Part shown: piece after piece, positions 1 to 62,472 of the stretch
How positions within the stretch are numbered: position 1 is the stretch's first letter
Layout: every line of letters begins with the position of its first letter
Source of the DNA: a virus
IMG/VR virus record: IMGVR_UViG_3300008110_006716
Span: 1-62,472 of that record
Length of the DNA stretch: 62,472 nucleotides
Reading direction: 5' to 3' (one strand)
The notes under the pieces: model-generated
Seen by the model: the letters and a program-made list of their open reading frames with translations, nothing else
Told to the model about the DNA's origin: nothing
Databases searched by the model: none
Position numbers and translations under genes: made by a program

Positions 1-1
1 A

Positions 2-571
2 GGATATATTGATGATATATATTGTAATTCTTTATCTATTATTGGTATTGAAAATCAATCAAAAAATTGTTATTGGAAATATCATTTAAGTTGGGGTGAT
101 GCCATTATGTTATTTGTAAGATACGGAACCCCTGAAGATTGCTTGATGGATATAATGTTTAAAGCAATAGAAAAAGAAGTTACAAACCATGCTTCAGAAT
201 ATTATGAAATTCAATACGAAGCTTGGAATGGTCAGGTATTTAATGAAGAAATTAATCGAAGAAGTATTAGAGTTTTAGAAAGTTTAATGGAAGACTTAGA
301 CGATATGGTCGAAGAAGGTGGTGAAGAAAAAATGAAAAAATATTTTCAAATTTTAAACACACTAAATGAAAAAATAGGATTTAATACAAATAAAAAAATT
401 CCAGGAGGTTATGAAATTAGAGTGTTTGATGTTGATAAAGACACTTTAATGGTTAATTATGGTTTACGTAAAACCGACAAATGGGGTGAACCATTTAAAA
501 AAGGGTCCGCCCCATTACGTCGCATCTTGAACATGTTGGTAACTCCACCGATTGTTCCTTATATTGATTAA
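2..571 (+). CDS. Hypothetical phage protein, 5'-truncated by the window edge
   Basis: The reading frame is open from base 2 without a stop, so the first ATG seen (107) is probably internal and the true start lies outside the window. The visible part is about 190 residues, mixed charge, with an acidic helical middle (the run around LEDLDDMVEEGGEEKMKKY) and a C-terminus rich in Gly/Pro. I recognise no family. It ends at 571, overlapping by four bases the stop of the opposite-strand peptidase gene, so the two are convergent with no terminator between them. Confidence 0.7.
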   Translation, partial: GYIDDIYCNSLSIIGIENQSKNCYWKYHLSWGDAIMLFVRYGTPEDCLMDIMFKAIEKEVTNHASEYYEIQYEAWNGQVFNEEINRRSIRVLESLMEDLDDMVEEGGEEKMKKYFQILNTLNEKIGFNTNKKIPGGYEIRVFDVDKDTLMVNYGLRKTDKWGEPFKKGSAPLRRILNMLVTPPIVPYID

Positions 572-1245
572 TACTTTTTAATCAATCTTTCTTTAATAAT
601 TTCATAAAGACTTACTAAATCCTCATCAGGAATAAATAAAAATCCGTCATCATAAGCGTCACTTAATGTAATACCATCTTTTTCTTCATAAACGTCGATA
701 GTTTCTAAACGGTGGAAAGTCTCGTCTTGGAAACCGAATACGTCTACGTCTTTGTCTAATTCTTCTACAAATGAATTCATAATTGTTTTTTGTGTGTATA
801 CTATTGGTTTGTAAAGATACTCATATTTTTTTAATCCCAAAACTTTTACCATATTTTTTCCAGCTTCAATTGCACATTTCACATCTTCGATTGAAATGAA
901 CTCTTGTGCTGAGTGCATATTATAGTAACCACAAGACATATTGATACAAGAAACGTCAATTTTTTTCTTTAATTGTGAGATGTCAGTATAAGGGTGAGAT
1001 TGAATTAACATTTCATTACCAAAACTTTCAGTAATAACTTCTAATGTTTTTTCAAAGAATTCACTATCACGTTCAAATAAACGAACTCCCGAGCAAATCT
1101 CGGTAATTAAGTGATTACCTGGCGCATCGTATTGAGTAATATACCCAACATCTTGTAAGAAGTTTACATCACATTTTGATGAACCATGACAACCTGTTTC
1201 TTCTGATACAAATAAACCGATTTTTACTTTGTCTAATTGTTTACT
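568..1245 (-). CDS. M20-family metallopeptidase, C-terminal fragment (frameshifted)
   Basis: Continuation of the M20 peptidase in a shifted frame. The frame opens after a stop at 1246-1248 and reads KQLDKVKIGLFVSEETGCHG, which holds the catalytic/metal Glu pair typical of M20, and later NMHSAQEF with the last metal His of the family. No ATG occurs in this frame until 1011, so this part cannot be a normal free-standing gene. Skipping one T at about 1243 would fuse both parts into a product of about 325 residues, still shorter than a usual M20 enzyme of 370-410. It is either a pseudogene or an assembly error. Confidence 0.75.
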   Translation of the reverse strand, partial: SKQLDKVKIGLFVSEETGCHGSSKCDVNFLQDVGYITQYDAPGNHLITEICSGVRLFERDSEFFEKTLEVITESFGNEMLIQSHPYTDISQLKKKIDVSCINMSCGYYNMHSAQEFISIEDVKCAIEAGKNMVKVLGLKKYEYLYKPIVYTQKTIMNSFVEELDKDVDVFGFQDETFHRLETIDVYEEKDGITLSDAYDDGFLFIPDEDLVSLYEIIKERLIKKY

Positions 1246-1549
1246 TTAATACGTCAACAAGAGTGTCGTCAAAAGTTTTACCAAAAGTGTGTGGTCGTTT
1301 CAATTTTTCTTCTTCGACAACAATCTTATCTATTTTAGAGTGAACCGTATCTGTGTGTGCAATAAACATCGGATAGAATTCACCTTCTTCAAGTGTACCC
1401 TTTGTTGCATAGATGTTCATCATCTCATCACGATAAAAAGACACCCCCTCAATACCCTCAAGTTCATCACAAAGGTATTCCACCATATCCTCCTCTTGAT
1501 ATGTTTTTGACGGTACTGAAAGGAGTTCTTTAAATTTATTTAGGTCCAT
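1241..1549 (-). CDS. M20-family metallopeptidase, N-terminal fragment
   Basis: N-terminal part of a zinc-dependent M20 (peptidase T/ArgE-like) aminopeptidase. The start at 1549 (MDLNKF) fits better than 1609 because the upstream stretch is low-complexity and a TACCTTTG box (1567-1574 on the plus strand as its complement) precedes it. The metal-binding motif HTDTVH is near residue 65 and the segment RPHTFGK near residue 85 is typical of the family. After that the Gly-x-Asp-Asp metal-ligand region expected in M20 enzymes is compressed to TFDDTLVDVLK, then a TAA stop at 1241-1243. The rest of the enzyme continues in another frame. See the finding on internal deletions. Confidence 0.75.
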   Translation of the reverse strand: MDLNKFKELLSVPSKTYQEEDMVEYLCDELEGIEGVSFYRDEMMNIYATKGTLEEGEFYPMFIAHTDTVHSKIDKIVVEEEKLKRPHTFGKTFDDTLVDVLK

Positions 1550-1566
1550 TATTTTGTTTTTTTTTA

Positions 1567-1574
1567 CAAAGGTA
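1567..1574 (-). promoter_or_regulatory. Host-like -7 box TACCTTTG upstream of the M20 peptidase
   Basis: Read on the minus strand this is TACCTTTG, matching the Bacteroidota primary-sigma -7 consensus TAnnTTTG, 18 nt before the peptidase ATG. I found no convincing -33 TTG at the right distance, so this is a candidate only. Confidence 0.35.
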
Positions 1575-1577
1575 ATA

Positions 1578-1584
1578 TATTTAT
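1578..1584 (+). promoter_or_regulatory. TATTTAT motif, candidate late promoter for 1616
   Basis: TATTTAT sits 31 nt before the ATG at 1616, in the sense orientation shared with the head genes. It overlaps the divergent upstream region of the peptidase gene. Confidence 0.4.
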
Positions 1585-1615
1585 ATAATAAAATAAAAAA
1601 ATATATCAAATTTTT

Positions 1616-2437
1616 ATGAAAAAATTTTTAATGACAGAATCAGAAAAATCAAGAATACTTGGTATGCACTATAACGCAATGGGTAAATCATTAGTTAAAG
1701 AAGAGGCAGGTGACCCGGGAACAATTAACGCAGTGCCGAGAGAACAAGATTTAGTTGACGGGGGTATGAGTTATATTGGTATTGATTATTATGATGAGGA
1801 TGGTAATAGAAAACAATACTATTACCATTGTACACCGTCGGTTTATTCAAAAAAGGAAGATTGGAATGTACCAGGTAATAGAGCAGGTGATTTTACGGAC
1901 GGTGATAATAACTTAGTAACACTTCAACTAAAGGGTGATTATAAGACACAGTTAAAAAATGCTTGTCAAAACATTTACACTTTTTATAATAATTATAAAA
2001 AAACTTTTTGTGCGAACCCCAAAAATAAAACAAAAGATGCCTATGAGTTTTTATGTCCTAAAGAAACTCCACAACCTCAAGTTGCTGCGGCTACTACGAA
2101 AGTAACAGCACCAAATCCTGTTTCTGATGCTAATGTGGCTGATGCACAAAAAAGAGCGGCAGAAGCAAAAGCAAAAATAGAACAAGCAAATATTGACCTA
2201 AAAAAATTGATGGATACACCTAGGTTTTTAAGAACTACTGATAGTGATGGATATACCATTACTGATAAAACAACATTAGATGCTCAGGTTAAAGAGTTAG
2301 CCAGAGTTCTTGCTAATGGTGCTAATCCTACAGATAGAATAGATAAACAAGATTTATTAAGAAGTATGAATAATGTTATTAAAGCATTTCCTGAATACGG
2401 TGAAACTTTAAAAAGTTACATATATCAACTTCAATAA
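1616..2437 (+). CDS. Hypothetical virion-associated protein
   Basis: Predicted 273 residues. The N-terminus (TESEKSRILGMH, residues 7-18) resembles a short module I associate with other phage proteins of this group, but I cannot name a family. The middle holds a Tyr-rich stretch and four Cys. Residues about 150-200 form an Ala/Lys/Gln-rich low-complexity helix likely to be a linker, then a folded C-terminal part follows. It stands alone between divergent and convergent neighbours, with its own TATTTAT motif upstream and a strong terminator after it, so it is probably a monocistronic late gene. The structural role is inference from promoter type only. Confidence 0.7.
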   Translation: MKKFLMTESEKSRILGMHYNAMGKSLVKEEAGDPGTINAVPREQDLVDGGMSYIGIDYYDEDGNRKQYYYHCTPSVYSKKEDWNVPGNRAGDFTDGDNNLVTLQLKGDYKTQLKNACQNIYTFYNNYKKTFCANPKNKTKDAYEFLCPKETPQPQVAAATTKVTAPNPVSDANVADAQKRAAEAKAKIEQANIDLKKLMDTPRFLRTTDSDGYTITDKTTLDAQVKELARVLANGANPTDRIDKQDLLRSMNNVIKAFPEYGETLKSYIYQLQ

Positions 2438-2450
2438 ATAATTAAAATAA

Positions 2451-2479
2451 AAAAACCCACTCACAAGGTGGGTTTTTTT
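2451..2479. terminator. Bidirectional rho-independent terminator
   Basis: AAAAACCCAC pairs with GTGGGTTTTT around a 7-nt loop, with a T run on each side in the respective orientation. It separates two convergent genes, the plus-strand gene ending at 2437 and the minus-strand CAP gene ending at 2478. Confidence 0.9.
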
Positions 2480-2987
2480 ATTGACATACGGTTAGTACAC
2501 AAAAAATATAGTTGTCTCCTGTATAAACATTACTACCAATAATAAATTCATCATCAATAACGTAATTAACGAAAATACCTGTGAAATATGGGTCTAAAAG
2601 TAGTTTATTATGTGATGGTGAATTAACCCAAGCATTAAATATTTCAGATGCAACTTGTTCTACAGTTCCTTGATATACCGCCCCGTATAAATTTTCACCA
2701 AAAAAATTAAAACCTGTTCTATTAACGTAATTTACCCTTTCATCAAAATTATTAAATGTTTTAGGGTAAGATGTTTTTATTTTTTGGCTATGGTCAAGAG
2801 GTACGGTATTAGTTGATGACATATAAGATAATTGCTGTTCATTCAAAGGTTTGGCCTTTTCGTTAACTTTATATGGTACTAATTTATTTTGGACACGGTA
2901 TTTGTTTACTTTTTGGATAATTAAATCGTTAATTGATTGACCAAAAGTAAAAAACGAAAAGAATAAAAATAAAAATAGGAGTTTCAT
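2478..2987 (-). CDS. Secreted CAP/SCP-domain protein
   Basis: About 169 residues from the ATG at 2987; that start gives a clean Sec signal peptide (MKLLFLFLFFSFFTFGQS) with the FGQS end common in flavobacterial exported proteins. The mature part follows the CAP (SCP/PR-1) pattern: an NKYR motif early, Leu-Asp-His-Ser in the middle, GENL, and a C-terminal W-x2-SPSHN motif followed by a DPYFTGI segment. CAP proteins are extracytoplasmic, with varied roles; in bacteria many are of unknown function. A phage-encoded exported CAP protein may act in the host envelope during infection, which is inference. The upstream TATATTTG box (3004-3011 as complement) is host-like, unlike the motif before the head genes. 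Confidence 0.85.
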   Translation of the reverse strand: MKLLFLFLFFSFFTFGQSINDLIIQKVNKYRVQNKLVPYKVNEKAKPLNEQQLSYMSSTNTVPLDHSQKIKTSYPKTFNNFDERVNYVNRTGFNFFGENLYGAVYQGTVEQVASEIFNAWVNSPSHNKLLLDPYFTGIFVNYVIDDEFIIGSNVYTGDNYIFCVLTVCQ

Positions 2988-3003
2988 ATTGATTTTGTTT
3001 TTA

Positions 3004-3011
3004 CAAATATA
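3004..3011 (-). promoter_or_regulatory. Host-like -7 box TATATTTG upstream of the CAP gene
   Basis: TATATTTG on the minus strand matches the Bacteroidota TAnnTTTG -7 consensus and lies 16 nt before the ATG at 2987. No clear -33 element at standard spacing. Confidence 0.35.
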
Positions 3012-3035
3012 ATACAAAACTCCATATATAAAAAA

Positions 3036-3644
3036 TTATTTCTTTCTTTTTGTTGGTTTTTTTATTTTAACGTCAGTTTTCTTTTCCTTTTCGTTATACG
3101 TTAAAATAAATTTAGAACCTTTTTCAGGATTATCAGTTAAAATTTTTTCTGTGATTGCATCATCCACCCACTTCTGAACCGTTCTTTTTAGAATACGTGC
3201 CCCAAATCTTGTATCAGTACCAACCTCAGTTAAATGTTTTTTCAAAGTACCATCAACCTCAACTGTGTATTCTAATTTTTCAATTCTTTCATAGAATTTA
3301 TTTAACTCTAAATCAACAATCTTTAATAAATCATCTTGGTTTAAATCTTTGAAGTATACGATGTCATCAAAACGGTTGATGAATTCAGGTGCAAACTTTT
3401 TGAACAATTCTTTTTCTAACAAAGATTTAATTTCCTCGTCTTTTCTTTCGGTTTTTGTTGATGTTGAAAACCCAACTCCTGTACCAAAATCCTGAACTAC
3501 TTTTGTACCTACGTTTGATGTCATTAAAATGATACAATTTTTGAAATTAATTTTTCTTCCATGACCATCAGTCAACATACCTTCATCTAACATTTGTAAA
3601 AATACATTAAAGATTTCAGGGTGTGCTTTTTCAATCTCATCTAA
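3036..3644 (-). CDS. ClpC/ClpB-type AAA+ ATPase, C-terminal fragment
   Basis: Second AAA+ module (D2) from its Walker B region to the end. It opens with [20 protein letters not shown], the D2 Walker B and following helix, then sensor 1 (LMTSNVG), an Arg-finger region (FINRFDDIVYF) and the small D2 domain with sensor 2 GARILKRTVQ. The C-terminus is Lys-rich. No ATG occurs before residue 18 of this frame. The sequence joins directly to the preceding fragment's EDALI with about 40-45 residues of the usual D2 missing, including the GYVGY pore loop region. As written this fragment could not form a working ATPase. Confidence 0.85.
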   Translation of the reverse strand, partial: LDEIEKAHPEIFNVFLQMLDEGMLTDGHGRKINFKNCIILMTSNVGTKVVQDFGTGVGFSTSTKTERKDEEIKSLLEKELFKKFAPEFINRFDDIVYFKDLNQDDLLKIVDLELNKFYERIEKLEYTVEVDGTLKKHLTEVGTDTRFGARILKRTVQKWVDDAITEKILTDNPEKGSKFILTYNEKEKKTDVKIKKPTKRKK

Positions 3645-4270
3645 ATAAGTGCGTCCTCACTATTGAACATGTGTTTTGCCAATTGTTTTGCCAACTCAGT
3701 TTTACCAACGCCTGAATTACCAATCAACAATCCACTAAAGATTGGTTTTTTGGGGTCATTAAGACCGACGCGGTTTCTTTGAATTGCTCTTGCAATTTTT
3801 GCCACAGCATCGTCCTGACCGATTACCCTTGTCGATAACGTATCTTTTAATGTAATAAGTTGTGAAGTCTCATCTGTAGTAATCTTATTGATTGGAATTT
3901 TTGTCATCAAAGAAACTACATCATAAACAACGTCTTCAGTTACCTCACGACGGTATAAATCTCTATTTTCTTCAAACTTTCGTTTTTCGTTTTCAAGTTC
4001 AGCTAAAACCTTTCTTTCTTTATCACGAAGATTTGCGGCTTCCTCATATTTTTGTTTGTTGATTACGTCTAATTTTTCCTCTTTGATTTTAGCAGCCTCT
4101 TTTTTAAGTTCCTCAATAATTTCAGGTAATTTAATTTCTACCTGTGAACGTGCACCAACCTCATCAATAATATCAAACGCTTTATCAGGAAACTCACGGT
4201 CTGTAATATATCTATCTGCCAATTCAACACATAGTTTTAGTATATCATCACTATAACTTACTTTGTGGTG
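3641..4270 (-). CDS. ClpC-type AAA+ ATPase, middle fragment
   Basis: Contains the end of D1 ([20 protein letters not shown], then [17 protein letters not shown]), the coiled middle domain with a UVR-like [12 protein letters not shown] segment as in ClpC, and the start of D2 with Walker [11 protein letters not shown]. The frame opens at 4270 after a stop; the first ATG in it is at 4222. It ends in ALI-TAG at 3641 where the D2 sequence is cut. The upstream fragment stops at 4258 with about 30-40 residues of D1 small domain and Arg-finger region missing between them. Together the three pieces are one ClpC-like gene with two scars. Confidence 0.85.
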
Positions 4271-4830
4271 TCAATATTTTTACGATACTCCTCCAATGTG
4301 GTTGCACCAATACATTGTAATTCTCCACGGGATAATGCTGGTTTGAAGATGTTGGATGCGTCCATAGAACCTGATGAATTACCCGCACCAATCATAGTAT
4401 GAATTTCATCAATAAAAACAATAATGTCAGGATGGTCATATAACTCCTCCATAATTACTTTCATTCGTTCTTCAAATTGACCACGATATTTTGTACCAGC
4501 AACTACAGATGTCATATCTAAAGAAACTATTCTTTTACCCGCCAAATTTTGTGGACAATCACCCTCAAAGATTTTCTTAGCTAATCCTTCCACAATTGCG
4601 GTTTTACCACAACCTGGTTCACCAATTATAATTGGGTTATTTTTCTTTCTACGAGAAAGGATTTGAGCAATCCTATTAATCTCATCTTCCCTACCAATTA
4701 CAGGGTCTAATTTACCTTCTTCTGCGGCTTTGATTAAATCACGAGAAAAGTTATCTAAAACAGGTGTTTTTGATGAGCTATCTTGTGTTTTGTTTTTTGG
4801 TTTTTCGTTTCCGTCTGCTGAGTCAATCAT
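4258..4830 (-). CDS. clpC-like: ClpC-type AAA+ ATPase, N-terminal fragment
   Basis: First AAA+ module: Walker A GEPGCGKT at residues 70-77, pore loop KYRG near 114-117, Walker B VFIDE near 138-142, sensor 1 GATT near 175-178. The usual Clp N-terminal repeat domain is absent; residues 1-22 are a disordered Lys/Ser-rich leader. Hsp100 proteins of this type unfold substrates for ClpP or disaggregate them; no ClpP gene is in the window, so a phage version would have to use host ClpP or act alone. It reads into a stop after NIDTTK at a scar. Divergently transcribed from a double-UVR protein, a domain also used by ClpC adaptors such as McsA. Confidence 0.87.
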
Positions 4831-4845
4831 ATTTTAGTTTTTTAT

Positions 4846-4875
4846 CAAATTTAACTTATATAAACTGAATAATCA
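4846..4875 (-). promoter_or_regulatory. Host-like promoter for the ClpC gene
   Basis: On the minus strand TTG (4873-4875), a 19-nt spacer and TAAATTTG (4846-4853) fit the Bacteroidota TTG/TAnnTTTG promoter layout. It ends 16 nt before the ATG at 4830. Confidence 0.5.
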
Positions 4876-4888
4876 ATTATTTTTAGGT

Positions 4889-4940
4889 TTTTGTCATAAT
4901 GTCATATATAAATTTGACTTTACTGACATTTTGTCATATA
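4889..4940. promoter_or_regulatory. TGTCATA repeats between divergent clpC and UVR genes
   Basis: TTGTCATAA (4891-4899), TGTCATATA (4900-4908) and TTGTCATATA (4931-4940) are direct copies; an inverted copy TGACATT lies at 4924-4930. A host-like TAAATTTG box is at 4909-4916 on the plus strand. The arrangement looks like an operator or activator array controlling both divergent genes. No regulator gene is adjacent. Confidence 0.4.
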
Positions 4941-5003
4941 TTTAGTAGTGGCACATATTTAGTGTAAAAATACAAAAATAAACTTATAAAATGAAATAAT
5001 ACT

Positions 5004-5366
5004 ATGATTAACTGGAGAGAATTTGATGAAATGTTTGATAAAATGTTTTCTATGAGGTCAGATTTTTTTAACGACAAGAGTTGGAATTACAAAACCTATA
5101 AATCACCTGATGGAAAATATTCATACACATACATGTCAAAAGGGTTTCAACCAACAGATGAATTAGATGAATTAAAAAATAAATTAGATGTTGCTGTTGA
5201 AGAACAAAATTTTGAGGAAGCCGTTAAGTTAAGAGACCAAATTAAGAGTTTAGAAAAAAACAAAGAAAAGATTTCGGAGTTACAAACTAAATTAGATGAA
5301 TGTATTAAAAAACAAGATTTTGAAAAGGCGATTGAATATCGAGATAAAATAAAGGCTCTCAAATAA
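5004..5366 (+). CDS. Double UVR-domain protein, possible Clp adaptor
   Basis: Predicted 120 residues. Two UVR motifs occupy the C-terminal half: one around residues 52-74 (EEAVKLRDQIK) and one around 92-118 (EKAIEYRDKIK), each a helical hairpin as in UvrB/UvrC, McsA and the ClpC middle domain. The N-terminal half is Asp/Phe/Tyr-rich (MINWREFDEMFDKMF) and has no recognised fold. In Firmicutes the UVR protein McsA binds ClpC and CtsR. Here the gene is divergent from a ClpC-like gene across a shared regulatory region, suggesting an adaptor; this is inference from context. A perfect UUCG-loop terminator follows immediately. Confidence 0.8.
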   Translation: MINWREFDEMFDKMFSMRSDFFNDKSWNYKTYKSPDGKYSYTYMSKGFQPTDELDELKNKLDVAVEEQNFEEAVKLRDQIKSLEKNKEKISELQTKLDECIKKQDFEKAIEYRDKIKALK

Positions 5367-5370
5367 CAAG

Positions 5371-5394
5371 AATCCACCTTCGGGTGGATTTTTT
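5371..5394 (+). terminator. Rho-independent terminator with UUCG tetraloop
   Basis: AATCCACC (5371-5378), loop TTCG, GGTGGATT (5383-5390), then a T run. An 8-bp perfect stem directly after the UVR gene stop at 5366. Confidence 0.92.
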
Positions 5395-5438
5395 GTTTAC
5401 AACTATTTTACCAATCATTATTTTTTAAATAAAAAATT

Positions 5439-5693
5439 ATGGCAATAACAAGAACTGATATAGTTGGCACAAAAATTATTTGTGAAATTGAGTCTTCTAA
5501 TTTAGTTAAGACTGAATATGATAGTGAAACAAATATGCTAATCGCAACATTTAAAAATGGTATTATGTATGAATATGAAGAAGTTCCACACAAAATTTAC
5601 GCACAATTCAGACTTGCAGAATCACAAGGAAAATTCTTTAATACAGAGATTGCAAGACAATACAAATACAAAAAAGTGGAAGAAACAGAATAA
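5439..5693 (+). CDS. KTSC-domain protein
   Basis: 84 residues matching the KTSC domain pattern: a Val/Ile-x-Ser-Ser-Asn-Leu segment, a Tyr-Asp before a short loop, a hydrophobic strand with FKNGIMYEYEEVP, then a helix ending in SQGKFFNTEIARQY. KTSC domains are short beta-rich modules common in phages and bacteria; function is not established, although they are often seen beside nucleic-acid or lysyl-tRNA synthetase related proteins. The start follows an A-rich tract with no Shine-Dalgarno sequence. It is followed after 17 bp by a nucleotidyltransferase-like gene that has its own TATTTAT motif. Confidence 0.82.
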   Translation: MAITRTDIVGTKIICEIESSNLVKTEYDSETNMLIATFKNGIMYEYEEVPHKIYAQFRLAESQGKFFNTEIARQYKYKKVEETE

Positions 5694-5695
5694 CC

Positions 5696-5710
5696 TATGT
5701 ATTTATAGGT
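5696..5710 (+). promoter_or_regulatory. TATTTAT motif inside a CCTAT/ATAGG palindrome
   Basis: TATTTAT (5700-5706) is flanked by CCTAT and ATAGG arms (5694-5709), only 4 nt before the ATG at 5711. If it were a -10 element the message would be nearly leaderless. Confidence 0.3.
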
Positions 5711-6484
5711 ATGGAAAGTGATAGTAAAATCATTAATAGTTTATATCTTCAAGACGAATTAAATCCCGACATTTGGTATCTACCGAATGAAAAACACATG
5801 GGAGACCCTGAGGCACAGTTTTATAAACTTAAACCCGAAATCAAAGAAAGACTTCTTAAAGTAAGTGAAATATTTTTAGATTATATCGACATTGATATAT
5901 ATGTTCACGACATCATTCTTATTGGTTCATTAACGGGTTATAATTGGTCTGATTTTTCAGACTTTGATGTTCATATTCTTTATGATTTTAATGATGCTGG
6001 CGAAAACGCTGATTTATATAGAGAATTATTTCATTTGAAAAAAACCGTATTTAATGCGAAGCACGACATAAAAATTAAAGGGTATGAAGTTGAAATGTTC
6101 ATACAGGATTTAAATGAAAAAGAAACTAGTGCTGGTTCATACTCTGTGTTATATAACAAATGGTTAAGGTCCCCTGAAAAAGAAAACTTCAAAATTGATA
6201 AGAAGATTATTAAAGAAAAGGCTAATCAATGGATGAGAATTATTGACGGTGTTTTAGAAAATGCTGAAGAGGAAGATTTAAACGACGCAATAAAATTAGT
6301 TTCAAAATATAGAGAAAAATTAAGAAAATATAGAACCTGTGGGCTTAAAAAAGAAGGAGAGTTTTCTTATGAAAATTTGGTATTTAAATTCTTAAGAAGA
6401 AATGGTTATATATCCAAATTAGAAGATTTCAAAAACAAAATTACTGATAAAAAATTATCATTAGAACAAGAAATTGGCGAATAA
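5711..6484 (+). CDS. Nucleotidyltransferase-fold protein
   Basis: 257 residues. The motif GSLTGYNWSDFSDFDVHIL (near residues 77-95) is the GS-x(n)-D-x-D signature of the DNA polymerase beta-type nucleotidyltransferase fold, and VEMFIQD near residue 137 supplies a plausible third acidic residue. The C-terminal half is helical and charged. Similar proteins occur in many large phages; substrates (tRNA, small-molecule or protein nucleotidylation) are unknown. It lies between the KTSC gene and small virion-like genes on the same strand. The fold call is firm and any specific activity is inference. Confidence 0.8.
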   Translation: MESDSKIINSLYLQDELNPDIWYLPNEKHMGDPEAQFYKLKPEIKERLLKVSEIFLDYIDIDIYVHDIILIGSLTGYNWSDFSDFDVHILYDFNDAGENADLYRELFHLKKTVFNAKHDIKIKGYEVEMFIQDLNEKETSAGSYSVLYNKWLRSPEKENFKIDKKIIKEKANQWMRIIDGVLENAEEEDLNDAIKLVSKYREKLRKYRTCGLKKEGEFSYENLVFKFLRRNGYISKLEDFKNKITDKKLSLEQEIGE

Positions 6485-6507
6485 TTGAAAATTATCAATT
6501 AACGATA

Positions 6508-6514
6508 TATTTAT
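6508..6514 (+). promoter_or_regulatory. TATTTAT motif before 6528
   Basis: Extended form AACGATATATTTAT (6501-6514), identical over 14 nt to the copy before the core scaffold gene at 15576-15589. It lies 13 nt before the ATG at 6528. Confidence 0.5.
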
Positions 6515-6527
6515 ATAGAAAAAAATT

Positions 6528-6719
6528 ATGCCAACAACAGCGTGTACTTCATATTATACTACGGTAGTAAAAGGTTATGTTCCTGGTTCAGGTGATACAC
6601 TTGGAACCGTAGTTACATTTACTACCCCAAAACCGGATTACGGTACTCAGACTAATGATAGTACTAATTTACAATGTAATGCTGTAACATTAGGTGGCTT
6701 TAATGGATTAAACAATTAA
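6528..6719 (+). CDS. Small hypothetical protein, possibly virion-associated
   Basis: 63 residues, Thr/Gly-rich (17 Thr or more), with two Cys, no charged clusters and no helix-prone stretch. The composition is like a short beta-structured decoration or fibre-tip peptide. It begins right after a well-formed TATTTAT motif and is followed 14 bp later by a large acidic virion-like gene. No family recognised. Confidence 0.6.
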   Translation: MPTTACTSYYTTVVKGYVPGSGDTLGTVVTFTTPKPDYGTQTNDSTNLQCNAVTLGGFNGLNN

Positions 6720-6733
6720 AAAATAATATTAAA

Positions 6734-8080
6734 ATGGCAGATTTAAGACCAATTGGTAGTGAAAAATTAGAAGGAGTGGATAAGTTGAGAAGGATTATGG
6801 AAATCGCAACTTATAAAGAAACCCCAAAAACTGAATTAAATAATTTGTCAACAACAAATTATACCATTCAATTATCTGATGGTAACTTTTATGGTATTGT
6901 AAAAGAAAGACAAGGGTATATTATTAAAACAGGTGTCAATGAGTCTAACATGGATTATTCGGACCCTATGAAAAATAGAAAATATTATCGTTCATATTCA
7001 GAAGCGATGAAAAAATTAAATTTAATTGTTGCTGAAACAAATAGAATAACTGGTAATGATAATGAAATTCCACTTATTGGTGAACAACCTGAGGTAAAAA
7101 AAAAATTCGTACTGAAAACAGCTAAAAAGGACACACCTGCTCCTGAAGCTCCCGCACCTGATATGGCGACTCCGGCTCCTGAAGCACCAGCTTCCGAAGC
7201 ACCGGCTCCAGAAGTACCGTCTCCCGTAGCACCTGCCGATGACATGTCAGCCCCAACACCTGAAATGGGTGGAGATACTGATATGGGAATGGGTCTCGAC
7301 ATGGGTGGAGAGGAAACACCAGAAGAACCAGAAATGCCAATGGCACCTGGAGACGCACCTATGTTAGATAATGAAACCGATGTAGAAGGTGATGATGAAG
7401 AAGGCGGACCAAGTAATTTAAAATTAATCCAAAAACTTACAGGTAAATTAAGTCAAAAATTAAGAATGTTTGATAAAGATAAGGGACTTGATTCACAAGA
7501 TATTAAATACGTAATTAATTCAATAGTGTCAGCTATTAATTTAAGTAAGTTAGATGACGACGATAGAGAAGACATCGTAGATAAAATTGAAGGGTTTGAT
7601 GAGTATGGTAAAGAAGGTGAAGGTGATTTAGACTTTGATATGGGAGAGTTTGATATGGGGGGTGAAGAAATGCCAACTGACGAAATGCCAACTGACGAAA
7701 TGCCAACTGACGAAATGCCAACTGACGAAATGCCAATCGAACCCGAAACTAAAGAAGGGTATCAAACTGTAATGGATTCAATTTTTGGTGAGTCTCAAGT
7801 TGAGAAAGTTTTATCAGGTTATTTTGATTTTAAAGAAGAGGAAGCTCCGATTTTAGAGGTAAAAAGTAAAATGGACTTTTTAAAAAATAAAATTAATAGA
7901 ATTTCACAAAAACAAGAATTAAAAAATTTATCAGTTAATGAAACACAAATGAAGGCTGGGTTAGTTCTTTTGGAACAATACGATAACTCAACTCTAATAG
8001 GTAGAACTAATAAAAATAATTTAGTTTTTAATATTAATAATAGAGAAGTTAAACTTACACCAAACGGTAGAACTATATGA
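6734..8080 (+). CDS. Acidic low-complexity phage protein, probably structural
   Basis: 448 residues. Residues 1-120 look folded (beta-rich, YTIQLSDGNFYGIVKERQGY). Residues about 135-230 are an Ala/Pro/Glu-rich disordered linker (APEAP-type repeats, then Asp/Met/Gly). Residues about 231-295 are helical. Then come four perfect copies of a five-residue EMPTD repeat near residue 315, and a folded C-terminal part of about 110 residues. Repeated acidic linkers of this style also occur in the portal C-terminus and core scaffold here. Its stop overlaps the next ATG by four bases (ATGA), so translation is coupled. Role unknown; a head-internal or scaffold-like role is inference. Confidence 0.7.
   Translation: MADLRPIGSEKLEGVDKLRRIMEIATYKETPKTELNNLSTTNYTIQLSDGNFYGIVKERQGYIIKTGVNESNMDYSDPMKNRKYYRSYSEAMKKLNLIVAETNRITGNDNEIPLIGEQPEVKKKFVLKTAKKDTPAPEAPAPDMATPAPEAPASEAPAPEVPSPVAPADDMSAPTPEMGGDTDMGMGLDMGGEETPEEPEMPMAPGDAPMLDNETDVEGDDEEGGPSNLKLIQKLTGKLSQKLRMFDKDKGLDSQDIKYVINSIVSAINLSKLDDDDREDIVDKIEGFDEYGKEGEGDLDFDMGEFDMGGEEMPTDEMPTDEMPTDEMPTDEMPIEPETKEGYQTVMDSIFGESQVEKVLSGYFDFKEEEAPILEVKSKMDFLKNKINRISQKQELKNLSVNETQMKAGLVLLEQYDNSTLIGRTNKNNLVFNINNREVKLTPNGRTI
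7667..7741 (+). repeat. 15-bp tandem repeat coding for EMPTD
   Basis: GAAATGCCAACTGAC is repeated four times perfectly (7667-7726), followed by one diverged copy to 7741. The complete identity at DNA level indicates recent slippage expansion inside the coding region. Confidence 0.9.
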
Positions 8081-8478
8081 ATTTAGTTTTTATAAATGAA
8101 TTAGGACCCAATTTTAGGGGAGATAACATTTATGAATTTATATTTTCAGATATTGATGACGTACACGGTGATGAGTGGGATAGTGAAACAGCAAATGGAA
8201 AACCAACACCACCTTACGTTGAATTTATAAAAAAAGTTGGTGTATTAAAAAATTCTGAGGTTGAGTTAGAATTGATACAAAATTCAGATTTTTTTGGAAT
8301 GTACGATTCTGTTGACGGTGTAATTGCTTTGGGTTGGGAAAAACCTGATAATTATGAAGGGAAAAGATTAGTATTTCAATATGGTGAAAGTATTGAAATT
8401 GTAGAAAATAAATTATACGAGAAGGACATCGTATTAAAATGGGAAAAAAATTTAGTTAGTGATGAGACATATGAATAA
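8077..8478 (+). CDS. Hypothetical protein, coupled to both neighbours
   Basis: 133 residues, acidic, mostly beta-prone, with conserved-looking aromatic positions (FIFSDIDDVHGDEWD, DGVIALGWEKPDNYEGKRLVF). No recognised family. It overlaps the upstream stop by four bases and the downstream start by eight, so it is part of a tight head operon leading to the terminase. Position before gp17 suggests a packaging or head role, by context only. Confidence 0.68.
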   Translation: MNLVFINELGPNFRGDNIYEFIFSDIDDVHGDEWDSETANGKPTPPYVEFIKKVGVLKNSEVELELIQNSDFFGMYDSVDGVIALGWEKPDNYEGKRLVFQYGESIEIVENKLYEKDIVLKWEKNLVSDETYE

Positions 8479-9118
8479 TAAAATAGCAAAACTTTTACAC
8501 GAAGGGTTTTCGATGACAACTTTAGAAGGACTTAACGAAAAACAATTATCTGTTTTATTTAATAAAATTGTTTCAGAACAACCTAAACCTATTGAAAAAA
8601 CAGTCACATCTAAAGTAATCGAATTACCCACAGGTGCAAAGACGGCTTTGGGTGGTGCAACCGTATCAAATGAAGCCGGTAAAACTGTTATCACCACAAC
8701 ACCAACAGAAGGTGAAATTGGTGAAGAAGAGGAAGTAGATGTTACAAATGTGGATAAAGGTGAGGACGACCAAGACCCAATTCAAATACAAGGTCCTGAT
8801 GGGATGGGTGAAGGTTACATTTCAGAAAAGGCAGTTTCAAAACAACAACAAAAAATTATGGGTTTAGCACTTTCAGTTAAAAGAGGTGATACTCCTAAAT
8901 CAAAAGTTTCTAAACAAGTTCAAAAAATGGCAAAAGAAATGACAAAAAAAGAACTTGAGGATTTTGCTTCAACAAAACATAAAGGTTTACCTAAAACAGT
9001 TGATGAAAAAGAGGAAGTAGAAAAATTAGAGGAAAGTATCTTAAGAATTATTGAAAATCATTTACCTCCTCACACTACAAAAGGTGAATTACTAAATTAT
9101 ATTAGAAGAAACAAATAA
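8471..9118 (+). CDS. DUF3008-like phage protein upstream of terminase
   Basis: About 215 residues from the ATG at 8471; an in-frame ATG at 8459 is possible but lies deeper in the upstream gene. The central part (SKQQQKIMGLALSVKRGD ... KMAKEMTKKELEDFASTKHKGLP) matches the DUF3008 pattern known from T4-like phages, ending in the characteristic FASTKHKGLP. The preceding 90 residues are acidic and Val/Thr-rich. The gene ends three bases before the terminase start. Function unknown; it occupies a place where small terminase subunits occur, but the sequence does not look like gp16. Confidence 0.72.
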   Translation: MNNKIAKLLHEGFSMTTLEGLNEKQLSVLFNKIVSEQPKPIEKTVTSKVIELPTGAKTALGGATVSNEAGKTVITTTPTEGEIGEEEEVDVTNVDKGEDDQDPIQIQGPDGMGEGYISEKAVSKQQQKIMGLALSVKRGDTPKSKVSKQVQKMAKEMTKKELEDFASTKHKGLPKTVDEKEEVEKLEESILRIIENHLPPHTTKGELLNYIRRNK

Positions 9119-9121
9119 TGA

Positions 9122-10897
9122 ATGTCTCTTTCAAAAGAACAAATACTATTAGAATATGCTAAATGTGCTCATGATACACCATATGCACTAAGAACATATT
9201 TACAAACCTACGATAACACACAATCCAAATACGTACCGTTAGAATTATTTAATGACCAAGTAACTTTGGTTAAGGATTATGATACTTGTGAAGAAAATAT
9301 CGCACTTAAGTATCGTCAGGCCGGTGTATCAACAGTAACATCTGCATGGGCATCAAAACGATTGGTATTTGCTAAAAAATCAAAACCAGAAAAAATCCTA
9401 ATTATTGCAAACAAACTTGATACTGCCGTGGAAATGGCGAATAAAGTTCGTGCGTTTGTAGAACAATGGCCAAGTTGGTTAGGTGTTGGGTTTTCTCCTG
9501 AGAAAAATGCAGCAAGACACTTTAAGTTAACTAATGGTTGTGAGGTTAAAGCTGTGGCAACATCAAAAGATGCACTTCGTGGTTATACCCCTACTATTCT
9601 TATTTTTGATGAGGCAGCATATATTGATGCAGATGAAGATTTCTGGTCTGCTTGTATGGCGTCCCTTTCAACGGGAGGTAAAGTAATCGTGATTTCAACA
9701 CCAAACGGATTCGACCCAATCTATTATTCAATCTATAGTCAGGCTGTTAAAGGTATGAATGACTTTAGAATTACAGAAATGTATTGGTTTCGTGACCCTC
9801 GTTATTCTAAAGACTTAAAACTTGTTAAAGTAGAAGATATAATTCACTATATGTTAAATAGGGGTGATTATAGAGATGAGGATATTGTATTAGACTATTC
9901 TGAGATTAAAGTTGCGGATAGAGATTTTGAAGAAATAAAACAAAAAATAGAAAAGGGTTATAAACCTTATTCGTCGTGGTTTGAAGCCATGTCAAAAAAA
10001 TTAAAGTTTGATAAACGTAAAATTTCACAAGAGTTAGAGTGTAACTTTTTAGGTTCAGGGGATAACGTAATTCCACCTGAAACCATGAAAAAAATCAAAG
10101 AAAATTTTATAAAAGAACCTGAAAATAAATTTATGGGTGGTGCTTTGTGGCAGTGGAAAGAACCAATTGCAGGTCACAAGTACATTATGGGTATTGACGT
10201 TTCTCGTGGTGATAGTGAAGACTTTACAACTTTTACTATTATTGATTTTGATGATAGAGAACAAGTGTTAGAATATATTGGAAAAGTCCCGCCTGATGTG
10301 GTTGCAGAAATTGCTTTCAAATGGGCAACTATGTATAACGCATTTATCGTTACCGATATTACTGGTGGTATGGGGGTTGCTACTTCCCGTAAATTACAAG
10401 AACTTGGTTATAAAAATCTTTATGTTGATGGAATAAATCCTGCCGATAAATGGAAATGGGACCCAAAACAGAATGATAAAATACCTGGTATTAATTTTAA
10501 TTCGAAAAGAGTTTTAATTGTTCAGGCGTTTGAAGAGGCTTTAAGATTTGGGTTTATTATAAGGTCTCAGAGGTTATTTAATGAACTTAATACGTTTGTA
10601 TACGTGAATGGTAGACCTGACCACCAAAAAGGTCAACATGATGATTTAATTATGGCTATGGCCATGGCAATTTATGTTGGTGAATCGTCATTCGCTAAAT
10701 TAGAGAAAGCAACAGAACAAGCAAAGGCGATGATTGAGTCTTGGACAACAGAAAAACGTGATTTCAGAGATTCTTCACAAAATTTTAATCCGGGGTTACC
10801 TGTTGACATATATAACCAATACAGAATGGGTGGGTATCAATCAACAAAGAATGATTATGAAAAGTATTTATGGTTATTCAGTAACAAAAGAGTTTAA
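9122..10897 (+). CDS. gp17: Terminase large subunit (T4 gp17-like)
   Basis: 591 residues, close to the usual 600. DNA-packaging motor: an N-terminal ATPase and a C-terminal RNase H-like nuclease that cuts concatemers. Walker A variant KYRQAGVST at residues 63-71, Walker B ILIFDEAAY with the DE pair at 163-164, coupling motif STPNG near 192. Nuclease acidic residues: GIDVSRGDSED near 357-367, VTDITGG near 408 and QHDDLIMAMAMA in the last quarter. All expected parts are present and continuous, unlike several other conserved genes here. Followed after 38 bp by the portal gene, which is T4-like order without gp18/gp19. Confidence 0.96.
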   Translation: MSLSKEQILLEYAKCAHDTPYALRTYLQTYDNTQSKYVPLELFNDQVTLVKDYDTCEENIALKYRQAGVSTVTSAWASKRLVFAKKSKPEKILIIANKLDTAVEMANKVRAFVEQWPSWLGVGFSPEKNAARHFKLTNGCEVKAVATSKDALRGYTPTILIFDEAAYIDADEDFWSACMASLSTGGKVIVISTPNGFDPIYYSIYSQAVKGMNDFRITEMYWFRDPRYSKDLKLVKVEDIIHYMLNRGDYRDEDIVLDYSEIKVADRDFEEIKQKIEKGYKPYSSWFEAMSKKLKFDKRKISQELECNFLGSGDNVIPPETMKKIKENFIKEPENKFMGGALWQWKEPIAGHKYIMGIDVSRGDSEDFTTFTIIDFDDREQVLEYIGKVPPDVVAEIAFKWATMYNAFIVTDITGGMGVATSRKLQELGYKNLYVDGINPADKWKWDPKQNDKIPGINFNSKRVLIVQAFEEALRFGFIIRSQRLFNELNTFVYVNGRPDHQKGQHDDLIMAMAMAIYVGESSFAKLEKATEQAKAMIESWTTEKRDFRDSSQNFNPGLPVDIYNQYRMGGYQSTKNDYEKYLWLFSNKRV

Positions 10898-10935
10898 TTT
10901 AACACGGATGAACTTATTATTTAAATAAAAAAATT

Positions 10936-12750
10936 ATGGCAGAACAAAAATATACGGTATGGCAAAGGTTGGGTAAGGTTTTTGGACCTAACGCTACTTT
11001 AGACCAACAAACGCCGGTTTTCAAGTTTGATAAAAAAGAACTATTAAAAACCACAGATAAGTCTGAGTTTGAAAAGGAAAAACTACAAGCCCAACAAACC
11101 ATGTATATTGGTAAACAGTGGCAAAAAGTTGAAAGTAACTTGTATACTCAAGCGGTTTATTATGAACCAACTCGTATGGCATCATATTATGATTATGAGT
11201 CTATGGAGTATACTCCTGAGATTTCTGCAGCGTTGGATATCTATGGTGAAGAATCTACAACACCCGATAAAGATGGATATATGTTACAGATTTATTCTGA
11301 ATCAAAAAGAATAAAATCAGTATTGGCTGACCTTTTCAATAATAGATTAGACATTAATACCAACTTACCAATGTGGACAAGAAACACTTGTAAGTTTGGT
11401 GATAATTTTGTGTATTTAAAACTAGACCCTGAGAAAGGAATTGTTGGTTGTCAACAATTACCTAATATTCAAATCGAAAGATTGGAAAAAGGGATGAGGT
11501 TCCAACCGGATAAGTATTCTCAAGAAATGGAAAACGATGCATTGAAGTTTACTTGGAAAGAAAAGAATATGGAATTTAACACTTGGGAAGTAGCTCACTT
11601 TAGAATTTTAGGTGATGATAGAAAACTACCTTATGGTACATCAATGTTAGAAAAAGCAAGACGTATTTGGAAACAACTTTTATTATCTGAGGATGCAATG
11701 TTAATATATCGTGTATCAAGAGCACCTGAAAGAAGAGTGTTCAAGGTGTTTGTTGGTAATATGGATGATAAAGACGTTGATGCTTACGTACAAAGAGTTG
11801 CTAATAAATTTAAAAGAGACCAAATCGCAGACCCGTCAACAGGTAATGTGGATATGAGATATAACCAACTTGCGGTAGACCAAGATTATTTTATACCTGT
11901 TCGTGACCAAGCGGCAACAAATCCAATAGAAACTTTACCGGGTGGAACAAACTTGGCAGAGATTGCAGATATTGAATATATCCAAAAGAAACTTGTAACG
12001 GCATTAAGAATACCTAAGGCTTATTTAGGTTTTGAAGAAGCTGTTGGTGATGGTAAAAACTTATCGTTGTTAGATATTAGATTTGCAAGAACAATCAATA
12101 GAATTCAAAAATCTATGATTGCAGAATTAAATAAAATAGCAATCATCCATCTTTTCTTATTAGGTTTTGAAGATGAATTAACAAACTTTACTTTAGGGTT
12201 GACTAACCCATCTAAACAATCCGATTTATTAGGTATTGAGGTTTGGAAAGAAAAGATTCTTCTTTATAAAGATGCTGTTGCTGAGATTGCAAATAGTGTT
12301 GCGCCTGTATCCGCTTCTTGGGCTAAGAAACACATTTTAGGATTCTCTGACGAAGAAATCAGATTAGACATCCAACAACAGAGAGTAGAAAGAGCGGTTG
12401 CAGCTGAATTAGCAAAAACCGCTGAGGTAATCACTAATACAGGTTTATTTGATACAATAGATAAACTATACGGTAAGAAAGATAGTGAAAAACCTGCTGA
12501 AGGTGGTGATACAGGAGCACCTGATATGGGTGGAGCGCCTGATATGGGTGGAGCACCACCGATGGGAGGAGAGTCACCAGCACCTGAGGCTGGAGGGGCT
12601 GAGTTGGCACCTGAATCATTCAATAAAGATGACCTAAATTTACTACTTGAAGAACATTTATTTGGTCAAAATGATTTTATGAATTTAGGTAAAGCAAGAA
12701 ATTCATTAGTAGAAATAGATGATAAACTGAAAGATTTGTTAGACAGATAA
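10936..12750 (+). CDS. gp20: Portal vertex protein (T4 gp20-like)
   Basis: 604 residues, somewhat longer than T4 gp20 (524). Forms the dodecameric portal at the head vertex through which DNA passes. Recognisable T4-portal segments: YTPEISAALDIYGEE, FGDNFVYL, RAPERRVFKVFVGNM, a TLPGGTNLAEIADIEY loop and the RIPKAYLGFEE segment. After about residue 520 it has a disordered Gly/Ala/Pro/Met extension with an 18-bp repeat (GAPDMG units) and a short helical tail. Start at 10936 preceded by an A-rich tract, no Shine-Dalgarno. Lies between terminase and a coiled-coil gene as in T4-like head clusters. Confidence 0.95.
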   Translation: MAEQKYTVWQRLGKVFGPNATLDQQTPVFKFDKKELLKTTDKSEFEKEKLQAQQTMYIGKQWQKVESNLYTQAVYYEPTRMASYYDYESMEYTPEISAALDIYGEESTTPDKDGYMLQIYSESKRIKSVLADLFNNRLDINTNLPMWTRNTCKFGDNFVYLKLDPEKGIVGCQQLPNIQIERLEKGMRFQPDKYSQEMENDALKFTWKEKNMEFNTWEVAHFRILGDDRKLPYGTSMLEKARRIWKQLLLSEDAMLIYRVSRAPERRVFKVFVGNMDDKDVDAYVQRVANKFKRDQIADPSTGNVDMRYNQLAVDQDYFIPVRDQAATNPIETLPGGTNLAEIADIEYIQKKLVTALRIPKAYLGFEEAVGDGKNLSLLDIRFARTINRIQKSMIAELNKIAIIHLFLLGFEDELTNFTLGLTNPSKQSDLLGIEVWKEKILLYKDAVAEIANSVAPVSASWAKKHILGFSDEEIRLDIQQQRVERAVAAELAKTAEVITNTGLFDTIDKLYGKKDSEKPAEGGDTGAPDMGGAPDMGGAPPMGGESPAPEAGGAELAPESFNKDDLNLLLEEHLFGQNDFMNLGKARNSLVEIDDKLKDLLDR

Positions 12751-12757
12751 TATTTAT
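12751..12757 (+). promoter_or_regulatory. TATTTAT motif before 12769
   Basis: It begins immediately after the portal stop codon (12748-12750) and lies 11 nt before the ATG at 12769, so it may re-initiate late transcription within the head cluster. Confidence 0.4.
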
Positions 12758-12768
12758 AATAAAAAAAG

Positions 12769-13500
12769 ATGAACAAATTTGGACAATTAAAAACTAATAT
12801 AGAAAAAACAAGTATTGATTTATTTGGTAAAAATAGATTTAATCAATTTATGAAGGAATTCAAATCTAATATTTTAGAGAATAGAGACTTGAGTGAAATT
12901 TTCTTCATTTATGATGACTTATCATCAAAAAAAGGAATGGATAAGGATATCGCAACAGACTATGTAAATGAATCAATCGAGTATTGTCAAATTTTAATTG
13001 ATAACAATAAGACTAAAATATCTAAGTTATCTGAGTGGGTTTCATCTTACAATAGTAATACTGAAAACAATTATAAGAATATTGATACAATCATTTATAA
13101 TAACTCAATTAAAAACTTAGAGACAGTATTAGAATCTAAAAAACAAATTATATCTAACTTAATTTCTGAAGGTGTAAAAAAAGAAATTAAAGAATCAGTT
13201 AACTTACCATTATCAACTATGGTTAAAGTTGCCGAAGACAATTTAAAAAATGAACTAGCTAATCTAAGTGAATCAGACAAAAAAGAAATCACATCGATTT
13301 CATCATTATCTAAAGAGGAGTTAGAAAAAGAATTTAACACACTTAAAGAGTCTGTAATAACTAATTTAAAAGGTTCATTAAACGAATCAAAAGAAGATGA
13401 AATTAAAACTATGATTGGTCAAACAATTACAAAAATTTCAGATTCAAAATGTACTCACTACGATTTATATAAGTTGAGAAAATTACACCAAGGACTATGA
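12769..13500 (+). CDS. Hypothetical helical protein in the gp20-gp21 interval
   Basis: 243 residues, almost entirely helical and Ser/Lys/Glu/Asn-rich, with no Cys-rich or enzyme motif. In T4 the interval between gp20 and gp21 encodes the small prohead core proteins gp67 and gp68; position and helical character make a prohead core or assembly role possible, but there is no sequence match I can claim. It overlaps the next gene by four bases (ATGA), so the two are translationally coupled. Confidence 0.65.
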   Translation: MNKFGQLKTNIEKTSIDLFGKNRFNQFMKEFKSNILENRDLSEIFFIYDDLSSKKGMDKDIATDYVNESIEYCQILIDNNKTKISKLSEWVSSYNSNTENNYKNIDTIIYNNSIKNLETVLESKKQIISNLISEGVKKEIKESVNLPLSTMVKVAEDNLKNELANLSESDKKEITSISSLSKEELEKEFNTLKESVITNLKGSLNESKEDEIKTMIGQTITKISDSKCTHYDLYKLRKLHQGL

Positions 13501-13790
13501 GTAAAAAATACTTTTTTGGTTGGGGTAACATAAAAAAAGGTATTACTGAAATAATCAGAATCTATTCAGAGAAACCATCTTTCTTTTCTAAGAAGAGAAT
13601 AGAATCAGGAATTGCTTTTATAATAGCCGAGTGGGGTATGATATTTTTCTTACTTAAAAAGTACCCAAATTTAACCATGACAGATTTAGTCATGTGGGCA
13701 ACAGTTCAGTTCGGAGTTTCGGGATACATTATATATCAAATACAAAAAGAAAAAAAGTTTGAGAAACCAAATGAAAATCAAGAAAGTTGA
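13497..13790 (+). CDS. Small membrane protein, holin candidate
   Basis: 97 residues. A positively charged N-terminus (residues 1-40) is followed by two hydrophobic stretches, about 42-57 (IAFIIAEWGMIFFLLK) and about 64-81 (MTDLVMWATVQFGVSGYI), then a charged Lys/Glu tail. Two membrane segments with a charged C-terminus would suit a holin or another small phage membrane protein. No lysis enzyme lies beside it, so the holin call is tentative. Its 3' end overlaps by about 12 bases the stop of the opposite-strand bS21 gene. Confidence 0.6.
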   Translation: MSKKYFFGWGNIKKGITEIIRIYSEKPSFFSKKRIESGIAFIIAEWGMIFFLLKKYPNLTMTDLVMWATVQFGVSGYIIYQIQKEKKFEKPNENQES

Positions 13791-13969
13791 TTTTTAAGTT
13801 TTTGAATATATTGCGCTCTTTTTTTCTCACTTCTCCTTTTAACAGAATTCTTTGTAAACTCTTGTCTATCTCGTAATTGTTCAGTTTGCTTTGTCTTATA
13901 AACTTTAAATTTATATTGTTTCAAAGCCTGTTCAATTGAAGACGCATTTTTTACTTTAATTATAATCAT
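13778..13969 (-). CDS. rpsU: Ribosomal protein bS21 homologue
   Basis: 63 residues, the usual bS21 length. It follows bS21 along its whole length: MIIIKVKNASSIEQALKQYK at the N-terminus, a basic middle with LRDRQEFTKNSVKRR, and a C-terminal AQYIQKLKNQ as in Bacteroidota homologues. bS21 sits on the 30S platform near the anti-Shine-Dalgarno end of 16S rRNA; in Bacteroidota bS21 takes part in hiding that sequence. A phage copy could replace the host protein and bias initiation toward phage messages (inference). It is the only minus-strand gene inside the head cluster and has its own TATTTAT motif at 13989-13995 (complement). Confidence 0.93.
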   Translation of the reverse strand: MIIIKVKNASSIEQALKQYKFKVYKTKQTEQLRDRQEFTKNSVKRRSEKKRAQYIQKLKNQLS

Positions 13970-13988
13970 ATTTTTTTTACTTTATAAT

Positions 13989-13995
13989 ATAAATA
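13989..13995 (-). promoter_or_regulatory. TATTTAT motif upstream of bS21
   Basis: The complement reads GTATATTTATATTATAAAG, 19 nt before the bS21 ATG. The antisense placement inside the head cluster means bS21 must have its own promoter. Confidence 0.45.
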
Positions 13996-14072
13996 TACGG
14001 AAAAAAGTCAATTTTGACATTTTTTATTTTTAGACTTACATTTAAAAAAAATAAACCTGAAAGTTATGATTA

Positions 14073-14522
14073 ATGAAAAAAGGAAAAACATCAAAATTAA
14101 ACATTTTTGATGATGCAAAATGTCTCTACGGTACAGTAGATTCAAAAAATTTAAAATCCATTTATGTGGTACTACAGACTTGGATTGAACCATTGAGTAT
14201 AGATGAAAATTGGAACCGATTAGTTGGTGAAATAAAAAGACAAATACAACATACATTATTAGAAGTAGTAGATACCCAAACATTCGAAAGAAAACAAATT
14301 GTAGATTTAGATTTAAGGACAAGTGGGATACAAAAAAATAAAAAAAGTTTTATGAATATTGAAATAACATTATTTGTTCATAACAACACACACGACTTTA
14401 AATCCCCAATATTAAAAGACAAAATTAAAAAAATAGTTTCTTGTGTTTATACTGACGATTTAAAAAATAATAAACATTTTACTCTTAGTAAGACAAAATC
14501 TGAAGAATTCAAAGAAAGCTAA
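14073..14522 (+). CDS. Hypothetical protein upstream of gp21
   Basis: 149 residues, basic, alternating strands and helices; motifs I can see are SIYVVLQTWIEPL and EVVDTQTFERKQIVDLDLRT, which suggest a compact alpha/beta fold. I recognise no family. It lies between the divergent bS21 gene and the prohead protease, which is preceded by its own TATTTAT motif directly after this gene's stop. A prohead assembly role is possible by position only. Confidence 0.65.
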   Translation: MKKGKTSKLNIFDDAKCLYGTVDSKNLKSIYVVLQTWIEPLSIDENWNRLVGEIKRQIQHTLLEVVDTQTFERKQIVDLDLRTSGIQKNKKSFMNIEITLFVHNNTHDFKSPILKDKIKKIVSCVYTDDLKNNKHFTLSKTKSEEFKES

Positions 14523-14529
14523 TATTTAT
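14523..14529 (+). promoter_or_regulatory. TATTTAT motif before the prohead protease
   Basis: It overlaps the end of the preceding stop codon TAA (14520-14522 region) and lies 14 nt before the ATG at 14544. Confidence 0.45.
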
Positions 14530-14543
14530 CTCTAAAAGAACTT

Positions 14544-15257
14544 ATGAAAATTTTAGGACCTAGCGATACAGGTAAAGGTATATTAGTTGAGTGGGATGCA
14601 GGGATTATTAACCCTAACGAACCACGTAATCAAAGTATTATACGTGAATCTTACGGACAATTAGAACATTCTAAACCATTTGAATTTTATGCAACTCTTC
14701 AAAAGTGGGGGGTTCCAAATAGAAACGGAAGAGTATATCCTGAAAAGATATTAAGAAGAGAATCTGAAAAATATCAAGACGCTATTAAACGTGGTATGTC
14801 CATTTCAGAATTAAATCACCCTGAATCTTCTTTAATTGACCTTGATAGAGTATCTCACCTTATCACAGAGATGTGGTGGGAAGGTAACGTATTAATGGGT
14901 AAGATTAAATTATTAACTACGCCAGGTTTTCATGAAAGAGGTATAGTATCATCTAAGGGTGATGTTGCAGCTAACATGATGAGACAAGGAGTTACTATGG
15001 GGGTATCTTCTCGCGGTGTTGGTTCATTAGTTAAAAAGGGTGACCAAAACGAAGTTCAAGACGATTTCGAATTAATTTGTTTTGACCTTGTATCTTCACC
15101 GTCCACACCTGGAGCATATCTTTACTTGAATAAAGAAGATAGACCAAGATATGAAGAAAAATTATCAGAACATGATAATACTTTAGTTAGTGTTGGAGGT
15201 GGATTAGAAAAATCTGTTGACTTAATGAAAAGATTGTCCGACTATTTAGGAAAGTAA
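14544..15257 (+). CDS. gp21: Prohead core serine protease (T4 gp21-like)
   Basis: 237 residues (T4 gp21 is 212). Cleaves the scaffold and capsid proteins during head maturation. The S78-type protease triad is visible: His92 in ELNHPE, Ser155 or Ser156 in GVSSRGVGS, and a downstream Asp in FELICFDLVSSPS. The N-terminal YATLQKWGVPNRNGRVYP stretch is typical of phage prohead proteases. Located just before the scaffold and capsid genes it would process, as in T4. Confidence 0.95.
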   Translation: MKILGPSDTGKGILVEWDAGIINPNEPRNQSIIRESYGQLEHSKPFEFYATLQKWGVPNRNGRVYPEKILRRESEKYQDAIKRGMSISELNHPESSLIDLDRVSHLITEMWWEGNVLMGKIKLLTTPGFHERGIVSSKGDVAANMMRQGVTMGVSSRGVGSLVKKGDQNEVQDDFELICFDLVSSPSTPGAYLYLNKEDRPRYEEKLSEHDNTLVSVGGGLEKSVDLMKRLSDYLGK

Positions 15258-15268
15258 AAAAATTTATT

Positions 15269-15478
15269 ATGGACGAAAAGTATTTTGTAGCAAAAATCAC
15301 AACTGATATGGTTGATGATAACACAGGTAAAGTTAAAAAAATGAGAGAAGAAAAACTTGTGAGAGGGTTTTCACCGACAGATGTCGAAGCAAAGGTAACG
15401 AAAGTTTACGAAACTTATTCAATGGATTGGAGAATTACAGCAATTGTTGAAAGTAAAATTGACGAAGTTATCGAATAG
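15269..15478 (+). CDS. DUF4494-like small protein
   Basis: 69 residues. The pattern (a KYFVAKIT strand, a REEKLVRGFSPTDVEAKVTKVYE middle, then an ITAIVESKIDEVIE end) resembles DUF4494, a small family found in Bacteroidota and their phages. Function unknown. It lies between the prohead protease and the core scaffold and ends just before a strong terminator, so it closes the protease transcript. The family match is from memory of the pattern and is moderate. Confidence 0.65.
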   Translation: MDEKYFVAKITTDMVDDNTGKVKKMREEKLVRGFSPTDVEAKVTKVYETYSMDWRITAIVESKIDEVIE

Positions 15479-15499
15479 TTTTTTAACAAATTTTTTAAG

Positions 15500-15523
15500 A
15501 AGGGACTTATGGTCCCTTTTTTT
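15500..15523 (+). terminator. Rho-independent terminator after the 69-residue gene
   Basis: AAGGGAC pairs with GTCCCTT (7-bp stem, loop about 5 nt), followed by a T run. It separates the protease unit from the scaffold/capsid unit. Confidence 0.88.
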
Positions 15524-15582
15524 ATGCTTTTAATTTTTTTCTTGTAAAGGTGGATAAATAAGAACTTTTTTGAATAACGATA

Positions 15583-15589
15583 TATTTAT
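15583..15589 (+). promoter_or_regulatory. TATTTAT motif before the core scaffold
   Basis: Full form AACGATATATTTAT (15576-15589), 14 nt identical to the copy upstream of 6528. The 37-nt leader before the ATG at 15627 contains no Shine-Dalgarno sequence. Confidence 0.55.
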
Positions 15590-15626
15590 TTAGTAAAATA
15601 AACGCATAACGCATTGCATTAAAAAA

Positions 15627-17135
15627 ATGAGTTTGGAAAAAAACGAAAATTTAGTCGAGAAAACTTTACTACAAATAAAGTCAATCGAGGAAGCTATAAG
15701 CGAAAACGCAAAAGGAATACTTGCTTCTACAATGAAGGAAGAAATCAGTGAATTAGTAAAGGAGTCATTATTTGGCACAAAATCAAAATCGTCTTTACAC
15801 GAGCAAGAAGAAGATGACACCGAAGAAGTGGTAGGTGTGGAAACTGACACAGAAGTTGCAGATGATAGTGAAGAGACAACAGACGTTGATGCTGAGGTTA
15901 ATCCTGAAGGTGGTGAATTTGATATCACTATGATGGATACCGATGTTGATACTGATAATGAAGACGAATTACCTCCCCTTGATATGACAGGGGCAAAACC
16001 TGATGAAGTATTGAAAGTGTTTAAGGCTATGGGTGATGAAGATGGAATTATCGTTGTTAGAGACGATAATAAAATACACCTTACTGACAACAACACCGAC
16101 ACTGAATACTTTATTGATTTAGGTGATGATTCAGAAATGCCAATGGAAGAACCTATGGAAGATATGAATGAGAGTGTGATTTATGAATTAGTCTTCGAAG
16201 AGGATGAAAAAATGGGTAAACACGAAATGGAAGAAGATTATATGGAGGAAGAAATAGACGAAGAAATTGACGAAACAATTTACGAATTGGAAGTTAGTGA
16301 GTCTATGAAACCTGTTGGTATGGGCTTCGGAAAAATGAAAAATGGTTTATCTAAATCATCTGTTAACAACAAAGGTTTCGATGAAGATATGGAAGATGGT
16401 ATTAAATCAGAGAAAAAAGGAAAAGGTCCTAAATTCAACTACGGTAAAATCAAACATGGTGTTACTGAAAACTACATGGAAGAAGATTACATGGAAGAAG
16501 GATGGATGGATGAAGAAATGATTGATGACATGAAAACCGAATCTGACTACATGGAAGGCGATTACATGAAAGGAGACTACATGGAAGGAGATTGTATGGA
16601 AGGTGATTGTATGGAAGGTGACGCTATGGTAGACGAATTACCTGGTGAAACTACAGAAGCATCAAGAACTATGACTTACATGAGAAGAGCACAAAGAGAC
16701 CGAGTTGCAGCACCAAGTCAATTAAGAAAAGAATCTGTTGAAAAAGAACTTAATTTATTAAGAGAGAAAAACGAAGAATACAAAAAAGCTTTAGACTTCT
16801 TTAGAAATAAATTAAATGAAGTAGCAGTATTCAACTCAAACTTGGCTTATTCTACTAGATTGTTCACTGAACACTCAACAACAAAACAAGAAAAAATAAA
16901 CATACTTAGAAGATTTGATAATGTTGAAACTATCAAAGAATCTAAATCACTTTACAAAGCAATTAAATCTGAATTAGACGGAGTAAGTAAAAGTAATGAA
17001 GTTGTAACTGAATCAGTTCAAAGAAAACTTGTTAACACTCCTTCAAATGGTTCAGCATCTAATTTGATTGAAAGTAAAACTTATGAAAATCCACAATTCT
17101 TAAGAATGAAAGATTTGATGGGAAAAATTAAATAA
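15627..17135 (+). CDS. gp22: Prohead core scaffold protein (T4 gp22-like)
   Basis: 502 residues, longer than T4 gp22 (269). It is highly acidic and helical, placed between the prohead protease and the major capsid protein as gp22 is in T4. Residues 50-130 are Asp/Glu/Thr-rich; residues about 170-340 carry Met/Glu/Asp repeats ending in five 15-bp units encoding DYMEG-type blocks. The C-terminal 150 residues form a coiled coil (KELNLLREKNEEYKKALDFF) that is the likely conserved scaffold core. Such scaffold is normally degraded by gp21 and leaves the head. Identification rests on position, composition and coiled coil. Confidence 0.82.
   Translation: MSLEKNENLVEKTLLQIKSIEEAISENAKGILASTMKEEISELVKESLFGTKSKSSLHEQEEDDTEEVVGVETDTEVADDSEETTDVDAEVNPEGGEFDITMMDTDVDTDNEDELPPLDMTGAKPDEVLKVFKAMGDEDGIIVVRDDNKIHLTDNNTDTEYFIDLGDDSEMPMEEPMEDMNESVIYELVFEEDEKMGKHEMEEDYMEEEIDEEIDETIYELEVSESMKPVGMGFGKMKNGLSKSSVNNKGFDEDMEDGIKSEKKGKGPKFNYGKIKHGVTENYMEEDYMEEGWMDEEMIDDMKTESDYMEGDYMKGDYMEGDCMEGDCMEGDAMVDELPGETTEASRTMTYMRRAQRDRVAAPSQLRKESVEKELNLLREKNEEYKKALDFFRNKLNEVAVFNSNLAYSTRLFTEHSTTKQEKINILRRFDNVETIKESKSLYKAIKSELDGVSKSNEVVTESVQRKLVNTPSNGSASNLIESKTYENPQFLRMKDLMGKIK
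16545..16619 (+). repeat. Five 15-bp repeats coding DYMEG/DCMEG
   Basis: Five consecutive 15-bp units (GAY TAC/TGT ATG RAA GGN) within the scaffold gene; the last two units are identical. They expand an acidic Met-rich segment. Confidence 0.85.
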
Positions 17136-17171
17136 ATAAACAATAAATAAACTCAAATTAAAAAAAATAAA

Positions 17172-17504
17172 ATGGGAGCATTATTAGAATCAGGTCTTGT
17201 TGGTAACATCGGGTTAAAACACCTTAAAGTTATCAAAGAAGATACAATCAACAAATGGGATAAATTAGGATTCCTAGACGGTCTTAAAGGACACATCAAA
17301 GAGAACATGGCACAGTTATATGAAAACCAAGCTTCTCACCTAATCAACGAAGCGGCTTCTACGGATAGCTCAGGTTCTTTCGAAACTGTAGTTTTCCCTA
17401 TCGTAAGACGTGTATTCTCTAAATTGTTGGCTAACGATTTAGTATCTGTACAAGCAATGAACTTACCTATCGGTAAATGCTTGGAGCAGCGGTCAATTAG
17501 TTGA
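17172..17504 (+). CDS. gp23: Major capsid protein gp23-like, N-terminal fragment
   Basis: First 102 or so residues of the T4-type major capsid protein. The segment FPIVRRVFSKLLANDLVSVQAMNLPIGK corresponds to the T4 gp23 region around VRRAIPNLIAFDICGVQPMNSPTGQ. At about 17475-17479 the sequence departs from the expected continuation and soon stops (CLEQRSIS then TAG). The remainder of the gene continues in another frame. The main head shell protein cannot be absent in a viable phage, so a sequence or assembly error is more likely than a true truncation. Confidence 0.9.
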   Translation: MGALLESGLVGNIGLKHLKVIKEDTINKWDKLGFLDGLKGHIKENMAQLYENQASHLINEAASTDSSGSFETVVFPIVRRVFSKLLANDLVSVQAMNLPIGKCLEQRSIS

Positions 17505-18741
17505 GTCAGCATATGCTGCGGGCGAATACAGAAAAGTTCTTTTAATTCTTTCAGGTTTCTCTAGTGCGGGTGCCGGTAAATTAATCGGACCTGAAGGTCA
17601 AGAAATGGATAATGAAGCTTTCTTATCTGATTTACAAGTTAACGCATTAACTGGTGTAGGTTCACCTGAAAGAGCATTCTCAGGAGCGGGTACTTCAGAC
17701 TTACTTTTCCGTGTAGTTACTCAAAAATATGGTAAAGGTATCGTTCAATACGGTTCACAACAAGCTACAACTTTCTACAGTGGTAGTTACAAGGGAAATG
17801 GTGGTTCTTATGACAATATCTGTGATGCAGCAGGTTTCATCTACTTAGAAGTTGATTTACAAGTACCATGTGCAATCGGAGCTAACTCAATTGATGGTTA
17901 CTCAGGTTTAACAACTACATTTGCCGCTGCGGCAGGAGGACAATTTTCATGTTCTTATAGAGTATACGAAGAATTAGAATTCGAAGACAAAATTGGTGAG
18001 GTTTCTTTCGACTTAGAATCAGTAACTGTTTCTGTAACTGAAAGAAAATTAAGAGCACAATGGTCTCCTGAATTGGCACAAGACGTTTCTGCATTCCATA
18101 ACATCGATGCTGAAGCTGAATTAACAGCTTTATTATCTGAGCAAGTAGCAGCAGAAATCGACCGTGAAATTTTACGTGACTTACGTAAAGGTGCAGCTTG
18201 GAACTTACGTTGGGACTACAACGGATGGAAAAGAGGTACTTCTTCTAACCCTTTAACTCAATACACTCAAAAAGATTGGAATCAAACATTGATTACAGCA
18301 ATTAACCAAATTTCAGCACAAATCCACAAATCTACATTAAGAGGTGGAGCTAACTGGATTGTTGTATCTTCTGAGATTTCCGCTATCTTTGACGATTTAG
18401 AATACTTCCACGTATCTAACGCGTCTCCTGAGCAAGACCAATACAACATGGGTATTGAAAGAGTTGGTACATTAGCTGGTCGTTACCAAGTTTACCGTGA
18501 CCCTTACTTCCCACCGAACACAGTATTGTTGGGACACAAAGGTTCTTCATTGTTAGATACTGGTTACGTTTACGCACCATATGTTCCTCTACAATTAACA
18601 CCTACAATGTATAACCCATTCAACTTCACACCTATCAAAGGTATCATGACAAGATACGCTAAGAAAATGGTTAACAACCGTTTCTACGGACGTATCACAG
18701 TTGATGGAGTTAGAACATTTGACTTGAGAGAATTGAGATAA
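17479..18741 (+). CDS. gp23: Major capsid protein gp23-like, C-terminal fragment (frameshifted)
   Basis: About 420 residues, the bulk of the HK97-fold capsid protein. In this frame AWSSGQLVESAYAAGEYRKV continues straight from the junction, although the first ATG is at 17605. Capsid landmarks: LRAQWSPELAQDVSAFHNIDAEAEL (compare T4 LKAAYSIELAQDLRAVHGMDADAEL), EIDREILRDL, ANWIVVSSEI, AGRYQVYRDPYFP and YAPYVPLQLTPTMYNPFNFTP. Followed by a GNRA-loop terminator, consistent with the end of the head transcript. Confidence 0.93.
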   Translation, partial: AWSSGQLVESAYAAGEYRKVLLILSGFSSAGAGKLIGPEGQEMDNEAFLSDLQVNALTGVGSPERAFSGAGTSDLLFRVVTQKYGKGIVQYGSQQATTFYSGSYKGNGGSYDNICDAAGFIYLEVDLQVPCAIGANSIDGYSGLTTTFAAAAGGQFSCSYRVYEELEFEDKIGEVSFDLESVTVSVTERKLRAQWSPELAQDVSAFHNIDAEAELTALLSEQVAAEIDREILRDLRKGAAWNLRWDYNGWKRGTSSNPLTQYTQKDWNQTLITAINQISAQIHKSTLRGGANWIVVSSEISAIFDDLEYFHVSNASPEQDQYNMGIERVGTLAGRYQVYRDPYFPPNTVLLGHKGSSLLDTGYVYAPYVPLQLTPTMYNPFNFTPIKGIMTRYAKKMVNNRFYGRITVDGVRTFDLRELR

Positions 18742-18761
18742 TCAATTAAAAACAGAATAAG

Positions 18762-18790
18762 AAAAGGTCAGAGAAATCTGACCTTTTTTA
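18762..18790 (+). terminator. Rho-independent terminator after the capsid gene
   Basis: GGTCAGA (18766-18772), GAAA tetraloop, TCTGACC (18777-18783) and a T run, with extra A-T pairs at the base. Confidence 0.93.
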
Positions 18791-18799
18791 TTTTATAGA

Positions 18800-18806
18800 T
18801 ATTTAT
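18800..18806 (+). promoter_or_regulatory. TATTTAT motif before 18821
   Basis: It comes directly after the capsid terminator and 14 nt before the ATG at 18821, marking a new transcription unit. Confidence 0.5.
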
Positions 18807-18820
18807 AGTTTGCACCTTTA

Positions 18821-19462
18821 ATGCCCGGTGAAAGATACTTTAAAAAAAATATTTTAAGCCCATTCACCGAACCCGTGTCAAATTACAAAAGTCCTGATTT
18901 GGCCTACGACTCCTATGATGGTAAAATGGAACGAAGTAACAAACAAAGAAAAAAAGAAGAAAGAATTGCTGATAAAATATATAATTTTATAAAAAACCAT
19001 CCAAATGCGACGTTTAGTGATACCGAAGGTAACCCTATAAATCAATTTCCAGATAAAAATAAAAACATGGTACCAATAAAAGAATGGATAGAGTTAGATA
19101 AAATTAATCTTAATGAAGATTTAGCCGTTTGGTTTGGTACAAAGAAAAAACCAAAGGGTTCGAAACAACCAAAAGGACCATGGGTTAACATTTGTAGGAA
19201 AGTAGATGGGAAGCACCCACCATGTGGTAGACCTGATACGTCAAAAGGAGCATACCCAAAATGTAGAGCAGCAGGTGTCGCTGGAAAAATGAGTGATTCT
19301 GCTAAAAAAGCTGCTTGTGCACAGAAAAGAAATGCTGAGAAAAAAGATACTCAAACAGGAAAAGGTCAAAAACCTGTAATGACTTCATACAAACCAAAAA
19401 AGAAAAGGACCCAAAATGAGTCCTTAGAAAAAATTATAAAAAATATTTTAAGTTCGCTTTAA
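18821..19462 (+). CDS. DUF5872-like Cys-containing phage protein
   Basis: 213 residues. The C-terminal half holds the pattern GPWVNICRKVDGKHPPCGRP followed by KGAYPKCRAA and AACAQKRNAEKK, which I associate with the DUF5872-type module of T4-like phage proteins; four Cys may bind a metal. The N-terminal half is basic and helical. The C-terminus is Lys/Arg-rich. Function unknown. Its stop overlaps the stop of the next, opposite-strand gene by four bases, and that gene carries a related Cys/Lys module. Confidence 0.68.
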   Translation: MPGERYFKKNILSPFTEPVSNYKSPDLAYDSYDGKMERSNKQRKKEERIADKIYNFIKNHPNATFSDTEGNPINQFPDKNKNMVPIKEWIELDKINLNEDLAVWFGTKKKPKGSKQPKGPWVNICRKVDGKHPPCGRPDTSKGAYPKCRAAGVAGKMSDSAKKAACAQKRNAEKKDTQTGKGQKPVMTSYKPKKKRTQNESLEKIIKNILSSL

Positions 19463-19947
19463 CAATAAGTTCCTGAACATCTTTTTTGTCCGTCTAAACC
19501 TTTAATTTTACCTTTACACACTTGTATAGCATATCCATTAGCATATGCTGAAGGATAAACATCATATTTCGCTTTAGCTGCTGCCTTACCACGAGCACAT
19601 AATTTAGTACCTGTTTTTTTTCTACCTTCACCCATTACCATATTTTTGTCATCGATATTCATAGAAAGTTCCATACCGTCTTTTTTAGATTCGTTCATTA
19701 AAAAATCGAATACTTGGTCCATGTTATTCTTTGCTTCAGCAATATGGTCTTGAGCCCAATCGTGACCATTCTCTAAAATTTCTTCAATCATAGAGTGGTC
19801 CAAATCTAATAATAAATCACACTGTCTTCTCATCTGTTCTAAATTTGAAAAGAACATATATCTTGAAGACTCTTGTTCTTGTCTTGAAGGTTTATCTTCA
19901 ATAGTCTCTCTAATGACTTTATTTATAATGTAATCTAAATTTTTCAT
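19459..19947 (-). CDS. Hypothetical protein with C-terminal KLCARGKAAAK module
   Basis: 162 residues. The N-terminal 100 residues are helical and acidic (a four-helix-like segment with many Met, Glu and Asp). The C-terminal 55 residues, GTKLCARGKAAAKAKYDVYP then YANGYAIQVCKGKIKG, match a short module seen at the ends of several phage proteins, with paired Cys. It is the last gene of the long minus-strand run. Convergent with the preceding Cys-module gene. Role unknown. Confidence 0.68.
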   Translation of the reverse strand: MKNLDYIINKVIRETIEDKPSRQEQESSRYMFFSNLEQMRRQCDLLLDLDHSMIEEILENGHDWAQDHIAEAKNNMDQVFDFLMNESKKDGMELSMNIDDKNMVMGEGRKKTGTKLCARGKAAAKAKYDVYPSAYANGYAIQVCKGKIKGLDGQKRCSGTYC

Positions 19948-19949
19948 AA

Positions 19950-21428
19950 TTATTTTTTATTAACAATTTGGAACTGAAGTTCTCTTTTATAAGTATCTAT
20001 ATTTCTATCGGATACAACTTTTATATCAATAAAATACTCGTTTGGTATTTTGTCTGTGGTGTTGAAAATAAAGTAATACGAATCGGGAGTTTTATTAACC
20101 CTTGTCCAATCTTGTACTTGTACTTCTGTATTACCACCTTCTTTAACATATACTCTATAATAAGCTTCAATGTTATTTAAAATTTTATTTGAGGAGTATG
20201 CTTGTTTAATTGTAAGATTAACTTTTCTAATGTCTGTATTAAGAATTTGTTCGTTTTGTTTAATACCATCAAATGAGAAACCATAAATTTTTGGACTACT
20301 TGTGGTTGAGCCAATTTGGTAGTTACCATTTTTGGTTAAAAGTACAAACTCGTTTTGAACATTTGTAATTGTTGTTGAATTTATAGATAGTCCACTCCAT
20401 AAGTCATAATATAAACATGGAATAGTTGTGCCGGTTAATCCACTAACAATTACTTTATACACCCCTTTTGTTACTTGACACGTACTTAAATTACTAAACC
20501 CTTGTACGACATCCTCATTACTATCTAAGATGTTTACAGTGGGGTTAGAATCCAAATTAACCGCATTACCGTTTTCATAAACGTATAGATATAACTCATT
20601 TACGTTACCGGCATAAAAAGTATTTCTATCATCATCAATAAAATCATTATAATTTGTTTCTAAAAATGGTTCATAGAATGTTTGTGTATGTGGTGAAAAG
20701 AACCCTACCGAGTAATTTTCGGTCATACCTGAAATGTTTTCTACTTGTGGTAAAAAAGATATTACCCACCCTGCAGGTGCCACCGTACCTCCCGTAAGTA
20801 TTGAATTTATTTCATGAGACATGTCAAACTCAATATTTTCATTACCAAACTCAAAGTGTTGGGTGTCAACAACAGTAAGTGCCGAATAGTTTAAACCTGT
20901 GAGGCCAGTCAATGAGTTAGTATTGTTGTAAATTCCAGGATTTGACCAACCTGATATTGTAGTTGATTCGTACCAATTTGAAGGTCTTGTTGAAAATGCT
21001 CTATCATTTAAATTAGTTATACCAAAATCATAATAATCATACCCAACACCACTATCCCAATTTTGAATTGCCCCTGTTGTTCCTGAATATCTTGGTATTC
21101 TTAAAAGTTGTAAATCAAAAGAAGTTGCTCTTCTTCTACCTTGACTTGTTTTATCATTTAATAATTCATTATCAAAAAATGATGTGTTAGTCATACGAAG
21201 AGTATGTGTAATATTTCTACTACATCCCGTTGAAATTATTTTATTATTGAAGTTTTCGGTAAGACCTGATAAATCAATATCAAAAATATATCTACTGAAA
21301 CCGATTGGGTTAGGTTTGTTATTTACAAACCCATAGAATAATTCGACAATAGGATTTCTTGCCGTATTGGTGTACGAATTATAAATGAGAGTATTCGACT
21401 TATCAAAATAAGACCTATAAATTGACAT
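19950..21428 (-). CDS. Virion structural protein, beta-rich
   Basis: 492 residues, Asn/Thr/Ser/Tyr-rich and almost free of long helices, as in tail fibre or baseplate wedge proteins. Segments such as SRYIFDIDLSGL, a carbohydrate-binding-module-like FDMSHEINSIL and the C-terminal TPDSYYFIFNTTDKIPNEYFIDIKV suggest several beta-sandwich domains, the last resembling an Ig-like or fibre-attachment domain. No named family. TATTTAT lies 13 nt upstream of its start in sense orientation. It follows the OB-fold baseplate gene. Confidence 0.7.
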   Translation of the reverse strand: MSIYRSYFDKSNTLIYNSYTNTARNPIVELFYGFVNNKPNPIGFSRYIFDIDLSGLTENFNNKIISTGCSRNITHTLRMTNTSFFDNELLNDKTSQGRRRATSFDLQLLRIPRYSGTTGAIQNWDSGVGYDYYDFGITNLNDRAFSTRPSNWYESTTISGWSNPGIYNNTNSLTGLTGLNYSALTVVDTQHFEFGNENIEFDMSHEINSILTGGTVAPAGWVISFLPQVENISGMTENYSVGFFSPHTQTFYEPFLETNYNDFIDDDRNTFYAGNVNELYLYVYENGNAVNLDSNPTVNILDSNEDVVQGFSNLSTCQVTKGVYKVIVSGLTGTTIPCLYYDLWSGLSINSTTITNVQNEFVLLTKNGNYQIGSTTSSPKIYGFSFDGIKQNEQILNTDIRKVNLTIKQAYSSNKILNNIEAYYRVYVKEGGNTEVQVQDWTRVNKTPDSYYFIFNTTDKIPNEYFIDIKVVSDRNIDTYKRELQFQIVNKK

Positions 21429-21441
21429 TTGTTTTTTATAT

Positions 21442-21448
21442 ATAAATA
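21442..21448 (-). promoter_or_regulatory. TATTTAT motif upstream of 21428
   Basis: The complement reads AAGTATTTATATATAAAA; the AAGTATTTAT core is identical to both halves of the inverted pair at 53301-53326. It lies inside the 21-bp gap after the OB-fold gene's stop. Confidence 0.5.
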
Positions 21449-21449
21449 C

Positions 21450-23015
21450 TTAGTTAAGCCGAATATTACTATTCAAAACTTTTTGATAAGCATTTAACAT
21501 AGCAAATGTCAAATCTTCCTTTTTAATATTTGTTATTGTTTGTGATGATGGAGGTAAAAGAGGGTATTCGTGAACGTGGGTTAAACAAAAATTCACAATA
21601 AGTTGTAATAACTCCAATAACTCTTCACCTCTAACCATAGAAGATGTATTAGGTTCAATCTCATTATCTATTTGTTCTTTTTCTATTCCATAAACAGAAC
21701 CGCCAAAATTGATTTTGTTTTTACCTGGTATTTCAGTTTCGTTTGAAAGTAAATACAATCTTGTTCCTCCTAATAATGCTGCAGAATTATCTGTTATTTT
21801 AGCTGAGGATGAAACATATACGGATTTTTCAATTTCATATGGGATATTAGGTGATAGTTTTGAATCTAAAACTAAACCATAACCTGATTGTATGTCAGTG
21901 TTAGAAATCTTAACCAATGACATCAATTTAACCATATTAGACGAAGCGATTAATTGACTACTATTAGGGTTAGTTGCCAAATCATAAACTTTTTTTGTTG
22001 GTCTATAGTAGAATGGGTATTGTTCGTTTTTTTGAAGATTCGGTGAAAGTAATGATAAAGAAGGATTTGTAATAATACCTTTTAGTGTTTGATTTATTTG
22101 AAGTGATAAGTTTTCAAAATTTAAACCGATTGGTAGGTTAACCATTTTTATCAACTTAACTCCATCGGTACTACCTGTCGTATCTAAAATTGTTGTTGGA
22201 TTAAAGTTACCTGTTAAAGTTTTCGCTGCTAGTTTTTCAGTTCTAAGTTGGTAAATATAAATAACCGCGGTAAATGCTGAAAACTGGTTTTCAGGGTTTA
22301 TAACATCATACTCCACCAAGTATTTGATTGGTTTTTTATTTTGTACTAGTTTCTCTCTACTTTTTACATCACCAAAACTTGTATCTGTGTTATATTTAGA
22401 AAGTTGTAAAAATGCTCTCTTTGGTTCTTCATCTGGAAGTTGTCCTGTTGAAAAGTTTTTATGTTTTCCGGCTCTTAATAAAAGTTCACTTTCCTTGATA
22501 ACAATATCAGCACTATCTCTACCATTTAAGGATATGTCAACAGGTTCGGGGAATACCCCTTTATTTTTGGCATTTTTGAAAGTACCGTCTTGATTTTTAA
22601 TCGGTGGTAGTCTTTTTGTTGAATTACCGTAACCTGAGTTTAACCTTGTTTGTGAAGATGTACCATCTTCAAATTTTATGGTAGTTGGAGAAGAAAAGGT
22701 ACTAATCATGTAGAACCTATTTCTATCTGTTTTTGTGTTAGTGTTATAATAAAATAACATTACTTTTTCTCCTTTTTTTGGTACTTGATTTACAAAATAA
22801 GGTAGAAGAGGTAAATAAATATACGGGTCTGAATCAGACCACGGTCCATTTTTATTCGGGTCATTTGAATTAGGGTCAAAATTAGGTATAGATTTTTCTA
22901 ACGCAGCCTGATTAATATTTTCAGGCTCAACCCTAATACGACCTAACATAAGTGGGTCATCACTTGATAAACATGTACCAAAAAAAATCTGTTGACCGTC
23001 AATATAGTTATTCAT
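21450..23015 (-). CDS. Baseplate hub OB-fold protein (gp5/VgrG-like)
   Basis: 521 residues. The N-terminal segment (residues about 8-95, FFGTCLSSDDPLMLGRIRVEP then WSDSDPYIYLPLLPYF and PKKGEKVMLFYY) follows the gp5/VgrG OB-fold pattern in which a fluid passes to the puncturing spike. The T4 lysozyme domain is not present. The C-terminal part is Ser/Asn-rich beta structure with LLRAGKH and a later LGGTRLYLLS segment resembling gp5-type repeats. Baseplate hub assignment is by domain pattern. Overlaps by eight bases the small coiled-coil gene upstream. Confidence 0.75.
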   Translation of the reverse strand: MNNYIDGQQIFFGTCLSSDDPLMLGRIRVEPENINQAALEKSIPNFDPNSNDPNKNGPWSDSDPYIYLPLLPYFVNQVPKKGEKVMLFYYNTNTKTDRNRFYMISTFSSPTTIKFEDGTSSQTRLNSGYGNSTKRLPPIKNQDGTFKNAKNKGVFPEPVDISLNGRDSADIVIKESELLLRAGKHKNFSTGQLPDEEPKRAFLQLSKYNTDTSFGDVKSREKLVQNKKPIKYLVEYDVINPENQFSAFTAVIYIYQLRTEKLAAKTLTGNFNPTTILDTTGSTDGVKLIKMVNLPIGLNFENLSLQINQTLKGIITNPSLSLLSPNLQKNEQYPFYYRPTKKVYDLATNPNSSQLIASSNMVKLMSLVKISNTDIQSGYGLVLDSKLSPNIPYEIEKSVYVSSSAKITDNSAALLGGTRLYLLSNETEIPGKNKINFGGSVYGIEKEQIDNEIEPNTSSMVRGEELLELLQLIVNFCLTHVHEYPLLPPSSQTITNIKKEDLTFAMLNAYQKVLNSNIRLN

Positions 23016-23208
23016 TCAGTCTCTTTTTATATTCATCATAAATTTTATTATACTCCTTTTCAGTGGTATCTAAATGATGTGTTAATTTTATTAATAATTC
23101 TTTGGTTTTTTCAAAATCTTCTTTTAAAAAATCCATAGCAGTAACCAAACTTTTATTTGGTTTATTTTTATAGTCGTTAATTATGTTTTTTATTTCTTCT
23201 AATTCCAT
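23008..23208 (-). CDS. Small coiled-coil protein
   Basis: 66 residues from the ATG at 23208, chosen because it begins one base after the upstream stop (23210-23212); a longer frame to 23274 would lie inside the upstream gene and begin with a Leu/Val run that looks spurious. Almost entirely a charged helix (MELEEIKNIINDYKNK, then DTTEKEYNKIYDEYKKR). Between two baseplate-type genes, coupled to both. A chaperone or spacer role in baseplate assembly is possible but unproven. Confidence 0.68.
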   Translation of the reverse strand: MELEEIKNIINDYKNKPNKSLVTAMDFLKEDFEKTKELLIKLTHHLDTTEKEYNKIYDEYKKRLNE

Positions 23209-23209
23209 T

Positions 23210-25204
23210 TTAATACGATTTACCATATCCTTTTGTTGGTTTAGTAATACCCGCACCAAGAGGAGTAACAACAACCTTTAGTGGTGGGATAAATACTTCA
23301 GTTTTTCCATTTTCTGCCTGCTCTTGGTTCATACCTTTTATTATACCTTCGAAAGCTTGATTCATCCTGTTTGGTGAACCATCTGGTGCGTCTCCTGTTG
23401 GTAATCCCGATTTTTGTAAATTCTCAATCACATTTGCAAATGCCCTTGTATCAGATACACCACCAAGTAATTTAGATGCGGCCAATGCAAACATAGGTAA
23501 TCCTAAGTTTAATTGTGTGAGACCTAAATTTAACAGTTTTAAAATTTCATCAATAACACTCTTACAATTTCTAAAGTCAATAAACGCTTGACCTACTATT
23601 AGTAATGCGTATAAAATTGAAGAATACATTTGAAGTTGTTTGTTTTTAGCCTCTTTTACTATATCAGAAATAATACCCTCAACCAACTTCTTAATGTCCC
23701 TTTTAACTATTTTAAAAAGTTCCTCAACAAATAACGCATAAATTCTTCTAATAAAATTTACATTAAACTTTCTAAACGTTTTCATAAATTGAGTTAAATC
23801 ATCGTAAGCATCATCTAATGTTTGGGATAGGTTACTATTAATAGCCTTTACCATAATTAAAAAACCTAACATTGTTTTTGGTGATAAAACACTTCTATAT
23901 ATAATTTTAGCCATTTCGGTAATTACTTTAAAATCAATATCACCTTTTATATTCAAATCAATACCAATTCCAGGAACTAAGTTTGACCATTCCGGATTTT
24001 TTGACATGTCATCCAATGCAGACTCAATTAAATCAATTTGTCCTGATGGGTTGTTTTCTGTAATAACTTCGTCTAACGCACTAAGCATTGCACCACTATT
24101 GATTGGTAGTTTCACACCCTCACACGATTCAAATTCAACAACCCCATTTGAAACGTTATTAATTTGATTCTCGATGTTTCTTAATTCTTGATTTGATATT
24201 TCGAAAAAATTATCGTCAATTAGGTCCAAATCATTTAATTTCGCATTACCACCAGTATCTATTGTTTTTGTTGGGTCTGAACAAATACCTGTAATTCTTT
24301 TTATTATTAAATCAAATTTTCTTTGTTCTCTTAATTTGTCAGTCGATAATTTTAAATCAAAATCAAACGACCCGAAAATTATGTTAAGTAATTCCGTAAA
24401 AATCGAATTAATACCCAATACTTCAAGACTATCATAATAGTCAAATAAAAAATTAGAAACTGTTGCGGTATTGTTAAGTTGTGGCTTTAAAGTGATTTTG
24501 TAGTAATCTCCAAAATTAGTTGGGTTGACCGCAGGATAAAATTGAACGTACTCTATATCAAAAAGTTCTTGACCTGACGCTCCAACATAACTTGAACCAA
24601 ATTGAGTTTGATAAGATTGACCTAAATTTTGTAATCTTGAGTATAACTCTCTATTCATACTATATGGAACGGTACCTACAGGTGTGTCATCTTTTTCATA
24701 ATAATATTTAGCAACTTCGTCATCGGGTGAATAAATTAAACGTTTAAATAAGTCAATCTGACTTACCTTAATATACAACTCCTGATTAACTTTATCTTCA
24801 TACGATTGTTCTTCTGAACAACCTATAGTCCCAATAATTTCATCCACTAAAATACTTTTAACTTTTCCTTTAGTATTTTGAGCAGCCTCTAAAAATACTC
24901 GTCTTACAGTATCTATTGCTTTATTTTCTGACGGTGGGAAAGTTTGTTTAAGTAATTCTAAAAGTTGTTCTAATTGCCCCTTTATTTCACTTTTAACATC
25001 GTTCTTTATCTTGTTACTGAATGTTGTACCTGATTTTTCAAGCTCACTGATTTGTTTTACAACATCACTTTTTTTCTTATCAACAGAGGATTGTGCTTTT
25101 TCTTTTTGTTTTATTGCATTATTTTTTTTAGACTCTTTTGTGGTCTGATAAGCGCTAATTTTATCACTAGCCTTTTTGTAATCATTTGATAAATCAAGAC
25201 CCAT
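23210..25204 (-). CDS. Large virion/baseplate-associated protein
   Basis: 664 residues. Starts with a coiled coil (about 1-85, Lys/Ser-rich), then a mixed domain with Tyr-rich strands (SYEDKVNQELYIKVSQIDLFK, EYVQFYPAVNPTNFGDYYKITL), and a long helical region (about 395-590) containing hydrophobic segments such as LQMYSSILYALLIVGQAF. The tail is Gly/Pro-rich and ends KGYGKSY. Hydrophobic helices in a large tail-region protein could mean a tape-measure-like or membrane-contacting role, but length and position do not prove it. No family name. Its start overlaps the upstream stop by one base. Confidence 0.68.
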   Translation of the reverse strand: MGLDLSNDYKKASDKISAYQTTKESKKNNAIKQKEKAQSSVDKKKSDVVKQISELEKSGTTFSNKIKNDVKSEIKGQLEQLLELLKQTFPPSENKAIDTVRRVFLEAAQNTKGKVKSILVDEIIGTIGCSEEQSYEDKVNQELYIKVSQIDLFKRLIYSPDDEVAKYYYEKDDTPVGTVPYSMNRELYSRLQNLGQSYQTQFGSSYVGASGQELFDIEYVQFYPAVNPTNFGDYYKITLKPQLNNTATVSNFLFDYYDSLEVLGINSIFTELLNIIFGSFDFDLKLSTDKLREQRKFDLIIKRITGICSDPTKTIDTGGNAKLNDLDLIDDNFFEISNQELRNIENQINNVSNGVVEFESCEGVKLPINSGAMLSALDEVITENNPSGQIDLIESALDDMSKNPEWSNLVPGIGIDLNIKGDIDFKVITEMAKIIYRSVLSPKTMLGFLIMVKAINSNLSQTLDDAYDDLTQFMKTFRKFNVNFIRRIYALFVEELFKIVKRDIKKLVEGIISDIVKEAKNKQLQMYSSILYALLIVGQAFIDFRNCKSVIDEILKLLNLGLTQLNLGLPMFALAASKLLGGVSDTRAFANVIENLQKSGLPTGDAPDGSPNRMNQAFEGIIKGMNQEQAENGKTEVFIPPLKVVVTPLGAGITKPTKGYGKSY

Positions 25205-25572
25205 TATAGTTGATAATTTTGACCTTTACTATTATCTACATCTTTTTGTATTAAAGATTGTAGAGTATCTTCATCCATATCAGATAAACTGAACGATTCT
25301 TCTTTACTATTATTTGATTTCTCCCAAATACTAGACTGTAATTTAGACAGACTCAATTTTTTTTCAATAGTATCATTAATAATTTTTTGTTGTTCTTTAA
25401 TAACGGGACCTATTACTGTCATGTCTTCCGCATCTTTCAAAAGTGCCAACATTTTATTTTGTATACGAATTGCCGTAGACCTTTGCTCGACTAATTCATT
25501 ATATATTTCTTGCATTAAACCTAATACAGAATCTTTGTTTAAACTTATTTCTTTTTTTCTTGCTCTATTCAT
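25204..25572 (-). CDS. Hypothetical helical protein
   Basis: 122 residues, charged and helical (LGLMQEIYNELVEQRSTAIR), likely a coiled coil, with a disordered acidic C-terminus. No family recognised. It is first in the baseplate sub-operon and is preceded by a TATTTAT motif, separated from the sigma-factor gene by 16 bp. May act with the 664-residue protein whose start it overlaps. Confidence 0.65.
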   Translation of the reverse strand: MNRARKKEISLNKDSVLGLMQEIYNELVEQRSTAIRIQNKMLALLKDAEDMTVIGPVIKEQQKIINDTIEKKLSLSKLQSSIWEKSNNSKEESFSLSDMDEDTLQSLIQKDVDNSKGQNYQL

Positions 25573-25576
25573 ATCA

Positions 25577-25583
25577 ATAAATA
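25577..25583 (-). promoter_or_regulatory. TATTTAT motif upstream of 25572
   Basis: The complement reads AAATATTTATTGATATG, only 4 nt before the ATG and directly before the stop of the late sigma-factor gene, so it would start the baseplate transcript. Confidence 0.35.
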
Positions 25584-25588
25584 TTTGT

Positions 25589-26341
25589 CTATTGATTATG
25601 TATTTTTTTTAAAGTTTCCAAATAAAGAGTTTTGTACTTTTTTAAGTAAGTTCTTATTTCTTTTGTATTAAGATTCGTCATTTCTCTTAATGTTAGTAAT
25701 ACTATATTTTTGTTAAACTTATTATTATCGTTCCCAATAAAAATATTACCATAGTCATCAAAAAGTTCTATAAGTGCGTAACCTAATTTACTTTCATTAT
25801 CTTGTAATTCTGTGTTACCAACATATAACTTTAAATCAACTAAAAATTTGTCAATTATTTTCTCGGCATCTATTTTTTCAAACTCCAAATAATAAACCAT
25901 ATCGGGTCTATTTTCTAATGCACTAGATATATCTTCATAGGAAATTTTACGATTCATTTCCTTTTGGTCTTTTAATATCTGACCCATCAAATAGTTTTTA
26001 CAAATAGTACCAAAATAAGAATAAGCCTTCTTGTTTTTAGCTGGCTTAAACTTATCCACTTTTGTCATCAAAAAAGAGTGGGTGTCCGTATGGATATCGT
26101 TATAATCCATATCTTTTCTGTATAACTTATACCTTCTTATGATTGATTCAATCATCTTATCAAGAGGTTCCCTTAGAAATTCATTATATATAATTTCTTT
26201 TTCGTATTTAGTTTCTGCTATTATATATGCTTTAACCGCCTCTTCTTCACGTACATCAAAGTAATTATTATTTTTTACTTTTTTTTCCGTCTTTTTCTCT
26301 TCGTATGTAACTTCTGTTATAGTTGCAGACGATATAGTCAT
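25589..26341 (-). CDS. gp55: Late-transcription sigma factor (T4 gp55-like)
   Basis: 250 residues (T4 gp55 is 185). Sigma-70 region 2-type segment: DMDYNDIHTDTHSFLMTKVDKFKP followed by KKAYSYFGTICKNYLMGQI, the pattern of phage late sigma factors that melt the -10 element. The N-terminal 40 residues are charged and non-conserved; the C-terminus has a helix-turn-helix-like end (LREMTNLNTKEIRTYLKKYK). It would direct host RNA polymerase to late promoters, here plausibly the TATTTAT motif. Overlaps by one base the upstream glycosyltransferase. The gene sits between the glycan genes and the baseplate genes. Confidence 0.87.
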   Translation of the reverse strand: MTISSATITEVTYEEKKTEKKVKNNNYFDVREEEAVKAYIIAETKYEKEIIYNEFLREPLDKMIESIIRRYKLYRKDMDYNDIHTDTHSFLMTKVDKFKPAKNKKAYSYFGTICKNYLMGQILKDQKEMNRKISYEDISSALENRPDMVYYLEFEKIDAEKIIDKFLVDLKLYVGNTELQDNESKLGYALIELFDDYGNIFIGNDNNKFNKNIVLLTLREMTNLNTKEIRTYLKKYKTLYLETLKKIHNQ

Positions 26342-27147
26342 TAGTTTTCTTGTGGTTCATATTTTATATTTCTATCCATGGTGAAGAAATGTTCTTTTTT
26401 TGCTGATTCAATCCAAAAAGAAACTTCATCATCAGTAATTGAATTTTGACCATTTTTATAACTCCAAAAGATGGAACCCTCTCTAAAATTCATGTGCTTA
26501 TACCCAATTCTAGGGATTGTCATAATCTGAGCTGAATTGTAAGTTAGTCTTAACAAAAACTCATAAACAAATGTTAATTTGAACGAAGATTTAAATCCAC
26601 CATTGTCAGAGTAAGTTGATTTTTTAATTACCATTCCACTTGTTTGAAAGTTTTGGTAGTTCATTAATACGTCATTTGTTAAATAACCTATTTCTGAATT
26701 TAAACTCGCAGCAAATGTCGCCTCATTTGTAAAACCAACAAACATACCCTTTTCATCAGTATCAACAACTAGTGGTAAAAATGCATCAACTTCAGGGTAA
26801 GACTCGATAAATCTTTTTACATTTTTAAACCAAATAGTAGAATACTCATCATCAAATTCTAAAATTGAAATATATTCACCATTTGAATTCTCAACACCTA
26901 AGTTAACTTGAGTACTAAAATCTGTCTTACCTTTATTTTCTACAAAATTTACAGTTAGACCACTGTAATCAAATTTATTTAATACTTCTTTTAAACCATC
27001 CTCATCAGAATGTACTACGATAACTTCTAAAGGACTTGTATGTTGAATTTGAACAGACTTAATTGCTCTTTCATAAAATGTTTCAAAATCCCTTTGTTTA
27101 GATGAATTAATTGGGATTATTACTGATACGTTTAGATTATTTTCCAT
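26341..27147 (-). CDS. Family 2 glycosyltransferase
   Basis: 268 residues, GT-A fold. N-terminal VSVIIPINSSKQRDFETFYERAI, VNLGVENSNGEYISILEFDDE (the acidic metal-binding motif, here EFDDE, near residue 120) and a later SGMVIKKSTY segment are typical of GT2 enzymes that use nucleotide-sugar donors. Sugar and acceptor unknown. Last of the glycan genes before the sigma factor and overlapping it by one base. Adjacent to a GT4-like gene upstream, two bases apart. Confidence 0.85.
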   Translation of the reverse strand: MENNLNVSVIIPINSSKQRDFETFYERAIKSVQIQHTSPLEVIVVHSDEDGLKEVLNKFDYSGLTVNFVENKGKTDFSTQVNLGVENSNGEYISILEFDDEYSTIWFKNVKRFIESYPEVDAFLPLVVDTDEKGMFVGFTNEATFAASLNSEIGYLTNDVLMNYQNFQTSGMVIKKSTYSDNGGFKSSFKLTFVYEFLLRLTYNSAQIMTIPRIGYKHMNFREGSIFWSYKNGQNSITDDEVSFWIESAKKEHFFTMDRNIKYEPQEN

Positions 27148-27148
27148 G

Positions 27149-28216
27149 TTATTTACTTTCTTCTGTTACATTTAGTTTATCCAATTGTTCTTGGAATGCG
27201 TTAAGTCTTGAGGTAAAGAATTCTTCAAAAAGTTCCAATACTTTTGACTCGAATTTATTTTTGTTTTGATAGTTTGATGATGTTGTAGACATATTCTCAT
27301 AAAGTGTTTCTGAAATATTATCTTCCAACCAATTTTGAATGAAATTTGCAACAACGTCAACAATTTCGTTAAATTGATTAGTCCAAACACCATTCTCTTC
27401 ATTCATCCATTCAGGTACCATATTAGGTACTTTTGCAATAACTGGTGTTCCGCTTACCATTGATTCCAATGGGTAGGTACCAAATGATGACTCATTATCA
27501 ACCCATACACTTAAAAATGACTCCTTTAAGAATTTAGAAAAATCACTGATAGAAATACCTCTCATATCTCTAAAAGTAATCCATCTATATTGTGGATATT
27601 TCAAATAGAACGTTTTAATAATTTTTGCAGTGTCCCTTTGGTCTCTTGTATGAATTGAAATAATAGGTTTAGATGGTTTTTCTTTTTTAGAAAAAACCTC
27701 ATCAATATAAGGTTCTAAAACATCAATACTTACATTTTTCATTACTTCTGAAATATATTCTTTTTGTTTTTCAGAAGTAGTTATTGCTTTATAAAATCCT
27801 AATTGAGGCCATGTAACACCCGGAGCTAAAGTTTCCAACATATGGTCATATGCCTGACATAAAACTATTTTACCACAAGGTAAGTTTTTAATTTGTTCCA
27901 TAACGTGACCATAAAGTTCCGGTAATACAATCATATCTTCAGGTGAAATAGATAAGTTTTGACCGTCGATAGACTGATGTGGTAACTCCATATATTTTTC
28001 ATTCAACCACGAAGAAACACCTTCATAATCTGTTGTTTCGTGAATTATAATTGGATTATATCCTGAATTTTTTAAGGTTAGTGCCATATCATAGATATAT
28101 TTAATACTAGCCTTTGGGTTACCTTTTGTATCTTGTACTAAAAAATAAATTCTAGCCGTTTTTTCTTTAAGGTTATTAACTGAACCCTCAATCTTTTTTA
28201 TTTTTTCTAAATCCAT
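27149..28216 (-). CDS. Glycosyltransferase, GT-B (GT1/GT4-like)
   Basis: 355 residues. GT-B pattern with an N-terminal Rossmann half (ARIYFLVQDTKGNPKASIKYIY) and a C-terminal nucleotide-sugar half in which ESSFGTYPLESMVSGTPVIAK carries the E-x7-E-like donor motif. A late helical tail of about 50 residues is charged. Substrates unknown. Forms a pair with the adjacent GT2 gene, separated by one base. Lies at the downstream end of the sugar gene run, near PhoH. Confidence 0.82.
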   Translation of the reverse strand: MDLEKIKKIEGSVNNLKEKTARIYFLVQDTKGNPKASIKYIYDMALTLKNSGYNPIIIHETTDYEGVSSWLNEKYMELPHQSIDGQNLSISPEDMIVLPELYGHVMEQIKNLPCGKIVLCQAYDHMLETLAPGVTWPQLGFYKAITTSEKQKEYISEVMKNVSIDVLEPYIDEVFSKKEKPSKPIISIHTRDQRDTAKIIKTFYLKYPQYRWITFRDMRGISISDFSKFLKESFLSVWVDNESSFGTYPLESMVSGTPVIAKVPNMVPEWMNEENGVWTNQFNEIVDVVANFIQNWLEDNISETLYENMSTTSSNYQNKNKFESKVLELFEEFFTSRLNAFQEQLDKLNVTEESK

Positions 28217-28219
28217 TTT

Positions 28220-28501
28220 TTAAAATTTTTTGATTATTTTATTTAATAATAAAGTATTAAAAGAAATTTTGAATGGTATTGATAAATCTTTAGTACTATG
28301 AATACCCAAATTTTCATCCACACCTTCTCTTTCCGATAGGACAATTTCCATTAATAACTTAAATGTTTCATATCTTGTTACGCTAATTTGTTCATTTTCA
28401 GTGTCGCCAGATGGTACCGCAATTTTTGAACTATTTATACTTACTTGTGTTTCTAATTCGTCCACATCAAAGTAGTAATTCTCACCCCAAAGTTGTATCA
28501 T
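28220..28501 (-). CDS. Hypothetical protein between HAD-like and GT-B genes
   Basis: 93 residues, beta-strand then helix (YFDVDELETQVSINSSKIAV, FKLLMEIVLSEREGV), no named family. Its 5' end overlaps the upstream gene by about 20 bases, and three bases separate it from the GT-B gene. Could be an accessory subunit in this small sub-cluster; nothing firm can be said. Confidence 0.6.
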   Translation of the reverse strand: MIQLWGENYYFDVDELETQVSINSSKIAVPSGDTENEQISVTRYETFKLLMEIVLSEREGVDENLGIHSTKDLSIPFKISFNTLLLNKIIKKF

Positions 28502-29150
28502 TCTCTAATTTTTTTATTATTTCATCAAAGTCTCCCAACTTTTCTATTTTATAATCACACTCAATACTTACGTTATAGTCAGTGAGATATTGGATTGTAG
28601 TTTTATGTTGTGGTACCTTAGTTAATATATTAGGATTTGCAGTTAATAAGATATCTATAGTATCCCACATATTATCTAAAGTTGAGTTTGAATAGAATTT
28701 AATATTTTCTATTAAACATCCAAATTTAGATAAGAAAAATAAAGTCGCCGGTTTTGATTTACCAATTTCATCAGATACAACATAAATCTCATATTTGTCA
28801 CGATTGTTTAAATAAAAATCATTTAAATCATTAAATGTAAAAGTTTCAGTAGAACCTGCATGACCAAACAATTGCATAGGGAAATCTTCAAACATAAAAT
28901 CATATAATTCCTCATCAGATTTGAATTTAAAATGGTTTTTTAATTCAAATGTATTGATAGGTTCGATAATTTCATAAATAAATTCGTCCTCAACCTTATC
29001 AATTGATGTGTTACCAGACATATCCATGGTAAATGTTTGATTTGAATTTTCAGACTCATAATTTTCAATCATATGTTTTTCATATAATTGTCTAAACTTG
29101 CCAAATGTATCCCTTAAAACACCATTAACTTCAATCCCTATTCTCTTCAT
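28482..29150 (-). CDS. HAD-like protein with altered catalytic motif
   Basis: 222 residues. Overall layout resembles phage HAD-superfamily 5'-nucleotidase-like proteins: an N-terminal RIGIEVNGVLRDT segment where motif I (D-x-D-G-x-x-x-D/T) should be, a VVSDEIGKSKPATLFFL segment near motif II/III, and a C-terminal DCDYKIEKLGDFDEI-type end. The first catalytic Asp is Glu and the second is Asn here, so phosphatase activity is doubtful. Overlaps PhoH at its start by 20 bases. Alternatively it is a structural HAD derivative with no catalytic role. Confidence 0.5.
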   Translation of the reverse strand: MKRIGIEVNGVLRDTFGKFRQLYEKHMIENYESENSNQTFTMDMSGNTSIDKVEDEFIYEIIEPINTFELKNHFKFKSDEELYDFMFEDFPMQLFGHAGSTETFTFNDLNDFYLNNRDKYEIYVVSDEIGKSKPATLFFLSKFGCLIENIKFYSNSTLDNMWDTIDILLTANPNILTKVPQHKTTIQYLTDYNVSIECDYKIEKLGDFDEIIKKLENDTTLG

Positions 29151-29868
29151 CGTATTTTTCTAATATTTTACTGATTAATGGGTTTCTTACGTTTTTAGCG
29201 TTTCTAAAATCATACACACCCACATCATTTATATTTTTGAACCTTTGTAAAGCATCATAAAGACCTGATTGTTTTTTGTCTTTATAACGGTCAGTTTGTT
29301 CTAAATCTCCTGATATAAAGAACTTACTATTAAACCCTATCCTTGTCAATAGTAATTTCATTTGATTTGGAGTTGCGTTTTGAGCTTCTTCAAAAATTAG
29401 AATGGAATTGTCGATATTCATACCTCTCATATAGGCTAAAGCAAATACCTCAATTATTTCAGCTTCTTTAAGTTTTTCTCTCGCCTCTTTACCTATAATT
29501 TTATTTAATAGGTAATATGAAGGAAAAATGTAAGGGTCTAATTTTTCTTCCAAGTTACCTGGTAACGAACCCAGTTTTTCTTCAGCTTCAACTGCTGGTC
29601 TAACGATGATTAGTTTTTCATAAGAATTATTAGGGTCCATTAGTAGGTCAACCGCCGCTCTCATGGAAATAAAACTTTTACCAACACCTGCGGGACCTGA
29701 ACATATTGTGATTTGATTAGACATCAATATGTCATAATACTCTTTTTGATTGTCTGATAAGAATTTATTTTTTTGTTTTCTTTTAATAACTGAATTTATG
29801 TAATCCTTTTTTGTGATTGTTTTAGGTATTACTGGTTCTTCTGGTTGAGTTATTTTTTTTCTTGTCAT
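29131..29868 (-). CDS. phoH: PhoH-like P-loop ATPase
   Basis: 245 residues, matching the phage PhoH family. Walker A GPAGVGKS near residues 58-65, IIVRPAVEAEEKLGSLPGNLEEKLDPY in the middle, Walker B ILIFEEAQNATPNQMKLLLTRIG and the FISGDLEQTDR sensor. The N-terminal 30 residues are a charged leader. PhoH ATPases are widespread in phages; they are proposed to act on RNA, without a settled substrate. Its stop overlaps the HAD-like gene start. It is eight bases downstream of gmd. Confidence 0.93.
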   Translation of the reverse strand: MTRKKITQPEEPVIPKTITKKDYINSVIKRKQKNKFLSDNQKEYYDILMSNQITICSGPAGVGKSFISMRAAVDLLMDPNNSYEKLIIVRPAVEAEEKLGSLPGNLEEKLDPYIFPSYYLLNKIIGKEAREKLKEAEIIEVFALAYMRGMNIDNSILIFEEAQNATPNQMKLLLTRIGFNSKFFISGDLEQTDRYKDKKQSGLYDALQRFKNINDVGVYDFRNAKNVRNPLISKILEKYDEENRD

Positions 29869-29876
29869 TTAATTAT

Positions 29877-30854
29877 TTATTTATTTTTATAGTAATCCAT
29901 CCAATACTCAATCATCTCATCTAACATAGATTCAAAAGTATATTTTGGATTCCAATTTAATCCATCTCTCAATTTTGATGAATCTCCTTTTAAATTATAT
30001 AACTCTTCAGGTCTGAAATGTTTCTCATCAATTACTATGTATTCACTATAATCTAATCCTAATGAACTAAATACGTAACTACATAAGTCTTGTACCGAAT
30101 GTGATATTCCTGTAGAACAAACGTAGTCTTCAGGTTTATCTGATTGTAGCATCAACCACATTGCTTCGACATAATCTTTAGCATGTCCCCAATCTCTTGT
30201 TGCATCTAAATTACCAATATTTAATTTTTCTTGTAAACCTAAACTAATTCTAACTGCTGCTTTAACAACTTTATTTGTTACAAAGTTTGTCCCTCTTCTT
30301 GGTGACTCGTGGTTAAACAAAATACCATTCCATATTTTCATACCATATGAATTGCGATAGTTTCGACAAATGTTGTATGAAAATACCTTAGCACATCCAT
30401 AAGGCGATACTGGATTCATCGGTGTTGTTTCTCTTTGAAACCCATCTTCATCGATAGTATTTCCAAACATTTCAGATGACGATGCTTGGTAAATTTTAAT
30501 ATCTTTATTTAATAGTTTTACCGCCTCCAATAAATTAAGAGTTCCAAGACCCGTTACATTTGCGGTGTAGATTGGTTGGTCAAAAGATATTCTTACATGT
30601 GATTGTGCGGCCAAATTATAAATTTCAATTGGTTTAACTTCTTGTATTACTCTTGTAAGTGAAGATAAATCAGTTAAATCCGCATAGTGTAAATGTAATT
30701 TATCGAATACGTCATCTAATCTACTTGTTTGATTTTCCGATACTGAATTTCTCTTTAATGTTCCGTGAACTTCATATCCTTTTTCTAAAAGAAATTCTGC
30801 AAGATACGAACCATCCTGTCCGTTTATTCCTGTTATTAGTGCTACTTTTTTCAT
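29877..30854 (-). CDS. gmd: GDP-mannose 4,6-dehydratase
   Basis: 325 residues, SDR-type. Converts GDP-D-mannose to GDP-4-keto-6-deoxy-D-mannose, the shared precursor of GDP-fucose, GDP-colitose, GDP-rhamnose and GDP-perosamine. The NADP-binding motif TGINGQDGSYLAEFLL is at residues 8-23, NLAAQSHV near 82, catalytic SSSEMFG (Ser/Thr) then YGCAKVF (Tyr-x3-Lys), NHESPRRGTNFVT typical of Gmd. Complete by comparison with the family. It overlaps by four bases the ColD-like gene transcribed just upstream, and with the next gene forms a GDP-sugar set. Confidence 0.96.
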   Translation of the reverse strand: MKKVALITGINGQDGSYLAEFLLEKGYEVHGTLKRNSVSENQTSRLDDVFDKLHLHYADLTDLSSLTRVIQEVKPIEIYNLAAQSHVRISFDQPIYTANVTGLGTLNLLEAVKLLNKDIKIYQASSSEMFGNTIDEDGFQRETTPMNPVSPYGCAKVFSYNICRNYRNSYGMKIWNGILFNHESPRRGTNFVTNKVVKAAVRISLGLQEKLNIGNLDATRDWGHAKDYVEAMWLMLQSDKPEDYVCSTGISHSVQDLCSYVFSSLGLDYSEYIVIDEKHFRPEELYNLKGDSSKLRDGLNWNPKYTFESMLDEMIEYWMDYYKNK

Positions 30855-31915
30855 TCGTTAATTATTGATACAATAGTTTGGATTTCATCAAAAGTCAATC
30901 CTTGATGGTTTGGTATGTAGAACCCAAACTTGTTTATTAATTCACAATTTTTTAATTCAACAGGTCCGTATTTTTTTACCCACATCGGTTTTTTAGACAT
31001 GTCTCCAGCAATTAAAGGTCTAACCTCAATATTTTTTTCTAATAGTTTATTAACTATTTCATTTCTTCTTTCATTAATAATTGGGTATGCAAAGTTCGAT
31101 ACAAAATCACCTTTGTTTTCACCAACCATAATTTTATTATCACCAATTAGTGATTTATATTTTTTGAAATTTTCATTTCTTTTTTCACTATACCCGTCTA
31201 ATTTATCAATTGCCATTAAACCAATAAATGCTTGTAAATCTGTTGCTCTTAAATTAAAACCCGGTAAATAAAAAGTATATAAAGAGTCAAACTCATTTAC
31301 ATTATTTTCTTTTCTTAATTTTTCTTGTATGTGTGTAGGTAAATCCCTATCCCAACCGTGACTTCTCATCATTAATAATGAATAATAAAAATCCTCATCG
31401 TTTGTATTTATGAACCCACCTTCAATTGTGCTTAAGTGATGTCCAAAATACATCGAAACATTGTATTTTTCACACAGTGAAATTACTTTTTCCATATTAG
31501 GAACTAAACCTAATGGTGAAACTAAAATCATACAAGATGGGTCATTTGTTTTAAACAACTCTTCTAAATGTTCTAAATCACAAGAAAGGTCTTCTAAGTT
31601 AGAGTCACAAAGTATTGGTTCCATACCTAATAACATTGGGGAACTAACATCGGTAGCCCAACTTAATCCAGGAACAACAACTTTGTTATTTTTTAATTTA
31701 CCGGTGTGTAATAATGATGCTAACGCTAAAATAATTGCTGACGACCCGGAATTAACATAGACAGAATATTTCGTACCTATTTTTTTAGCCCATTTTGATT
31801 CTAATTCCCATGTTAAATCTCCTTTTGTAAGTCTTGGTATTTCATCTTGGTTTAACCATTCTATTAATTTATTGATGTCATTTTTATCAATTGTGTCTTT
31901 AACTAACTTTATCAT
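30851..31915 (-). CDS. colD: GDP-4-keto-6-deoxymannose 3-dehydratase, ColD-like (with apparent internal gap)
   Basis: 354 residues, DegT/DnrJ aminotransferase fold. ColD and its relative CDP-sugar 3-dehydrase have His in place of the PLP Lys; here YFGHHLSTIEGG (His159/His160) shows exactly that substitution, and MRSHGWDRD follows as in ColD. It would remove the 3-hydroxyl of the Gmd product on the way to GDP-colitose. Odd: between EKYNV (about residue 153) and SMYFGHH the family normally has about 30 more residues, including the PLP-contacting Asp of the ED motif; that block is missing in frame. See the deletion finding. Confidence 0.85.
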   Translation of the reverse strand: MIKLVKDTIDKNDINKLIEWLNQDEIPRLTKGDLTWELESKWAKKIGTKYSVYVNSGSSAIILALASLLHTGKLKNNKVVVPGLSWATDVSSPMLLGMEPILCDSNLEDLSCDLEHLEELFKTNDPSCMILVSPLGLVPNMEKVISLCEKYNVSMYFGHHLSTIEGGFINTNDEDFYYSLLMMRSHGWDRDLPTHIQEKLRKENNVNEFDSLYTFYLPGFNLRATDLQAFIGLMAIDKLDGYSEKRNENFKKYKSLIGDNKIMVGENKGDFVSNFAYPIINERRNEIVNKLLEKNIEVRPLIAGDMSKKPMWVKKYGPVELKNCELINKFGFYIPNHQGLTFDEIQTIVSIINE

Positions 31916-32813
31916 AATATGAATTATATACTAATTTTATACCTTCACTCAAAGGTGTGAATTCAAAATTTGGAAACAAATTTTTAAATTTATCTATTGA
32001 AACGTCTTTTCTAAATTGACCGTTTGGTTTTGTTGTGTCCCATTCAATTTTTATATTTTTACTATCGGTCACATCTAAAGCAATTTCAGCCATTTGTTTA
32101 ATTGAAAGGTTTTCTTCAGTTGCAACATTGAAGCTTTCAGTTACATCTTTTTCAATTGTCTGTTTAATTATTTCTGCAAAATCACCAGCATACATGAATT
32201 GTCTTAGAGGTGTCCCATCACCAAAAAGAGTAATCTCACCTGAATTGTTATTTTTAGCGTAATTAATTTTTTTAATTAATGATGTTAAAAAATGACTTTT
32301 ATTTTCGTCGTCCTTATCTTCAATACCATATAAGTTACAAGGAATTAAATATTGATAATTTAAATTATACTGAAGATTATATGCATCTATTTGTGCTCCC
32401 ATTGAACGTTTAGAATAACCATAAGAGAAATTGGTTATAGTTGGTGGTCCCTCATGTAACATGGTTTCATCCATTGGGTATTTTCTTGCAACATCAGGGT
32501 ATATACAAGTACTTAAAATACCTATGAATTTTTTTACTTTGAAAATTCTTGAGTATTCGATTAGTAGTGTATTCATTAAAACATTCTGTGTAAAATATTC
32601 GGCAGGATGGTTAATATTATCAATTATACCACCAACCCTTGCTGCTAAATGAACTACTATATTAGGTTTATGTTTTAAAAACATTCGTTTAACACCTTCT
32701 TCCGTTGTTAAATCATAATCATTAGATGATATATAAATTGCTTCTGGTAATATCTTTTTTAAATATTTCCCAACTAATCCTGAACCGCCCGTTACTAATA
32801 TTTTACTGTTCAT
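31899..32813 (-). CDS. colC: GDP-4-keto-6-deoxy-sugar epimerase/reductase (ColC / GDP-fucose synthase-like)
   Basis: 304 residues, extended SDR. Rossmann motif GGSGLVGKYL at residues 8-17, HLAARVGGI near 57, ILSTCIYPDVARKYPM near 100 (the SSCIYP signature of the GDP-fucose synthase family), YGYSKRS catalytic Tyr/Lys, and GDGTPLRQFMYAGDFA. GDP-fucose synthase and ColC are close homologues and both do C5 or C3,5 epimerisation plus C4 reduction; with a ColD neighbour the ColC role (GDP-L-colitose) is favoured, but GDP-L-fucose synthesis is possible. Overlaps the ColD start by 17 bases. Confidence 0.88.
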   Translation of the reverse strand: MNSKILVTGGSGLVGKYLKKILPEAIYISSNDYDLTTEEGVKRMFLKHKPNIVVHLAARVGGIIDNINHPAEYFTQNVLMNTLLIEYSRIFKVKKFIGILSTCIYPDVARKYPMDETMLHEGPPTITNFSYGYSKRSMGAQIDAYNLQYNLNYQYLIPCNLYGIEDKDDENKSHFLTSLIKKINYAKNNNSGEITLFGDGTPLRQFMYAGDFAEIIKQTIEKDVTESFNVATEENLSIKQMAEIALDVTDSKNIKIEWDTTKPNGQFRKDVSIDKFKNLFPNFEFTPLSEGIKLVYNSYYDKVS

Positions 32814-33108
32814 TTTTAAAAAAAACTAAATCGTTTATTGCTTTGTCATCTACGATTAAATCGTAGTGTAATTTTCTACCAACATATAAATCATGGTATT
32901 TTACCCCCCAAGTTTCCAATTGATTTTTTGTTAAATTAAACCAATCAATTCCTGTTGTTGCCCCTCTTGCTGTGTCTATTATTATATGATTACCATCGTG
33001 ATATAAATCATTTAATTTTTTTATTCTTTGGTGAAAGGGTTCTGCCTTTTCGTAATCACCATATGTGTTAGTACATAAAGTACCATCTAAATCAAAACAA
33101 TAAATCAT
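32803..33108 (-). CDS. Small HAD-superfamily hydrolase
   Basis: 101 residues, minimal cap-less HAD. Motif I FDLDGTL at residues 4-10, motif II DTARG near 45, motif IV VDDKA near 91; a Lys in the GRKLHYDLIVDD region serves as motif III. Proteins of this size in sugar clusters dephosphorylate sugar phosphates, for example heptose-bisphosphate or ulosonate-phosphate steps. Overlaps neighbours by four to eleven bases. Which sugar phosphate is unknown. Confidence 0.85.
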   Translation of the reverse strand: MIYCFDLDGTLCTNTYGDYEKAEPFHQRIKKLNDLYHDGNHIIIDTARGATTGIDWFNLTKNQLETWGVKYHDLYVGRKLHYDLIVDDKAINDLVFFKNEQ

Positions 33109-34049
33109 ATAATTGTAATTTTTTTTGGTTCTGAAAATTCTAATGTTTGAGGTCTGTTATTTTTAATTATAATATCTAAAATTTCATCATCACTTAACCC
33201 AACCAATTTAAAAGTTAAATTTGTTTTTTTAGAATCAATTAAACTAACATTTATTTCTGTATTTGTCACAGACCACTCTTCATTCAAAACATAGAAATCT
33301 ACGTTACTACCATAGTGAGTAATAAACCCTCCCGCATCGGCTGCGGTTAAAACCCCCCTTGATAAATAAAATAATGATATTAGTTCATCCTGAGTTAATG
33401 ACTCATCAATTTCCAAATAGTTTTCAGTAATATTATAAGATTGTGGTGGAAATCCTATATTAATGATATTATATCCGTTTGATATTAATTTATTTAATAA
33501 TTTTTCTAAATGGGGTAATGACGATAAAGTGTTATGTTCAGTCGATTTATTTTTAAAATTTCTAGTAATTAATATAAAGGTTTTATCTGTAAAAAGATGA
33601 CCGTATTTTTTTTTAATCGATTTAAAAACTTTTTCAGTTGGTTTTATGGTCAAACCATTATCAAAGAATTTTTTAGCATAATCTAAAGAAGTGGTGTATG
33701 TGTTTCTTGGAGAAAATACATCAACAACACCGTCATCATATTCTGTTTTTTGCCAACTACGGATTTCAATATTATCAATACCATATTTTTCAGTACAGTA
33801 ATTAATACATTTTTCTAAAAAAAGGTCATTTTCTCGTGATGCACTATCTAATACAGATGGGTATGAAAAAAAATCTCCATTTTTTACGGTAATAATTTCA
33901 TCAACTGATGATAACACAATATAACCATTATACTGTGTTATTCCGATAACTTTAGAACCGTCAGTTTTAGATTCATTTATAAAAGAATTAAATGGTAATA
34001 ATTGATTCCATTCTTCAGGTTGTGTAATATAAATTAATACCTTAGACAT
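33105..34049 (-). CDS. Glycosyltransferase-like protein (GT-B, heptosyltransferase style)
   Basis: 314 residues. Weak GT-B pattern: an N-terminal VLIYITQPEEWNQLLPFNSF half, and a C-terminal FILITRNFKNKSTEHNTLSSLPHLEKLLNKL segment with LTAADAGGFITHYGSNVDFYV, reminiscent of the donor-binding loop (AGDSG-type) of family 9 and related transferases. No clear named family. Lies between NeuB and the HAD gene, overlapping the latter by four bases. Call is tentative. Confidence 0.6.
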   Translation of the reverse strand: MSKVLIYITQPEEWNQLLPFNSFINESKTDGSKVIGITQYNGYIVLSSVDEIITVKNGDFFSYPSVLDSASRENDLFLEKCINYCTEKYGIDNIEIRSWQKTEYDDGVVDVFSPRNTYTTSLDYAKKFFDNGLTIKPTEKVFKSIKKKYGHLFTDKTFILITRNFKNKSTEHNTLSSLPHLEKLLNKLISNGYNIINIGFPPQSYNITENYLEIDESLTQDELISLFYLSRGVLTAADAGGFITHYGSNVDFYVLNEEWSVTNTEINVSLIDSKKTNLTFKLVGLSDDEILDIIIKNNRPQTLEFSEPKKITII

Positions 34050-34056
34050 TTTTATT

Positions 34057-34887
34057 TTAGATATTATTAACTTTTCTAAGTTTTTTAGCTATTGGTTTTT
34101 CAGTTTCATAAACAACTTTGACACCGTCACCTAAAACCGTTTCCATTTTACGAATTCCAGACATTAACTCCCCAACGTTTTCAATAGACGCAGCTTGGTC
34201 TGAACCATACATTGTTCTGTCTTTTGTAATGTGAAATTCAATACATTCTGAACCTAATGCAACAGCCCCAAAACAAGGAATCATCCCACTTGCGTGATTA
34301 GAAAACCCAATTTTATATTGTGGGTATTTTTCCTTCAAAGTTTTGATGTAATTTAAATTAATTTCTTCGTCTTTTGTTGGGTATGTACTTGTACATGCTA
34401 AAACATATTCCACATTATTTAAAATATTGATTGCGGAATCAACTTCTCTTTCTGTAGACATACCAGTAGAAACGATGATTGGTTTACCTGTTGAATTTAA
34501 TTTTTCCAAAAATGTTTTATCTGTTAATAAAGCTGAAGCTACTTTATGATATTTCACATTTAAGTTTGATTCAATTAAATCGACACTTTTTGTATCCCAA
34601 CAAGAAACAATAAAATCTAAACCTAATGCGTTTGAGAATTTTTCTAAATCTTTATATTGTTCAATACTAAACTCTAATCCCATCTTTTGTTCACGATTAG
34701 TTGTTCCCCATGGGGATTCTCTTTGTGCGTCCAATTCTTCTTTAGTGTATACCGACTCGATATCTCTTTTTTGAAATTTAACAGCATCACATTCATAAGT
34801 TTTTGCCATAACTATTAATTCTTTCGCCAAATCAAGGTCACCATTATGGTTGATTCCGATTTCTGCAATCACATAAGTCTTTTTCAT
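34057..34887 (-). CDS. neuB: Nonulosonate-type synthase (NeuB-like, no SAF domain)
   Basis: 276 residues, TIM barrel. Family members condense phosphoenolpyruvate with ManNAc or related amino-sugar to give N-acetylneuraminate, legionaminate or pseudaminate. Motifs AEIGINHNGDLDLAKEL (residues 8-24), AVKFQKR, GLDFIVSCWDTKSVDL, HKVASALLTD, IIVSTGMST, CTSTYPT and GFSNHASG are all present. The usual C-terminal SAF (antifreeze-like) domain is missing; NeuB proteins average about 340 residues. A complete barrel without the SAF lid might accept a different substrate. A paired CMP-sugar transferase lies 6 kb upstream in the same run. Confidence 0.92.
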   Translation of the reverse strand: MKKTYVIAEIGINHNGDLDLAKELIVMAKTYECDAVKFQKRDIESVYTKEELDAQRESPWGTTNREQKMGLEFSIEQYKDLEKFSNALGLDFIVSCWDTKSVDLIESNLNVKYHKVASALLTDKTFLEKLNSTGKPIIVSTGMSTEREVDSAINILNNVEYVLACTSTYPTKDEEINLNYIKTLKEKYPQYKIGFSNHASGMIPCFGAVALGSECIEFHITKDRTMYGSDQAASIENVGELMSGIRKMETVLGDGVKVVYETEKPIAKKLRKVNNI

Positions 34888-34900
34888 TTTTTAATATTTT

Positions 34901-36004
34901 TTATTTTTTATTTGAAAGTTCAACTTTTACTTTTTTTAGTGCTGAACCGATAATCTGATGCATATCATAGTATTTGTATTCTGCCAATCTACCTCCGAAT
35001 ATTACATTAGGTAGTGTTTCTGCTAACTTTGCATACTTTTGATAAACTTCATTGTTTTTTTTATCATTTATTGGATAATATGGTATATCGTTTTCAGTGT
35101 AAGTTTTTGAATATTCTTTAGTAATCCATGTAACATCTGACTTTGAATTTTCGAAGTGTTTATGTTCGGTAATTCTTGTATACGGTACTTCTTCATGTGT
35201 GTAGTTCATGACAGCACAACCTTGGAAGTCTTCCAAATCTACTTTTTCATGAACAAAATCTAATGACCTATACTCTAATTTACCGTATTTATAATCAAAA
35301 AATTCATCTATTTTACCTGTGAAAACAATTTTATCCGCTATTGAGTAATAGTAATCTTTGTTATCAAAAAAATCAACATCGGTCATTACATCAATACCAT
35401 CAAATATTCTTTCAAATATTTTTGTATATCCATCTACAGGTATACCTTGATATTTGTCTGAAAAATAATTGTCATTGAAATTAGTTCTTATGGGTATTCT
35501 TTTGAGAATTGCCGATGGTAAATCTTTAGGGTCTCTACCCCACTGTTTTTTTGTGTATCCTTTAATAAAAATTTCATATATTTCTTTACCTATTTGTGAA
35601 AGTGCAAAAGTCTCGAAATTTTCATCTTGTAAATTTTTAGAAACAACTGAATTTAATTTTTCTTTAGCCATTTCAGGGCTTGTTACACCCCACACTTGAC
35701 ATAGTGTTAGTAAATTAATCGGGAAAGAATATATTTTATCTAAATAACTAACTTTAGGTCTGTGCTGGTAGTTATTAAATTCAGTAAATTGATTTATCCA
35801 ATTCCAAATAGTTAAATCATTAGTGTGAAAAATGTGTGAACCATATATATGAACGTTTATATTATCTTTTTTTTCGCTATAACAATTACCACCTATGTGT
35901 TTTCTTTTTTCAATAACTAAACATTTTTTACCCGATTTAGTCATCTCATGCGCGAATACCGCACCAAATAAACCACTGCCGACAATTAAATAATCATATT
36001 TCAT
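34901..36004 (-). CDS. glf: UDP-galactopyranose mutase
   Basis: 367 residues, complete family length. Interconverts UDP-galactopyranose and UDP-galactofuranose using reduced FAD. FAD motif IVGSGLFGAVFAHEM at residues 7-21, RKHIGGNCY, IYGSHIFHTN, YTKKQWG, RITEHKHF near residue 278 and GRLAEYKYYDMHQII at the C-terminus, which provide flavin and substrate contacts. Supplies galactofuranose to a glycosyltransferase in the same run. Overlaps the next GT gene upstream by four bases. Confidence 0.96.
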   Translation of the reverse strand: MKYDYLIVGSGLFGAVFAHEMTKSGKKCLVIEKRKHIGGNCYSEKKDNINVHIYGSHIFHTNDLTIWNWINQFTEFNNYQHRPKVSYLDKIYSFPINLLTLCQVWGVTSPEMAKEKLNSVVSKNLQDENFETFALSQIGKEIYEIFIKGYTKKQWGRDPKDLPSAILKRIPIRTNFNDNYFSDKYQGIPVDGYTKIFERIFDGIDVMTDVDFFDNKDYYYSIADKIVFTGKIDEFFDYKYGKLEYRSLDFVHEKVDLEDFQGCAVMNYTHEEVPYTRITEHKHFENSKSDVTWITKEYSKTYTENDIPYYPINDKKNNEVYQKYAKLAETLPNVIFGGRLAEYKYYDMHQIIGSALKKVKVELSNKK

Positions 36005-37011
36005 ATAATATCACCATTATTATAATAGGAATACCATAAATCTACAATCTTATTAAGTTCTTTTGATAATTTCCATGGTTTATTATGACCTGTATAGTGT
36101 ATAATGTGTATTTTATCATCGTTAATGAAAAGTTGGTTGTCTTTAATTCTCACTTCAGAACGACGTGTTCCCGTTAAAGGTGATACTTCCGTTAAATTTA
36201 AAAAGGTGGTGTCAGATAATTCACCATCACCTAAATAACCTCCTAAGTCATTTAACCCACTTAAATTCCATTGGGACCCCATATTATAAAATTTAATTTT
36301 ATTTTTAACTAAAAATAAATTAATGTATGATTGTGCGAGAAATTCAAAAGAATGGCCAAAAGGAATTAACTCATCAAAAGAATCTGACATTTTTTTAAAC
36401 ATATCACTTTTTGCTGCAAAAACACCGCCATTCATACTTAAATAATCATCAACATTTTCTAACCCTAATTCATTCACAATTACATCCATACGTCCGTGAT
36501 TAATTCTCTCATCTTTATTCAAGGTGAGGCTTCTTAATTTAGTTAAGTATTCGTGTCTTTCCGCACCATCAAATGTAATTTGATTTCTAAATGGCCATAT
36601 CCATTTAGGTTCTAAAAAATTAGCAACACCGTCATCCATTGAGCCAACAAATTCATTTGTGTCTAATTTTTCAAAATATTCTGAAAGGTCAGATAAAACT
36701 AATGTATCCACTTCTAATGATAAAATATTTTCAAATCCCGACATCCAAGAAAAAAGTTGTGCAAAACAAGAAAAATCCTTCATAAACCCACCTTGCCAAA
36801 ATCTAACTTTACCTGATAGTAATTCATTTACAAATTTTAAATCAACAACTTTTATATTTTTTTCTTTTAGTTTATTTAAATTTTCTGCACTTATACCAGT
36901 ATCAAAAACACAAACACCGACATTAGGGTTTGATATTTTTAAAGAGTTTAACGTTGCAACTAAACCTAAAAAATATTCGTCATTAGTTGCTAAAACTATA
37001 CCATTCTTCAT
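36001..37011 (-). CDS. Glycosyltransferase, GT8-like (GT-A)
   Basis: 336 residues. GIVLATNDEYFLGLVATLNSL at the N-terminus and ILSLEVDTLVLSDLSEYF near residue 100 (a V-D-T / D-x-D-like metal motif) follow the GT8/GT-A retaining pattern; later MNGGVFAAKSDMF and HIIHYTGHNKPWK (His and Lys near the nucleotide) are typical of GT8 enzymes. Donor is unknown; it lies directly before UDP-galactopyranose mutase and could use its product. Four-base overlap with that gene. Confidence 0.8.
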   Translation of the reverse strand: MKNGIVLATNDEYFLGLVATLNSLKISNPNVGVCVFDTGISAENLNKLKEKNIKVVDLKFVNELLSGKVRFWQGGFMKDFSCFAQLFSWMSGFENILSLEVDTLVLSDLSEYFEKLDTNEFVGSMDDGVANFLEPKWIWPFRNQITFDGAERHEYLTKLRSLTLNKDERINHGRMDVIVNELGLENVDDYLSMNGGVFAAKSDMFKKMSDSFDELIPFGHSFEFLAQSYINLFLVKNKIKFYNMGSQWNLSGLNDLGGYLGDGELSDTTFLNLTEVSPLTGTRRSEVRIKDNQLFINDDKIHIIHYTGHNKPWKLSKELNKIVDLWYSYYNNGDII

Positions 37012-37016
37012 TTTTT

Positions 37017-37592
37017 TTATTTAAACATTTTATTTTCTACTATTTCTAAAATTGTATGCCCAAGTAGTGTGTGACATTCTTGTATTCTTGCTGTGTTATT
37101 TGAAGGTATGATTAGATTGTAATCTGATATGTCTTTCATTTCTCCACCATCATTACCAATAAAAGATACAACAATAGCACCTTTGTTTTTGGCAACTTCA
37201 ATAGCTTTAATAACATTTTTTGATTTACCTGATGTTGAAAAACAAATTAGAATGTCACCTTCTTTTATTGATGATTTAATTTCTCGTGAAAAGATATCTG
37301 AGTATGAATAATCATTTCCTACCGCAGTTAAGTAAGAAACATTAGACGCTAATAAAACCACCTCTAACGGGTCTCTATCAAAATAGAAACGACCACTTAA
37401 TTCTGCTGAAAGGTGTTGTGCGTCTGCAAAACTACCACCATTACCACAAAAATATACCTTATTACCGTTTTTATAACACTCGATGATTTTTTCTGCAATC
37501 TTATTTGAGTTGTTTATAATTTCTTCATTATTCAATAATTCAGTCTTCAATCTAATTGACTCCTGAATATTTTTTATAACCATTTCTACCAT
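37017..37592 (-). CDS. gmhA: Phosphoheptose isomerase-like SIS protein (GmhA family)
   Basis: 191 residues, the length of E. coli GmhA. A SIS domain with CGNGGSFADAQHLSAEL (residues about 54-70), LTAVGNDYSY, ICFSTSGKSKNVIKA and IQECHTLLGHTI; His and Glu residues of the active site are present. GmhA isomerises sedoheptulose 7-phosphate to glycero-manno-heptose 7-phosphate. No kinase/ADP- or GDP-transferase of the heptose pathway is visible, so another sugar phosphate may be the substrate. Overlaps the SDR gene by seven bases. Confidence 0.9.
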   Translation of the reverse strand: MVEMVIKNIQESIRLKTELLNNEEIINNSNKIAEKIIECYKNGNKVYFCGNGGSFADAQHLSAELSGRFYFDRDPLEVVLLASNVSYLTAVGNDYSYSDIFSREIKSSIKEGDILICFSTSGKSKNVIKAIEVAKNKGAIVVSFIGNDGGEMKDISDYNLIIPSNNTARIQECHTLLGHTILEIVENKMFK

Positions 37593-38404
37593 ACTGTTTT
37601 ACCTCCGTCTATAACGACATTCGAACCTGTCATATATGAACTTGCGTCAGAACACATAAACACAATCGCACCTTTATATTCATCAATATGAGCCATTCTA
37701 CCCATCGGTATAATATTAGATAACTTCGTTACAAAATCAACAGGATGGTCATTATAAACTCCTGTCGGACTTAAACAATTTACTCTAATATTATTTTTAG
37801 CGAAATATGTAGAAAGATATTTGGTCATACCAATTACTGCCCACTTGGCTGCAGAATACGTAATTGGTTTTACATTCTGTTCGTTTTCAGATTTTGTTTC
37901 ATCTCTGTATATTCTTTGGTCAGGAGCAATTACACCTAAGTCGGATGAAATGTTTAGTACTACACCACCACCTGTTTCTAACATTTTATTACAAATAACT
38001 TGTGAAGTAATAAAAGTTCCGTTTATAATTGCATCAATACCTTCTTTAAAATATGATTCAGTCATAACCTCAAATCTTGTTTCAGGTGTTAAACTTTTAT
38101 CGTCCTTTGTAACTTTTGGGTCTTTAGCAGCATTGTTAATAAGGATATCAATTCTTTCATATTTGTTTGATACCTCATCCACACTATTTTTATCTGTGAC
38201 ATTCATGTATTCCATAAACACATTTTCTTCTCCATAAATTGAAGAAAGCTCTTTGTGTTTCTTAGTTAACATATCCATGTCTACATCGGTAAGAATTACT
38301 TTAGCTCCATATTCTAAAAGAGCTTCAGCGTGTTTTGGACCTAATAATCCACCAGCACCTGTAATCAAAGCAACCTTACCATCTAAATCAAATAAGTTTC
38401 TCAT
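37586..38404 (-). CDS. Short-chain dehydrogenase/reductase in the ulosonate-type module
   Basis: 272 residues, classical SDR. TGAGGLLGPKHAEALL at residues 14-29 binds the dinucleotide, NNAA follows, catalytic Ser in LNISSDLGVI, Tyr-x3-Lys in YSAAKWAV, then NCLSPTGVYN. SDRs of this style in polysaccharide clusters oxidise or reduce sugars or sugar acids. Substrate not deducible. Sits between a GmhA-like isomerase and a TIM-barrel sugar isomerase. Confidence 0.9.
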   Translation of the reverse strand: MRNLFDLDGKVALITGAGGLLGPKHAEALLEYGAKVILTDVDMDMLTKKHKELSSIYGEENVFMEYMNVTDKNSVDEVSNKYERIDILINNAAKDPKVTKDDKSLTPETRFEVMTESYFKEGIDAIINGTFITSQVICNKMLETGGGVVLNISSDLGVIAPDQRIYRDETKSENEQNVKPITYSAAKWAVIGMTKYLSTYFAKNNIRVNCLSPTGVYNDHPVDFVTKLSNIIPMGRMAHIDEYKGAIVFMCSDASSYMTGSNVVIDGGKTVW

Positions 38405-39168
38405 AATAATGTTTTGATTTTTTGGTATGTATTTTTTATGTAATTTATTTCATCACCATCTACATCTCTTGCAAGTTGCAATATGATGTTATCAGTGTAA
38501 TTAATATTTTTTAATGAATCAATTATAATTTTAAAATCAGTATCACCCAACCCAAAATGTTTTGTTTCTCCATTAAAGGTTCTATCTTTAAAATGTACAT
38601 TTTTTATTTTTGACCCAAAGTAATGTATCAATTCTTTATGGTCTATTTTTTCTTTATATGTTGAGGTGAAATTACCGGTGTCGTAGGTAATAAAAAAATT
38701 GTTTTTATTATTGACGACATCCATCACAATTTCTTTATCACATTCAAATTCAAAACAGAAATTAATCGATGGGTATTTTTCAGATATTGGGATTATGTTT
38801 TTTAAAAATTCATATCTGATATATTCATTTTCTACTGAACTATCTTCTAAAAGGGGTATTACAATTTTATTTAATTTTAGTTCTACCATTTTATCTAAAA
38901 CTGGTACTAAATTTTCATTCATAAATTCATCTTTGTAAAATGAATTATTAACCATAGTATCTACACAAACTGATAAGATGTTAGTAGGTAAATTAGGTTC
39001 ATTAAATAATGGATTATTTGAGTTATCATTTGGAGTTATTAACCATTCAATACCACATAATTCAATGTGATTTAAAACGTTAAATTCTGTCTTCCAATTA
39101 GATGGAAACTCTTGCATTTTTTTATTGACGGGTTCACTAAGACGACCCTGAAGAATTCCTACTTTCAT
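38401..39168 (-). CDS. Sugar-phosphate isomerase/epimerase-like TIM barrel
   Basis: 255 residues, xylose isomerase-like/AP endonuclease 2 fold. Begins KVGILQGRLSEPVNK (a pattern common in this group), then VCVDTMVNNSFYK, CFEFECDKEIVM, FITYDTGNFTST and KNVHFKDRTFNGETKHFGLGDTDF; Glu, Asp, His and Glu residues provide a divalent-metal site. Substrates in this family are ketoses or inositol derivatives. Coupled (four-base overlaps) to SDR and VOC genes. Confidence 0.85.
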   Translation of the reverse strand: MKVGILQGRLSEPVNKKMQEFPSNWKTEFNVLNHIELCGIEWLITPNDNSNNPLFNEPNLPTNILSVCVDTMVNNSFYKDEFMNENLVPVLDKMVELKLNKIVIPLLEDSSVENEYIRYEFLKNIIPISEKYPSINFCFEFECDKEIVMDVVNNKNNFFITYDTGNFTSTYKEKIDHKELIHYFGSKIKNVHFKDRTFNGETKHFGLGDTDFKIIIDSLKNINYTDNIILQLARDVDGDEINYIKNTYQKIKTLL

Positions 39169-39578
39169 AATAACTCAACAAATTCTATAATATTATTTTC
39201 TGGGTCCATACCAAAAAAAACTTTAACTGTTTTTTCATCAGAAATAGTTGGGGTATTGATGACAGATAAATTATTATCAATAAACTTATTGTAAAGAAAA
39301 TTAACATCTTTTATAGTCAATGCAAAGTGAGTGTAACCATTTTCTAAAAGACTTTTTTTATTTACATCACAACTCCCAAAATAAAGTAATTCAACTATTG
39401 TTTTGTTATCAACCCCCAGTTTAATTATTCTTGGAGATTCATTATCAGAATTAAGAATATGATTTAAAAATCGACCTTCTTCTATTTTATCGTAAAGTAT
39501 TTCTAAACCAATTAAATCACGGTAAAACCATAACATTTTATCTAAGTCGTTTACGACTATACCAACATGTCTAAACAT
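39165..39578 (-). CDS. VOC-superfamily (glyoxalase-like) protein
   Basis: 137 residues, two betaalphabetabetabeta units. FRHVGIVVNDLDKMLWFYRD at the N-terminus, then YTHFALTIKDVNFLY and PENNIIEFVELL at the end supply the His/Glu metal residues typical of glyoxalase, epimerase or dioxygenase members. Within a sugar cluster an epimerase or isomerase action is more likely than detoxification. Overlaps the aminotransferase gene by 22 bases. Confidence 0.88.
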   Translation of the reverse strand: MFRHVGIVVNDLDKMLWFYRDLIGLEILYDKIEEGRFLNHILNSDNESPRIIKLGVDNKTIVELLYFGSCDVNKKSLLENGYTHFALTIKDVNFLYNKFIDNNLSVINTPTISDEKTVKVFFGMDPENNIIEFVELL

Positions 39579-40891
39579 TCTATCAAACTTTCTTTTAATA
39601 CTCCAATACCTTCAATTAATGCATCATCATCGATTGTTAATGGTGGACCTATTTTTAAGGTTCCTGATTGAGTCCTAATCGATAATAAACCTTTTCTCAT
39701 AGCCACTTCTATAATCATATCAACAAAATCAATATCATTTCCATTTGGTGATTTTATGAACACACCAGATAATAACCCTTCGCAGTTTATTTTTTTTACA
39801 TAATCAGGCATTTCTGTTTTCCATTTTAACAATTCCATTCTCATTATTTCTCCCTTCCTATAAGACTCATTAACTAAGTCATTATCTAAAAGATATTTAA
39901 CAGAAGCGTTTGATGCTGCAACCGCAACAGGATTACCACCATGCGTACTATTGTAAGACATGTCATTATTAATAATTCCATTATTAGTTATGACACAAGA
40001 TAATGGTAACGAAGATGAAATACCTTTAGCACAAACAATTATATCTGGAACAATTTCAAAATGTTCATATGCAAATAATTTACCAGTTCTACCAAAACCT
40101 GATTGTATTTCGTCTATAATTAACAAAACTTTATTTTCATCACACCATTTTCTTAATAATTTAACATAATCTTTTGATGCGAATTCAGCAGACCATCCTT
40201 GGTATGGTTCCATGATTACTGCGGAATATTCAGAAGGATTTAAACCTTTAAAGTATTTCTCAAATAGTTCTTGTGGTGTTAATTTTTCGTTTTCTAATGT
40301 AATGGTGTCGGGGTAAGGTAAATGTGTGACATATGTTTTAACAGGTATCCATTCTTGTGATTTAAATTTTCCACCCGCCATAGCTGAACCCATGGTTTTA
40401 CCATGATACCCATTATTAAATGAAATAATTTTATTTTTACCAGAATGTTTAATTGACATTTTGATTGCACACTCAACCGCTTCAGAACCTGTTGATAAAA
40501 ATAACACCTTGTCAAAATTTTCAGGAGTGGATTCTACCAACAATTTAGAAAATTCAGACCTCTCTTTTGTTGGGTAATAATATGCGTTTAATAAATTTTT
40601 ATTAGTTGTGGATATAATTGCGTCTTTTACTTTTGGGTTTGAGTGACCTACATTTGCAACAAAAATTGATGATGTAAAATCAATCCATTTATTACCTGAA
40701 ATATCATAAATTGAATAGTTCGATGCCGAATCCCACACAACGGGTAATTGGTCGTTCATTGAATCGGGCTCATATTTGATGCAATCATTTAAATATTGTA
40801 ATGATTGTGGTGAAGGTATTGGTGTGATGATGTTTCGATAACGAGTTTTTACAACATCACAGTTAAATGGAGTTAACTGAAACTTATGCAT
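39557..40891 (-). CDS. Class-III PLP aminotransferase in the sugar cluster
   Basis: 444 residues, ornithine/GABA aminotransferase fold. STGSEAVECAIKMSIKHSGKNKI (near residue 112), YHGKTMGS, LLIIDEIQSGFGRTGKLFAYE (PLP Asp), VCAKGISSSLPLSCVI (catalytic Lys) and STHGGNPVAVAAS are all visible. Either a sugar aminotransferase or aminomutase (glutamate-1-semialdehyde type). Class III enzymes rarely belong to known sialic-type pathways, which use DegT enzymes. Coupled to the CMP-sugar transferase gene by an eight-base overlap. Confidence 0.92.
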   Translation of the reverse strand: MHKFQLTPFNCDVVKTRYRNIITPIPSPQSLQYLNDCIKYEPDSMNDQLPVVWDSASNYSIYDISGNKWIDFTSSIFVANVGHSNPKVKDAIISTTNKNLLNAYYYPTKERSEFSKLLVESTPENFDKVLFLSTGSEAVECAIKMSIKHSGKNKIISFNNGYHGKTMGSAMAGGKFKSQEWIPVKTYVTHLPYPDTITLENEKLTPQELFEKYFKGLNPSEYSAVIMEPYQGWSAEFASKDYVKLLRKWCDENKVLLIIDEIQSGFGRTGKLFAYEHFEIVPDIIVCAKGISSSLPLSCVITNNGIINNDMSYNSTHGGNPVAVAASNASVKYLLDNDLVNESYRKGEIMRMELLKWKTEMPDYVKKINCEGLLSGVFIKSPNGNDIDFVDMIIEVAMRKGLLSIRTQSGTLKIGPPLTIDDDALIEGIGVLKESLIECLDMLV

Positions 40892-41552
40892 TTTTTTTAT
40901 TTAAGATAAACTCAATATAATTAAAATCCTCGATAGTGTCAATTTCATAAGTTTTATCAGTAATAAAAGAATAAATTTTATCACCGTAAAAATTGTCTGA
41001 ATTCATAAACACTTCAGGATTTACTATATCTATATATCCATTTGGTGAATACGTTTTGGGATAACTTTGTCTAGGTAAGTTAGTATCCATACCCTCTACA
41101 ATAGGACTCCAATATATCCCGTCTTGTTTATAAAATTTGTAAACAGATTCTGAAGTTTCGTGGGCGGACCTAAGACTTGTGATTAATGATTTATTCTTTA
41201 AAAATACTTCAATAGCATCGTCTATAACTGAATGATTAATCAAAGGTGTTGTTGCTCGTAAATGTATAATTGGTTCAGTATAGTTTAATTCCTTACAAAA
41301 ATGTCTGAAAGAATCGATATCTAACGATGTGTCAGTTGACAATTCAGAAGGTCTTATAATTATTTTACATCCTAATTTTTTTGATATCTCAATAATTTCT
41401 TCGTCGTCGGAAGAAACGTATATATCCGTAATTTTTTTTGATTCTTTTGCCGAAGTGATAACATATTCAATTAAAGGTTTACCTAATAATTTTTTTATAT
41501 TTTTTTTGGGTATTCCTTTACTACCTCCTCGAGCTAAAATTAAAGCTATCAT
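40884..41552 (-). CDS. neuA: CMP-nonulosonate cytidylyltransferase (NeuA-like)
   Basis: 222 residues. GT-A nucleotidyltransferase: N-terminal ALILARGGSKGIPKKNIKKLLGKPLI, then VSSDDEEIIEISKKLG, RPSELSTDTS, HLRATTPL (compare LQPTSPL) and a C-terminal IDTIEDFNYIE with Asp residues. NeuA enzymes activate sialic, legionaminic or Kdo-type acids with CTP. Presence with a NeuB-like synthase indicates a CMP-activated 3-deoxy-ulosonic acid. Substrate unknown. Overlaps the methyltransferase gene by four bases. Confidence 0.92.
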   Translation of the reverse strand: MIALILARGGSKGIPKKNIKKLLGKPLIEYVITSAKESKKITDIYVSSDDEEIIEISKKLGCKIIIRPSELSTDTSLDIDSFRHFCKELNYTEPIIHLRATTPLINHSVIDDAIEVFLKNKSLITSLRSAHETSESVYKFYKQDGIYWSPIVEGMDTNLPRQSYPKTYSPNGYIDIVNPEVFMNSDNFYGDKIYSFITDKTYEIDTIEDFNYIEFILNKKNA

Positions 41553-42247
41553 TTTTTTTCCGCTTTACAAATTAACATTGCCTCTTTTGAGAATCTAATT
41601 ATTTTGTTTGTTTTTTTACCCCATAATACTTTTTCAAAAGGTGAGTAAGGTAAAGGTAATTTTTGAATTATATACCTAAAAATGTTTAAAAATGGATATT
41701 TCCATGTTAATGGTAACTGATACAAATAATCACATTCAGAGACAAATCCTGATAATTCACAGGCGGTTTCTAATGAGTATCGTGTAAAAGGGGTAACGTG
41801 AGTATGGTCAATATAAAATGCTTCTTTATATGAATGTTTCCAGCTTGGCGCCATACATATTAATACTCCCCCTTTTTTTAACATTCTATAAGATTCATCT
41901 AATAAAATATCTGGATTATGTAGATGTTCGACAACAGATTTTGAAAAAATAAAATCAAATTTTTCATCTTTAAATGGGTATTTTTTCTCATTTAAATTAT
42001 ATGACTTAAACTTTTTTGATGGTATATTTTCTTTAGCTGAGTCAGAAATATCTATTCCATATGCGTCTATACCACACTCAATGAAACACTTAGTTAACAC
42101 ACCGTCTCCACAACCAATATCTAAAATTTTATCACCCTTTTTTATATTATATTTTTTTATAATATAGTTAACTAACTTTTTTGGATAGTCTGTTTTATTC
42201 TCTTTATATGTTGTTTGTACGTAATTTGGATTAAATATTGAACTCAT
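41549..42247 (-). CDS. Class I SAM-dependent methyltransferase
   Basis: 232 residues. SAM motif ILDIGCGDGVLTKCF at residues 42-56, the acidic YGIDIS loop, FIFSKSVVEHLHNPD (motif IV) and LKKGGVLICMAPSW, as in sugar or quinone O-methyltransferases. In this cluster it probably methylates a glycan or sugar nucleotide. The C-terminal 70 residues are aromatic and basic. Four-base overlaps with both neighbours. Confidence 0.9.
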   Translation of the reverse strand: MSSIFNPNYVQTTYKENKTDYPKKLVNYIIKKYNIKKGDKILDIGCGDGVLTKCFIECGIDAYGIDISDSAKENIPSKKFKSYNLNEKKYPFKDEKFDFIFSKSVVEHLHNPDILLDESYRMLKKGGVLICMAPSWKHSYKEAFYIDHTHVTPFTRYSLETACELSGFVSECDYLYQLPLTWKYPFLNIFRYIIQKLPLPYSPFEKVLWGKKTNKIIRFSKEAMLICKAEKK

Positions 42248-42972
42248 ATTTTTTCAGTTTTGAATATAGTTTTAAGAATTGAATCTTCGCTGGTGTTTAT
42301 TATCTCAATACCAAGATTTTTTACACTATCATTTATAATTTTAAAATCATTTAAAATATTATTTATACAGACATCAAATTCAATCACTGAATGAGGTCTC
42401 ATATATGAATTATAATAACCTTTTTTATAATCTAAATCTACACCGGATATAAAAATTTTATTACAACCAAGTAATATTGATAACGCTAACATATGTATTG
42501 CAACTGTATCACCCGTACTATATCTTAAATCATAATTTGTAAATTTTTGTAATTCTTCTTGTATTGTTAATCTACCATCTATAAAATTTTTACATCCATT
42601 AGGGCAATTATTACATTTAGAATTATTAAAATGTCTTTGGTCGTACCCAATATAATTTAATCCTGAGGAGTTTTTTTCTATCCATTCTCTTGGGGTTGAG
42701 TCAACTGAATCCGAATGTACTATTGTTGTACCCTCATATTTTTTAAATCTTTCTAACATAAATGGAAATGTTTGCAATGAATTTGCAAACACCCAATAAT
42801 CGGGTTTTAAATTTGTGTTAATATCAATATCATTACAACATATTAAAATTATTTCGTCTCTATTTTTTGTAATGTATTCTATAGTCTCTGATAAGGACGG
42901 ACCTAAACCACATATAAATGCAGTTTTATTTAGATGTTTGTTTTTAATTTGCTCAAAATTATATTGTATCAT
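42244..42972 (-). CDS. DUF115/Maf-like putative nonulosonate glycosyltransferase
   Basis: 242 residues. TAFICGLGPSLSETI near residue 17 matches the G-x-GPSL nucleotide motif of the Maf/DUF115 group and of GT42 sialyltransferases; CCNDIDINTNLKPDYWVFAN and KIFISGVDLDYKKGYY follow the same pattern. A Cys-rich insert (KCNNCPNGCKNF, near residue 131) could bind a metal. Maf proteins transfer CMP-activated pseudaminic or legionaminic acid, so this gene is a good candidate acceptor enzyme for the product of the neuA-like gene two genes away. Confidence 0.68.
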   Translation of the reverse strand: MIQYNFEQIKNKHLNKTAFICGLGPSLSETIEYITKNRDEIILICCNDIDINTNLKPDYWVFANSLQTFPFMLERFKKYEGTTIVHSDSVDSTPREWIEKNSSGLNYIGYDQRHFNNSKCNNCPNGCKNFIDGRLTIQEELQKFTNYDLRYSTGDTVAIHMLALSILLGCNKIFISGVDLDYKKGYYNSYMRPHSVIEFDVCINNILNDFKIINDSVKNLGIEIINTSEDSILKTIFKTEKI

Positions 42973-44195
42973 TTGAATGGTGATTCTATTAAATTATTTT
43001 TAATCATTTCTCTATTGATTAGGTATAAAACGTTTTTAGGTTTTAAATGTATATCATCTACATAATATATTTCTTTAGTCGTGTCTCCATCAACTAAGTA
43101 ATCATATATACTTAAAAATTTGTAACCTTTTTTTGAACACTCTTCCTTAACTCTTTGATTAAAATATTCTTTAAATTTTCTTCTTTCGCTATATGTACCT
43201 CTTGGTTTATCAAACGCTTCTGGATTTTCTCTATAATAGAATATAAACGGCTCTTCTTTTAATTCCGGTGTTACCGAAAATAAAATTATATTTTTATTAT
43301 ATAAATTGTCAATAAATTGAAAATACCTATCAATAATTTCATCTATTAATTCAATATAATCTTTGTTTTGTTCGTCCATATTTTTTTTTACTTGAGCTCT
43401 ACAATCTATTTCACCAAAACAAATAAGAATATTTTCATCATAAGATACATTATTAATTATTTCATATACATTTGGTTTGTTAATTAAGTTGTATGCTAAA
43501 TAAGGTCCGAACCTATAGGTATGATAAGAATCATATACAATTAATTCATTCATATTAAATAAACTTTCTTTATTAGAAAAAATACTAATATGACTATCAC
43601 CAAAACAATTTATTTTTTGTATTTTTTTCTGCGTCCACCCTTCAAAAATAAATTCGTAATTAAAAATAGTATCATAATATACTGATACCTTTTCCAAAAT
43701 TGAATTTCGTTTTTCAACATATCCGTCGACAAACCCGTGAAATTGTACCAAATAATTTTCAAAGACATTTAATTCAGGTATTGATGACAGATATTCTAAT
43801 AATCTATACTCTTCCCCTTCAATATTAATTTTTATTAAATCTACTTGAAAAATTTGCTCCTCGAATAAAAATTCTTTTATAGATTTAAGTTTTATTTTTT
43901 CAGTTCTGTCGTTTTGTGAATATATTGATGATGCATCACCATTTGTGCTTATATATTCATCTCTTGTGATATCTGACAAACCAAAATTATAAACTTTTAT
44001 ATTTTCATTATTTTTATATCTATGTACTATCTTTTCATAGAATGATAACACAGGTTCAAATATATATATTTTTGGATTTTCGTATCTGTCAATACAAATT
44101 TGAGCAAAATCACCCATATACCCACCAACGTCAAAAATTACAGAATCTTTTTTTAATTCAAATTTCATTACATCATTCCAAGTTGGATTTCCCAT
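42969..44195 (-). CDS. FkbM-type methyltransferase fused to SGNH hydrolase-like domain
   Basis: 408 residues with two parts. Residues 1-185 are a FkbM-family SAM methyltransferase: VIFDVGGYMGDF (19-30), IYIFEPVLSFYEKI, FGLSD and VDLIKINIEGEEY. Residues 190-408 look like an SGNH/GDSL-type domain: NCFGDSHISIF with Ser at 201, CFGEIDCRAQ near 259-267, and VDDIHLKPKN with His at 383. Such combined O-methyl and O-acyl activities would decorate a glycan. Normally these are separate proteins; see findings. One frame, no break; overlaps DUF115 gene by four bases. Confidence 0.78.
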   Translation of the reverse strand: MGNPTWNDVMKFELKKDSVIFDVGGYMGDFAQICIDRYENPKIYIFEPVLSFYEKIVHRYKNNENIKVYNFGLSDITRDEYISTNGDASSIYSQNDRTEKIKLKSIKEFLFEEQIFQVDLIKINIEGEEYRLLEYLSSIPELNVFENYLVQFHGFVDGYVEKRNSILEKVSVYYDTIFNYEFIFEGWTQKKIQKINCFGDSHISIFSNKESLFNMNELIVYDSYHTYRFGPYLAYNLINKPNVYEIINNVSYDENILICFGEIDCRAQVKKNMDEQNKDYIELIDEIIDRYFQFIDNLYNKNIILFSVTPELKEEPFIFYYRENPEAFDKPRGTYSERRKFKEYFNQRVKEECSKKGYKFLSIYDYLVDGDTTKEIYYVDDIHLKPKNVLYLINREMIKNNLIESPFK

Positions 44196-44198
44196 TTT

Positions 44199-44972
44199 TC
44201 AAATTTTTATCAATTTATTAAAATACACGTCACTTGTATCTATATTTTTTTTAGCGGGTCCAAACCATTTTTTTGGTCCTATCACTATTTTATTTTCATT
44301 CTTATTTAACCAAGCCCCCCACCATGAAAATGACGAATTCGCTATAATATTATTATAACATAAAGACATCAAAATTAAATCTTCGTAATCTTTATTATTT
44401 TCACAATATATAACATTATCTAAAAAGTTAAAATTTTCTTTACACCACCTAATATCATCTGAGAAAATAAAAAAAGTTTTATCAGAACCAACTATAGATA
44501 TTGCTTCTTTATAATATTCTAAACTTTGTGTTGGGTGGTGGTCTAATAGATTTAAATAATCACCTCTTCTTACATGTATAGAACAAGTGTTTTCATGTAA
44601 TACTTCTTTATATTTTTCACGTATGTTATTAACAACTTCATCACAATAAAAAAAATCTAAAATTTTATTTCTGTTGTGTTTGAAATATTTTTCAGATTGA
44701 AAATATCCGTGAAGTGATGTTGGTAACATAAAATCAGGTATGGGTGAATAGTGAAAATGTGGTTCATTATATATTTGACTCGTAACAAAATTACCATCTA
44801 ATATTAAATTTTTCAAAATATTGTCCATGTAAACGTCAATTGGTTTATGGACTACTTGGACATTATTTGGGTTGATAACAAATTTTTCACCCAAATCTAA
44901 AGATTTAGAATATGCTGTTGCGATTTGAAAAAGATAGTTCCCAAGACCACCCATTAAATAACAAGAAACCAT
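44199..44972 (-). CDS. Alpha-1,2-fucosyltransferase-like (GT11)
   Basis: 257 residues, close to the GT11 length. MGGLGNYLFQIATAYSKS at residues 7-24, SIHVRRGDYLN near 130 (the H-x-R-R-G-D motif of alpha-1,2/1,6 fucosyltransferases), FFIFSDDIRWCKENF and ANSSFSWWGAWLN. GDP-fucose or, given the colD gene, GDP-colitose is a plausible donor. Followed by a GT10 gene on the same transcript. Four-base spacing to the FkbM fusion. Confidence 0.9.
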   Translation of the reverse strand: MVSCYLMGGLGNYLFQIATAYSKSLDLGEKFVINPNNVQVVHKPIDVYMDNILKNLILDGNFVTSQIYNEPHFHYSPIPDFMLPTSLHGYFQSEKYFKHNRNKILDFFYCDEVVNNIREKYKEVLHENTCSIHVRRGDYLNLLDHHPTQSLEYYKEAISIVGSDKTFFIFSDDIRWCKENFNFLDNVIYCENNKDYEDLILMSLCYNNIIANSSFSWWGAWLNKNENKIVIGPKKWFGPAKKNIDTSDVYFNKLIKI

Positions 44973-44973
44973 A

Positions 44974-45789
44974 TTATAAGTTTTCTTTTATGAATTTATA
45001 CACATGTTCGTCAGGTAGTAAAAAGTTTTTACACTTATCAAAGTTTTCTCTAATAACATCTAATTTTGAGTTATAAAAATCTTCATTACAGTCGTTTAAA
45101 ATTGTTTCTAACTCATCCATATTATCAAATATTAACATACCGTCAGTATTGAAAAAATCACCAATAGAAGGACACCCCCAATATATAGGAATCGTTCCTG
45201 TTGCAAAACAATCAATTAGTTTTTCTGTAAACCAATAATCTCTTTTACAATTTTCAATAACAACTGAAAAACGATAATCTTTAAGACCATCAATTTTAAA
45301 ATTAATAGGGTTATAACTTCTACCGAACACATCCATTTTATCACCAAACTTTTGAATTACTTCGTGTCTTAATCTATGCCCGTCAGTGAATGTTTTATTA
45401 GATGAAATGACTGAAATGTTTTTACTTTTATCGTAAACTTTTTGTTCTTCTTTCGGTATCCAACAACACCCAAAAGGAATGAATTTTGTATTGTAATCTA
45501 AATCTAATAATGTTTTTTCATGTGTTAAAATGTAATCAAACTTCATTAGATTATTTCTAACGTAATCGTAATGTTGAGGTGCAACACAAACAGGCTCAAT
45601 CAACCAAGCGATTTTATTTTTAGATGGTGGTAAATTTGATGTTAAAAAATTATCAGTAATAACTAAATTTTCAGTATTATTTGGTTGGGTTCTTTCCCAC
45701 TCAAAATTTTCTGACTTTTGAAAGTCAGAACAATAACCTAAAATAGAGTGTGAAAAAGTATTATCTGCAATTTTTATTTTTTGTTTCAT
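44974..45789 (-). CDS. Alpha-1,3-fucosyltransferase-like (GT10)
   Basis: 271 residues. C-terminal GT10 signature FSVVIENCKRDYWFTEKLIDCFATGTIPIYWG (about residues 177-208) with the Glu and Lys used for GDP-fucose. Earlier HRLRHEVIQKFG and a DVFGR element are typical of the donor domain. It gives a second GDP-L-fucose or GDP-colitose user next to the GT11 gene. Overlaps the next GT2 gene by four bases. Confidence 0.9.
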   Translation of the reverse strand: MKQKIKIADNTFSHSILGYCSDFQKSENFEWERTQPNNTENLVITDNFLTSNLPPSKNKIAWLIEPVCVAPQHYDYVRNNLMKFDYILTHEKTLLDLDYNTKFIPFGCCWIPKEEQKVYDKSKNISVISSNKTFTDGHRLRHEVIQKFGDKMDVFGRSYNPINFKIDGLKDYRFSVVIENCKRDYWFTEKLIDCFATGTIPIYWGCPSIGDFFNTDGMLIFDNMDELETILNDCNEDFYNSKLDVIRENFDKCKNFLLPDEHVYKFIKENL

Positions 45790-46511
45790 AATATCAATTT
45801 TTCGTATGGTTTAAATGTTCTGATTTTTTGAGTAATTGTTTGAACTTTAGGTAAATTAACCTTATGGTCATTTAATGGATTACTTTCATTATAAATGTAA
45901 TTTATGTCATTCATAAATCTATAATGTTCAATACCACTCATTTCAGCCATTGGGTACATAAACGATAAATCGCCAGCAACCCCCCAATAATTTCCATATT
46001 CATCTTTTAAATCTTCCTGATTAATTTTTCTCCACAAAAATACTCTCCAAGTTCTTAGATGAGTTAATGTAAAAGTTTCGTTTCTAATATTATCAAAACT
46101 TGTATATGGCCTTGCAAACCCAGGTCTACCATCATGATATCTAAAACTACCATTCGCTAACCATACATCATCTGAATTATATGTATCAACAACTCTTTGG
46201 AATGTTTTTGAATCCGGTAACCAATCGTCACCATCAACCTCAACACAAATGTCGTTATCTTCAATATCAAACTCACCTCTTATTACTTGGTCATAATTTC
46301 CCGGTTGAAACATTTTAGTTTTATTTTCAATTAAAACAAATCTATCATCACCTTTAATAAAATTCTTTATTTTTTCAACCGTTCCATCTGTTGATAAATC
46401 ATCAGTGATATAACATTTAAAATTTTTATAAGTTTGAGTCATAATTGTTGCTAAGGACCTCTCAACAAAATTCTCACAATTATATGTGGTAGTTAAAACT
46501 ATTAGTTTCAT
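45786..46511 (-). CDS. Family 2 glycosyltransferase
   Basis: 241 residues. LIVLTTTYNCENFVERSLATIMTQTY at the N-terminus, ITDDLSTDGT near 35, and CVEVDGDDWLPDSK near residue 90 (D-G-D-D motif). A later LRTWRVFLWRKI block probably binds the acceptor. Typical GT2 inverting glycosyltransferase with an unknown sugar. Coupled by four-base overlaps to GT10 and the fused GT gene. Confidence 0.88.
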   Translation of the reverse strand: MKLIVLTTTYNCENFVERSLATIMTQTYKNFKCYITDDLSTDGTVEKIKNFIKGDDRFVLIENKTKMFQPGNYDQVIRGEFDIEDNDICVEVDGDDWLPDSKTFQRVVDTYNSDDVWLANGSFRYHDGRPGFARPYTSFDNIRNETFTLTHLRTWRVFLWRKINQEDLKDEYGNYWGVAGDLSFMYPMAEMSGIEHYRFMNDINYIYNESNPLNDHKVNLPKVQTITQKIRTFKPYEKLIL

Positions 46512-48148
46512 CGGTTTAAAATTTTAATATATTCTTCTTTTATTTTTTTTGCAACTTCGATTGAGTTGAACTTTTCTACATCTGAAGGTACTTCATGTCT
46601 TTCTTTACTAAGAATATCACCTTTATCGTCTACTTGATAAATCCATCCTGGTTTGCCACATAACCACCCTTCTATCGTAGTTCTACCAAGTAAAATACCT
46701 GCAGTTTCCGTACAGTTTTTAACGTACTCCTCAACTTTATTAGTTGCTTGGAAATGTTTAACGTGTGAACTATTTAATAGTTCAGGTAAGTAATTTGATT
46801 TGTTTTCACCAACTAACCACAACTCTTTACCGATAGATTTTGAATACTCAACCAAATCTCGAATTGTTTTTTCTCTCAAATAATCAATAGTACCAACAAA
46901 TAAAACATATGGATATGTTTTTGTATTCACGTTATTAAATCTATTTGTGTCGATTGGATTATATATTACATCTGTGTTAGTTTCATCTATGTTAAAATTA
47001 TCAACAACATGTTTTTGAATTTCAGGTCGTATACAAATATACTTTTTAATTGAGTCGTGAATAAACGGATTTTCTAATTCAATCACCTCTGAATGTATTG
47101 TTGAAATTTTTGGGGTGTTTGGATACATATCACATACTCTTTGTGATATTGGATTATGTTGTACGTGAATGATATCAAAATTTACGTCTGACATCTTGTA
47201 CAACATATTAGGTTGGCTTTGAACAAAACCTTGCGGTGTGTTCATTCCCCATTTTCCATCACCTAATTTATAACCAGGTGGGTTAGAGAATGGTAAAGTT
47301 TTAATTCCCTGTTGATTTGCTAATGTAGATAACGGACCATCAATATCTGAAAGAACCGTAATATCACAATTTAATTTTTTAAGACCCCTTGCAAGTTCAT
47401 AAACATACATCTCTGAGCCAGTAAAAGTTTTAAAGAATAGTGATGATAGTAATACTTTAATTGGTGACTCTAATGTGAGATTTCTTTTAATTTTAACGGG
47501 AAGAAGTTCTTTGTGTTTTTCTGCAAATTTAATTCTGTTTTGTTCCCATTCGTCATTTGTTTGACCTATTGATTTGTGAGTTACTCTAACATCGTAGATA
47601 ATTCCAATTTTTACATCTTCAATAAAGTTTCTAAATGAAAAATCCACATCATAAAAGTGAAAACCTTTTATTTCTTCATTAAAAGTTTGTTTAATATTTT
47701 TCTTATTTAAAACAATGAAAAGACCATCGACTAAAACCACGTCTTCGATTTGGTTACCTAAACTTGCAGAATATTTTGATTCCCATTTTTTACCTTCGTG
47801 TTCATGATTAACAATACCTTTCATTTTTGAAAAGTCTTCCCACCATTTTGCAGACTCAGGTAGTTGTGTTGAACCAGCAAGACCTAAAATTCCGTACTCA
47901 GGACTTCTTTTGAAATGTTTTAATATTTTACTACCCCAATTCTTACTATCGAAATAGATATCATCGTGACACAACACAACAATGTCATTTGTCGCTTGTT
48001 CTAAAATCATATTATAAGCTTCAGGTAGTGAATACTTACCCTCATTTTCTATTGGGATTATTTGTGGGTTTGGTACGCCGCACGTTTTCTTCAATAGTTC
48101 CACAAAACTATCGTCAATTTTTCTTGTTGAAAATCCTATTGTAATCAT
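46508..48148 (-). CDS. Two-domain glycosyltransferase (GT2 plus GT4)
   Basis: 546 residues. N-terminal GT-A part (about 1-225) with VVLCHDDIYFDSKNWGSKIL (metal motif region), YGILGLAGST and IIYDVRVTHKSIG. C-terminal GT-B part (about 230-546) with SSLFFKTFTGSEMYVYELARGLKKL, DIIHVQHNPIS, YVLFVGTIDYLREKTIRDL and an E-rich donor-binding region (TTIEGWLCGKPGWIY). A bifunctional enzyme could add two sugars in order. Overlaps dut by four bases. Confidence 0.85.
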   Translation of the reverse strand: MITIGFSTRKIDDSFVELLKKTCGVPNPQIIPIENEGKYSLPEAYNMILEQATNDIVVLCHDDIYFDSKNWGSKILKHFKRSPEYGILGLAGSTQLPESAKWWEDFSKMKGIVNHEHEGKKWESKYSASLGNQIEDVVLVDGLFIVLNKKNIKQTFNEEIKGFHFYDVDFSFRNFIEDVKIGIIYDVRVTHKSIGQTNDEWEQNRIKFAEKHKELLPVKIKRNLTLESPIKVLLSSLFFKTFTGSEMYVYELARGLKKLNCDITVLSDIDGPLSTLANQQGIKTLPFSNPPGYKLGDGKWGMNTPQGFVQSQPNMLYKMSDVNFDIIHVQHNPISQRVCDMYPNTPKISTIHSEVIELENPFIHDSIKKYICIRPEIQKHVVDNFNIDETNTDVIYNPIDTNRFNNVNTKTYPYVLFVGTIDYLREKTIRDLVEYSKSIGKELWLVGENKSNYLPELLNSSHVKHFQATNKVEEYVKNCTETAGILLGRTTIEGWLCGKPGWIYQVDDKGDILSKERHEVPSDVEKFNSIEVAKKIKEEYIKILNR

Positions 48149-48765
48149 GATATTCCTGTTGAACCAAATCCGTTATCATTTCTATCTTTTGATTCAATAT
48201 CTTTAACCTCAACTAAATCCACCCAATTACCATTTAAAACAGGACAAAGAACCGCTTGAGCAACTTTCTGACCTTTTTCTATTTTTATAGATTGGTTTGT
48301 GGTGTTAAAAAGAATAACTTTTATTTCCCCTTGATATCCACTATCAATTGTACCTGGTGAGTTTAAAACGAATAATCCTTGATTTAATGCTAGACCGCTC
48401 TTGGACCTGATTTGCACTTCATATGAATCTGCAATATCTAATCTTATCCCTGTTGGTATGAGTGCTCTTGAATTTGCACCAATAACAACTTCTTCGGCTG
48501 CTCTTAAATCAAAACCTGAATCTGACGGATATACATAACTTGGATTAACATTATCTGAAGTATTAACAAACTTAAGAGTTGCTTTAGTTATTTGTGTTGA
48601 ATACTCATCATTCATCGACTCAAAGTGTTTATTTAAATCATCGGTACTTAGACCCATTTTTTTTAAAAACTCTTCAGGATTGTTCATATCAATCTCACCT
48701 AAGTGAGATTGTAAGTCTTTAATTGTTTTGAGTTGTTCTCTTATTTCTTTTATTCCTTTAAACAT
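48145..48765 (-). CDS. dut: dUTP diphosphatase with N-terminal extension
   Basis: 206 residues; the trimeric dUTPase core starts near residue 60. Motif 1 DSGFDLRA, motif 2 RSKSGLAL, motif 3 GTIDSGYQGEI, motif 4 GQKVAQAVL, motif 5 RNDNGFGSTG are all there. It removes dUTP and yields dUMP. The N-terminal 58 residues (IKEIREQLKTIKDLQSHLG and a helix with PEEFLKKMG) are extra and helical, perhaps a partner-binding tail. Placed unexpectedly among glycan genes together with the exonuclease gene upstream. Confidence 0.95.
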   Translation of the reverse strand: MFKGIKEIREQLKTIKDLQSHLGEIDMNNPEEFLKKMGLSTDDLNKHFESMNDEYSTQITKATLKFVNTSDNVNPSYVYPSDSGFDLRAAEEVVIGANSRALIPTGIRLDIADSYEVQIRSKSGLALNQGLFVLNSPGTIDSGYQGEIKVILFNTTNQSIKIEKGQKVAQAVLCPVLNGNWVDLVEVKDIESKDRNDNGFGSTGIS

Positions 48766-48766
48766 G

Positions 48767-49495
48767 TTATTTAAGAGATTTTAATTGTAAAATTGCGTTT
48801 ATTAATACATCTACATCTTTTTCACAGTATTCTGCTATTTCCTGTAGTCTATTATGGTTCCAATATGCTTCATGAACCATTCCACCATTAATTGGTCCGT
48901 CTTTAGGTGTAGGGATATCTAAACAAGTGCACATTAAATCTAATGAACCAATCGCGGTGTATGCACCATACTGCCAAATCTCTTTCGTGTCGATTGCCTT
49001 TACTTCCCAAGGTTTAGTATCATATGAGGGGAGAATCTTTGAGGGCATAATTCCATTGATAATCATTCGTTTTGCCAACATAGGGATGTCAAAGTTTTTA
49101 AGGTTATGACCACAAAGATAAAAATCCAATTTATGACATCTATTCAAAAGGTCTCTAACCTCTAATAACAACTTGTGTTCGTCATCGTTAGAAAACGTTT
49201 GTTTTTTAATTTCACCATTTTCTAAAACAAATGCCATAGACACACAAACTATTTTCGCAAACTCAGGAACTAAAGCAGTTCGTTTTGCATAAACATCATT
49301 CATTTTTTGCATTTCTTCTTCGAGACCATTTGTTTCAACATTATCCTCTGGAAATCTTTTTAGGAACCAATCGAAATATTTAACAAATTGTTCTGCAATT
49401 TTAGGATGACTTTCTTGACAAGAACTCCAGTCTTTACATAGACCAACAGTTTCTATATCTAAAAATAAAATTTTGTTAATAGGTATGTTTATCAT
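48767..49495 (-). CDS. DnaQ-like 3'-5' exonuclease
   Basis: 242 residues, DEDDy-type layout. Exo I FLDIETVG at residues 11-18, Exo II GHNLKNFDIPML in the middle, Exo III IAEYCEKDVDVLINAI at the C-terminus (Tyr-x3-Asp). Resembles the stand-alone PolB-like 3'-5' exonucleases. A long charged insert separates Exo I from the next strand. It may repair or proofread; the polymerase of this window has a compressed exonuclease domain. One base before dut and coupled to a GT4 gene upstream. Confidence 0.88.
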   Translation of the reverse strand: MINIPINKILFLDIETVGLCKDWSSCQESHPKIAEQFVKYFDWFLKRFPEDNVETNGLEEEMQKMNDVYAKRTALVPEFAKIVCVSMAFVLENGEIKKQTFSNDDEHKLLLEVRDLLNRCHKLDFYLCGHNLKNFDIPMLAKRMIINGIMPSKILPSYDTKPWEVKAIDTKEIWQYGAYTAIGSLDLMCTCLDIPTPKDGPINGGMVHEAYWNHNRLQEIAEYCEKDVDVLINAILQLKSLK

Positions 49496-50706
49496 TTTAC
49501 TAAGGATTTATATAATTCTGCTCTATTTTTTGTGACAACATTTAAGTCGTAAGTATCTTTTACTGTTTCATATAATTTTTGACCTAAATCATATGCGAAG
49601 TTAGGGTTATCAATTAACTTTTTCATATACTTTGACCAATCACTATGATTTCTTGCTTCATCTACAAGTAACGCATTACCATCTGTAAATTCACCTTTAT
49701 TAAGTGCGTGTTTCAAATCAATAGTATAAGGACCGACATTAGATGCTATAATTGCCTTTTTATAAAATCCTGCCTCAATTACTTTAAGTTGTGATTTAAC
49801 TCTATTGAATACATGATTTTTGATTGGTGCTAAAGATACGTCAAACCATTTGTAGTTGTTAGCATAACTTGTTACTGGTTTTGTCCAAACACGATTATAG
49901 AATGTTGAAGTGTTTGATTTATACTCTTCTTCTGTAAACTTCATTAAATAATCTTTATGATTTTCATCAACAAGTTTATAGTTGTCCGTGAATATTTCCT
50001 CATAACGAGCCCAAACAGTTTCTTCAGGTTTGATTTGTCTTTGTTTTTGTTCACCTGTTTGTTGATTTATTTCGGTTACGGTTCCACGAATATCAAATCC
50101 ACAAAGATACATACTAAATTTATCCTTCAATGGGGTTAATTTATTCATTGTACCATCTAAAAGTTTCAAGTCGTGTAAGTGTGAAGAACCACCTAACCAA
50201 CCAAATCTTAATCTATCTGACGGCTCGGTTTTTGCATTAAATTGAGATTCTTTTGGGTTAATTGCGTTAGGTAAAACAAAAACACTTTTATTGTATTTTG
50301 AAATTTCTGTTGCAAATACTGAAGTAGTAGTTGTTATGTGTTGAGCAACTTTAAGGTTCTCTATTATTTTTTTATGGAGATTAGTTTGAATTACCATTTG
50401 ATGTACAGGATGTTCTTTTGTCGGTAACCAATAGTCGTCTAAGTCCATGATAGTAACAACACCAAGGGAGTTAAGTTTTTTGATTAGATTAACTGAATTA
50501 TCGTACTCGTGAGCGATAGTCCTATGAAAATGAACTATGTCGTATTGTTTCCAATAATTTAAATCATTTATCTTTGGTTCATAATCAATATCGACATGAA
50601 ATTCATCTGAGTGGTTATTTTGTAACATAACGTGTGGGTCCACACTTCTAAATTTACCCACTCCTGTTTTGTCAGATGGTAGTACTAAAACTTTTATTTT
50701 ACTCAT
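49492..50706 (-). CDS. GT4-like glycosyltransferase
   Basis: 404 residues, first gene of the long glycan run. VLVLPSDKTGVGKFRSVDPHVML at the N-terminus, IVHFHRTIAHEY, VTIMDLDDYWLP, LRFGWLGGSSHLHDLK (start of the second Rossmann half), and FNRVKSQLKVIEAGFYKKAIIAS with the donor Glu. Retaining GT-B enzyme; sugar unknown. No upstream gene is coupled: a terminator at 50745-50772 precedes it. Its start codon lies within AATATTTATG. Overlap of four bases with the exonuclease gene. Confidence 0.87.
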   Translation of the reverse strand: MSKIKVLVLPSDKTGVGKFRSVDPHVMLQNNHSDEFHVDIDYEPKINDLNYWKQYDIVHFHRTIAHEYDNSVNLIKKLNSLGVVTIMDLDDYWLPTKEHPVHQMVIQTNLHKKIIENLKVAQHITTTTSVFATEISKYNKSVFVLPNAINPKESQFNAKTEPSDRLRFGWLGGSSHLHDLKLLDGTMNKLTPLKDKFSMYLCGFDIRGTVTEINQQTGEQKQRQIKPEETVWARYEEIFTDNYKLVDENHKDYLMKFTEEEYKSNTSTFYNRVWTKPVTSYANNYKWFDVSLAPIKNHVFNRVKSQLKVIEAGFYKKAIIASNVGPYTIDLKHALNKGEFTDGNALLVDEARNHSDWSKYMKKLIDNPNFAYDLGQKLYETVKDTYDLNVVTKNRAELYKSLVK

Positions 50707-50744
50707 AAATATTTTTTTTACATAAAAGATAATTTAAATAAAAC

Positions 50745-50772
50745 AAAAAATCCACCCCTTTTGAGAGTGGAT
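50745..50772 (-). terminator. Rho-independent terminator before the glycan run
   Basis: On the minus strand ATCCACTC pairs with GGGTGGAT (one T-G wobble) around a loop TCAAAAG, followed by a T run. It ends the 53286-to-50794 transcript; the 40 bp beyond it to the ATG at 50706 must hold the promoter of the glycan operon. Confidence 0.85.
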
Positions 50773-50793
50773 TAATATCAATTTACAATGAAA

Positions 50794-51399
50794 TTATTTT
50801 AGTTTTTTTACTGTGGTAACTTTACCAACAAACAAATGATTACCTACTTTAAATTGAATTGTATCATTAGATTTTGATGTAGATTCTACCAACATACCAG
50901 CGTCTTTAAGTTCTTCCCTTATAACATCTCTTACTGTGTCTCTAACAACGTCTCTAATCATTGACTTCATTTCATTCATATTAAAGTTAGAAGTTGGTTG
51001 TTTTGTTGTTAAATTTTTTGATGGTTCAGGTTGAGTTACCGTAGTATTTGGGTTCATACCCATTAATCTTTGAGCCCCCTCAATTATATCATTACTAATT
51101 ACTGAACCACCGTTCATAGAACTTGGTTGTACTATTGGTTGCTCAATCATTAATCTTTTAATTTCATCAGGTAGTTTTGAATTTTTAATTCTACTTTCAT
51201 CTAAAGGTTGTGACGGGTCAAAGTTTTGCCCTTGTTGTGTGACTTCACCTACATATTCTTGAGGAATATTATATGATGCGTTTGGCACCTCATAATTTTC
51301 AACCATCGGTGTTGATGGGGTAGCAGTTCCTCTATTTATTCCATTATGGGCATCCATAATTTTTTTTGAAATTGCTAATTTTTGCATTAAATCTGACAT
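50794..51399 (-). CDS. Hypothetical protein, Pro/Gln-rich
   Basis: 201 residues. Residues 1-150 are low-complexity (Pro, Asn, Gln, Ser, Thr) with a helix-prone segment MKSMIRDVVRDTVRDVIREELKDAG near 145-168, an amphipathic helix, and a C-terminal beta-rich tail with QFKVGNHLFVGKVTTVKKLK resembling a small SH3- or KOW-like element. No named family. Last gene before the terminator of its operon. Confidence 0.68.
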   Translation of the reverse strand: MSDLMQKLAISKKIMDAHNGINRGTATPSTPMVENYEVPNASYNIPQEYVGEVTQQGQNFDPSQPLDESRIKNSKLPDEIKRLMIEQPIVQPSSMNGGSVISNDIIEGAQRLMGMNPNTTVTQPEPSKNLTTKQPTSNFNMNEMKSMIRDVVRDTVRDVIREELKDAGMLVESTSKSNDTIQFKVGNHLFVGKVTTVKKLK

Positions 51400-51400
51400 A

Positions 51401-51799
51401 TTAAGCTAAGTTTTCTGTGTTATCAAAATTTGCGTTTAAAATAACGCTTGACATAAGTTTATCACCATCCGGATTGTAATCAGGTCTCATTTCATAAAAA
51501 TTATCACCTTGTGGTTGATAAGTCAATATTTTAACTAATTTAAAAAATCTCCATCCTGGTATAGGGTTATCTCTTGTAACCTTAGAATGAGACGCCCCCT
51601 GTCTTTCCCATGCTCGTAATACTAATTCACCTTTTTTCGAGTACCCAACACAAACAGGTTCAATCTCACGGAATCCTCTACCATACTCTCTACCGTCGTA
51701 GTTGATAGTAATCACTTTTTTATTTCTAATACTATCTTGAACAACATCTAAATTTGCCGCTTCTAAAATTAAACTAGAAAGATTATTTAATAACTTCAC
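51401..51799 (-). CDS. WYL-domain-like small protein
   Basis: 132 residues. The pattern VVQDSIRNKKVITINYDGREYGRGFREIEPVCVGY followed by LVLRAWERQGAS and PGWRFFKLVKI fits a WYL-type ligand-binding domain without a DNA-binding part: I-x-Y-D-G, R-x-I-E-P, G-x-x-L-R-A-W and G-W-R-x-F. WYL domains sense nucleic acid or nucleotides in bacterial regulators. A stand-alone version is seen in phage genomes; its role is unknown. Confidence 0.7.
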   Translation of the reverse strand: MKLLNNLSSLILEAANLDVVQDSIRNKKVITINYDGREYGRGFREIEPVCVGYSKKGELVLRAWERQGASHSKVTRDNPIPGWRFFKLVKILTYQPQGDNFYEMRPDYNPDGDKLMSSVILNANFDNTENLA

Positions 51800-52089
51800 G
51801 ATACTGTGTAATATGGGTTATTTGGTGAAAATTTATTTATTTTTAAATCGTCTTTTCTTTCTGCGATGTCTGTAGACGTACCCGCAGCTTGATTATATAC
51901 ATCTAATTCGCCACCAGTACCCCTACCAATTTTATCACCATCTGCGATTGCATCTGGGTGTACTGATGAATATTGGTCTGCAGGATTAAAATCATTTCTT
52001 GGAAATAACTTTTTTCTTTGTTCTTCCGCAATTTTACTTAATTGATTATCAGGTTGCGAAAAATCCATTTTATCTGATTGGACTGCCAT
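51796..52089 (-). CDS. Hypothetical protein
   Basis: 97 residues, polar and mostly disordered (Asp, Asn, Pro and Gly-rich), with a helix at SKIAEEQRKKLFPRN. No family recognised. It overlaps by four bases the WYL-like gene and by one base the upstream gene. A head- or scaffold-associated accessory role is possible by composition only. Confidence 0.62.
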   Translation of the reverse strand: MAVQSDKMDFSQPDNQLSKIAEEQRKKLFPRNDFNPADQYSSVHPDAIADGDKIGRGTGGELDVYNQAAGTSTDIAERKDDLKINKFSPNNPYYTVS

Positions 52090-52553
52090 TATAATATTTT
52101 TTGGTATAGTTTATTCATTAATCTTATTTCTTGTTCAACTCTAACATCAATGTCACTATTAGTTTTTGAGTGACTATCTAATGGGTTAGATATCATTTGG
52201 TCTTTTTGGTGGCCATCAATAAATTGGTTCTGCATACCAGCATCCATTTTTATTTTTTTACCTCCTTTATCATTTTCTCTCCAAACTCTTAAAACCTCAT
52301 CACACCATGTTTTCATTCTATCACCACCATTAAGGATAAACGGGGCGTCTTCTTTTCTACCACCATAGTTGTCGAACCAACTTTTTATTCTTTTTATCTG
52401 TTGATATGTTGCTTGTCTACCTTGACGTAATTGTTGATTTCTATTAAAACCCTCAGTGTTTTGATTTCCACCTACAGAATTAAAAGAGTCTTCTAAGTGT
52501 TTAACCAAACTATCGGGTATTATTGCAATTCTATCGTATAAATTTTTATTCAT
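52089..52553 (-). CDS. Hypothetical protein
   Basis: 154 residues. Helical, Gln/Arg/Lys-rich; motifs RQATYQQIKRIKSWFDNYGG and LNGGDRMKTWCDEVLRVWRE. Phages carry similar segments at the C-termini of larger proteins, but I cannot name a family. It shares eight bases with the upstream gene. Possibly DNA- or RNA-binding by charge. Confidence 0.62.
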   Translation of the reverse strand: MNKNLYDRIAIIPDSLVKHLEDSFNSVGGNQNTEGFNRNQQLRQGRQATYQQIKRIKSWFDNYGGRKEDAPFILNGGDRMKTWCDEVLRVWRENDKGGKKIKMDAGMQNQFIDGHQKDQMISNPLDSHSKTNSDIDVRVEQEIRLMNKLYQKIL

Positions 52554-53286
52554 CTTTTAACATTTGAATTAATTCTTTGGCTGATATTCCGTGCTCTTTA
52601 GCCAATTTTTTAATTGATTTAATGTTTCTTAATAAAAGAGGATTGATTAAATCTTTTAATTTTCTTTTTTCCGTATTTTCTTCAGAGTTTTTATCTATAA
52701 CGACATCTTCACCTATTTCTTTTTCTTTCAGAATTGGTCTACCAACAAAACCTTTTTTATTTTTATATGGTGATTTTTCATCTCTTTCAGGACTTTTACC
52801 AAATTCATCTTCCACTCTTTTTTCTGCCGACTCATCATCCATTTCTAACTCATCTTTGAAATAATCCAAAGTTTCTTTAGCGTCCATATTCATAGTATCC
52901 TTATACCCAAATGCTTTAATCATATTTTCTTCTTTAACATACCCCTCACCATAGTATCCGTACCATCCACGTAACAATGGGTCTCTTGGGTTTCTTGCCG
53001 CTGGTACGATTTGGTCAGTTGTTTTAGTACCAAGACCATTATTAGCAGGTGAAAGAATAGGAATGTCAGATGATAACCATGTTCCATCGTCATCAACAAG
53101 CTCAGTTACTTCCTGTTCCTTAGGTTCATCTTCAGAAGATTTTAATTTTTTTAAAAATATTTCGTGGGACTTACAAGGCATGTATTTTCTTTCACCATCT
53201 TCGTTGTGATAGTGAGAGCCGACACAGCCCAAAGTTTTTGCAACTCTTTCTGCCCTTTCTTCTGTAGAGTATTTATATGTCTTCAT
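52546..53286 (-). CDS. Hypothetical phage protein with an N-terminal Cys/His module
   Basis: 246 residues. N-terminal AERVAKTLGCVGSHYHNEDG with KYMPCKSHEIFLKKL (residues about 12-47) holds Cys and His spaced as in a small zinc-binding or capping module known from several phage proteins. The central part is acidic; a helix at the C-terminus ends in a SAP-like/LEM-like KSIKKLAKEHGISAKELIQMLK (HTH-like). Starts a minus-strand unit in a divergent promoter region. Function not known. Confidence 0.68.
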   Translation of the reverse strand: MKTYKYSTEERAERVAKTLGCVGSHYHNEDGERKYMPCKSHEIFLKKLKSSEDEPKEQEVTELVDDDGTWLSSDIPILSPANNGLGTKTTDQIVPAARNPRDPLLRGWYGYYGEGYVKEENMIKAFGYKDTMNMDAKETLDYFKDELEMDDESAEKRVEDEFGKSPERDEKSPYKNKKGFVGRPILKEKEIGEDVVIDKNSEENTEKRKLKDLINPLLLRNIKSIKKLAKEHGISAKELIQMLKDE

Positions 53287-53300
53287 TGAGCTTTTTACCT

Positions 53301-53326
53301 ATAAATACTTCAAACAAAGTATTTAT
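53301..53326. promoter_or_regulatory. Divergent inverted pair of AAGTATTTAT motifs
   Basis: ATAAATACTT (53301-53310), CAAACA, AAGTATTTAT (53317-53326): a perfect 10-bp inverted repeat with each half reading outward toward one of the flanking starts (53286 minus, 53338 plus), 14 and 11 nt from the ATGs. This is the clearest sign that the motif is directional and promoter-like. Confidence 0.6.
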
Positions 53327-53337
53327 CATAAAAAAGT

Positions 53338-55602
53338 ATGCCAACTCAAAATTTAAATACATATTATTATCCAAAGTACAAAAGTTTTTTAAATTCAAGG
53401 CAATATTTTGATTTGACATTGGCTGCGGATGAAAGGGATTACGACGAAGAGGTTGTGTTCTCAACAGACATCATTGCGGCAAATGACGGAACAAGATTAC
53501 CAATACGTTTAGATTTGAATGATACTGGTTCTTGTCCTCAACTTTCTATGTCTTTTGATGTATTTTATACGGGAGCTACTTTAGTATCTAAAAATTATTA
53601 TAATCCGAATAATTTAGATTTAGATTGTATATCTGCTTTCACAGGAACTTGTGATATTGGCTTAGTTGCCACAGATAACGGATTGTATACTGGAATGACA
53701 GGTCAAACTCTTTATTATACTATGGGTGTCAGAGACGATTATAAGTTTCATCCGCACTATTATGATAGAAGAATGAAATTACATATGGTTACCGGTTACA
53801 CCACACCACCTAATACTGTATTTTCAGGTAGACCAAAAACAGCAATGTATAATATAGTGTCTAAAACGGCACCATCAATAGGTTACTATCAAGAACTATA
53901 CGGAGGATTTTACCAAGGATTTTATAAATTATTTGGGTATGATTATGAAGTCTTTCCTGAAAGATTAAATAAAGGTTGGACTATGGAGACGGTAATTAAG
54001 CCAAGAATTACTGATGAATATTCTATTAACACATCGACCGAAGAATACCTGAACACTCGTTACCCTCAAAATGCAGGAACGTTCTTTTATTTTGGCACTA
54101 GAGCTGAAAATAAATATTATCATTTTGCAAGTGGTAGTCCTATAAGTGATAGTGGATATACTAGAGTAACGTCTGGACTTACAAGTTTAAGTAGTTGTAC
54201 TTGTAATCAATCGGGATTTACAAATGCGAATTGTGTTAAACTTTATCCTGTAAGTGCAACAACAGCTTATCATAACATTGGGTGTGGATGTGGCGCATGT
54301 ACTGAACAAATACCTGTAGAACCTTTGGACCCCAAATTTGATGTATTATCGAATGCGTTATCAATTAGGTTTAGTGGATGCGCCGCAGACCCAAGAATTT
54401 GTGTTAAAAGTATTATTATTACTGGTGATTGTGTAACAACTGGTAGTTGTTCAACAACAGGTTTAACATTTCAAACAGGATATACTATAACCGAGGTTTG
54501 TAGTCCGCCAATTTATGATATATGTGATTATGTTTGTGAACAAATTTTAGAGGACAGATGGGTAATGGTTACTGCGGTTTTTGAAAGGTACACAACAATA
54601 GAAGAATGTGATTTATTAAATTTAGGTGGGTTGGGAGATATAAGAGAAGTAACTTACCAATCTATATTGAATAATACATCTTACAATTTAATAATGCCAC
54701 CTGAAACGCATTCAGGTGGAACAAAAGAAGATAAAGTATATCGTGTTGTTTTCGATAGAAAATGGTTTGATGATGCTTGGTATAGATTAGGTAGATTAAA
54801 AATTTATATCAACGGATATTATTTTATGGTTATTGAAAACTTTGAAGAGATAATTCCGAGAGAATTGAATTGTGAAAAAGAAAAACAACTTGGAGTTCCA
54901 TTCAACATATCGTGGGGCGGTGGGTCTCAAGGTTTACACGACCATTTAATATTTTCTGCAACTTCAGCGACAACGGGACCTTATACTCAGGACCCCGAGT
55001 TATTCCCTGATGAAATTTTATCTGCAACTACATTCAGCGGTTTAAGTACACAAATTTTAATGGAACAAAATTTCGGTGGAACTTTTATGGGAGGACTATC
55101 CCAATTTAGAATGTACACAGAAGCTTTTAATAGTTCACAAGTACAACATAATTTTAGAATTTTAAAAGATAGGTTTAATCTTTTTGATTACTGGTGTCCA
55201 AATTGTTTAACCCCAAGTTTACCTACCCCAACACCATCACCTACACCGACGGTAACACCAACTCCAACTCCAACCCCAACTGCCACTCCAACACCTACGG
55301 TCACACCAACTCCAACTCCAACACCTTCTGGTCAATTTTTAGCGGCGTTAGCAAGTTGTAGTAATACTAATCAACCAACACAATCTATGTTATTACCATT
55401 GGCATATCTACCGGTTACTGAAGGGGCGTTCTCAACTTGGTATACCTACACAGTAAGGGACACATTGGGTGATTGTTGGACAATTACAGGTCAATATTTT
55501 GATACTCCAACCACTCCAACTCTAACTTGGGATGGAAGTAACACATTGAATTTAATAAACAACTTTGGTTCTGGTACTTACGCAGGATGTGCTTCATGTT
55601 AA
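53338..55602 (+). CDS. Large virion protein with Pro/Thr linker
   Basis: 754 residues. Residues 1-625 are beta-rich with Cys pairs (CTCNQSGFTNANC, GCGCGACTEQ) and a ConA/LamG-like end: the segments TMETVIKPRI, YHFASGSP, RLGRLKIYINGYYFMVIENFEEI, GGLSQFRMYTEAFNSSQVQHNFR resemble a laminin-G-type concanavalin fold. Residues about 628-664 are a Pro/Thr linker. The last 90 residues form a small Cys-containing domain (FLAALASC, CWTITGQYF). It looks like a capsid fibre, decoration or tail adhesin. Its stop is followed closely by a partner gene. Confidence 0.75.
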   Translation: MPTQNLNTYYYPKYKSFLNSRQYFDLTLAADERDYDEEVVFSTDIIAANDGTRLPIRLDLNDTGSCPQLSMSFDVFYTGATLVSKNYYNPNNLDLDCISAFTGTCDIGLVATDNGLYTGMTGQTLYYTMGVRDDYKFHPHYYDRRMKLHMVTGYTTPPNTVFSGRPKTAMYNIVSKTAPSIGYYQELYGGFYQGFYKLFGYDYEVFPERLNKGWTMETVIKPRITDEYSINTSTEEYLNTRYPQNAGTFFYFGTRAENKYYHFASGSPISDSGYTRVTSGLTSLSSCTCNQSGFTNANCVKLYPVSATTAYHNIGCGCGACTEQIPVEPLDPKFDVLSNALSIRFSGCAADPRICVKSIIITGDCVTTGSCSTTGLTFQTGYTITEVCSPPIYDICDYVCEQILEDRWVMVTAVFERYTTIEECDLLNLGGLGDIREVTYQSILNNTSYNLIMPPETHSGGTKEDKVYRVVFDRKWFDDAWYRLGRLKIYINGYYFMVIENFEEIIPRELNCEKEKQLGVPFNISWGGGSQGLHDHLIFSATSATTGPYTQDPELFPDEILSATTFSGLSTQILMEQNFGGTFMGGLSQFRMYTEAFNSSQVQHNFRILKDRFNLFDYWCPNCLTPSLPTPTPSPTPTVTPTPTPTPTATPTPTVTPTPTPTPSGQFLAALASCSNTNQPTQSMLLPLAYLPVTEGAFSTWYTYTVRDTLGDCWTITGQYFDTPTTPTLTWDGSNTLNLINNFGSGTYAGCASC
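55222..55329 (+). repeat. Pro/Thr (PTPTPTP) coding repeat linker
   Basis: A low-complexity CCA/ACN hexamer-type repeat encodes about 36 alternating Pro and Thr residues broken by Ser, Val and Ala, separating the main body from a small terminal domain. Confidence 0.85.
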
Positions 55603-55612
55603 AATTAAAAAA

Positions 55613-55966
55613 ATGGAATTTTTTATAAAACAAAATACAACTTTACCTATAGTCAAAATGGATGTAGTTTTTGATGGTAGAACAGATGCTGGTGAAAATT
55701 TTTACTCATTGATAGATAATGCTACTTTAAGGTTTTCTATGATTAGTGAAGAAACTGGTATTCCTAAAGTTAGTATGAAACAAGCATATATTGTTGCTAA
55801 AGACAAAAGAAATCCAGATTCACCGTGGGAATATTACATTTACTATAAGTGGGGTGCAAAAGATACTAACAAGAAAGGAAGATTTTTAGGTCAATTTTTA
55901 GTAGTTTTGGAAAGTGGGGAACTTATTTCACCGATTAGAGAAAATCTTTACATCAACATTATTTGA
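55613..55966 (+). CDS. Small virion/baseplate protein, BppU N-terminal-like
   Basis: 118 residues from the ATG at 55613, chosen because it lies after an A-rich tract 10 bp past the upstream stop; a longer frame to 55565 would overlap coding sequence. N-terminal MEFFIKQNTTLPIVKMDVVFDG and then ATLRFSMISEETGIPKVSM follow the pattern of N-terminal domains of phage baseplate upper proteins and related fibre-anchoring modules. Coupled to the large adhesin-like gene, perhaps as its attachment partner. Moderate confidence in the fold only. Confidence 0.62.
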   Translation: MEFFIKQNTTLPIVKMDVVFDGRTDAGENFYSLIDNATLRFSMISEETGIPKVSMKQAYIVAKDKRNPDSPWEYYIYYKWGAKDTNKKGRFLGQFLVVLESGELISPIRENLYINII

Positions 55967-55987
55967 CATTAAGACAACTCATTTTTA

Positions 55988-55994
55988 TATTTAT
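55988..55994 (+). promoter_or_regulatory. TATTTAT motif before DNA polymerase
   Basis: It lies 63 nt before the polymerase ATG, so the predicted leader is the longest among genes with this motif and contains a hairpin. Confidence 0.4.
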
Positions 55995-56008
55995 TGAAGA
56001 AGGGAAAC

Positions 56009-56024
56009 CACGACTTAGTTCGTG
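56009..56024 (+). promoter_or_regulatory. Hairpin in the DNA polymerase leader
   Basis: CACGA (56009-56013), six-base loop, TCGTG (56020-56024), 33 nt before the ATG at 56058. There is no T run, so it is not a terminator. T4 DNA polymerase represses its own translation by binding a leader hairpin; a comparable role here is conjecture. Confidence 0.3.
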
Positions 56025-56057
56025 AGAACAATAACCCAAAACTAAAAAATATAAAAT

Positions 56058-58718
56058 ATGGTTCCACAAGAAGAAATTGAACGCTTCCTATTAGGCGAAG
56101 ACGAAGAAAAATATATCGTATCACTCGAATACGATTACAAATCATCTAAAATTTATAAGGTAATACAAGACCCTGTTAAGGGTAAATTATTACGCCCCGA
56201 CACATTTATTCCATTTGCTTGGGTTGGTGACTTGAAAGGAAAAAACTTTTACAAGAACGATAAACACGCACAAAAACGTGCGATGAGTGAAAATGGTATC
56301 ATCATAGAAAAACTTGAAACTCACGGTGATGAACGTTTAGAAAACGGATTAAAGTATTTGGTTAAAACAACCAAGTCATATTCTAACCTTGTAAACTTCT
56401 TTAAAGGTGGTGGATTAGACCCATGGGGTAGAGATAACACAGATTCAATTCAAATATTATCACCCGTAGAACAATACTTAATTCAAAAAAGTAAAAGACT
56501 ATTCAAAGGTTTTGATGAATACGATGAAATCCACAGGTTTGTATTCGATATCGAGACCACAGGTCTTGACCCCAAAACAAGTAATTTGAAAAGAGCTGAA
56601 ATATTAAAAGTTAATATAAAAAAAATCTGTAAGACCTTGCATCCTGATTATACACTGAAACAAAAAGATGGTATCTTAAAGTTGGCAAACGAAATGGAAC
56701 CATACGTTCAGACACAGATGTGGGGGTATAACATTGTGGATATTGCACACGCTGTTCGTAGAGCGCAAGCAATCAACTCAGACATTAAGAGTTGGTCTTT
56801 GAAGTATATCACCAAATTTATTGAAGCAGAAAAACCAAATCGTGTTTATGTTGAAGGAGATAAGATTGGTAAAATTTATTTTGATAACCTTGAATATTGG
56901 ATGAACAAAGAAAACGGAGCATATAAAAAAGTTGGATTTGATTCAAAAATAGATGAGGTATGTAAAAGAAGAGATGATGTTTATAAATTAGTTACAGGTT
57001 CAAAAATTATTGAAGACTACTTGGACGATGACCTTTATGAAACGATGGTTGTCGATGAGCAGTTTAACCAAGCGAACTTCTTGTTGTCGAAACTTGTACC
57101 AACAACCTATGAACGACTTTCAACAATGGGAACCGCAACGTTATGGAAAATGATTATGTCCGCGTGGTCATATAAACATAACTTAGCTTTACCAAGAAAA
57201 TTAGAGAAAAGAAAGTTTACAGGAGGTCTTTCTCGTTTGGTTCAGGTTGGGTTCTCTAAAAACGTATTAAAACTTGACTACTCATCACTATACCCATCTA
57301 TTCAGTTGGTTCACGATGTGTTCCCCGCTTGTGATGTAACGGGAGCGATGAAGAGCATGTTAAAGTATTTCCGTGATACTCGTATTAAATACAAGAACTT
57401 AGCGAGTGAATATAAGTCTATTGACCCGAAACTTGCAATTTCTTATGACCGAAAGCAATTACCAATTAAAATTTTTATCAACGCATTCTTTGGTTCATTA
57501 TCAGCACCACAAGTATTTCCGTGGGGTGATATTGATATGGGTGAACAGATTACTTGTACTGGTAGACAATACCTTCGTCAAATGATTATGTTTTTTATGA
57601 AAAGAGGTTACGTTCCACTTGTAATGGACACGGACGGTGTGAACTTTGAAACGCCACAAGATAGGGAGACATATAAGTATATTGGTAAAGGTTTGAACGG
57701 TCTTGTTAAAGAGGGTAAAGAATATGTTGGGGCTGAAGCGGATGTTGCAGAATACAACGACTTATTCTTACGAGGTGAGATGGGATTAGACATTGATGGT
57801 GTTTGGCCTTCAACAATAAACGTGGCTCGTAAAAACTACGCACTTCTCACAGACAAGGGTAAAGTAAAACTAACGGGTAATACAATTAAATCTAAAAAAC
57901 TTCAAACGTATGTTGCCGAGTTTTTGGACACAGGTCTTCGAATGTTATTAGATGGTAAGGGTGGAGAATTTTTGGACTTCTACTACGAATATGTAGACAA
58001 ACTTTATAACAGACAAATTCCTTTGGCTAAAATCGCAAACAAAGCTCGTGTTAAACAATCAATTGATGATTACAAAGTTCACATTACTAAAACCACTAAG
58101 TCCGGTAATATGATGTCTCGTCAGGCTCACATGGAACTTTTGATTAAAGAAGGTAAAAACCCTGGTCTTGGTGATACAATCTTCTATGTTAATAATGGTG
58201 AAAAGAAATCTCATGGGGACGTTCAAAAGAAAAAAGATGAATTAGTTTTAAATTGTTATTTGATTGATGAACGTGATATAGAAATGAATCCAGATTTATT
58301 GGGTGAGTATAATGTTCCAAGATATTTGGCGGCATTTAACAAAAGAATTGAACCATTACTTGTTGTTTATAAACCTGAAATTAGAGAAGACATTTTAATT
58401 GAAAACCCAAAAGATAGACCTATATTCACTAAAACCCAAACCGAATTAGTTCGTGGTTATCCTATGAAAGAAGCTCACCAAGATACATTAGAAGAAGTAT
58501 TAACATTATCAGATACCGAACTAACGTTTTGGAAAAATGTAGGTATTGACCCTTATTATATGTATTTGGATGGAACTGTAGATTTAGTCGACACTGAGTG
58601 GGTTGAAAATAACAGAGTTCTAATGGAACAATATGTTCAACAACAAAAGAAAGTGGATGCTGACGAGTATTACGAATTTGATGTTGATGGTGATTTGATG
58701 GCTCTTAGTTTCGACTAA
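56058..58718 (+). CDS. gp43: Family B DNA polymerase (gp43-like), exonuclease domain shortened
   Basis: 886 residues. Polymerase motifs: motif A LKLDYSSLYPSI, motif B KQLPIKIFINAFFGSLSAP, motif C VMDTDGVNF (Gly instead of the usual Ser after DTD). Exonuclease: Exo I FDIETTGLD at residues 163-171 (Asp164, Glu166), Exo III-like YLDDDLYET later. Between them LKRAEILKVNIKKICKTLHP follows Exo I after only five residues, while relatives have about 60 residues including the Exo II G-Y-N-x-x-F-D. The gap is in frame, so the polymerase reads through but would lack a proofreading residue. Preceded by a TATTTAT motif and leader hairpin. Confidence 0.95.
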   Translation: MVPQEEIERFLLGEDEEKYIVSLEYDYKSSKIYKVIQDPVKGKLLRPDTFIPFAWVGDLKGKNFYKNDKHAQKRAMSENGIIIEKLETHGDERLENGLKYLVKTTKSYSNLVNFFKGGGLDPWGRDNTDSIQILSPVEQYLIQKSKRLFKGFDEYDEIHRFVFDIETTGLDPKTSNLKRAEILKVNIKKICKTLHPDYTLKQKDGILKLANEMEPYVQTQMWGYNIVDIAHAVRRAQAINSDIKSWSLKYITKFIEAEKPNRVYVEGDKIGKIYFDNLEYWMNKENGAYKKVGFDSKIDEVCKRRDDVYKLVTGSKIIEDYLDDDLYETMVVDEQFNQANFLLSKLVPTTYERLSTMGTATLWKMIMSAWSYKHNLALPRKLEKRKFTGGLSRLVQVGFSKNVLKLDYSSLYPSIQLVHDVFPACDVTGAMKSMLKYFRDTRIKYKNLASEYKSIDPKLAISYDRKQLPIKIFINAFFGSLSAPQVFPWGDIDMGEQITCTGRQYLRQMIMFFMKRGYVPLVMDTDGVNFETPQDRETYKYIGKGLNGLVKEGKEYVGAEADVAEYNDLFLRGEMGLDIDGVWPSTINVARKNYALLTDKGKVKLTGNTIKSKKLQTYVAEFLDTGLRMLLDGKGGEFLDFYYEYVDKLYNRQIPLAKIANKARVKQSIDDYKVHITKTTKSGNMMSRQAHMELLIKEGKNPGLGDTIFYVNNGEKKSHGDVQKKKDELVLNCYLIDERDIEMNPDLLGEYNVPRYLAAFNKRIEPLLVVYKPEIREDILIENPKDRPIFTKTQTELVRGYPMKEAHQDTLEEVLTLSDTELTFWKNVGIDPYYMYLDGTVDLVDTEWVENNRVLMEQYVQQQKKVDADEYYEFDVDGDLMALSFD

Positions 58719-59047
58719 GAGTTCTTCAATCCATCAGAAGATAAAATATACCAATAATCTCCTATTTTTCTATATTCAACACAAGCTCCTTTATCTAATT
58801 CTATAATATCAAACTCCTCATCTATTGGTGAGTCTGCGGTCACATTTACTTTTGTTAATGCTTTAATTACAACGTGGTCTGTTGTTTTTGAATCTAAAAA
58901 TAAATCGCAGACATCAATATCTTTTATTACTATTGCTGATTCACCATTTGTTGAATAATATTTGTTTGTTACGACAGCAACATCAGAAGTTACGATTTCG
59001 TGACCATTTATAATTCTTTTAGATGGTATTGACCTAAATACTGACAT
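58715..59047 (-). CDS. Hypothetical beta-rich phage protein
   Basis: 110 residues, predicted beta barrel-like (IVTSDVAVVTNKYYSTNGES, DHVVIKALTKVNVTADSPIDEEFDIIELDKGACVEY). Similar small proteins in phage neck/tail regions carry ligand-like domains, but I recognise no family. It directly follows the neck-like gene (five-base gap). Its stop overlaps the stop of the convergent polymerase gene by four bases. Confidence 0.62.
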   Translation of the reverse strand: MSVFRSIPSKRIINGHEIVTSDVAVVTNKYYSTNGESAIVIKDIDVCDLFLDSKTTDHVVIKALTKVNVTADSPIDEEFDIIELDKGACVEYRKIGDYWYILSSDGLKNS

Positions 59048-59052
59048 AAATA

Positions 59053-60174
59053 TTAAATTACGGTATATGGACTTTGGAATGCCCTGAACTTTAATAATTT
59101 GTTCAAGTTCTCTGCTTGTAAAGCCTTTTGTTCCATCATTTTTTCAGGACGTAATCTTTCTAAACGAGTTTTTAATTCTTCCCATAGCATTGTTTTCTCA
59201 TCTTTCGCTTCCGTTGCTAATGATGAATAGTCCATAGTTAATTCGGAATCAGGAGTTTTAAGATTACCACTAAACTTACCTCTCACTCTTGCTAATGTTT
59301 CTTTACAGTACGCGGTAAACCATCTTCTTACCCAAATTTGTGCGGGTGAATTTAACTTATCCCATCTTAATCTTTCTAAAGGAATGTCTGAAGGTAGTCT
59401 GACTACATCAGGATTATTTGCTAAACAATCTTCTCTGTCAAAAGTATCATAGTACCAATACCATACCCTGTAGTCATTATGTTTCATGTTACCAAAATCA
59501 AACTTACCACCCGGTACATTATAAAGATGAATTGCTTTTTTACCTTCCGGAAGTGCTGTTACTCGGTAAGTTAATTCTCCAGTAATAATTCTTCTTTTGA
59601 TATTGATATCAGACATTCTTAAAAGAATATCGAATGCTGGTGTAATAAAATAATTACCTGTTGTACCTAATTGTGAAAATCCGGCACCACCACCTAAACC
59701 AATACCACCAAATCCTCCAAAACCACCCATGAATGGGTCGAAGTATGCTGCGTCCAATTCTGAACGTGAAAACCAAAGAAGTTCATTAAGTTCCCTACCT
59801 GCCGGTATTTCATAAATTTGTTGATTTGGTACTAAATCAATGTAATCTTTCTTCAAGACCCAATCGCCACCGGCTTGTAAACCAACAATTTTAGAGTAAG
59901 CATAAGTGTATTGAGTTTCCCAATCCATACTTCTTGTTGATAAAGCTCTCGTGATGGATTGTTCATCTAAGTTAAGACCATAAACTGAAGTCCACTGTGA
60001 CTCAATTAACCAATCTTGTACATGTTGTTCATAATCTTCGATAGATAATTCTAAAAGAGAATCCAACATTTCGTCTTCAAGTTCCACTGAACGTAAAGGT
60101 GCACCCAAAAGATTACGTATTCTTTTGTAAAGTTTACTTCTTTCTGGTTCGTTGATAATAACTGTAGTTGACAT
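59053..60174 (-). CDS. gp13: Neck protein (T4 gp13-like)
   Basis: 373 residues (T4 gp13 is 309). YKRIRNLLGAPLRSVELEDEMLDSLLELSIEDY at the N-terminus and LERLRWDKLNSPAQIWVRRWFTAYCKETLARVRGKF near residue 270 follow the phage neck/head-completion pattern. A Gly-rich loop of about 35 residues sits in the middle (FMGGFGGFGGIGLGGGAGF). It would help close the filled head and join the tail. Identified by pattern and by its TATTTAT motif 13 nt upstream. Confidence 0.75.
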   Translation of the reverse strand: MSTTVIINEPERSKLYKRIRNLLGAPLRSVELEDEMLDSLLELSIEDYEQHVQDWLIESQWTSVYGLNLDEQSITRALSTRSMDWETQYTYAYSKIVGLQAGGDWVLKKDYIDLVPNQQIYEIPAGRELNELLWFSRSELDAAYFDPFMGGFGGFGGIGLGGGAGFSQLGTTGNYFITPAFDILLRMSDINIKRRIITGELTYRVTALPEGKKAIHLYNVPGGKFDFGNMKHNDYRVWYWYYDTFDREDCLANNPDVVRLPSDIPLERLRWDKLNSPAQIWVRRWFTAYCKETLARVRGKFSGNLKTPDSELTMDYSSLATEAKDEKTMLWEELKTRLERLRPEKMMEQKALQAENLNKLLKFRAFQSPYTVI

Positions 60175-60186
60175 AGATTTTTTTAT

Positions 60187-60193
60187 ATAAATA
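60187..60193 (-). promoter_or_regulatory. TATTTAT motif upstream of the neck gene
   Basis: The complement reads GGATATTTATATAAAAAAATC, 13 nt before the ATG at 60174. Located in the 35-bp gap between the SOD-fusion and neck genes. Confidence 0.5.
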
Positions 60194-60209
60194 TCCTACC
60201 AAAATAAAT

Positions 60210-61298
60210 CTAAACAGACTTCTTTTTAATTTGTGTTGTATATTGGTCGTTTACAAACCCCCAATTCACAACTTTCCAAAAGTTTTTAATGTATTCGTCT
60301 CGTTTATTTTTATATTTTAAGTAGTACGCGTGTTCCCATAAATCTAAACCAAGTAATGGGTAACCATTTTCTTTTTCGGTATTCATTAAAGGATTATCTT
60401 GATTAGAAGTTGTAACAATTTTTAATCTATTATTTTTTGTTAAAATTAACCAAGCCCACCCTGAACCAAATTTAGTTTTAGCTTCTTCACTAAATTGCTC
60501 CTTGAATTTTTCAAACGAACCAAAATCTTTTTTTATTTTAGAAAGTATTGGGTCCGATACTTCTTGTTTTTTTGGCGATAACATCTTCCAAAACAAAGCG
60601 TGATTAAAAGCACCACCACCATTGTTTTTAACAACATTATTAAATTTTGAAATCTTTTCTACGATTTCTTCTAAATCTAAATCCTTACCTTTAATTTTTT
60701 CTAATTCAACATTTAGTTTTTCAACATAACCCTTGTAATGTTTGTTGTAGTGGGTATTCATTGTTTCACCATCAATAAATTTTTCTAAAGAGTTATAGTC
60801 ATATGGAAGTTTATCAACACTTACTTTTTTAATTTCGGTAATTAATAATTCTTTTTTTGAAGATTCAATTTCTAATAATGTTTCAATTTTTTCAATTTGC
60901 TCTGAAAAAGATTTATAGATAATTTTTTCCATATCCTTATTATTTTTTTCAAACTTTTTAATTTCTTGAGACGCCTGTGAACTTGCTTCATCTTCGTTTT
61001 TTCCACCAATATCTTTTCCTTTTTTTCTTTTCAAAACGGTTCGTTGGTATTCATGTGACCATTCATGAGCCAATGTTCTTAACACATCACGATTCAATCT
61101 ATCTTTTACTAAAATTTTAAGTTTGTTTTTATCGGTTCTCGAACCTGTAGTCATTTCGCCGGTTCTTTTATTTTGGAATACAATATCCAAATTATCCTCT
61201 AATGGGTAATTTTTTTTAAGTTGTGAAATAAAATCATTGATTAAAACTTTATCCTCTTTACTTGGCTCAATTCCAATATATTCAACATTTACGTCCAT
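60210..61298 (-). CDS. Zincin-like domain fused to Fe/Mn superoxide dismutase
   Basis: 362 residues. Residues 1-125: a small metallopeptidase-like domain with LAHEWSHEYQR (HExxH variant, His78, Glu79, His82) and downstream acidic residues. Residues about 163-362: Fe/Mn superoxide dismutase, with LPYDYNSLEKFIDGETMNTHYNKHY (His183), FNHALFWKML (His233), FGSGWAWLI and LDLWEHAYYLKYKNKR (Asp319, His323): all four metal ligands present. A helical linker joins them. SOD removes superoxide produced in infected aerobic hosts. The peptidase link is unusual. TATTTAT lies five nt upstream of its start. Confidence 0.88.
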   Translation of the reverse strand: MDVNVEYIGIEPSKEDKVLINDFISQLKKNYPLEDNLDIVFQNKRTGEMTTGSRTDKNKLKILVKDRLNRDVLRTLAHEWSHEYQRTVLKRKKGKDIGGKNEDEASSQASQEIKKFEKNNKDMEKIIYKSFSEQIEKIETLLEIESSKKELLITEIKKVSVDKLPYDYNSLEKFIDGETMNTHYNKHYKGYVEKLNVELEKIKGKDLDLEEIVEKISKFNNVVKNNGGGAFNHALFWKMLSPKKQEVSDPILSKIKKDFGSFEKFKEQFSEEAKTKFGSGWAWLILTKNNRLKIVTTSNQDNPLMNTEKENGYPLLGLDLWEHAYYLKYKNKRDEYIKNFWKVVNWGFVNDQYTTQIKKKSV

Positions 61299-61303
61299 GA
61301 TAT

Positions 61304-61310
61304 ATAAATA
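61304..61310 (-). promoter_or_regulatory. TATTTAT motif upstream of the SOD fusion
   Basis: The complement reads GATGATATTTATATATCATG. It lies in the 12-bp gap between the helicase stop and the SOD-fusion start, five nt before the ATG. Confidence 0.4.
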
Positions 61311-62472
61311 TCATCGGTTTTTAGAAATCATATTTAACATTTCTTCAATTATCGACGCTTCGTCAAATGTATCATCACCCATTACCGTTGATATGATTTT
61401 TTTCTTTCTATTTAAGATGTCGTAAATTGCGCCTTCAATACTATTTTCAAATAGGGGGTAATATACTGATGTTGAATTTTTTTGTCCAATACGGTGAGAC
61501 CTGTCTTCTGCTTGTGAATGTTCTGCAGGTACAAAAGATAAATCATTCATGATTACGGCTTCTGCTGAGGTTAAAGTAATACCAACACCAGCAGCTTTCA
61601 AGTTTCCGACAAATACTTTGATTTTATCATTTGTTTGAAACTCATCAACGGCATTTTGTCTGTGGAACTTAGAACAACTACCATCCAAATAAACAGCTGA
61701 CTTACCAAAGTGGTTATAGATTTGATTTAGTGTGTCGGTAAAGTTTGTAAATATAATAACCTTTTTACCTTGTTCTATAATGTTTTCAGCTAACTCAATT
61801 GTGTTATTAATTTTTTCTTGTGCAATAACTTTTCTAACTTTCATCAATTTTGAAAACTGAATTGTAAGTGATGAAGACTCTTCAGGATTTTGGTCGTACC
61901 AATTGAAATACTCACCCATTAACTCTTCGTAATCTTTTGATTTGAGTCTCAAATATACAGGAGTGATAATTTTTTCAGGTAAATCTAAAACGTCTTCTTT
62001 TAACCTTCTTAAGATGTGTGTTGAGGTTCTTTCTCTTAATTCTTCTAGATTAGATGCTCCCGTAACATTCCATACTTTTCTTTTTCCAACACTAAATTGG
62101 AATCCGTTACAATATCTTTTAGCATAAGCCATCCAATTCATTGCTACAGGACTATCAACAAGGTTTAATAAATTATAATAATTCATAGGTCGCGATGTCA
62201 TAGGTGTTCCTGATAACAACCAAACTCTATTTGATTTACTTGCAATGTCGTTGGCAATTTTTGTTCTTTGTGCTTGTGGATTAGAAATCATGTGAGCTTC
62301 ATCCATAATAACTAAATCAAAATTAATCTTCATTATTTCTGATTTTTCCTTTTCTTTAGTGTCGTGGAAATTTTTTAAGATATCATAGTTCACAATAACA
62401 AAATCATGTTCATCTGAAAATTTCTTACCTTCTGCAATATATACGGTTCTATCTGAATAATTTGCAATCTCC
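61311..62472 (-). CDS. SNF2-family helicase, 5'-truncated by the window edge
   Basis: The frame stays open to the end of the window (EIANYSDRTVYIAEGKKF precedes the GTG at 62393), so the N-terminal part including the Walker A motif lies outside. Visible SF2/SNF2 motifs: II (VIMDEAHMI), III (LLSGTPM), a mid-part Arg/Lys-rich helix, IV (VIIFTNFTDTLN), V (VGNLKAAGVGITLTSAEAVIMND) and VI (QAEDRSHRIGQKNSTSVYY). T4-like phages use helicases such as UvsW in replication and repair; this one is of the SNF2/RapA-type. Its stop is followed by the SOD fusion gene 12 bp away. Confidence 0.93.
   Translation of the reverse strand, partial: EIANYSDRTVYIAEGKKFSDEHDFVIVNYDILKNFHDTKEKEKSEIMKINFDLVIMDEAHMISNPQAQRTKIANDIASKSNRVWLLSGTPMTSRPMNYYNLLNLVDSPVAMNWMAYAKRYCNGFQFSVGKRKVWNVTGASNLEELRERTSTHILRRLKEDVLDLPEKIITPVYLRLKSKDYEELMGEYFNWYDQNPEESSSLTIQFSKLMKVRKVIAQEKINNTIELAENIIEQGKKVIIFTNFTDTLNQIYNHFGKSAVYLDGSCSKFHRQNAVDEFQTNDKIKVFVGNLKAAGVGITLTSAEAVIMNDLSFVPAEHSQAEDRSHRIGQKNSTSVYYPLFENSIEGAIYDILNRKKKIISTVMGDDTFDEASIIEEMLNMISKNR

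Follow-up and report, generated by a model that had tools for sequence, protein, structure and literature searches.

A bS21 gene lacking a Shine–Dalgarno sequence in the head-gene cluster of a phage

The stretch of viral DNA analysed here (IMG/VR record IMGVR_UViG_3300008110_006716, positions 1 to 62,472; hereafter the window, 62,472 nt) carries a gene for ribosomal protein bS21 that retains Tyr54, differs from cellular bS21 in its N-terminal helix, is under purifying selection and is preceded by a promoter-like motif and an A-rich leader with no Shine–Dalgarno (SD) sequence. We put the probability at roughly one-half that a working phage bS21 replaces the host protein on the 30S subunit, keeps the anti-SD (ASD) closed, alters the message-facing side of the subunit and escapes the feedback acting on the host gene, rpsU. 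That a late-entering phage bS21 alters initiation was also the idea of an earlier note on this DNA. It coincides with the hypothesis of Chen et al. (2022, PMC9723584) and is partly supported by our results.

The 63-aa open reading frame matched the PF01165 profile at 38.2 bits, above the curated cut-off of 27, over positions 2–52 of the 55 in the domain, and also matched phrog_21469 (‘ribosomal protein S21’). It was the sole PF01165 match in the whole record. The protein aligned without gaps from residue 1 with the two nearest solved structures, bS21 of F. johnsoniae (7jil_z, E 7.6e-11) and another 63-aa bS21 (9i5v_9). The earlier note had claimed a bS21 gene at this place, on the strand opposite to the head genes, and was correct on both counts: the gene lies on the minus strand, with TerL and the gp20-type portal on one side and the S77 family protease and gp23-type capsid gene on the other, all on the plus strand (Table 1). 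The end that the note gave to its feature, 13995, coincides with the distal boundary of the motif TATTTATA upstream of the gene (13995–13988, minus strand). Window positions 9001–18724 matched four other public contigs at 99.9–100%, with the exception of one deletion in the capsid gene, and the bS21 locus was identical in all four; the locus is therefore reliable. No cultured relative was found; there were only weaker matches, in uncultured phages.

Table 1. Features of the bS21 region, in window coordinates.
Feature	Position	Strand	Evidence or remark
TerL	9122–10897	+	PF03237
gp20-type portal	10936–12750	+	PF07230
Conserved hypothetical protein, other side of bS21 (gene 12769)	12769–13500	+	Present in 62/66 relatives
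Convergent neighbour, 97 aa	13497–13790	+	Overlaps bS21 3' end by 13 nt; 16/66 relatives
Phage bS21 gene, 63 aa, Tyr54	13778–13969	-	PF01165, alignment to 7jil_z, purifying selection
Short A-rich leader TTATAAAGTAAAAAAAAT before ATG, no SD	13970–13987	-	ASD pairing -0.8 kcal/mol
TATTTATA, promoter-like motif of bS21	13988–13995	-	63/63 phage bS21 genes; enriched before starts
TTTTGACA and TACATTTA	14012–14019 and 14037–14044	+	Likely promoter of divergent gene 14073
Divergent neighbour, 149 aa, function not assigned (gene 14073)	14073–14522	+	Adjoins bS21 in 63–64/66 relatives
Prohead protease, S77 family	14544–15257	+	PF03420
gp23-type major capsid gene, two pieces	17172–17504 and 17605–18741	+	PF07068 and phrog_138

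The capsid gene of this contig is broken by an internal deletion of 244 nt, with its junction near 17478, and is intact in the four matching contigs (L002, L003, L005 and L006). This comparison led us to reject a programmed frameshift, and the deletion probably reflects either faulty assembly or a rare variant. What looks like the same type of fault is seen in a ClpA/ClpB-type AAA+ ATPase at 3036–4830 (minus strand), which is spread over three ORFs that differ in frame and lack some stretches; in a relative it is intact as one 681-aa gene (L403:5090–7135). Both in the window and in a 292-kb relative, about 9 kb separate bS21 from a Clp-type AAA+ ATPase gene. Elsewhere in the window, a 362-aa protein (60210–61298, minus strand) has an Fe/Mn superoxide dismutase domain on its C-terminal side and an uncharacterised N-terminal part of 160 aa. 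A long cluster of sugar genes, all on one strand (about 25200–53300, minus), encodes glycosyltransferases, a GDP-mannose dehydratase, a DegT aminotransferase, a UDP-galactopyranose mutase and an FkbM methyltransferase.

Three scans of IMG/VR, made with short peptide patterns that included FKVYKTKQ, gave 233 bS21 loci, from which 66 distinct representatives were taken. The bS21 arrangement was kept in 66/66 of these relatives, at one fixed locus in the head cluster. All detected neighbours, namely gene 14073 and the protease upstream and gene 12769 and the portal downstream, lay on the strand opposite bS21. Each of 14 bS21-bearing records held exactly one copy of the gene. Where dS could be estimated, dN/dS was about 0.07–0.14 between the window gene and its relatives and 0.01–0.13 among close relatives; by this measure phage bS21 is under purifying selection. 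A tree built on 64 columns from 66 phage and 69 cellular bS21 sequences, with little resolution of its inner order, separated the phages from the cells by a single long branch (support 100/98). As judged from this tree, phage bS21 forms a single clade distinct from the sampled cellular bS21. The gene therefore appears to be old among these phages and not newly borrowed from the sampled hosts; a recent pick-up from a host is unsupported. The cellular bS21 loci recovered were essentially all from Bacteroidota and the phage starts are SD-less (see below), which suggests a Bacteroidota host.

Residue 54 was Tyr in 60 and His in 4 of the 64 phage sequences compared and Tyr in 69/69 cellular ones; the window protein has Tyr. 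In Flavobacterium, Tyr54 stacks on A1534 of 16S rRNA, guiding the 16S tail into the bS21-bS18-bS6 pocket. The F. johnsoniae Y54A mutant grows normally, so that Tyr54 alone is no proof that ASD control matters. Residues 37–54 were largely common to phage and cellular bS21. In the N-terminal half, the two groups split almost completely at residues 8–10, 14, 18, 21, 23, 24 and 28, the sharpness of this split being partly shaped by sampling, because the viral loci were collected with peptide patterns and the cellular set was chosen by likeness to the phage family. The basic residues found at positions 14, 18 and 21 of cellular bS21 are replaced in phages mainly by Q, Q/T/A and F respectively. Arg21, Phe23, Asp25 and Thr28 had been flagged earlier by Chen et al. 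(2022, PMC9723584).

The rpsU gene of Bacteroidota is exceptional in having an extended SD, which pairs at -14 to -21 kcal/mol and is read by bS21-free ribosomes (McNutt et al. 2023, PMC9976891). Several Flavobacteriaceae rpsU genes gave about -17 kcal/mol. When an extended strong SD was sought upstream of the window bS21 gene, none was found: ASD pairing was -0.8 kcal/mol, computed on the L002 leader, which is identical to that of the window, and like all our pairing energies with the F. johnsoniae 16S tail, which may not be that of the true host. As far as its leader can tell, the window gene looks uncoupled from autoregulation of the rpsU type. In the Muricauda/Flagellimonas group (L238–L296), many rpsU genes have, in place of a strong SD matching the F. 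johnsoniae tail, a conserved AAATGAGATTGAACAGATAAA upstream, which suggests a different control or a different 16S tail.

Phage genes showed no use of SD sequences above a reversed-motif control, SD-like sites being present at 1/73 starts in the window, 1/308 in the 292-kb relative and 2/95. Enrichment of A was observed near -12/-13 and from -3 to -6 of phage starts, in agreement with the earlier claim that these starts follow A-rich tracts instead of SD sequences. Among the 68 distinct phage bS21 leaders scored, three sequences, belonging to one clade of 12 contigs (L045–L049, L052, L053, L057, L058, L060, L061 and L063), carried AAAAGGAGG about eight nt before the ATG (-12.2 kcal/mol); a further five reached -6.2 kcal/mol and the remainder were weak. 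In a 166-kb record of the SD-bearing clade, AAAGGAGG occurred four times, no more than its reversed control, and only the bS21 copy stood at normal spacing before an ATG.

Among 7-mers upstream of window genes, TATTTAT showed the strongest over-representation (14 occurrences against 2.1 expected); of the 16 copies of TATTTATA in the window, 10 lay within 38 nt upstream of a same-strand start. TATTTA[TC] was located 22–29 nt before the ATG in 63/63 phage bS21 genes with readable upstream DNA. In the 292-kb relative, TATTTAT peaked 10–29 nt before starts, with 104 of its 282 copies in the upstream zone as compared with 8.9 expected by area, and it was commoner before genes with clear upstream DNA (62/133) than before genes without (28/162). 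These counts confirm the phage-type upstream motif of the earlier note. They do not extend to the late timing that had been attached to it: in the 292-kb relative TATTTAT also precedes a DnaB-type helicase gene and a primase gene and is absent before the capsid and portal genes, and the motif was rejected as proof of late expression. TATTTATA, which on the opposite strand reads as the T4 late promoter box TATAAATA, lies 10–29 nt before about a third of genes (window; L395–L409) and seems to act without a conserved -35 box. On the sense strand TATAAATA itself was not enriched.

Six related loci lack bS21. In these, the motif was found at the bS21 position only where another reverse-strand gene fills the slot, and was absent where the slot is empty (L331, L362 and L372). 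In L364, L375 and L376 the slot holds a lipoprotein-like ORF of 62–71 aa (MSTFKILIIVLLLSSCK...), some 110 nt upstream of the homologue of gene 14073, on the reverse strand and with the same TATTTAT motif. Because the motif is present or absent together with the slot gene, TATTTATA is very probably the promoter of that gene; for bS21 this would imply a leader of less than about 20 nt. The slot itself resembles a cargo site that is not tied to head assembly.

A further conserved element, TGTCAAAA (reverse reading), was present in 62/63 bS21 loci. It was rejected as a -35 box of bS21, since it was found at a fixed distance from gene 14073 in the six loci without bS21; because this distance is fixed with or without bS21, TGTCAAAA is probably an element of gene 14073. 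The candidate promoter of that gene, TTTTGACA with TACATTTA, is one that we take to resemble the Bacteroidota consensus TTTG-N20-TAnnTTTG. Gene 14073 is likely to be the bS21_CN gene of Chen et al. An AlphaFold model of its product had a pLDDT of 86.6, and a Foldseek search with this model gave no confident match to any named protein, only weak ones to tail-terminator/neck proteins. A role as obligate partner of bS21 was rejected, the gene being present without bS21 in six loci.

From these features we infer that phage bS21 would replace host bS21 in 30S subunits while particles are being made. The C-terminal half of the protein, which carries Tyr54, would keep the 16S rRNA tail buried, giving an SD-blind ribosome suited to SD-less phage messages, while the N-terminal helix, which is altered and lies next to the message path, may change the choice of messages that are initiated efficiently. 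Because the leader is very short, A-rich and free of an SD, the phage gene would be translated by ordinary bS21-bearing ribosomes and would escape the rpsU circuit. Since bS21-free ribosomes translate rpsU (McNutt et al.), filling of vacant 30S subunits by any bS21 that closes the ASD should stop rpsU translation, and phage bS21 may in this way turn host rpsU off. The same authors speculated that phages may force an exchange of bS21, a protease being one conceivable means, and that the host counters this by autoregulation (PMC9976891).

Substitution of this kind is favoured by the family assignment and ungapped F. johnsoniae alignment, by Tyr or His at residue 54 in 64/64 sequences, by low dN/dS, by the fixed locus in 66/66 relatives and by the single old clade. 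The window bS21 gene has no SD, as against the extended SD of rpsU, and phage genes are generally SD-less, which also argues for it. So do two published observations: bS21 of pelagiphage HTVC008M enters E. coli 70S ribosomes (PMC6375957), and metatranscriptomes show that relatives transcribe bS21 with structural genes, late (Chen et al. 2022, PMC9723584). Against it, ribosomes carrying the pelagiphage protein had only about 5% activity when assayed in vitro in an E. coli-based system (PMC6375957), so that a phage bS21 can also be harmful, and the SD-bearing clade means that freedom from rpsU feedback is not universal among phage bS21.

The phage copy might instead serve as a dosage supplement. 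bS21 is loosely held and joins late in assembly; if host rpsU falls on infection, the phage protein would complete ribosomes and leave message choice unchanged. Ribosomes lacking bS21 start worse on SD-less messages, as phage messages are, and the retention of Tyr54 and the C-terminal half is consistent with such a role. A pure supplement, however, needs no alteration of the N-terminal helix, which differs family-wide at about nine positions, the three lost basic residues included, and we consider a supplement rather unlikely.

The loss of basic residues from helix 1, like the low activity of the pelagiphage protein, could also reflect sabotage, in which ribosomes with phage bS21 serve host messages badly and slow the host, and phage messages escape through another factor. 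That activity was measured in a foreign host, however; relatives express bS21 when bulk structural protein is needed, and phage and host messages share the A-rich, SD-less start rule (the host rule being taken from the literature). These points make sabotage improbable. The head-cluster location in every relative is consistent with an extra-ribosomal or virion role, in which a small basic RNA-binding protein is packaged, a possibility raised by Chen et al. (2022, PMC9723584), or used in head assembly. We give this little credence: the retained Tyr54, with its known role on the 16S tail, points to the ribosome, and the slot resembles a cargo position that in relatives is empty or holds an unrelated lipoprotein-like gene.

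The leaders could represent two control states. Most phage bS21 genes, that of the window included, have no SD and would be immune to autoregulation through bS21-free ribosomes, and their products would still close the ASD and so shut down host rpsU. The clade with a strong SD would capture the bS21-free ribosomes that serve host rpsU. Either state may let a phage prevail in competition over the one host gene that is under SD control. We advance this tentatively and regard the split between SD-less and SD-bearing genes as a lead, not as proof. Among ribosomal proteins, bS21 is the one that phages carry most often, and in Bacteroidota its role in message choice has been worked out in molecular detail; these phages are therefore suited to testing the idea of a virus-made specialised ribosome, a general idea that the split turns into a simple reporter experiment.

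Both the arrangement and its interpretation have already been published by Chen et al. (2022, PMC9723584), who described bS21-encoding Bacteroidetes myophages of clades a–e and put forward preferential translation via phage bS21, the Tyr54 argument included; the window phage adds a member. As in those phages, a reverse-strand bS21 gene lies among the TerL, portal, prohead protease and capsid genes, and residue 54 is aromatic, the relatives are freshwater jumbo phages, GC is low and sugar genes are many. Their genomes measure 293–331 kb with a GC of 31.0–33.7%, as compared with 30.8% in our 62-kb fragment and 31.8% in its 292-kb relative. We see no essential difference between the two sets. Chen et al. 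do not deal with the leader, its SD status, the upstream promoter-like motif or the variants of the slot, and no other paper on an SD or promoter of phage bS21 was found in the literature searched; our additions are the evidence from the control region and the division into SD-less and SD-bearing genes. Compared with F. johnsoniae bS21 (McNutt et al. 2023, PMC9976891), the window protein is 47% identical over the aligned protein and keeps Tyr54 and the C-terminal half, but has lost the basic residues 14, 18 and 21, and its gene has no SD whereas F. johnsoniae rpsU has an extended one. The bS21 of pelagiphage HTVC008M (Mizuno et al. 2019, PMC6375957) is likewise phage-encoded, in a myovirus; it was acquired from an alphaproteobacterial host, presumably in a separate event from the acquisition of the window gene.
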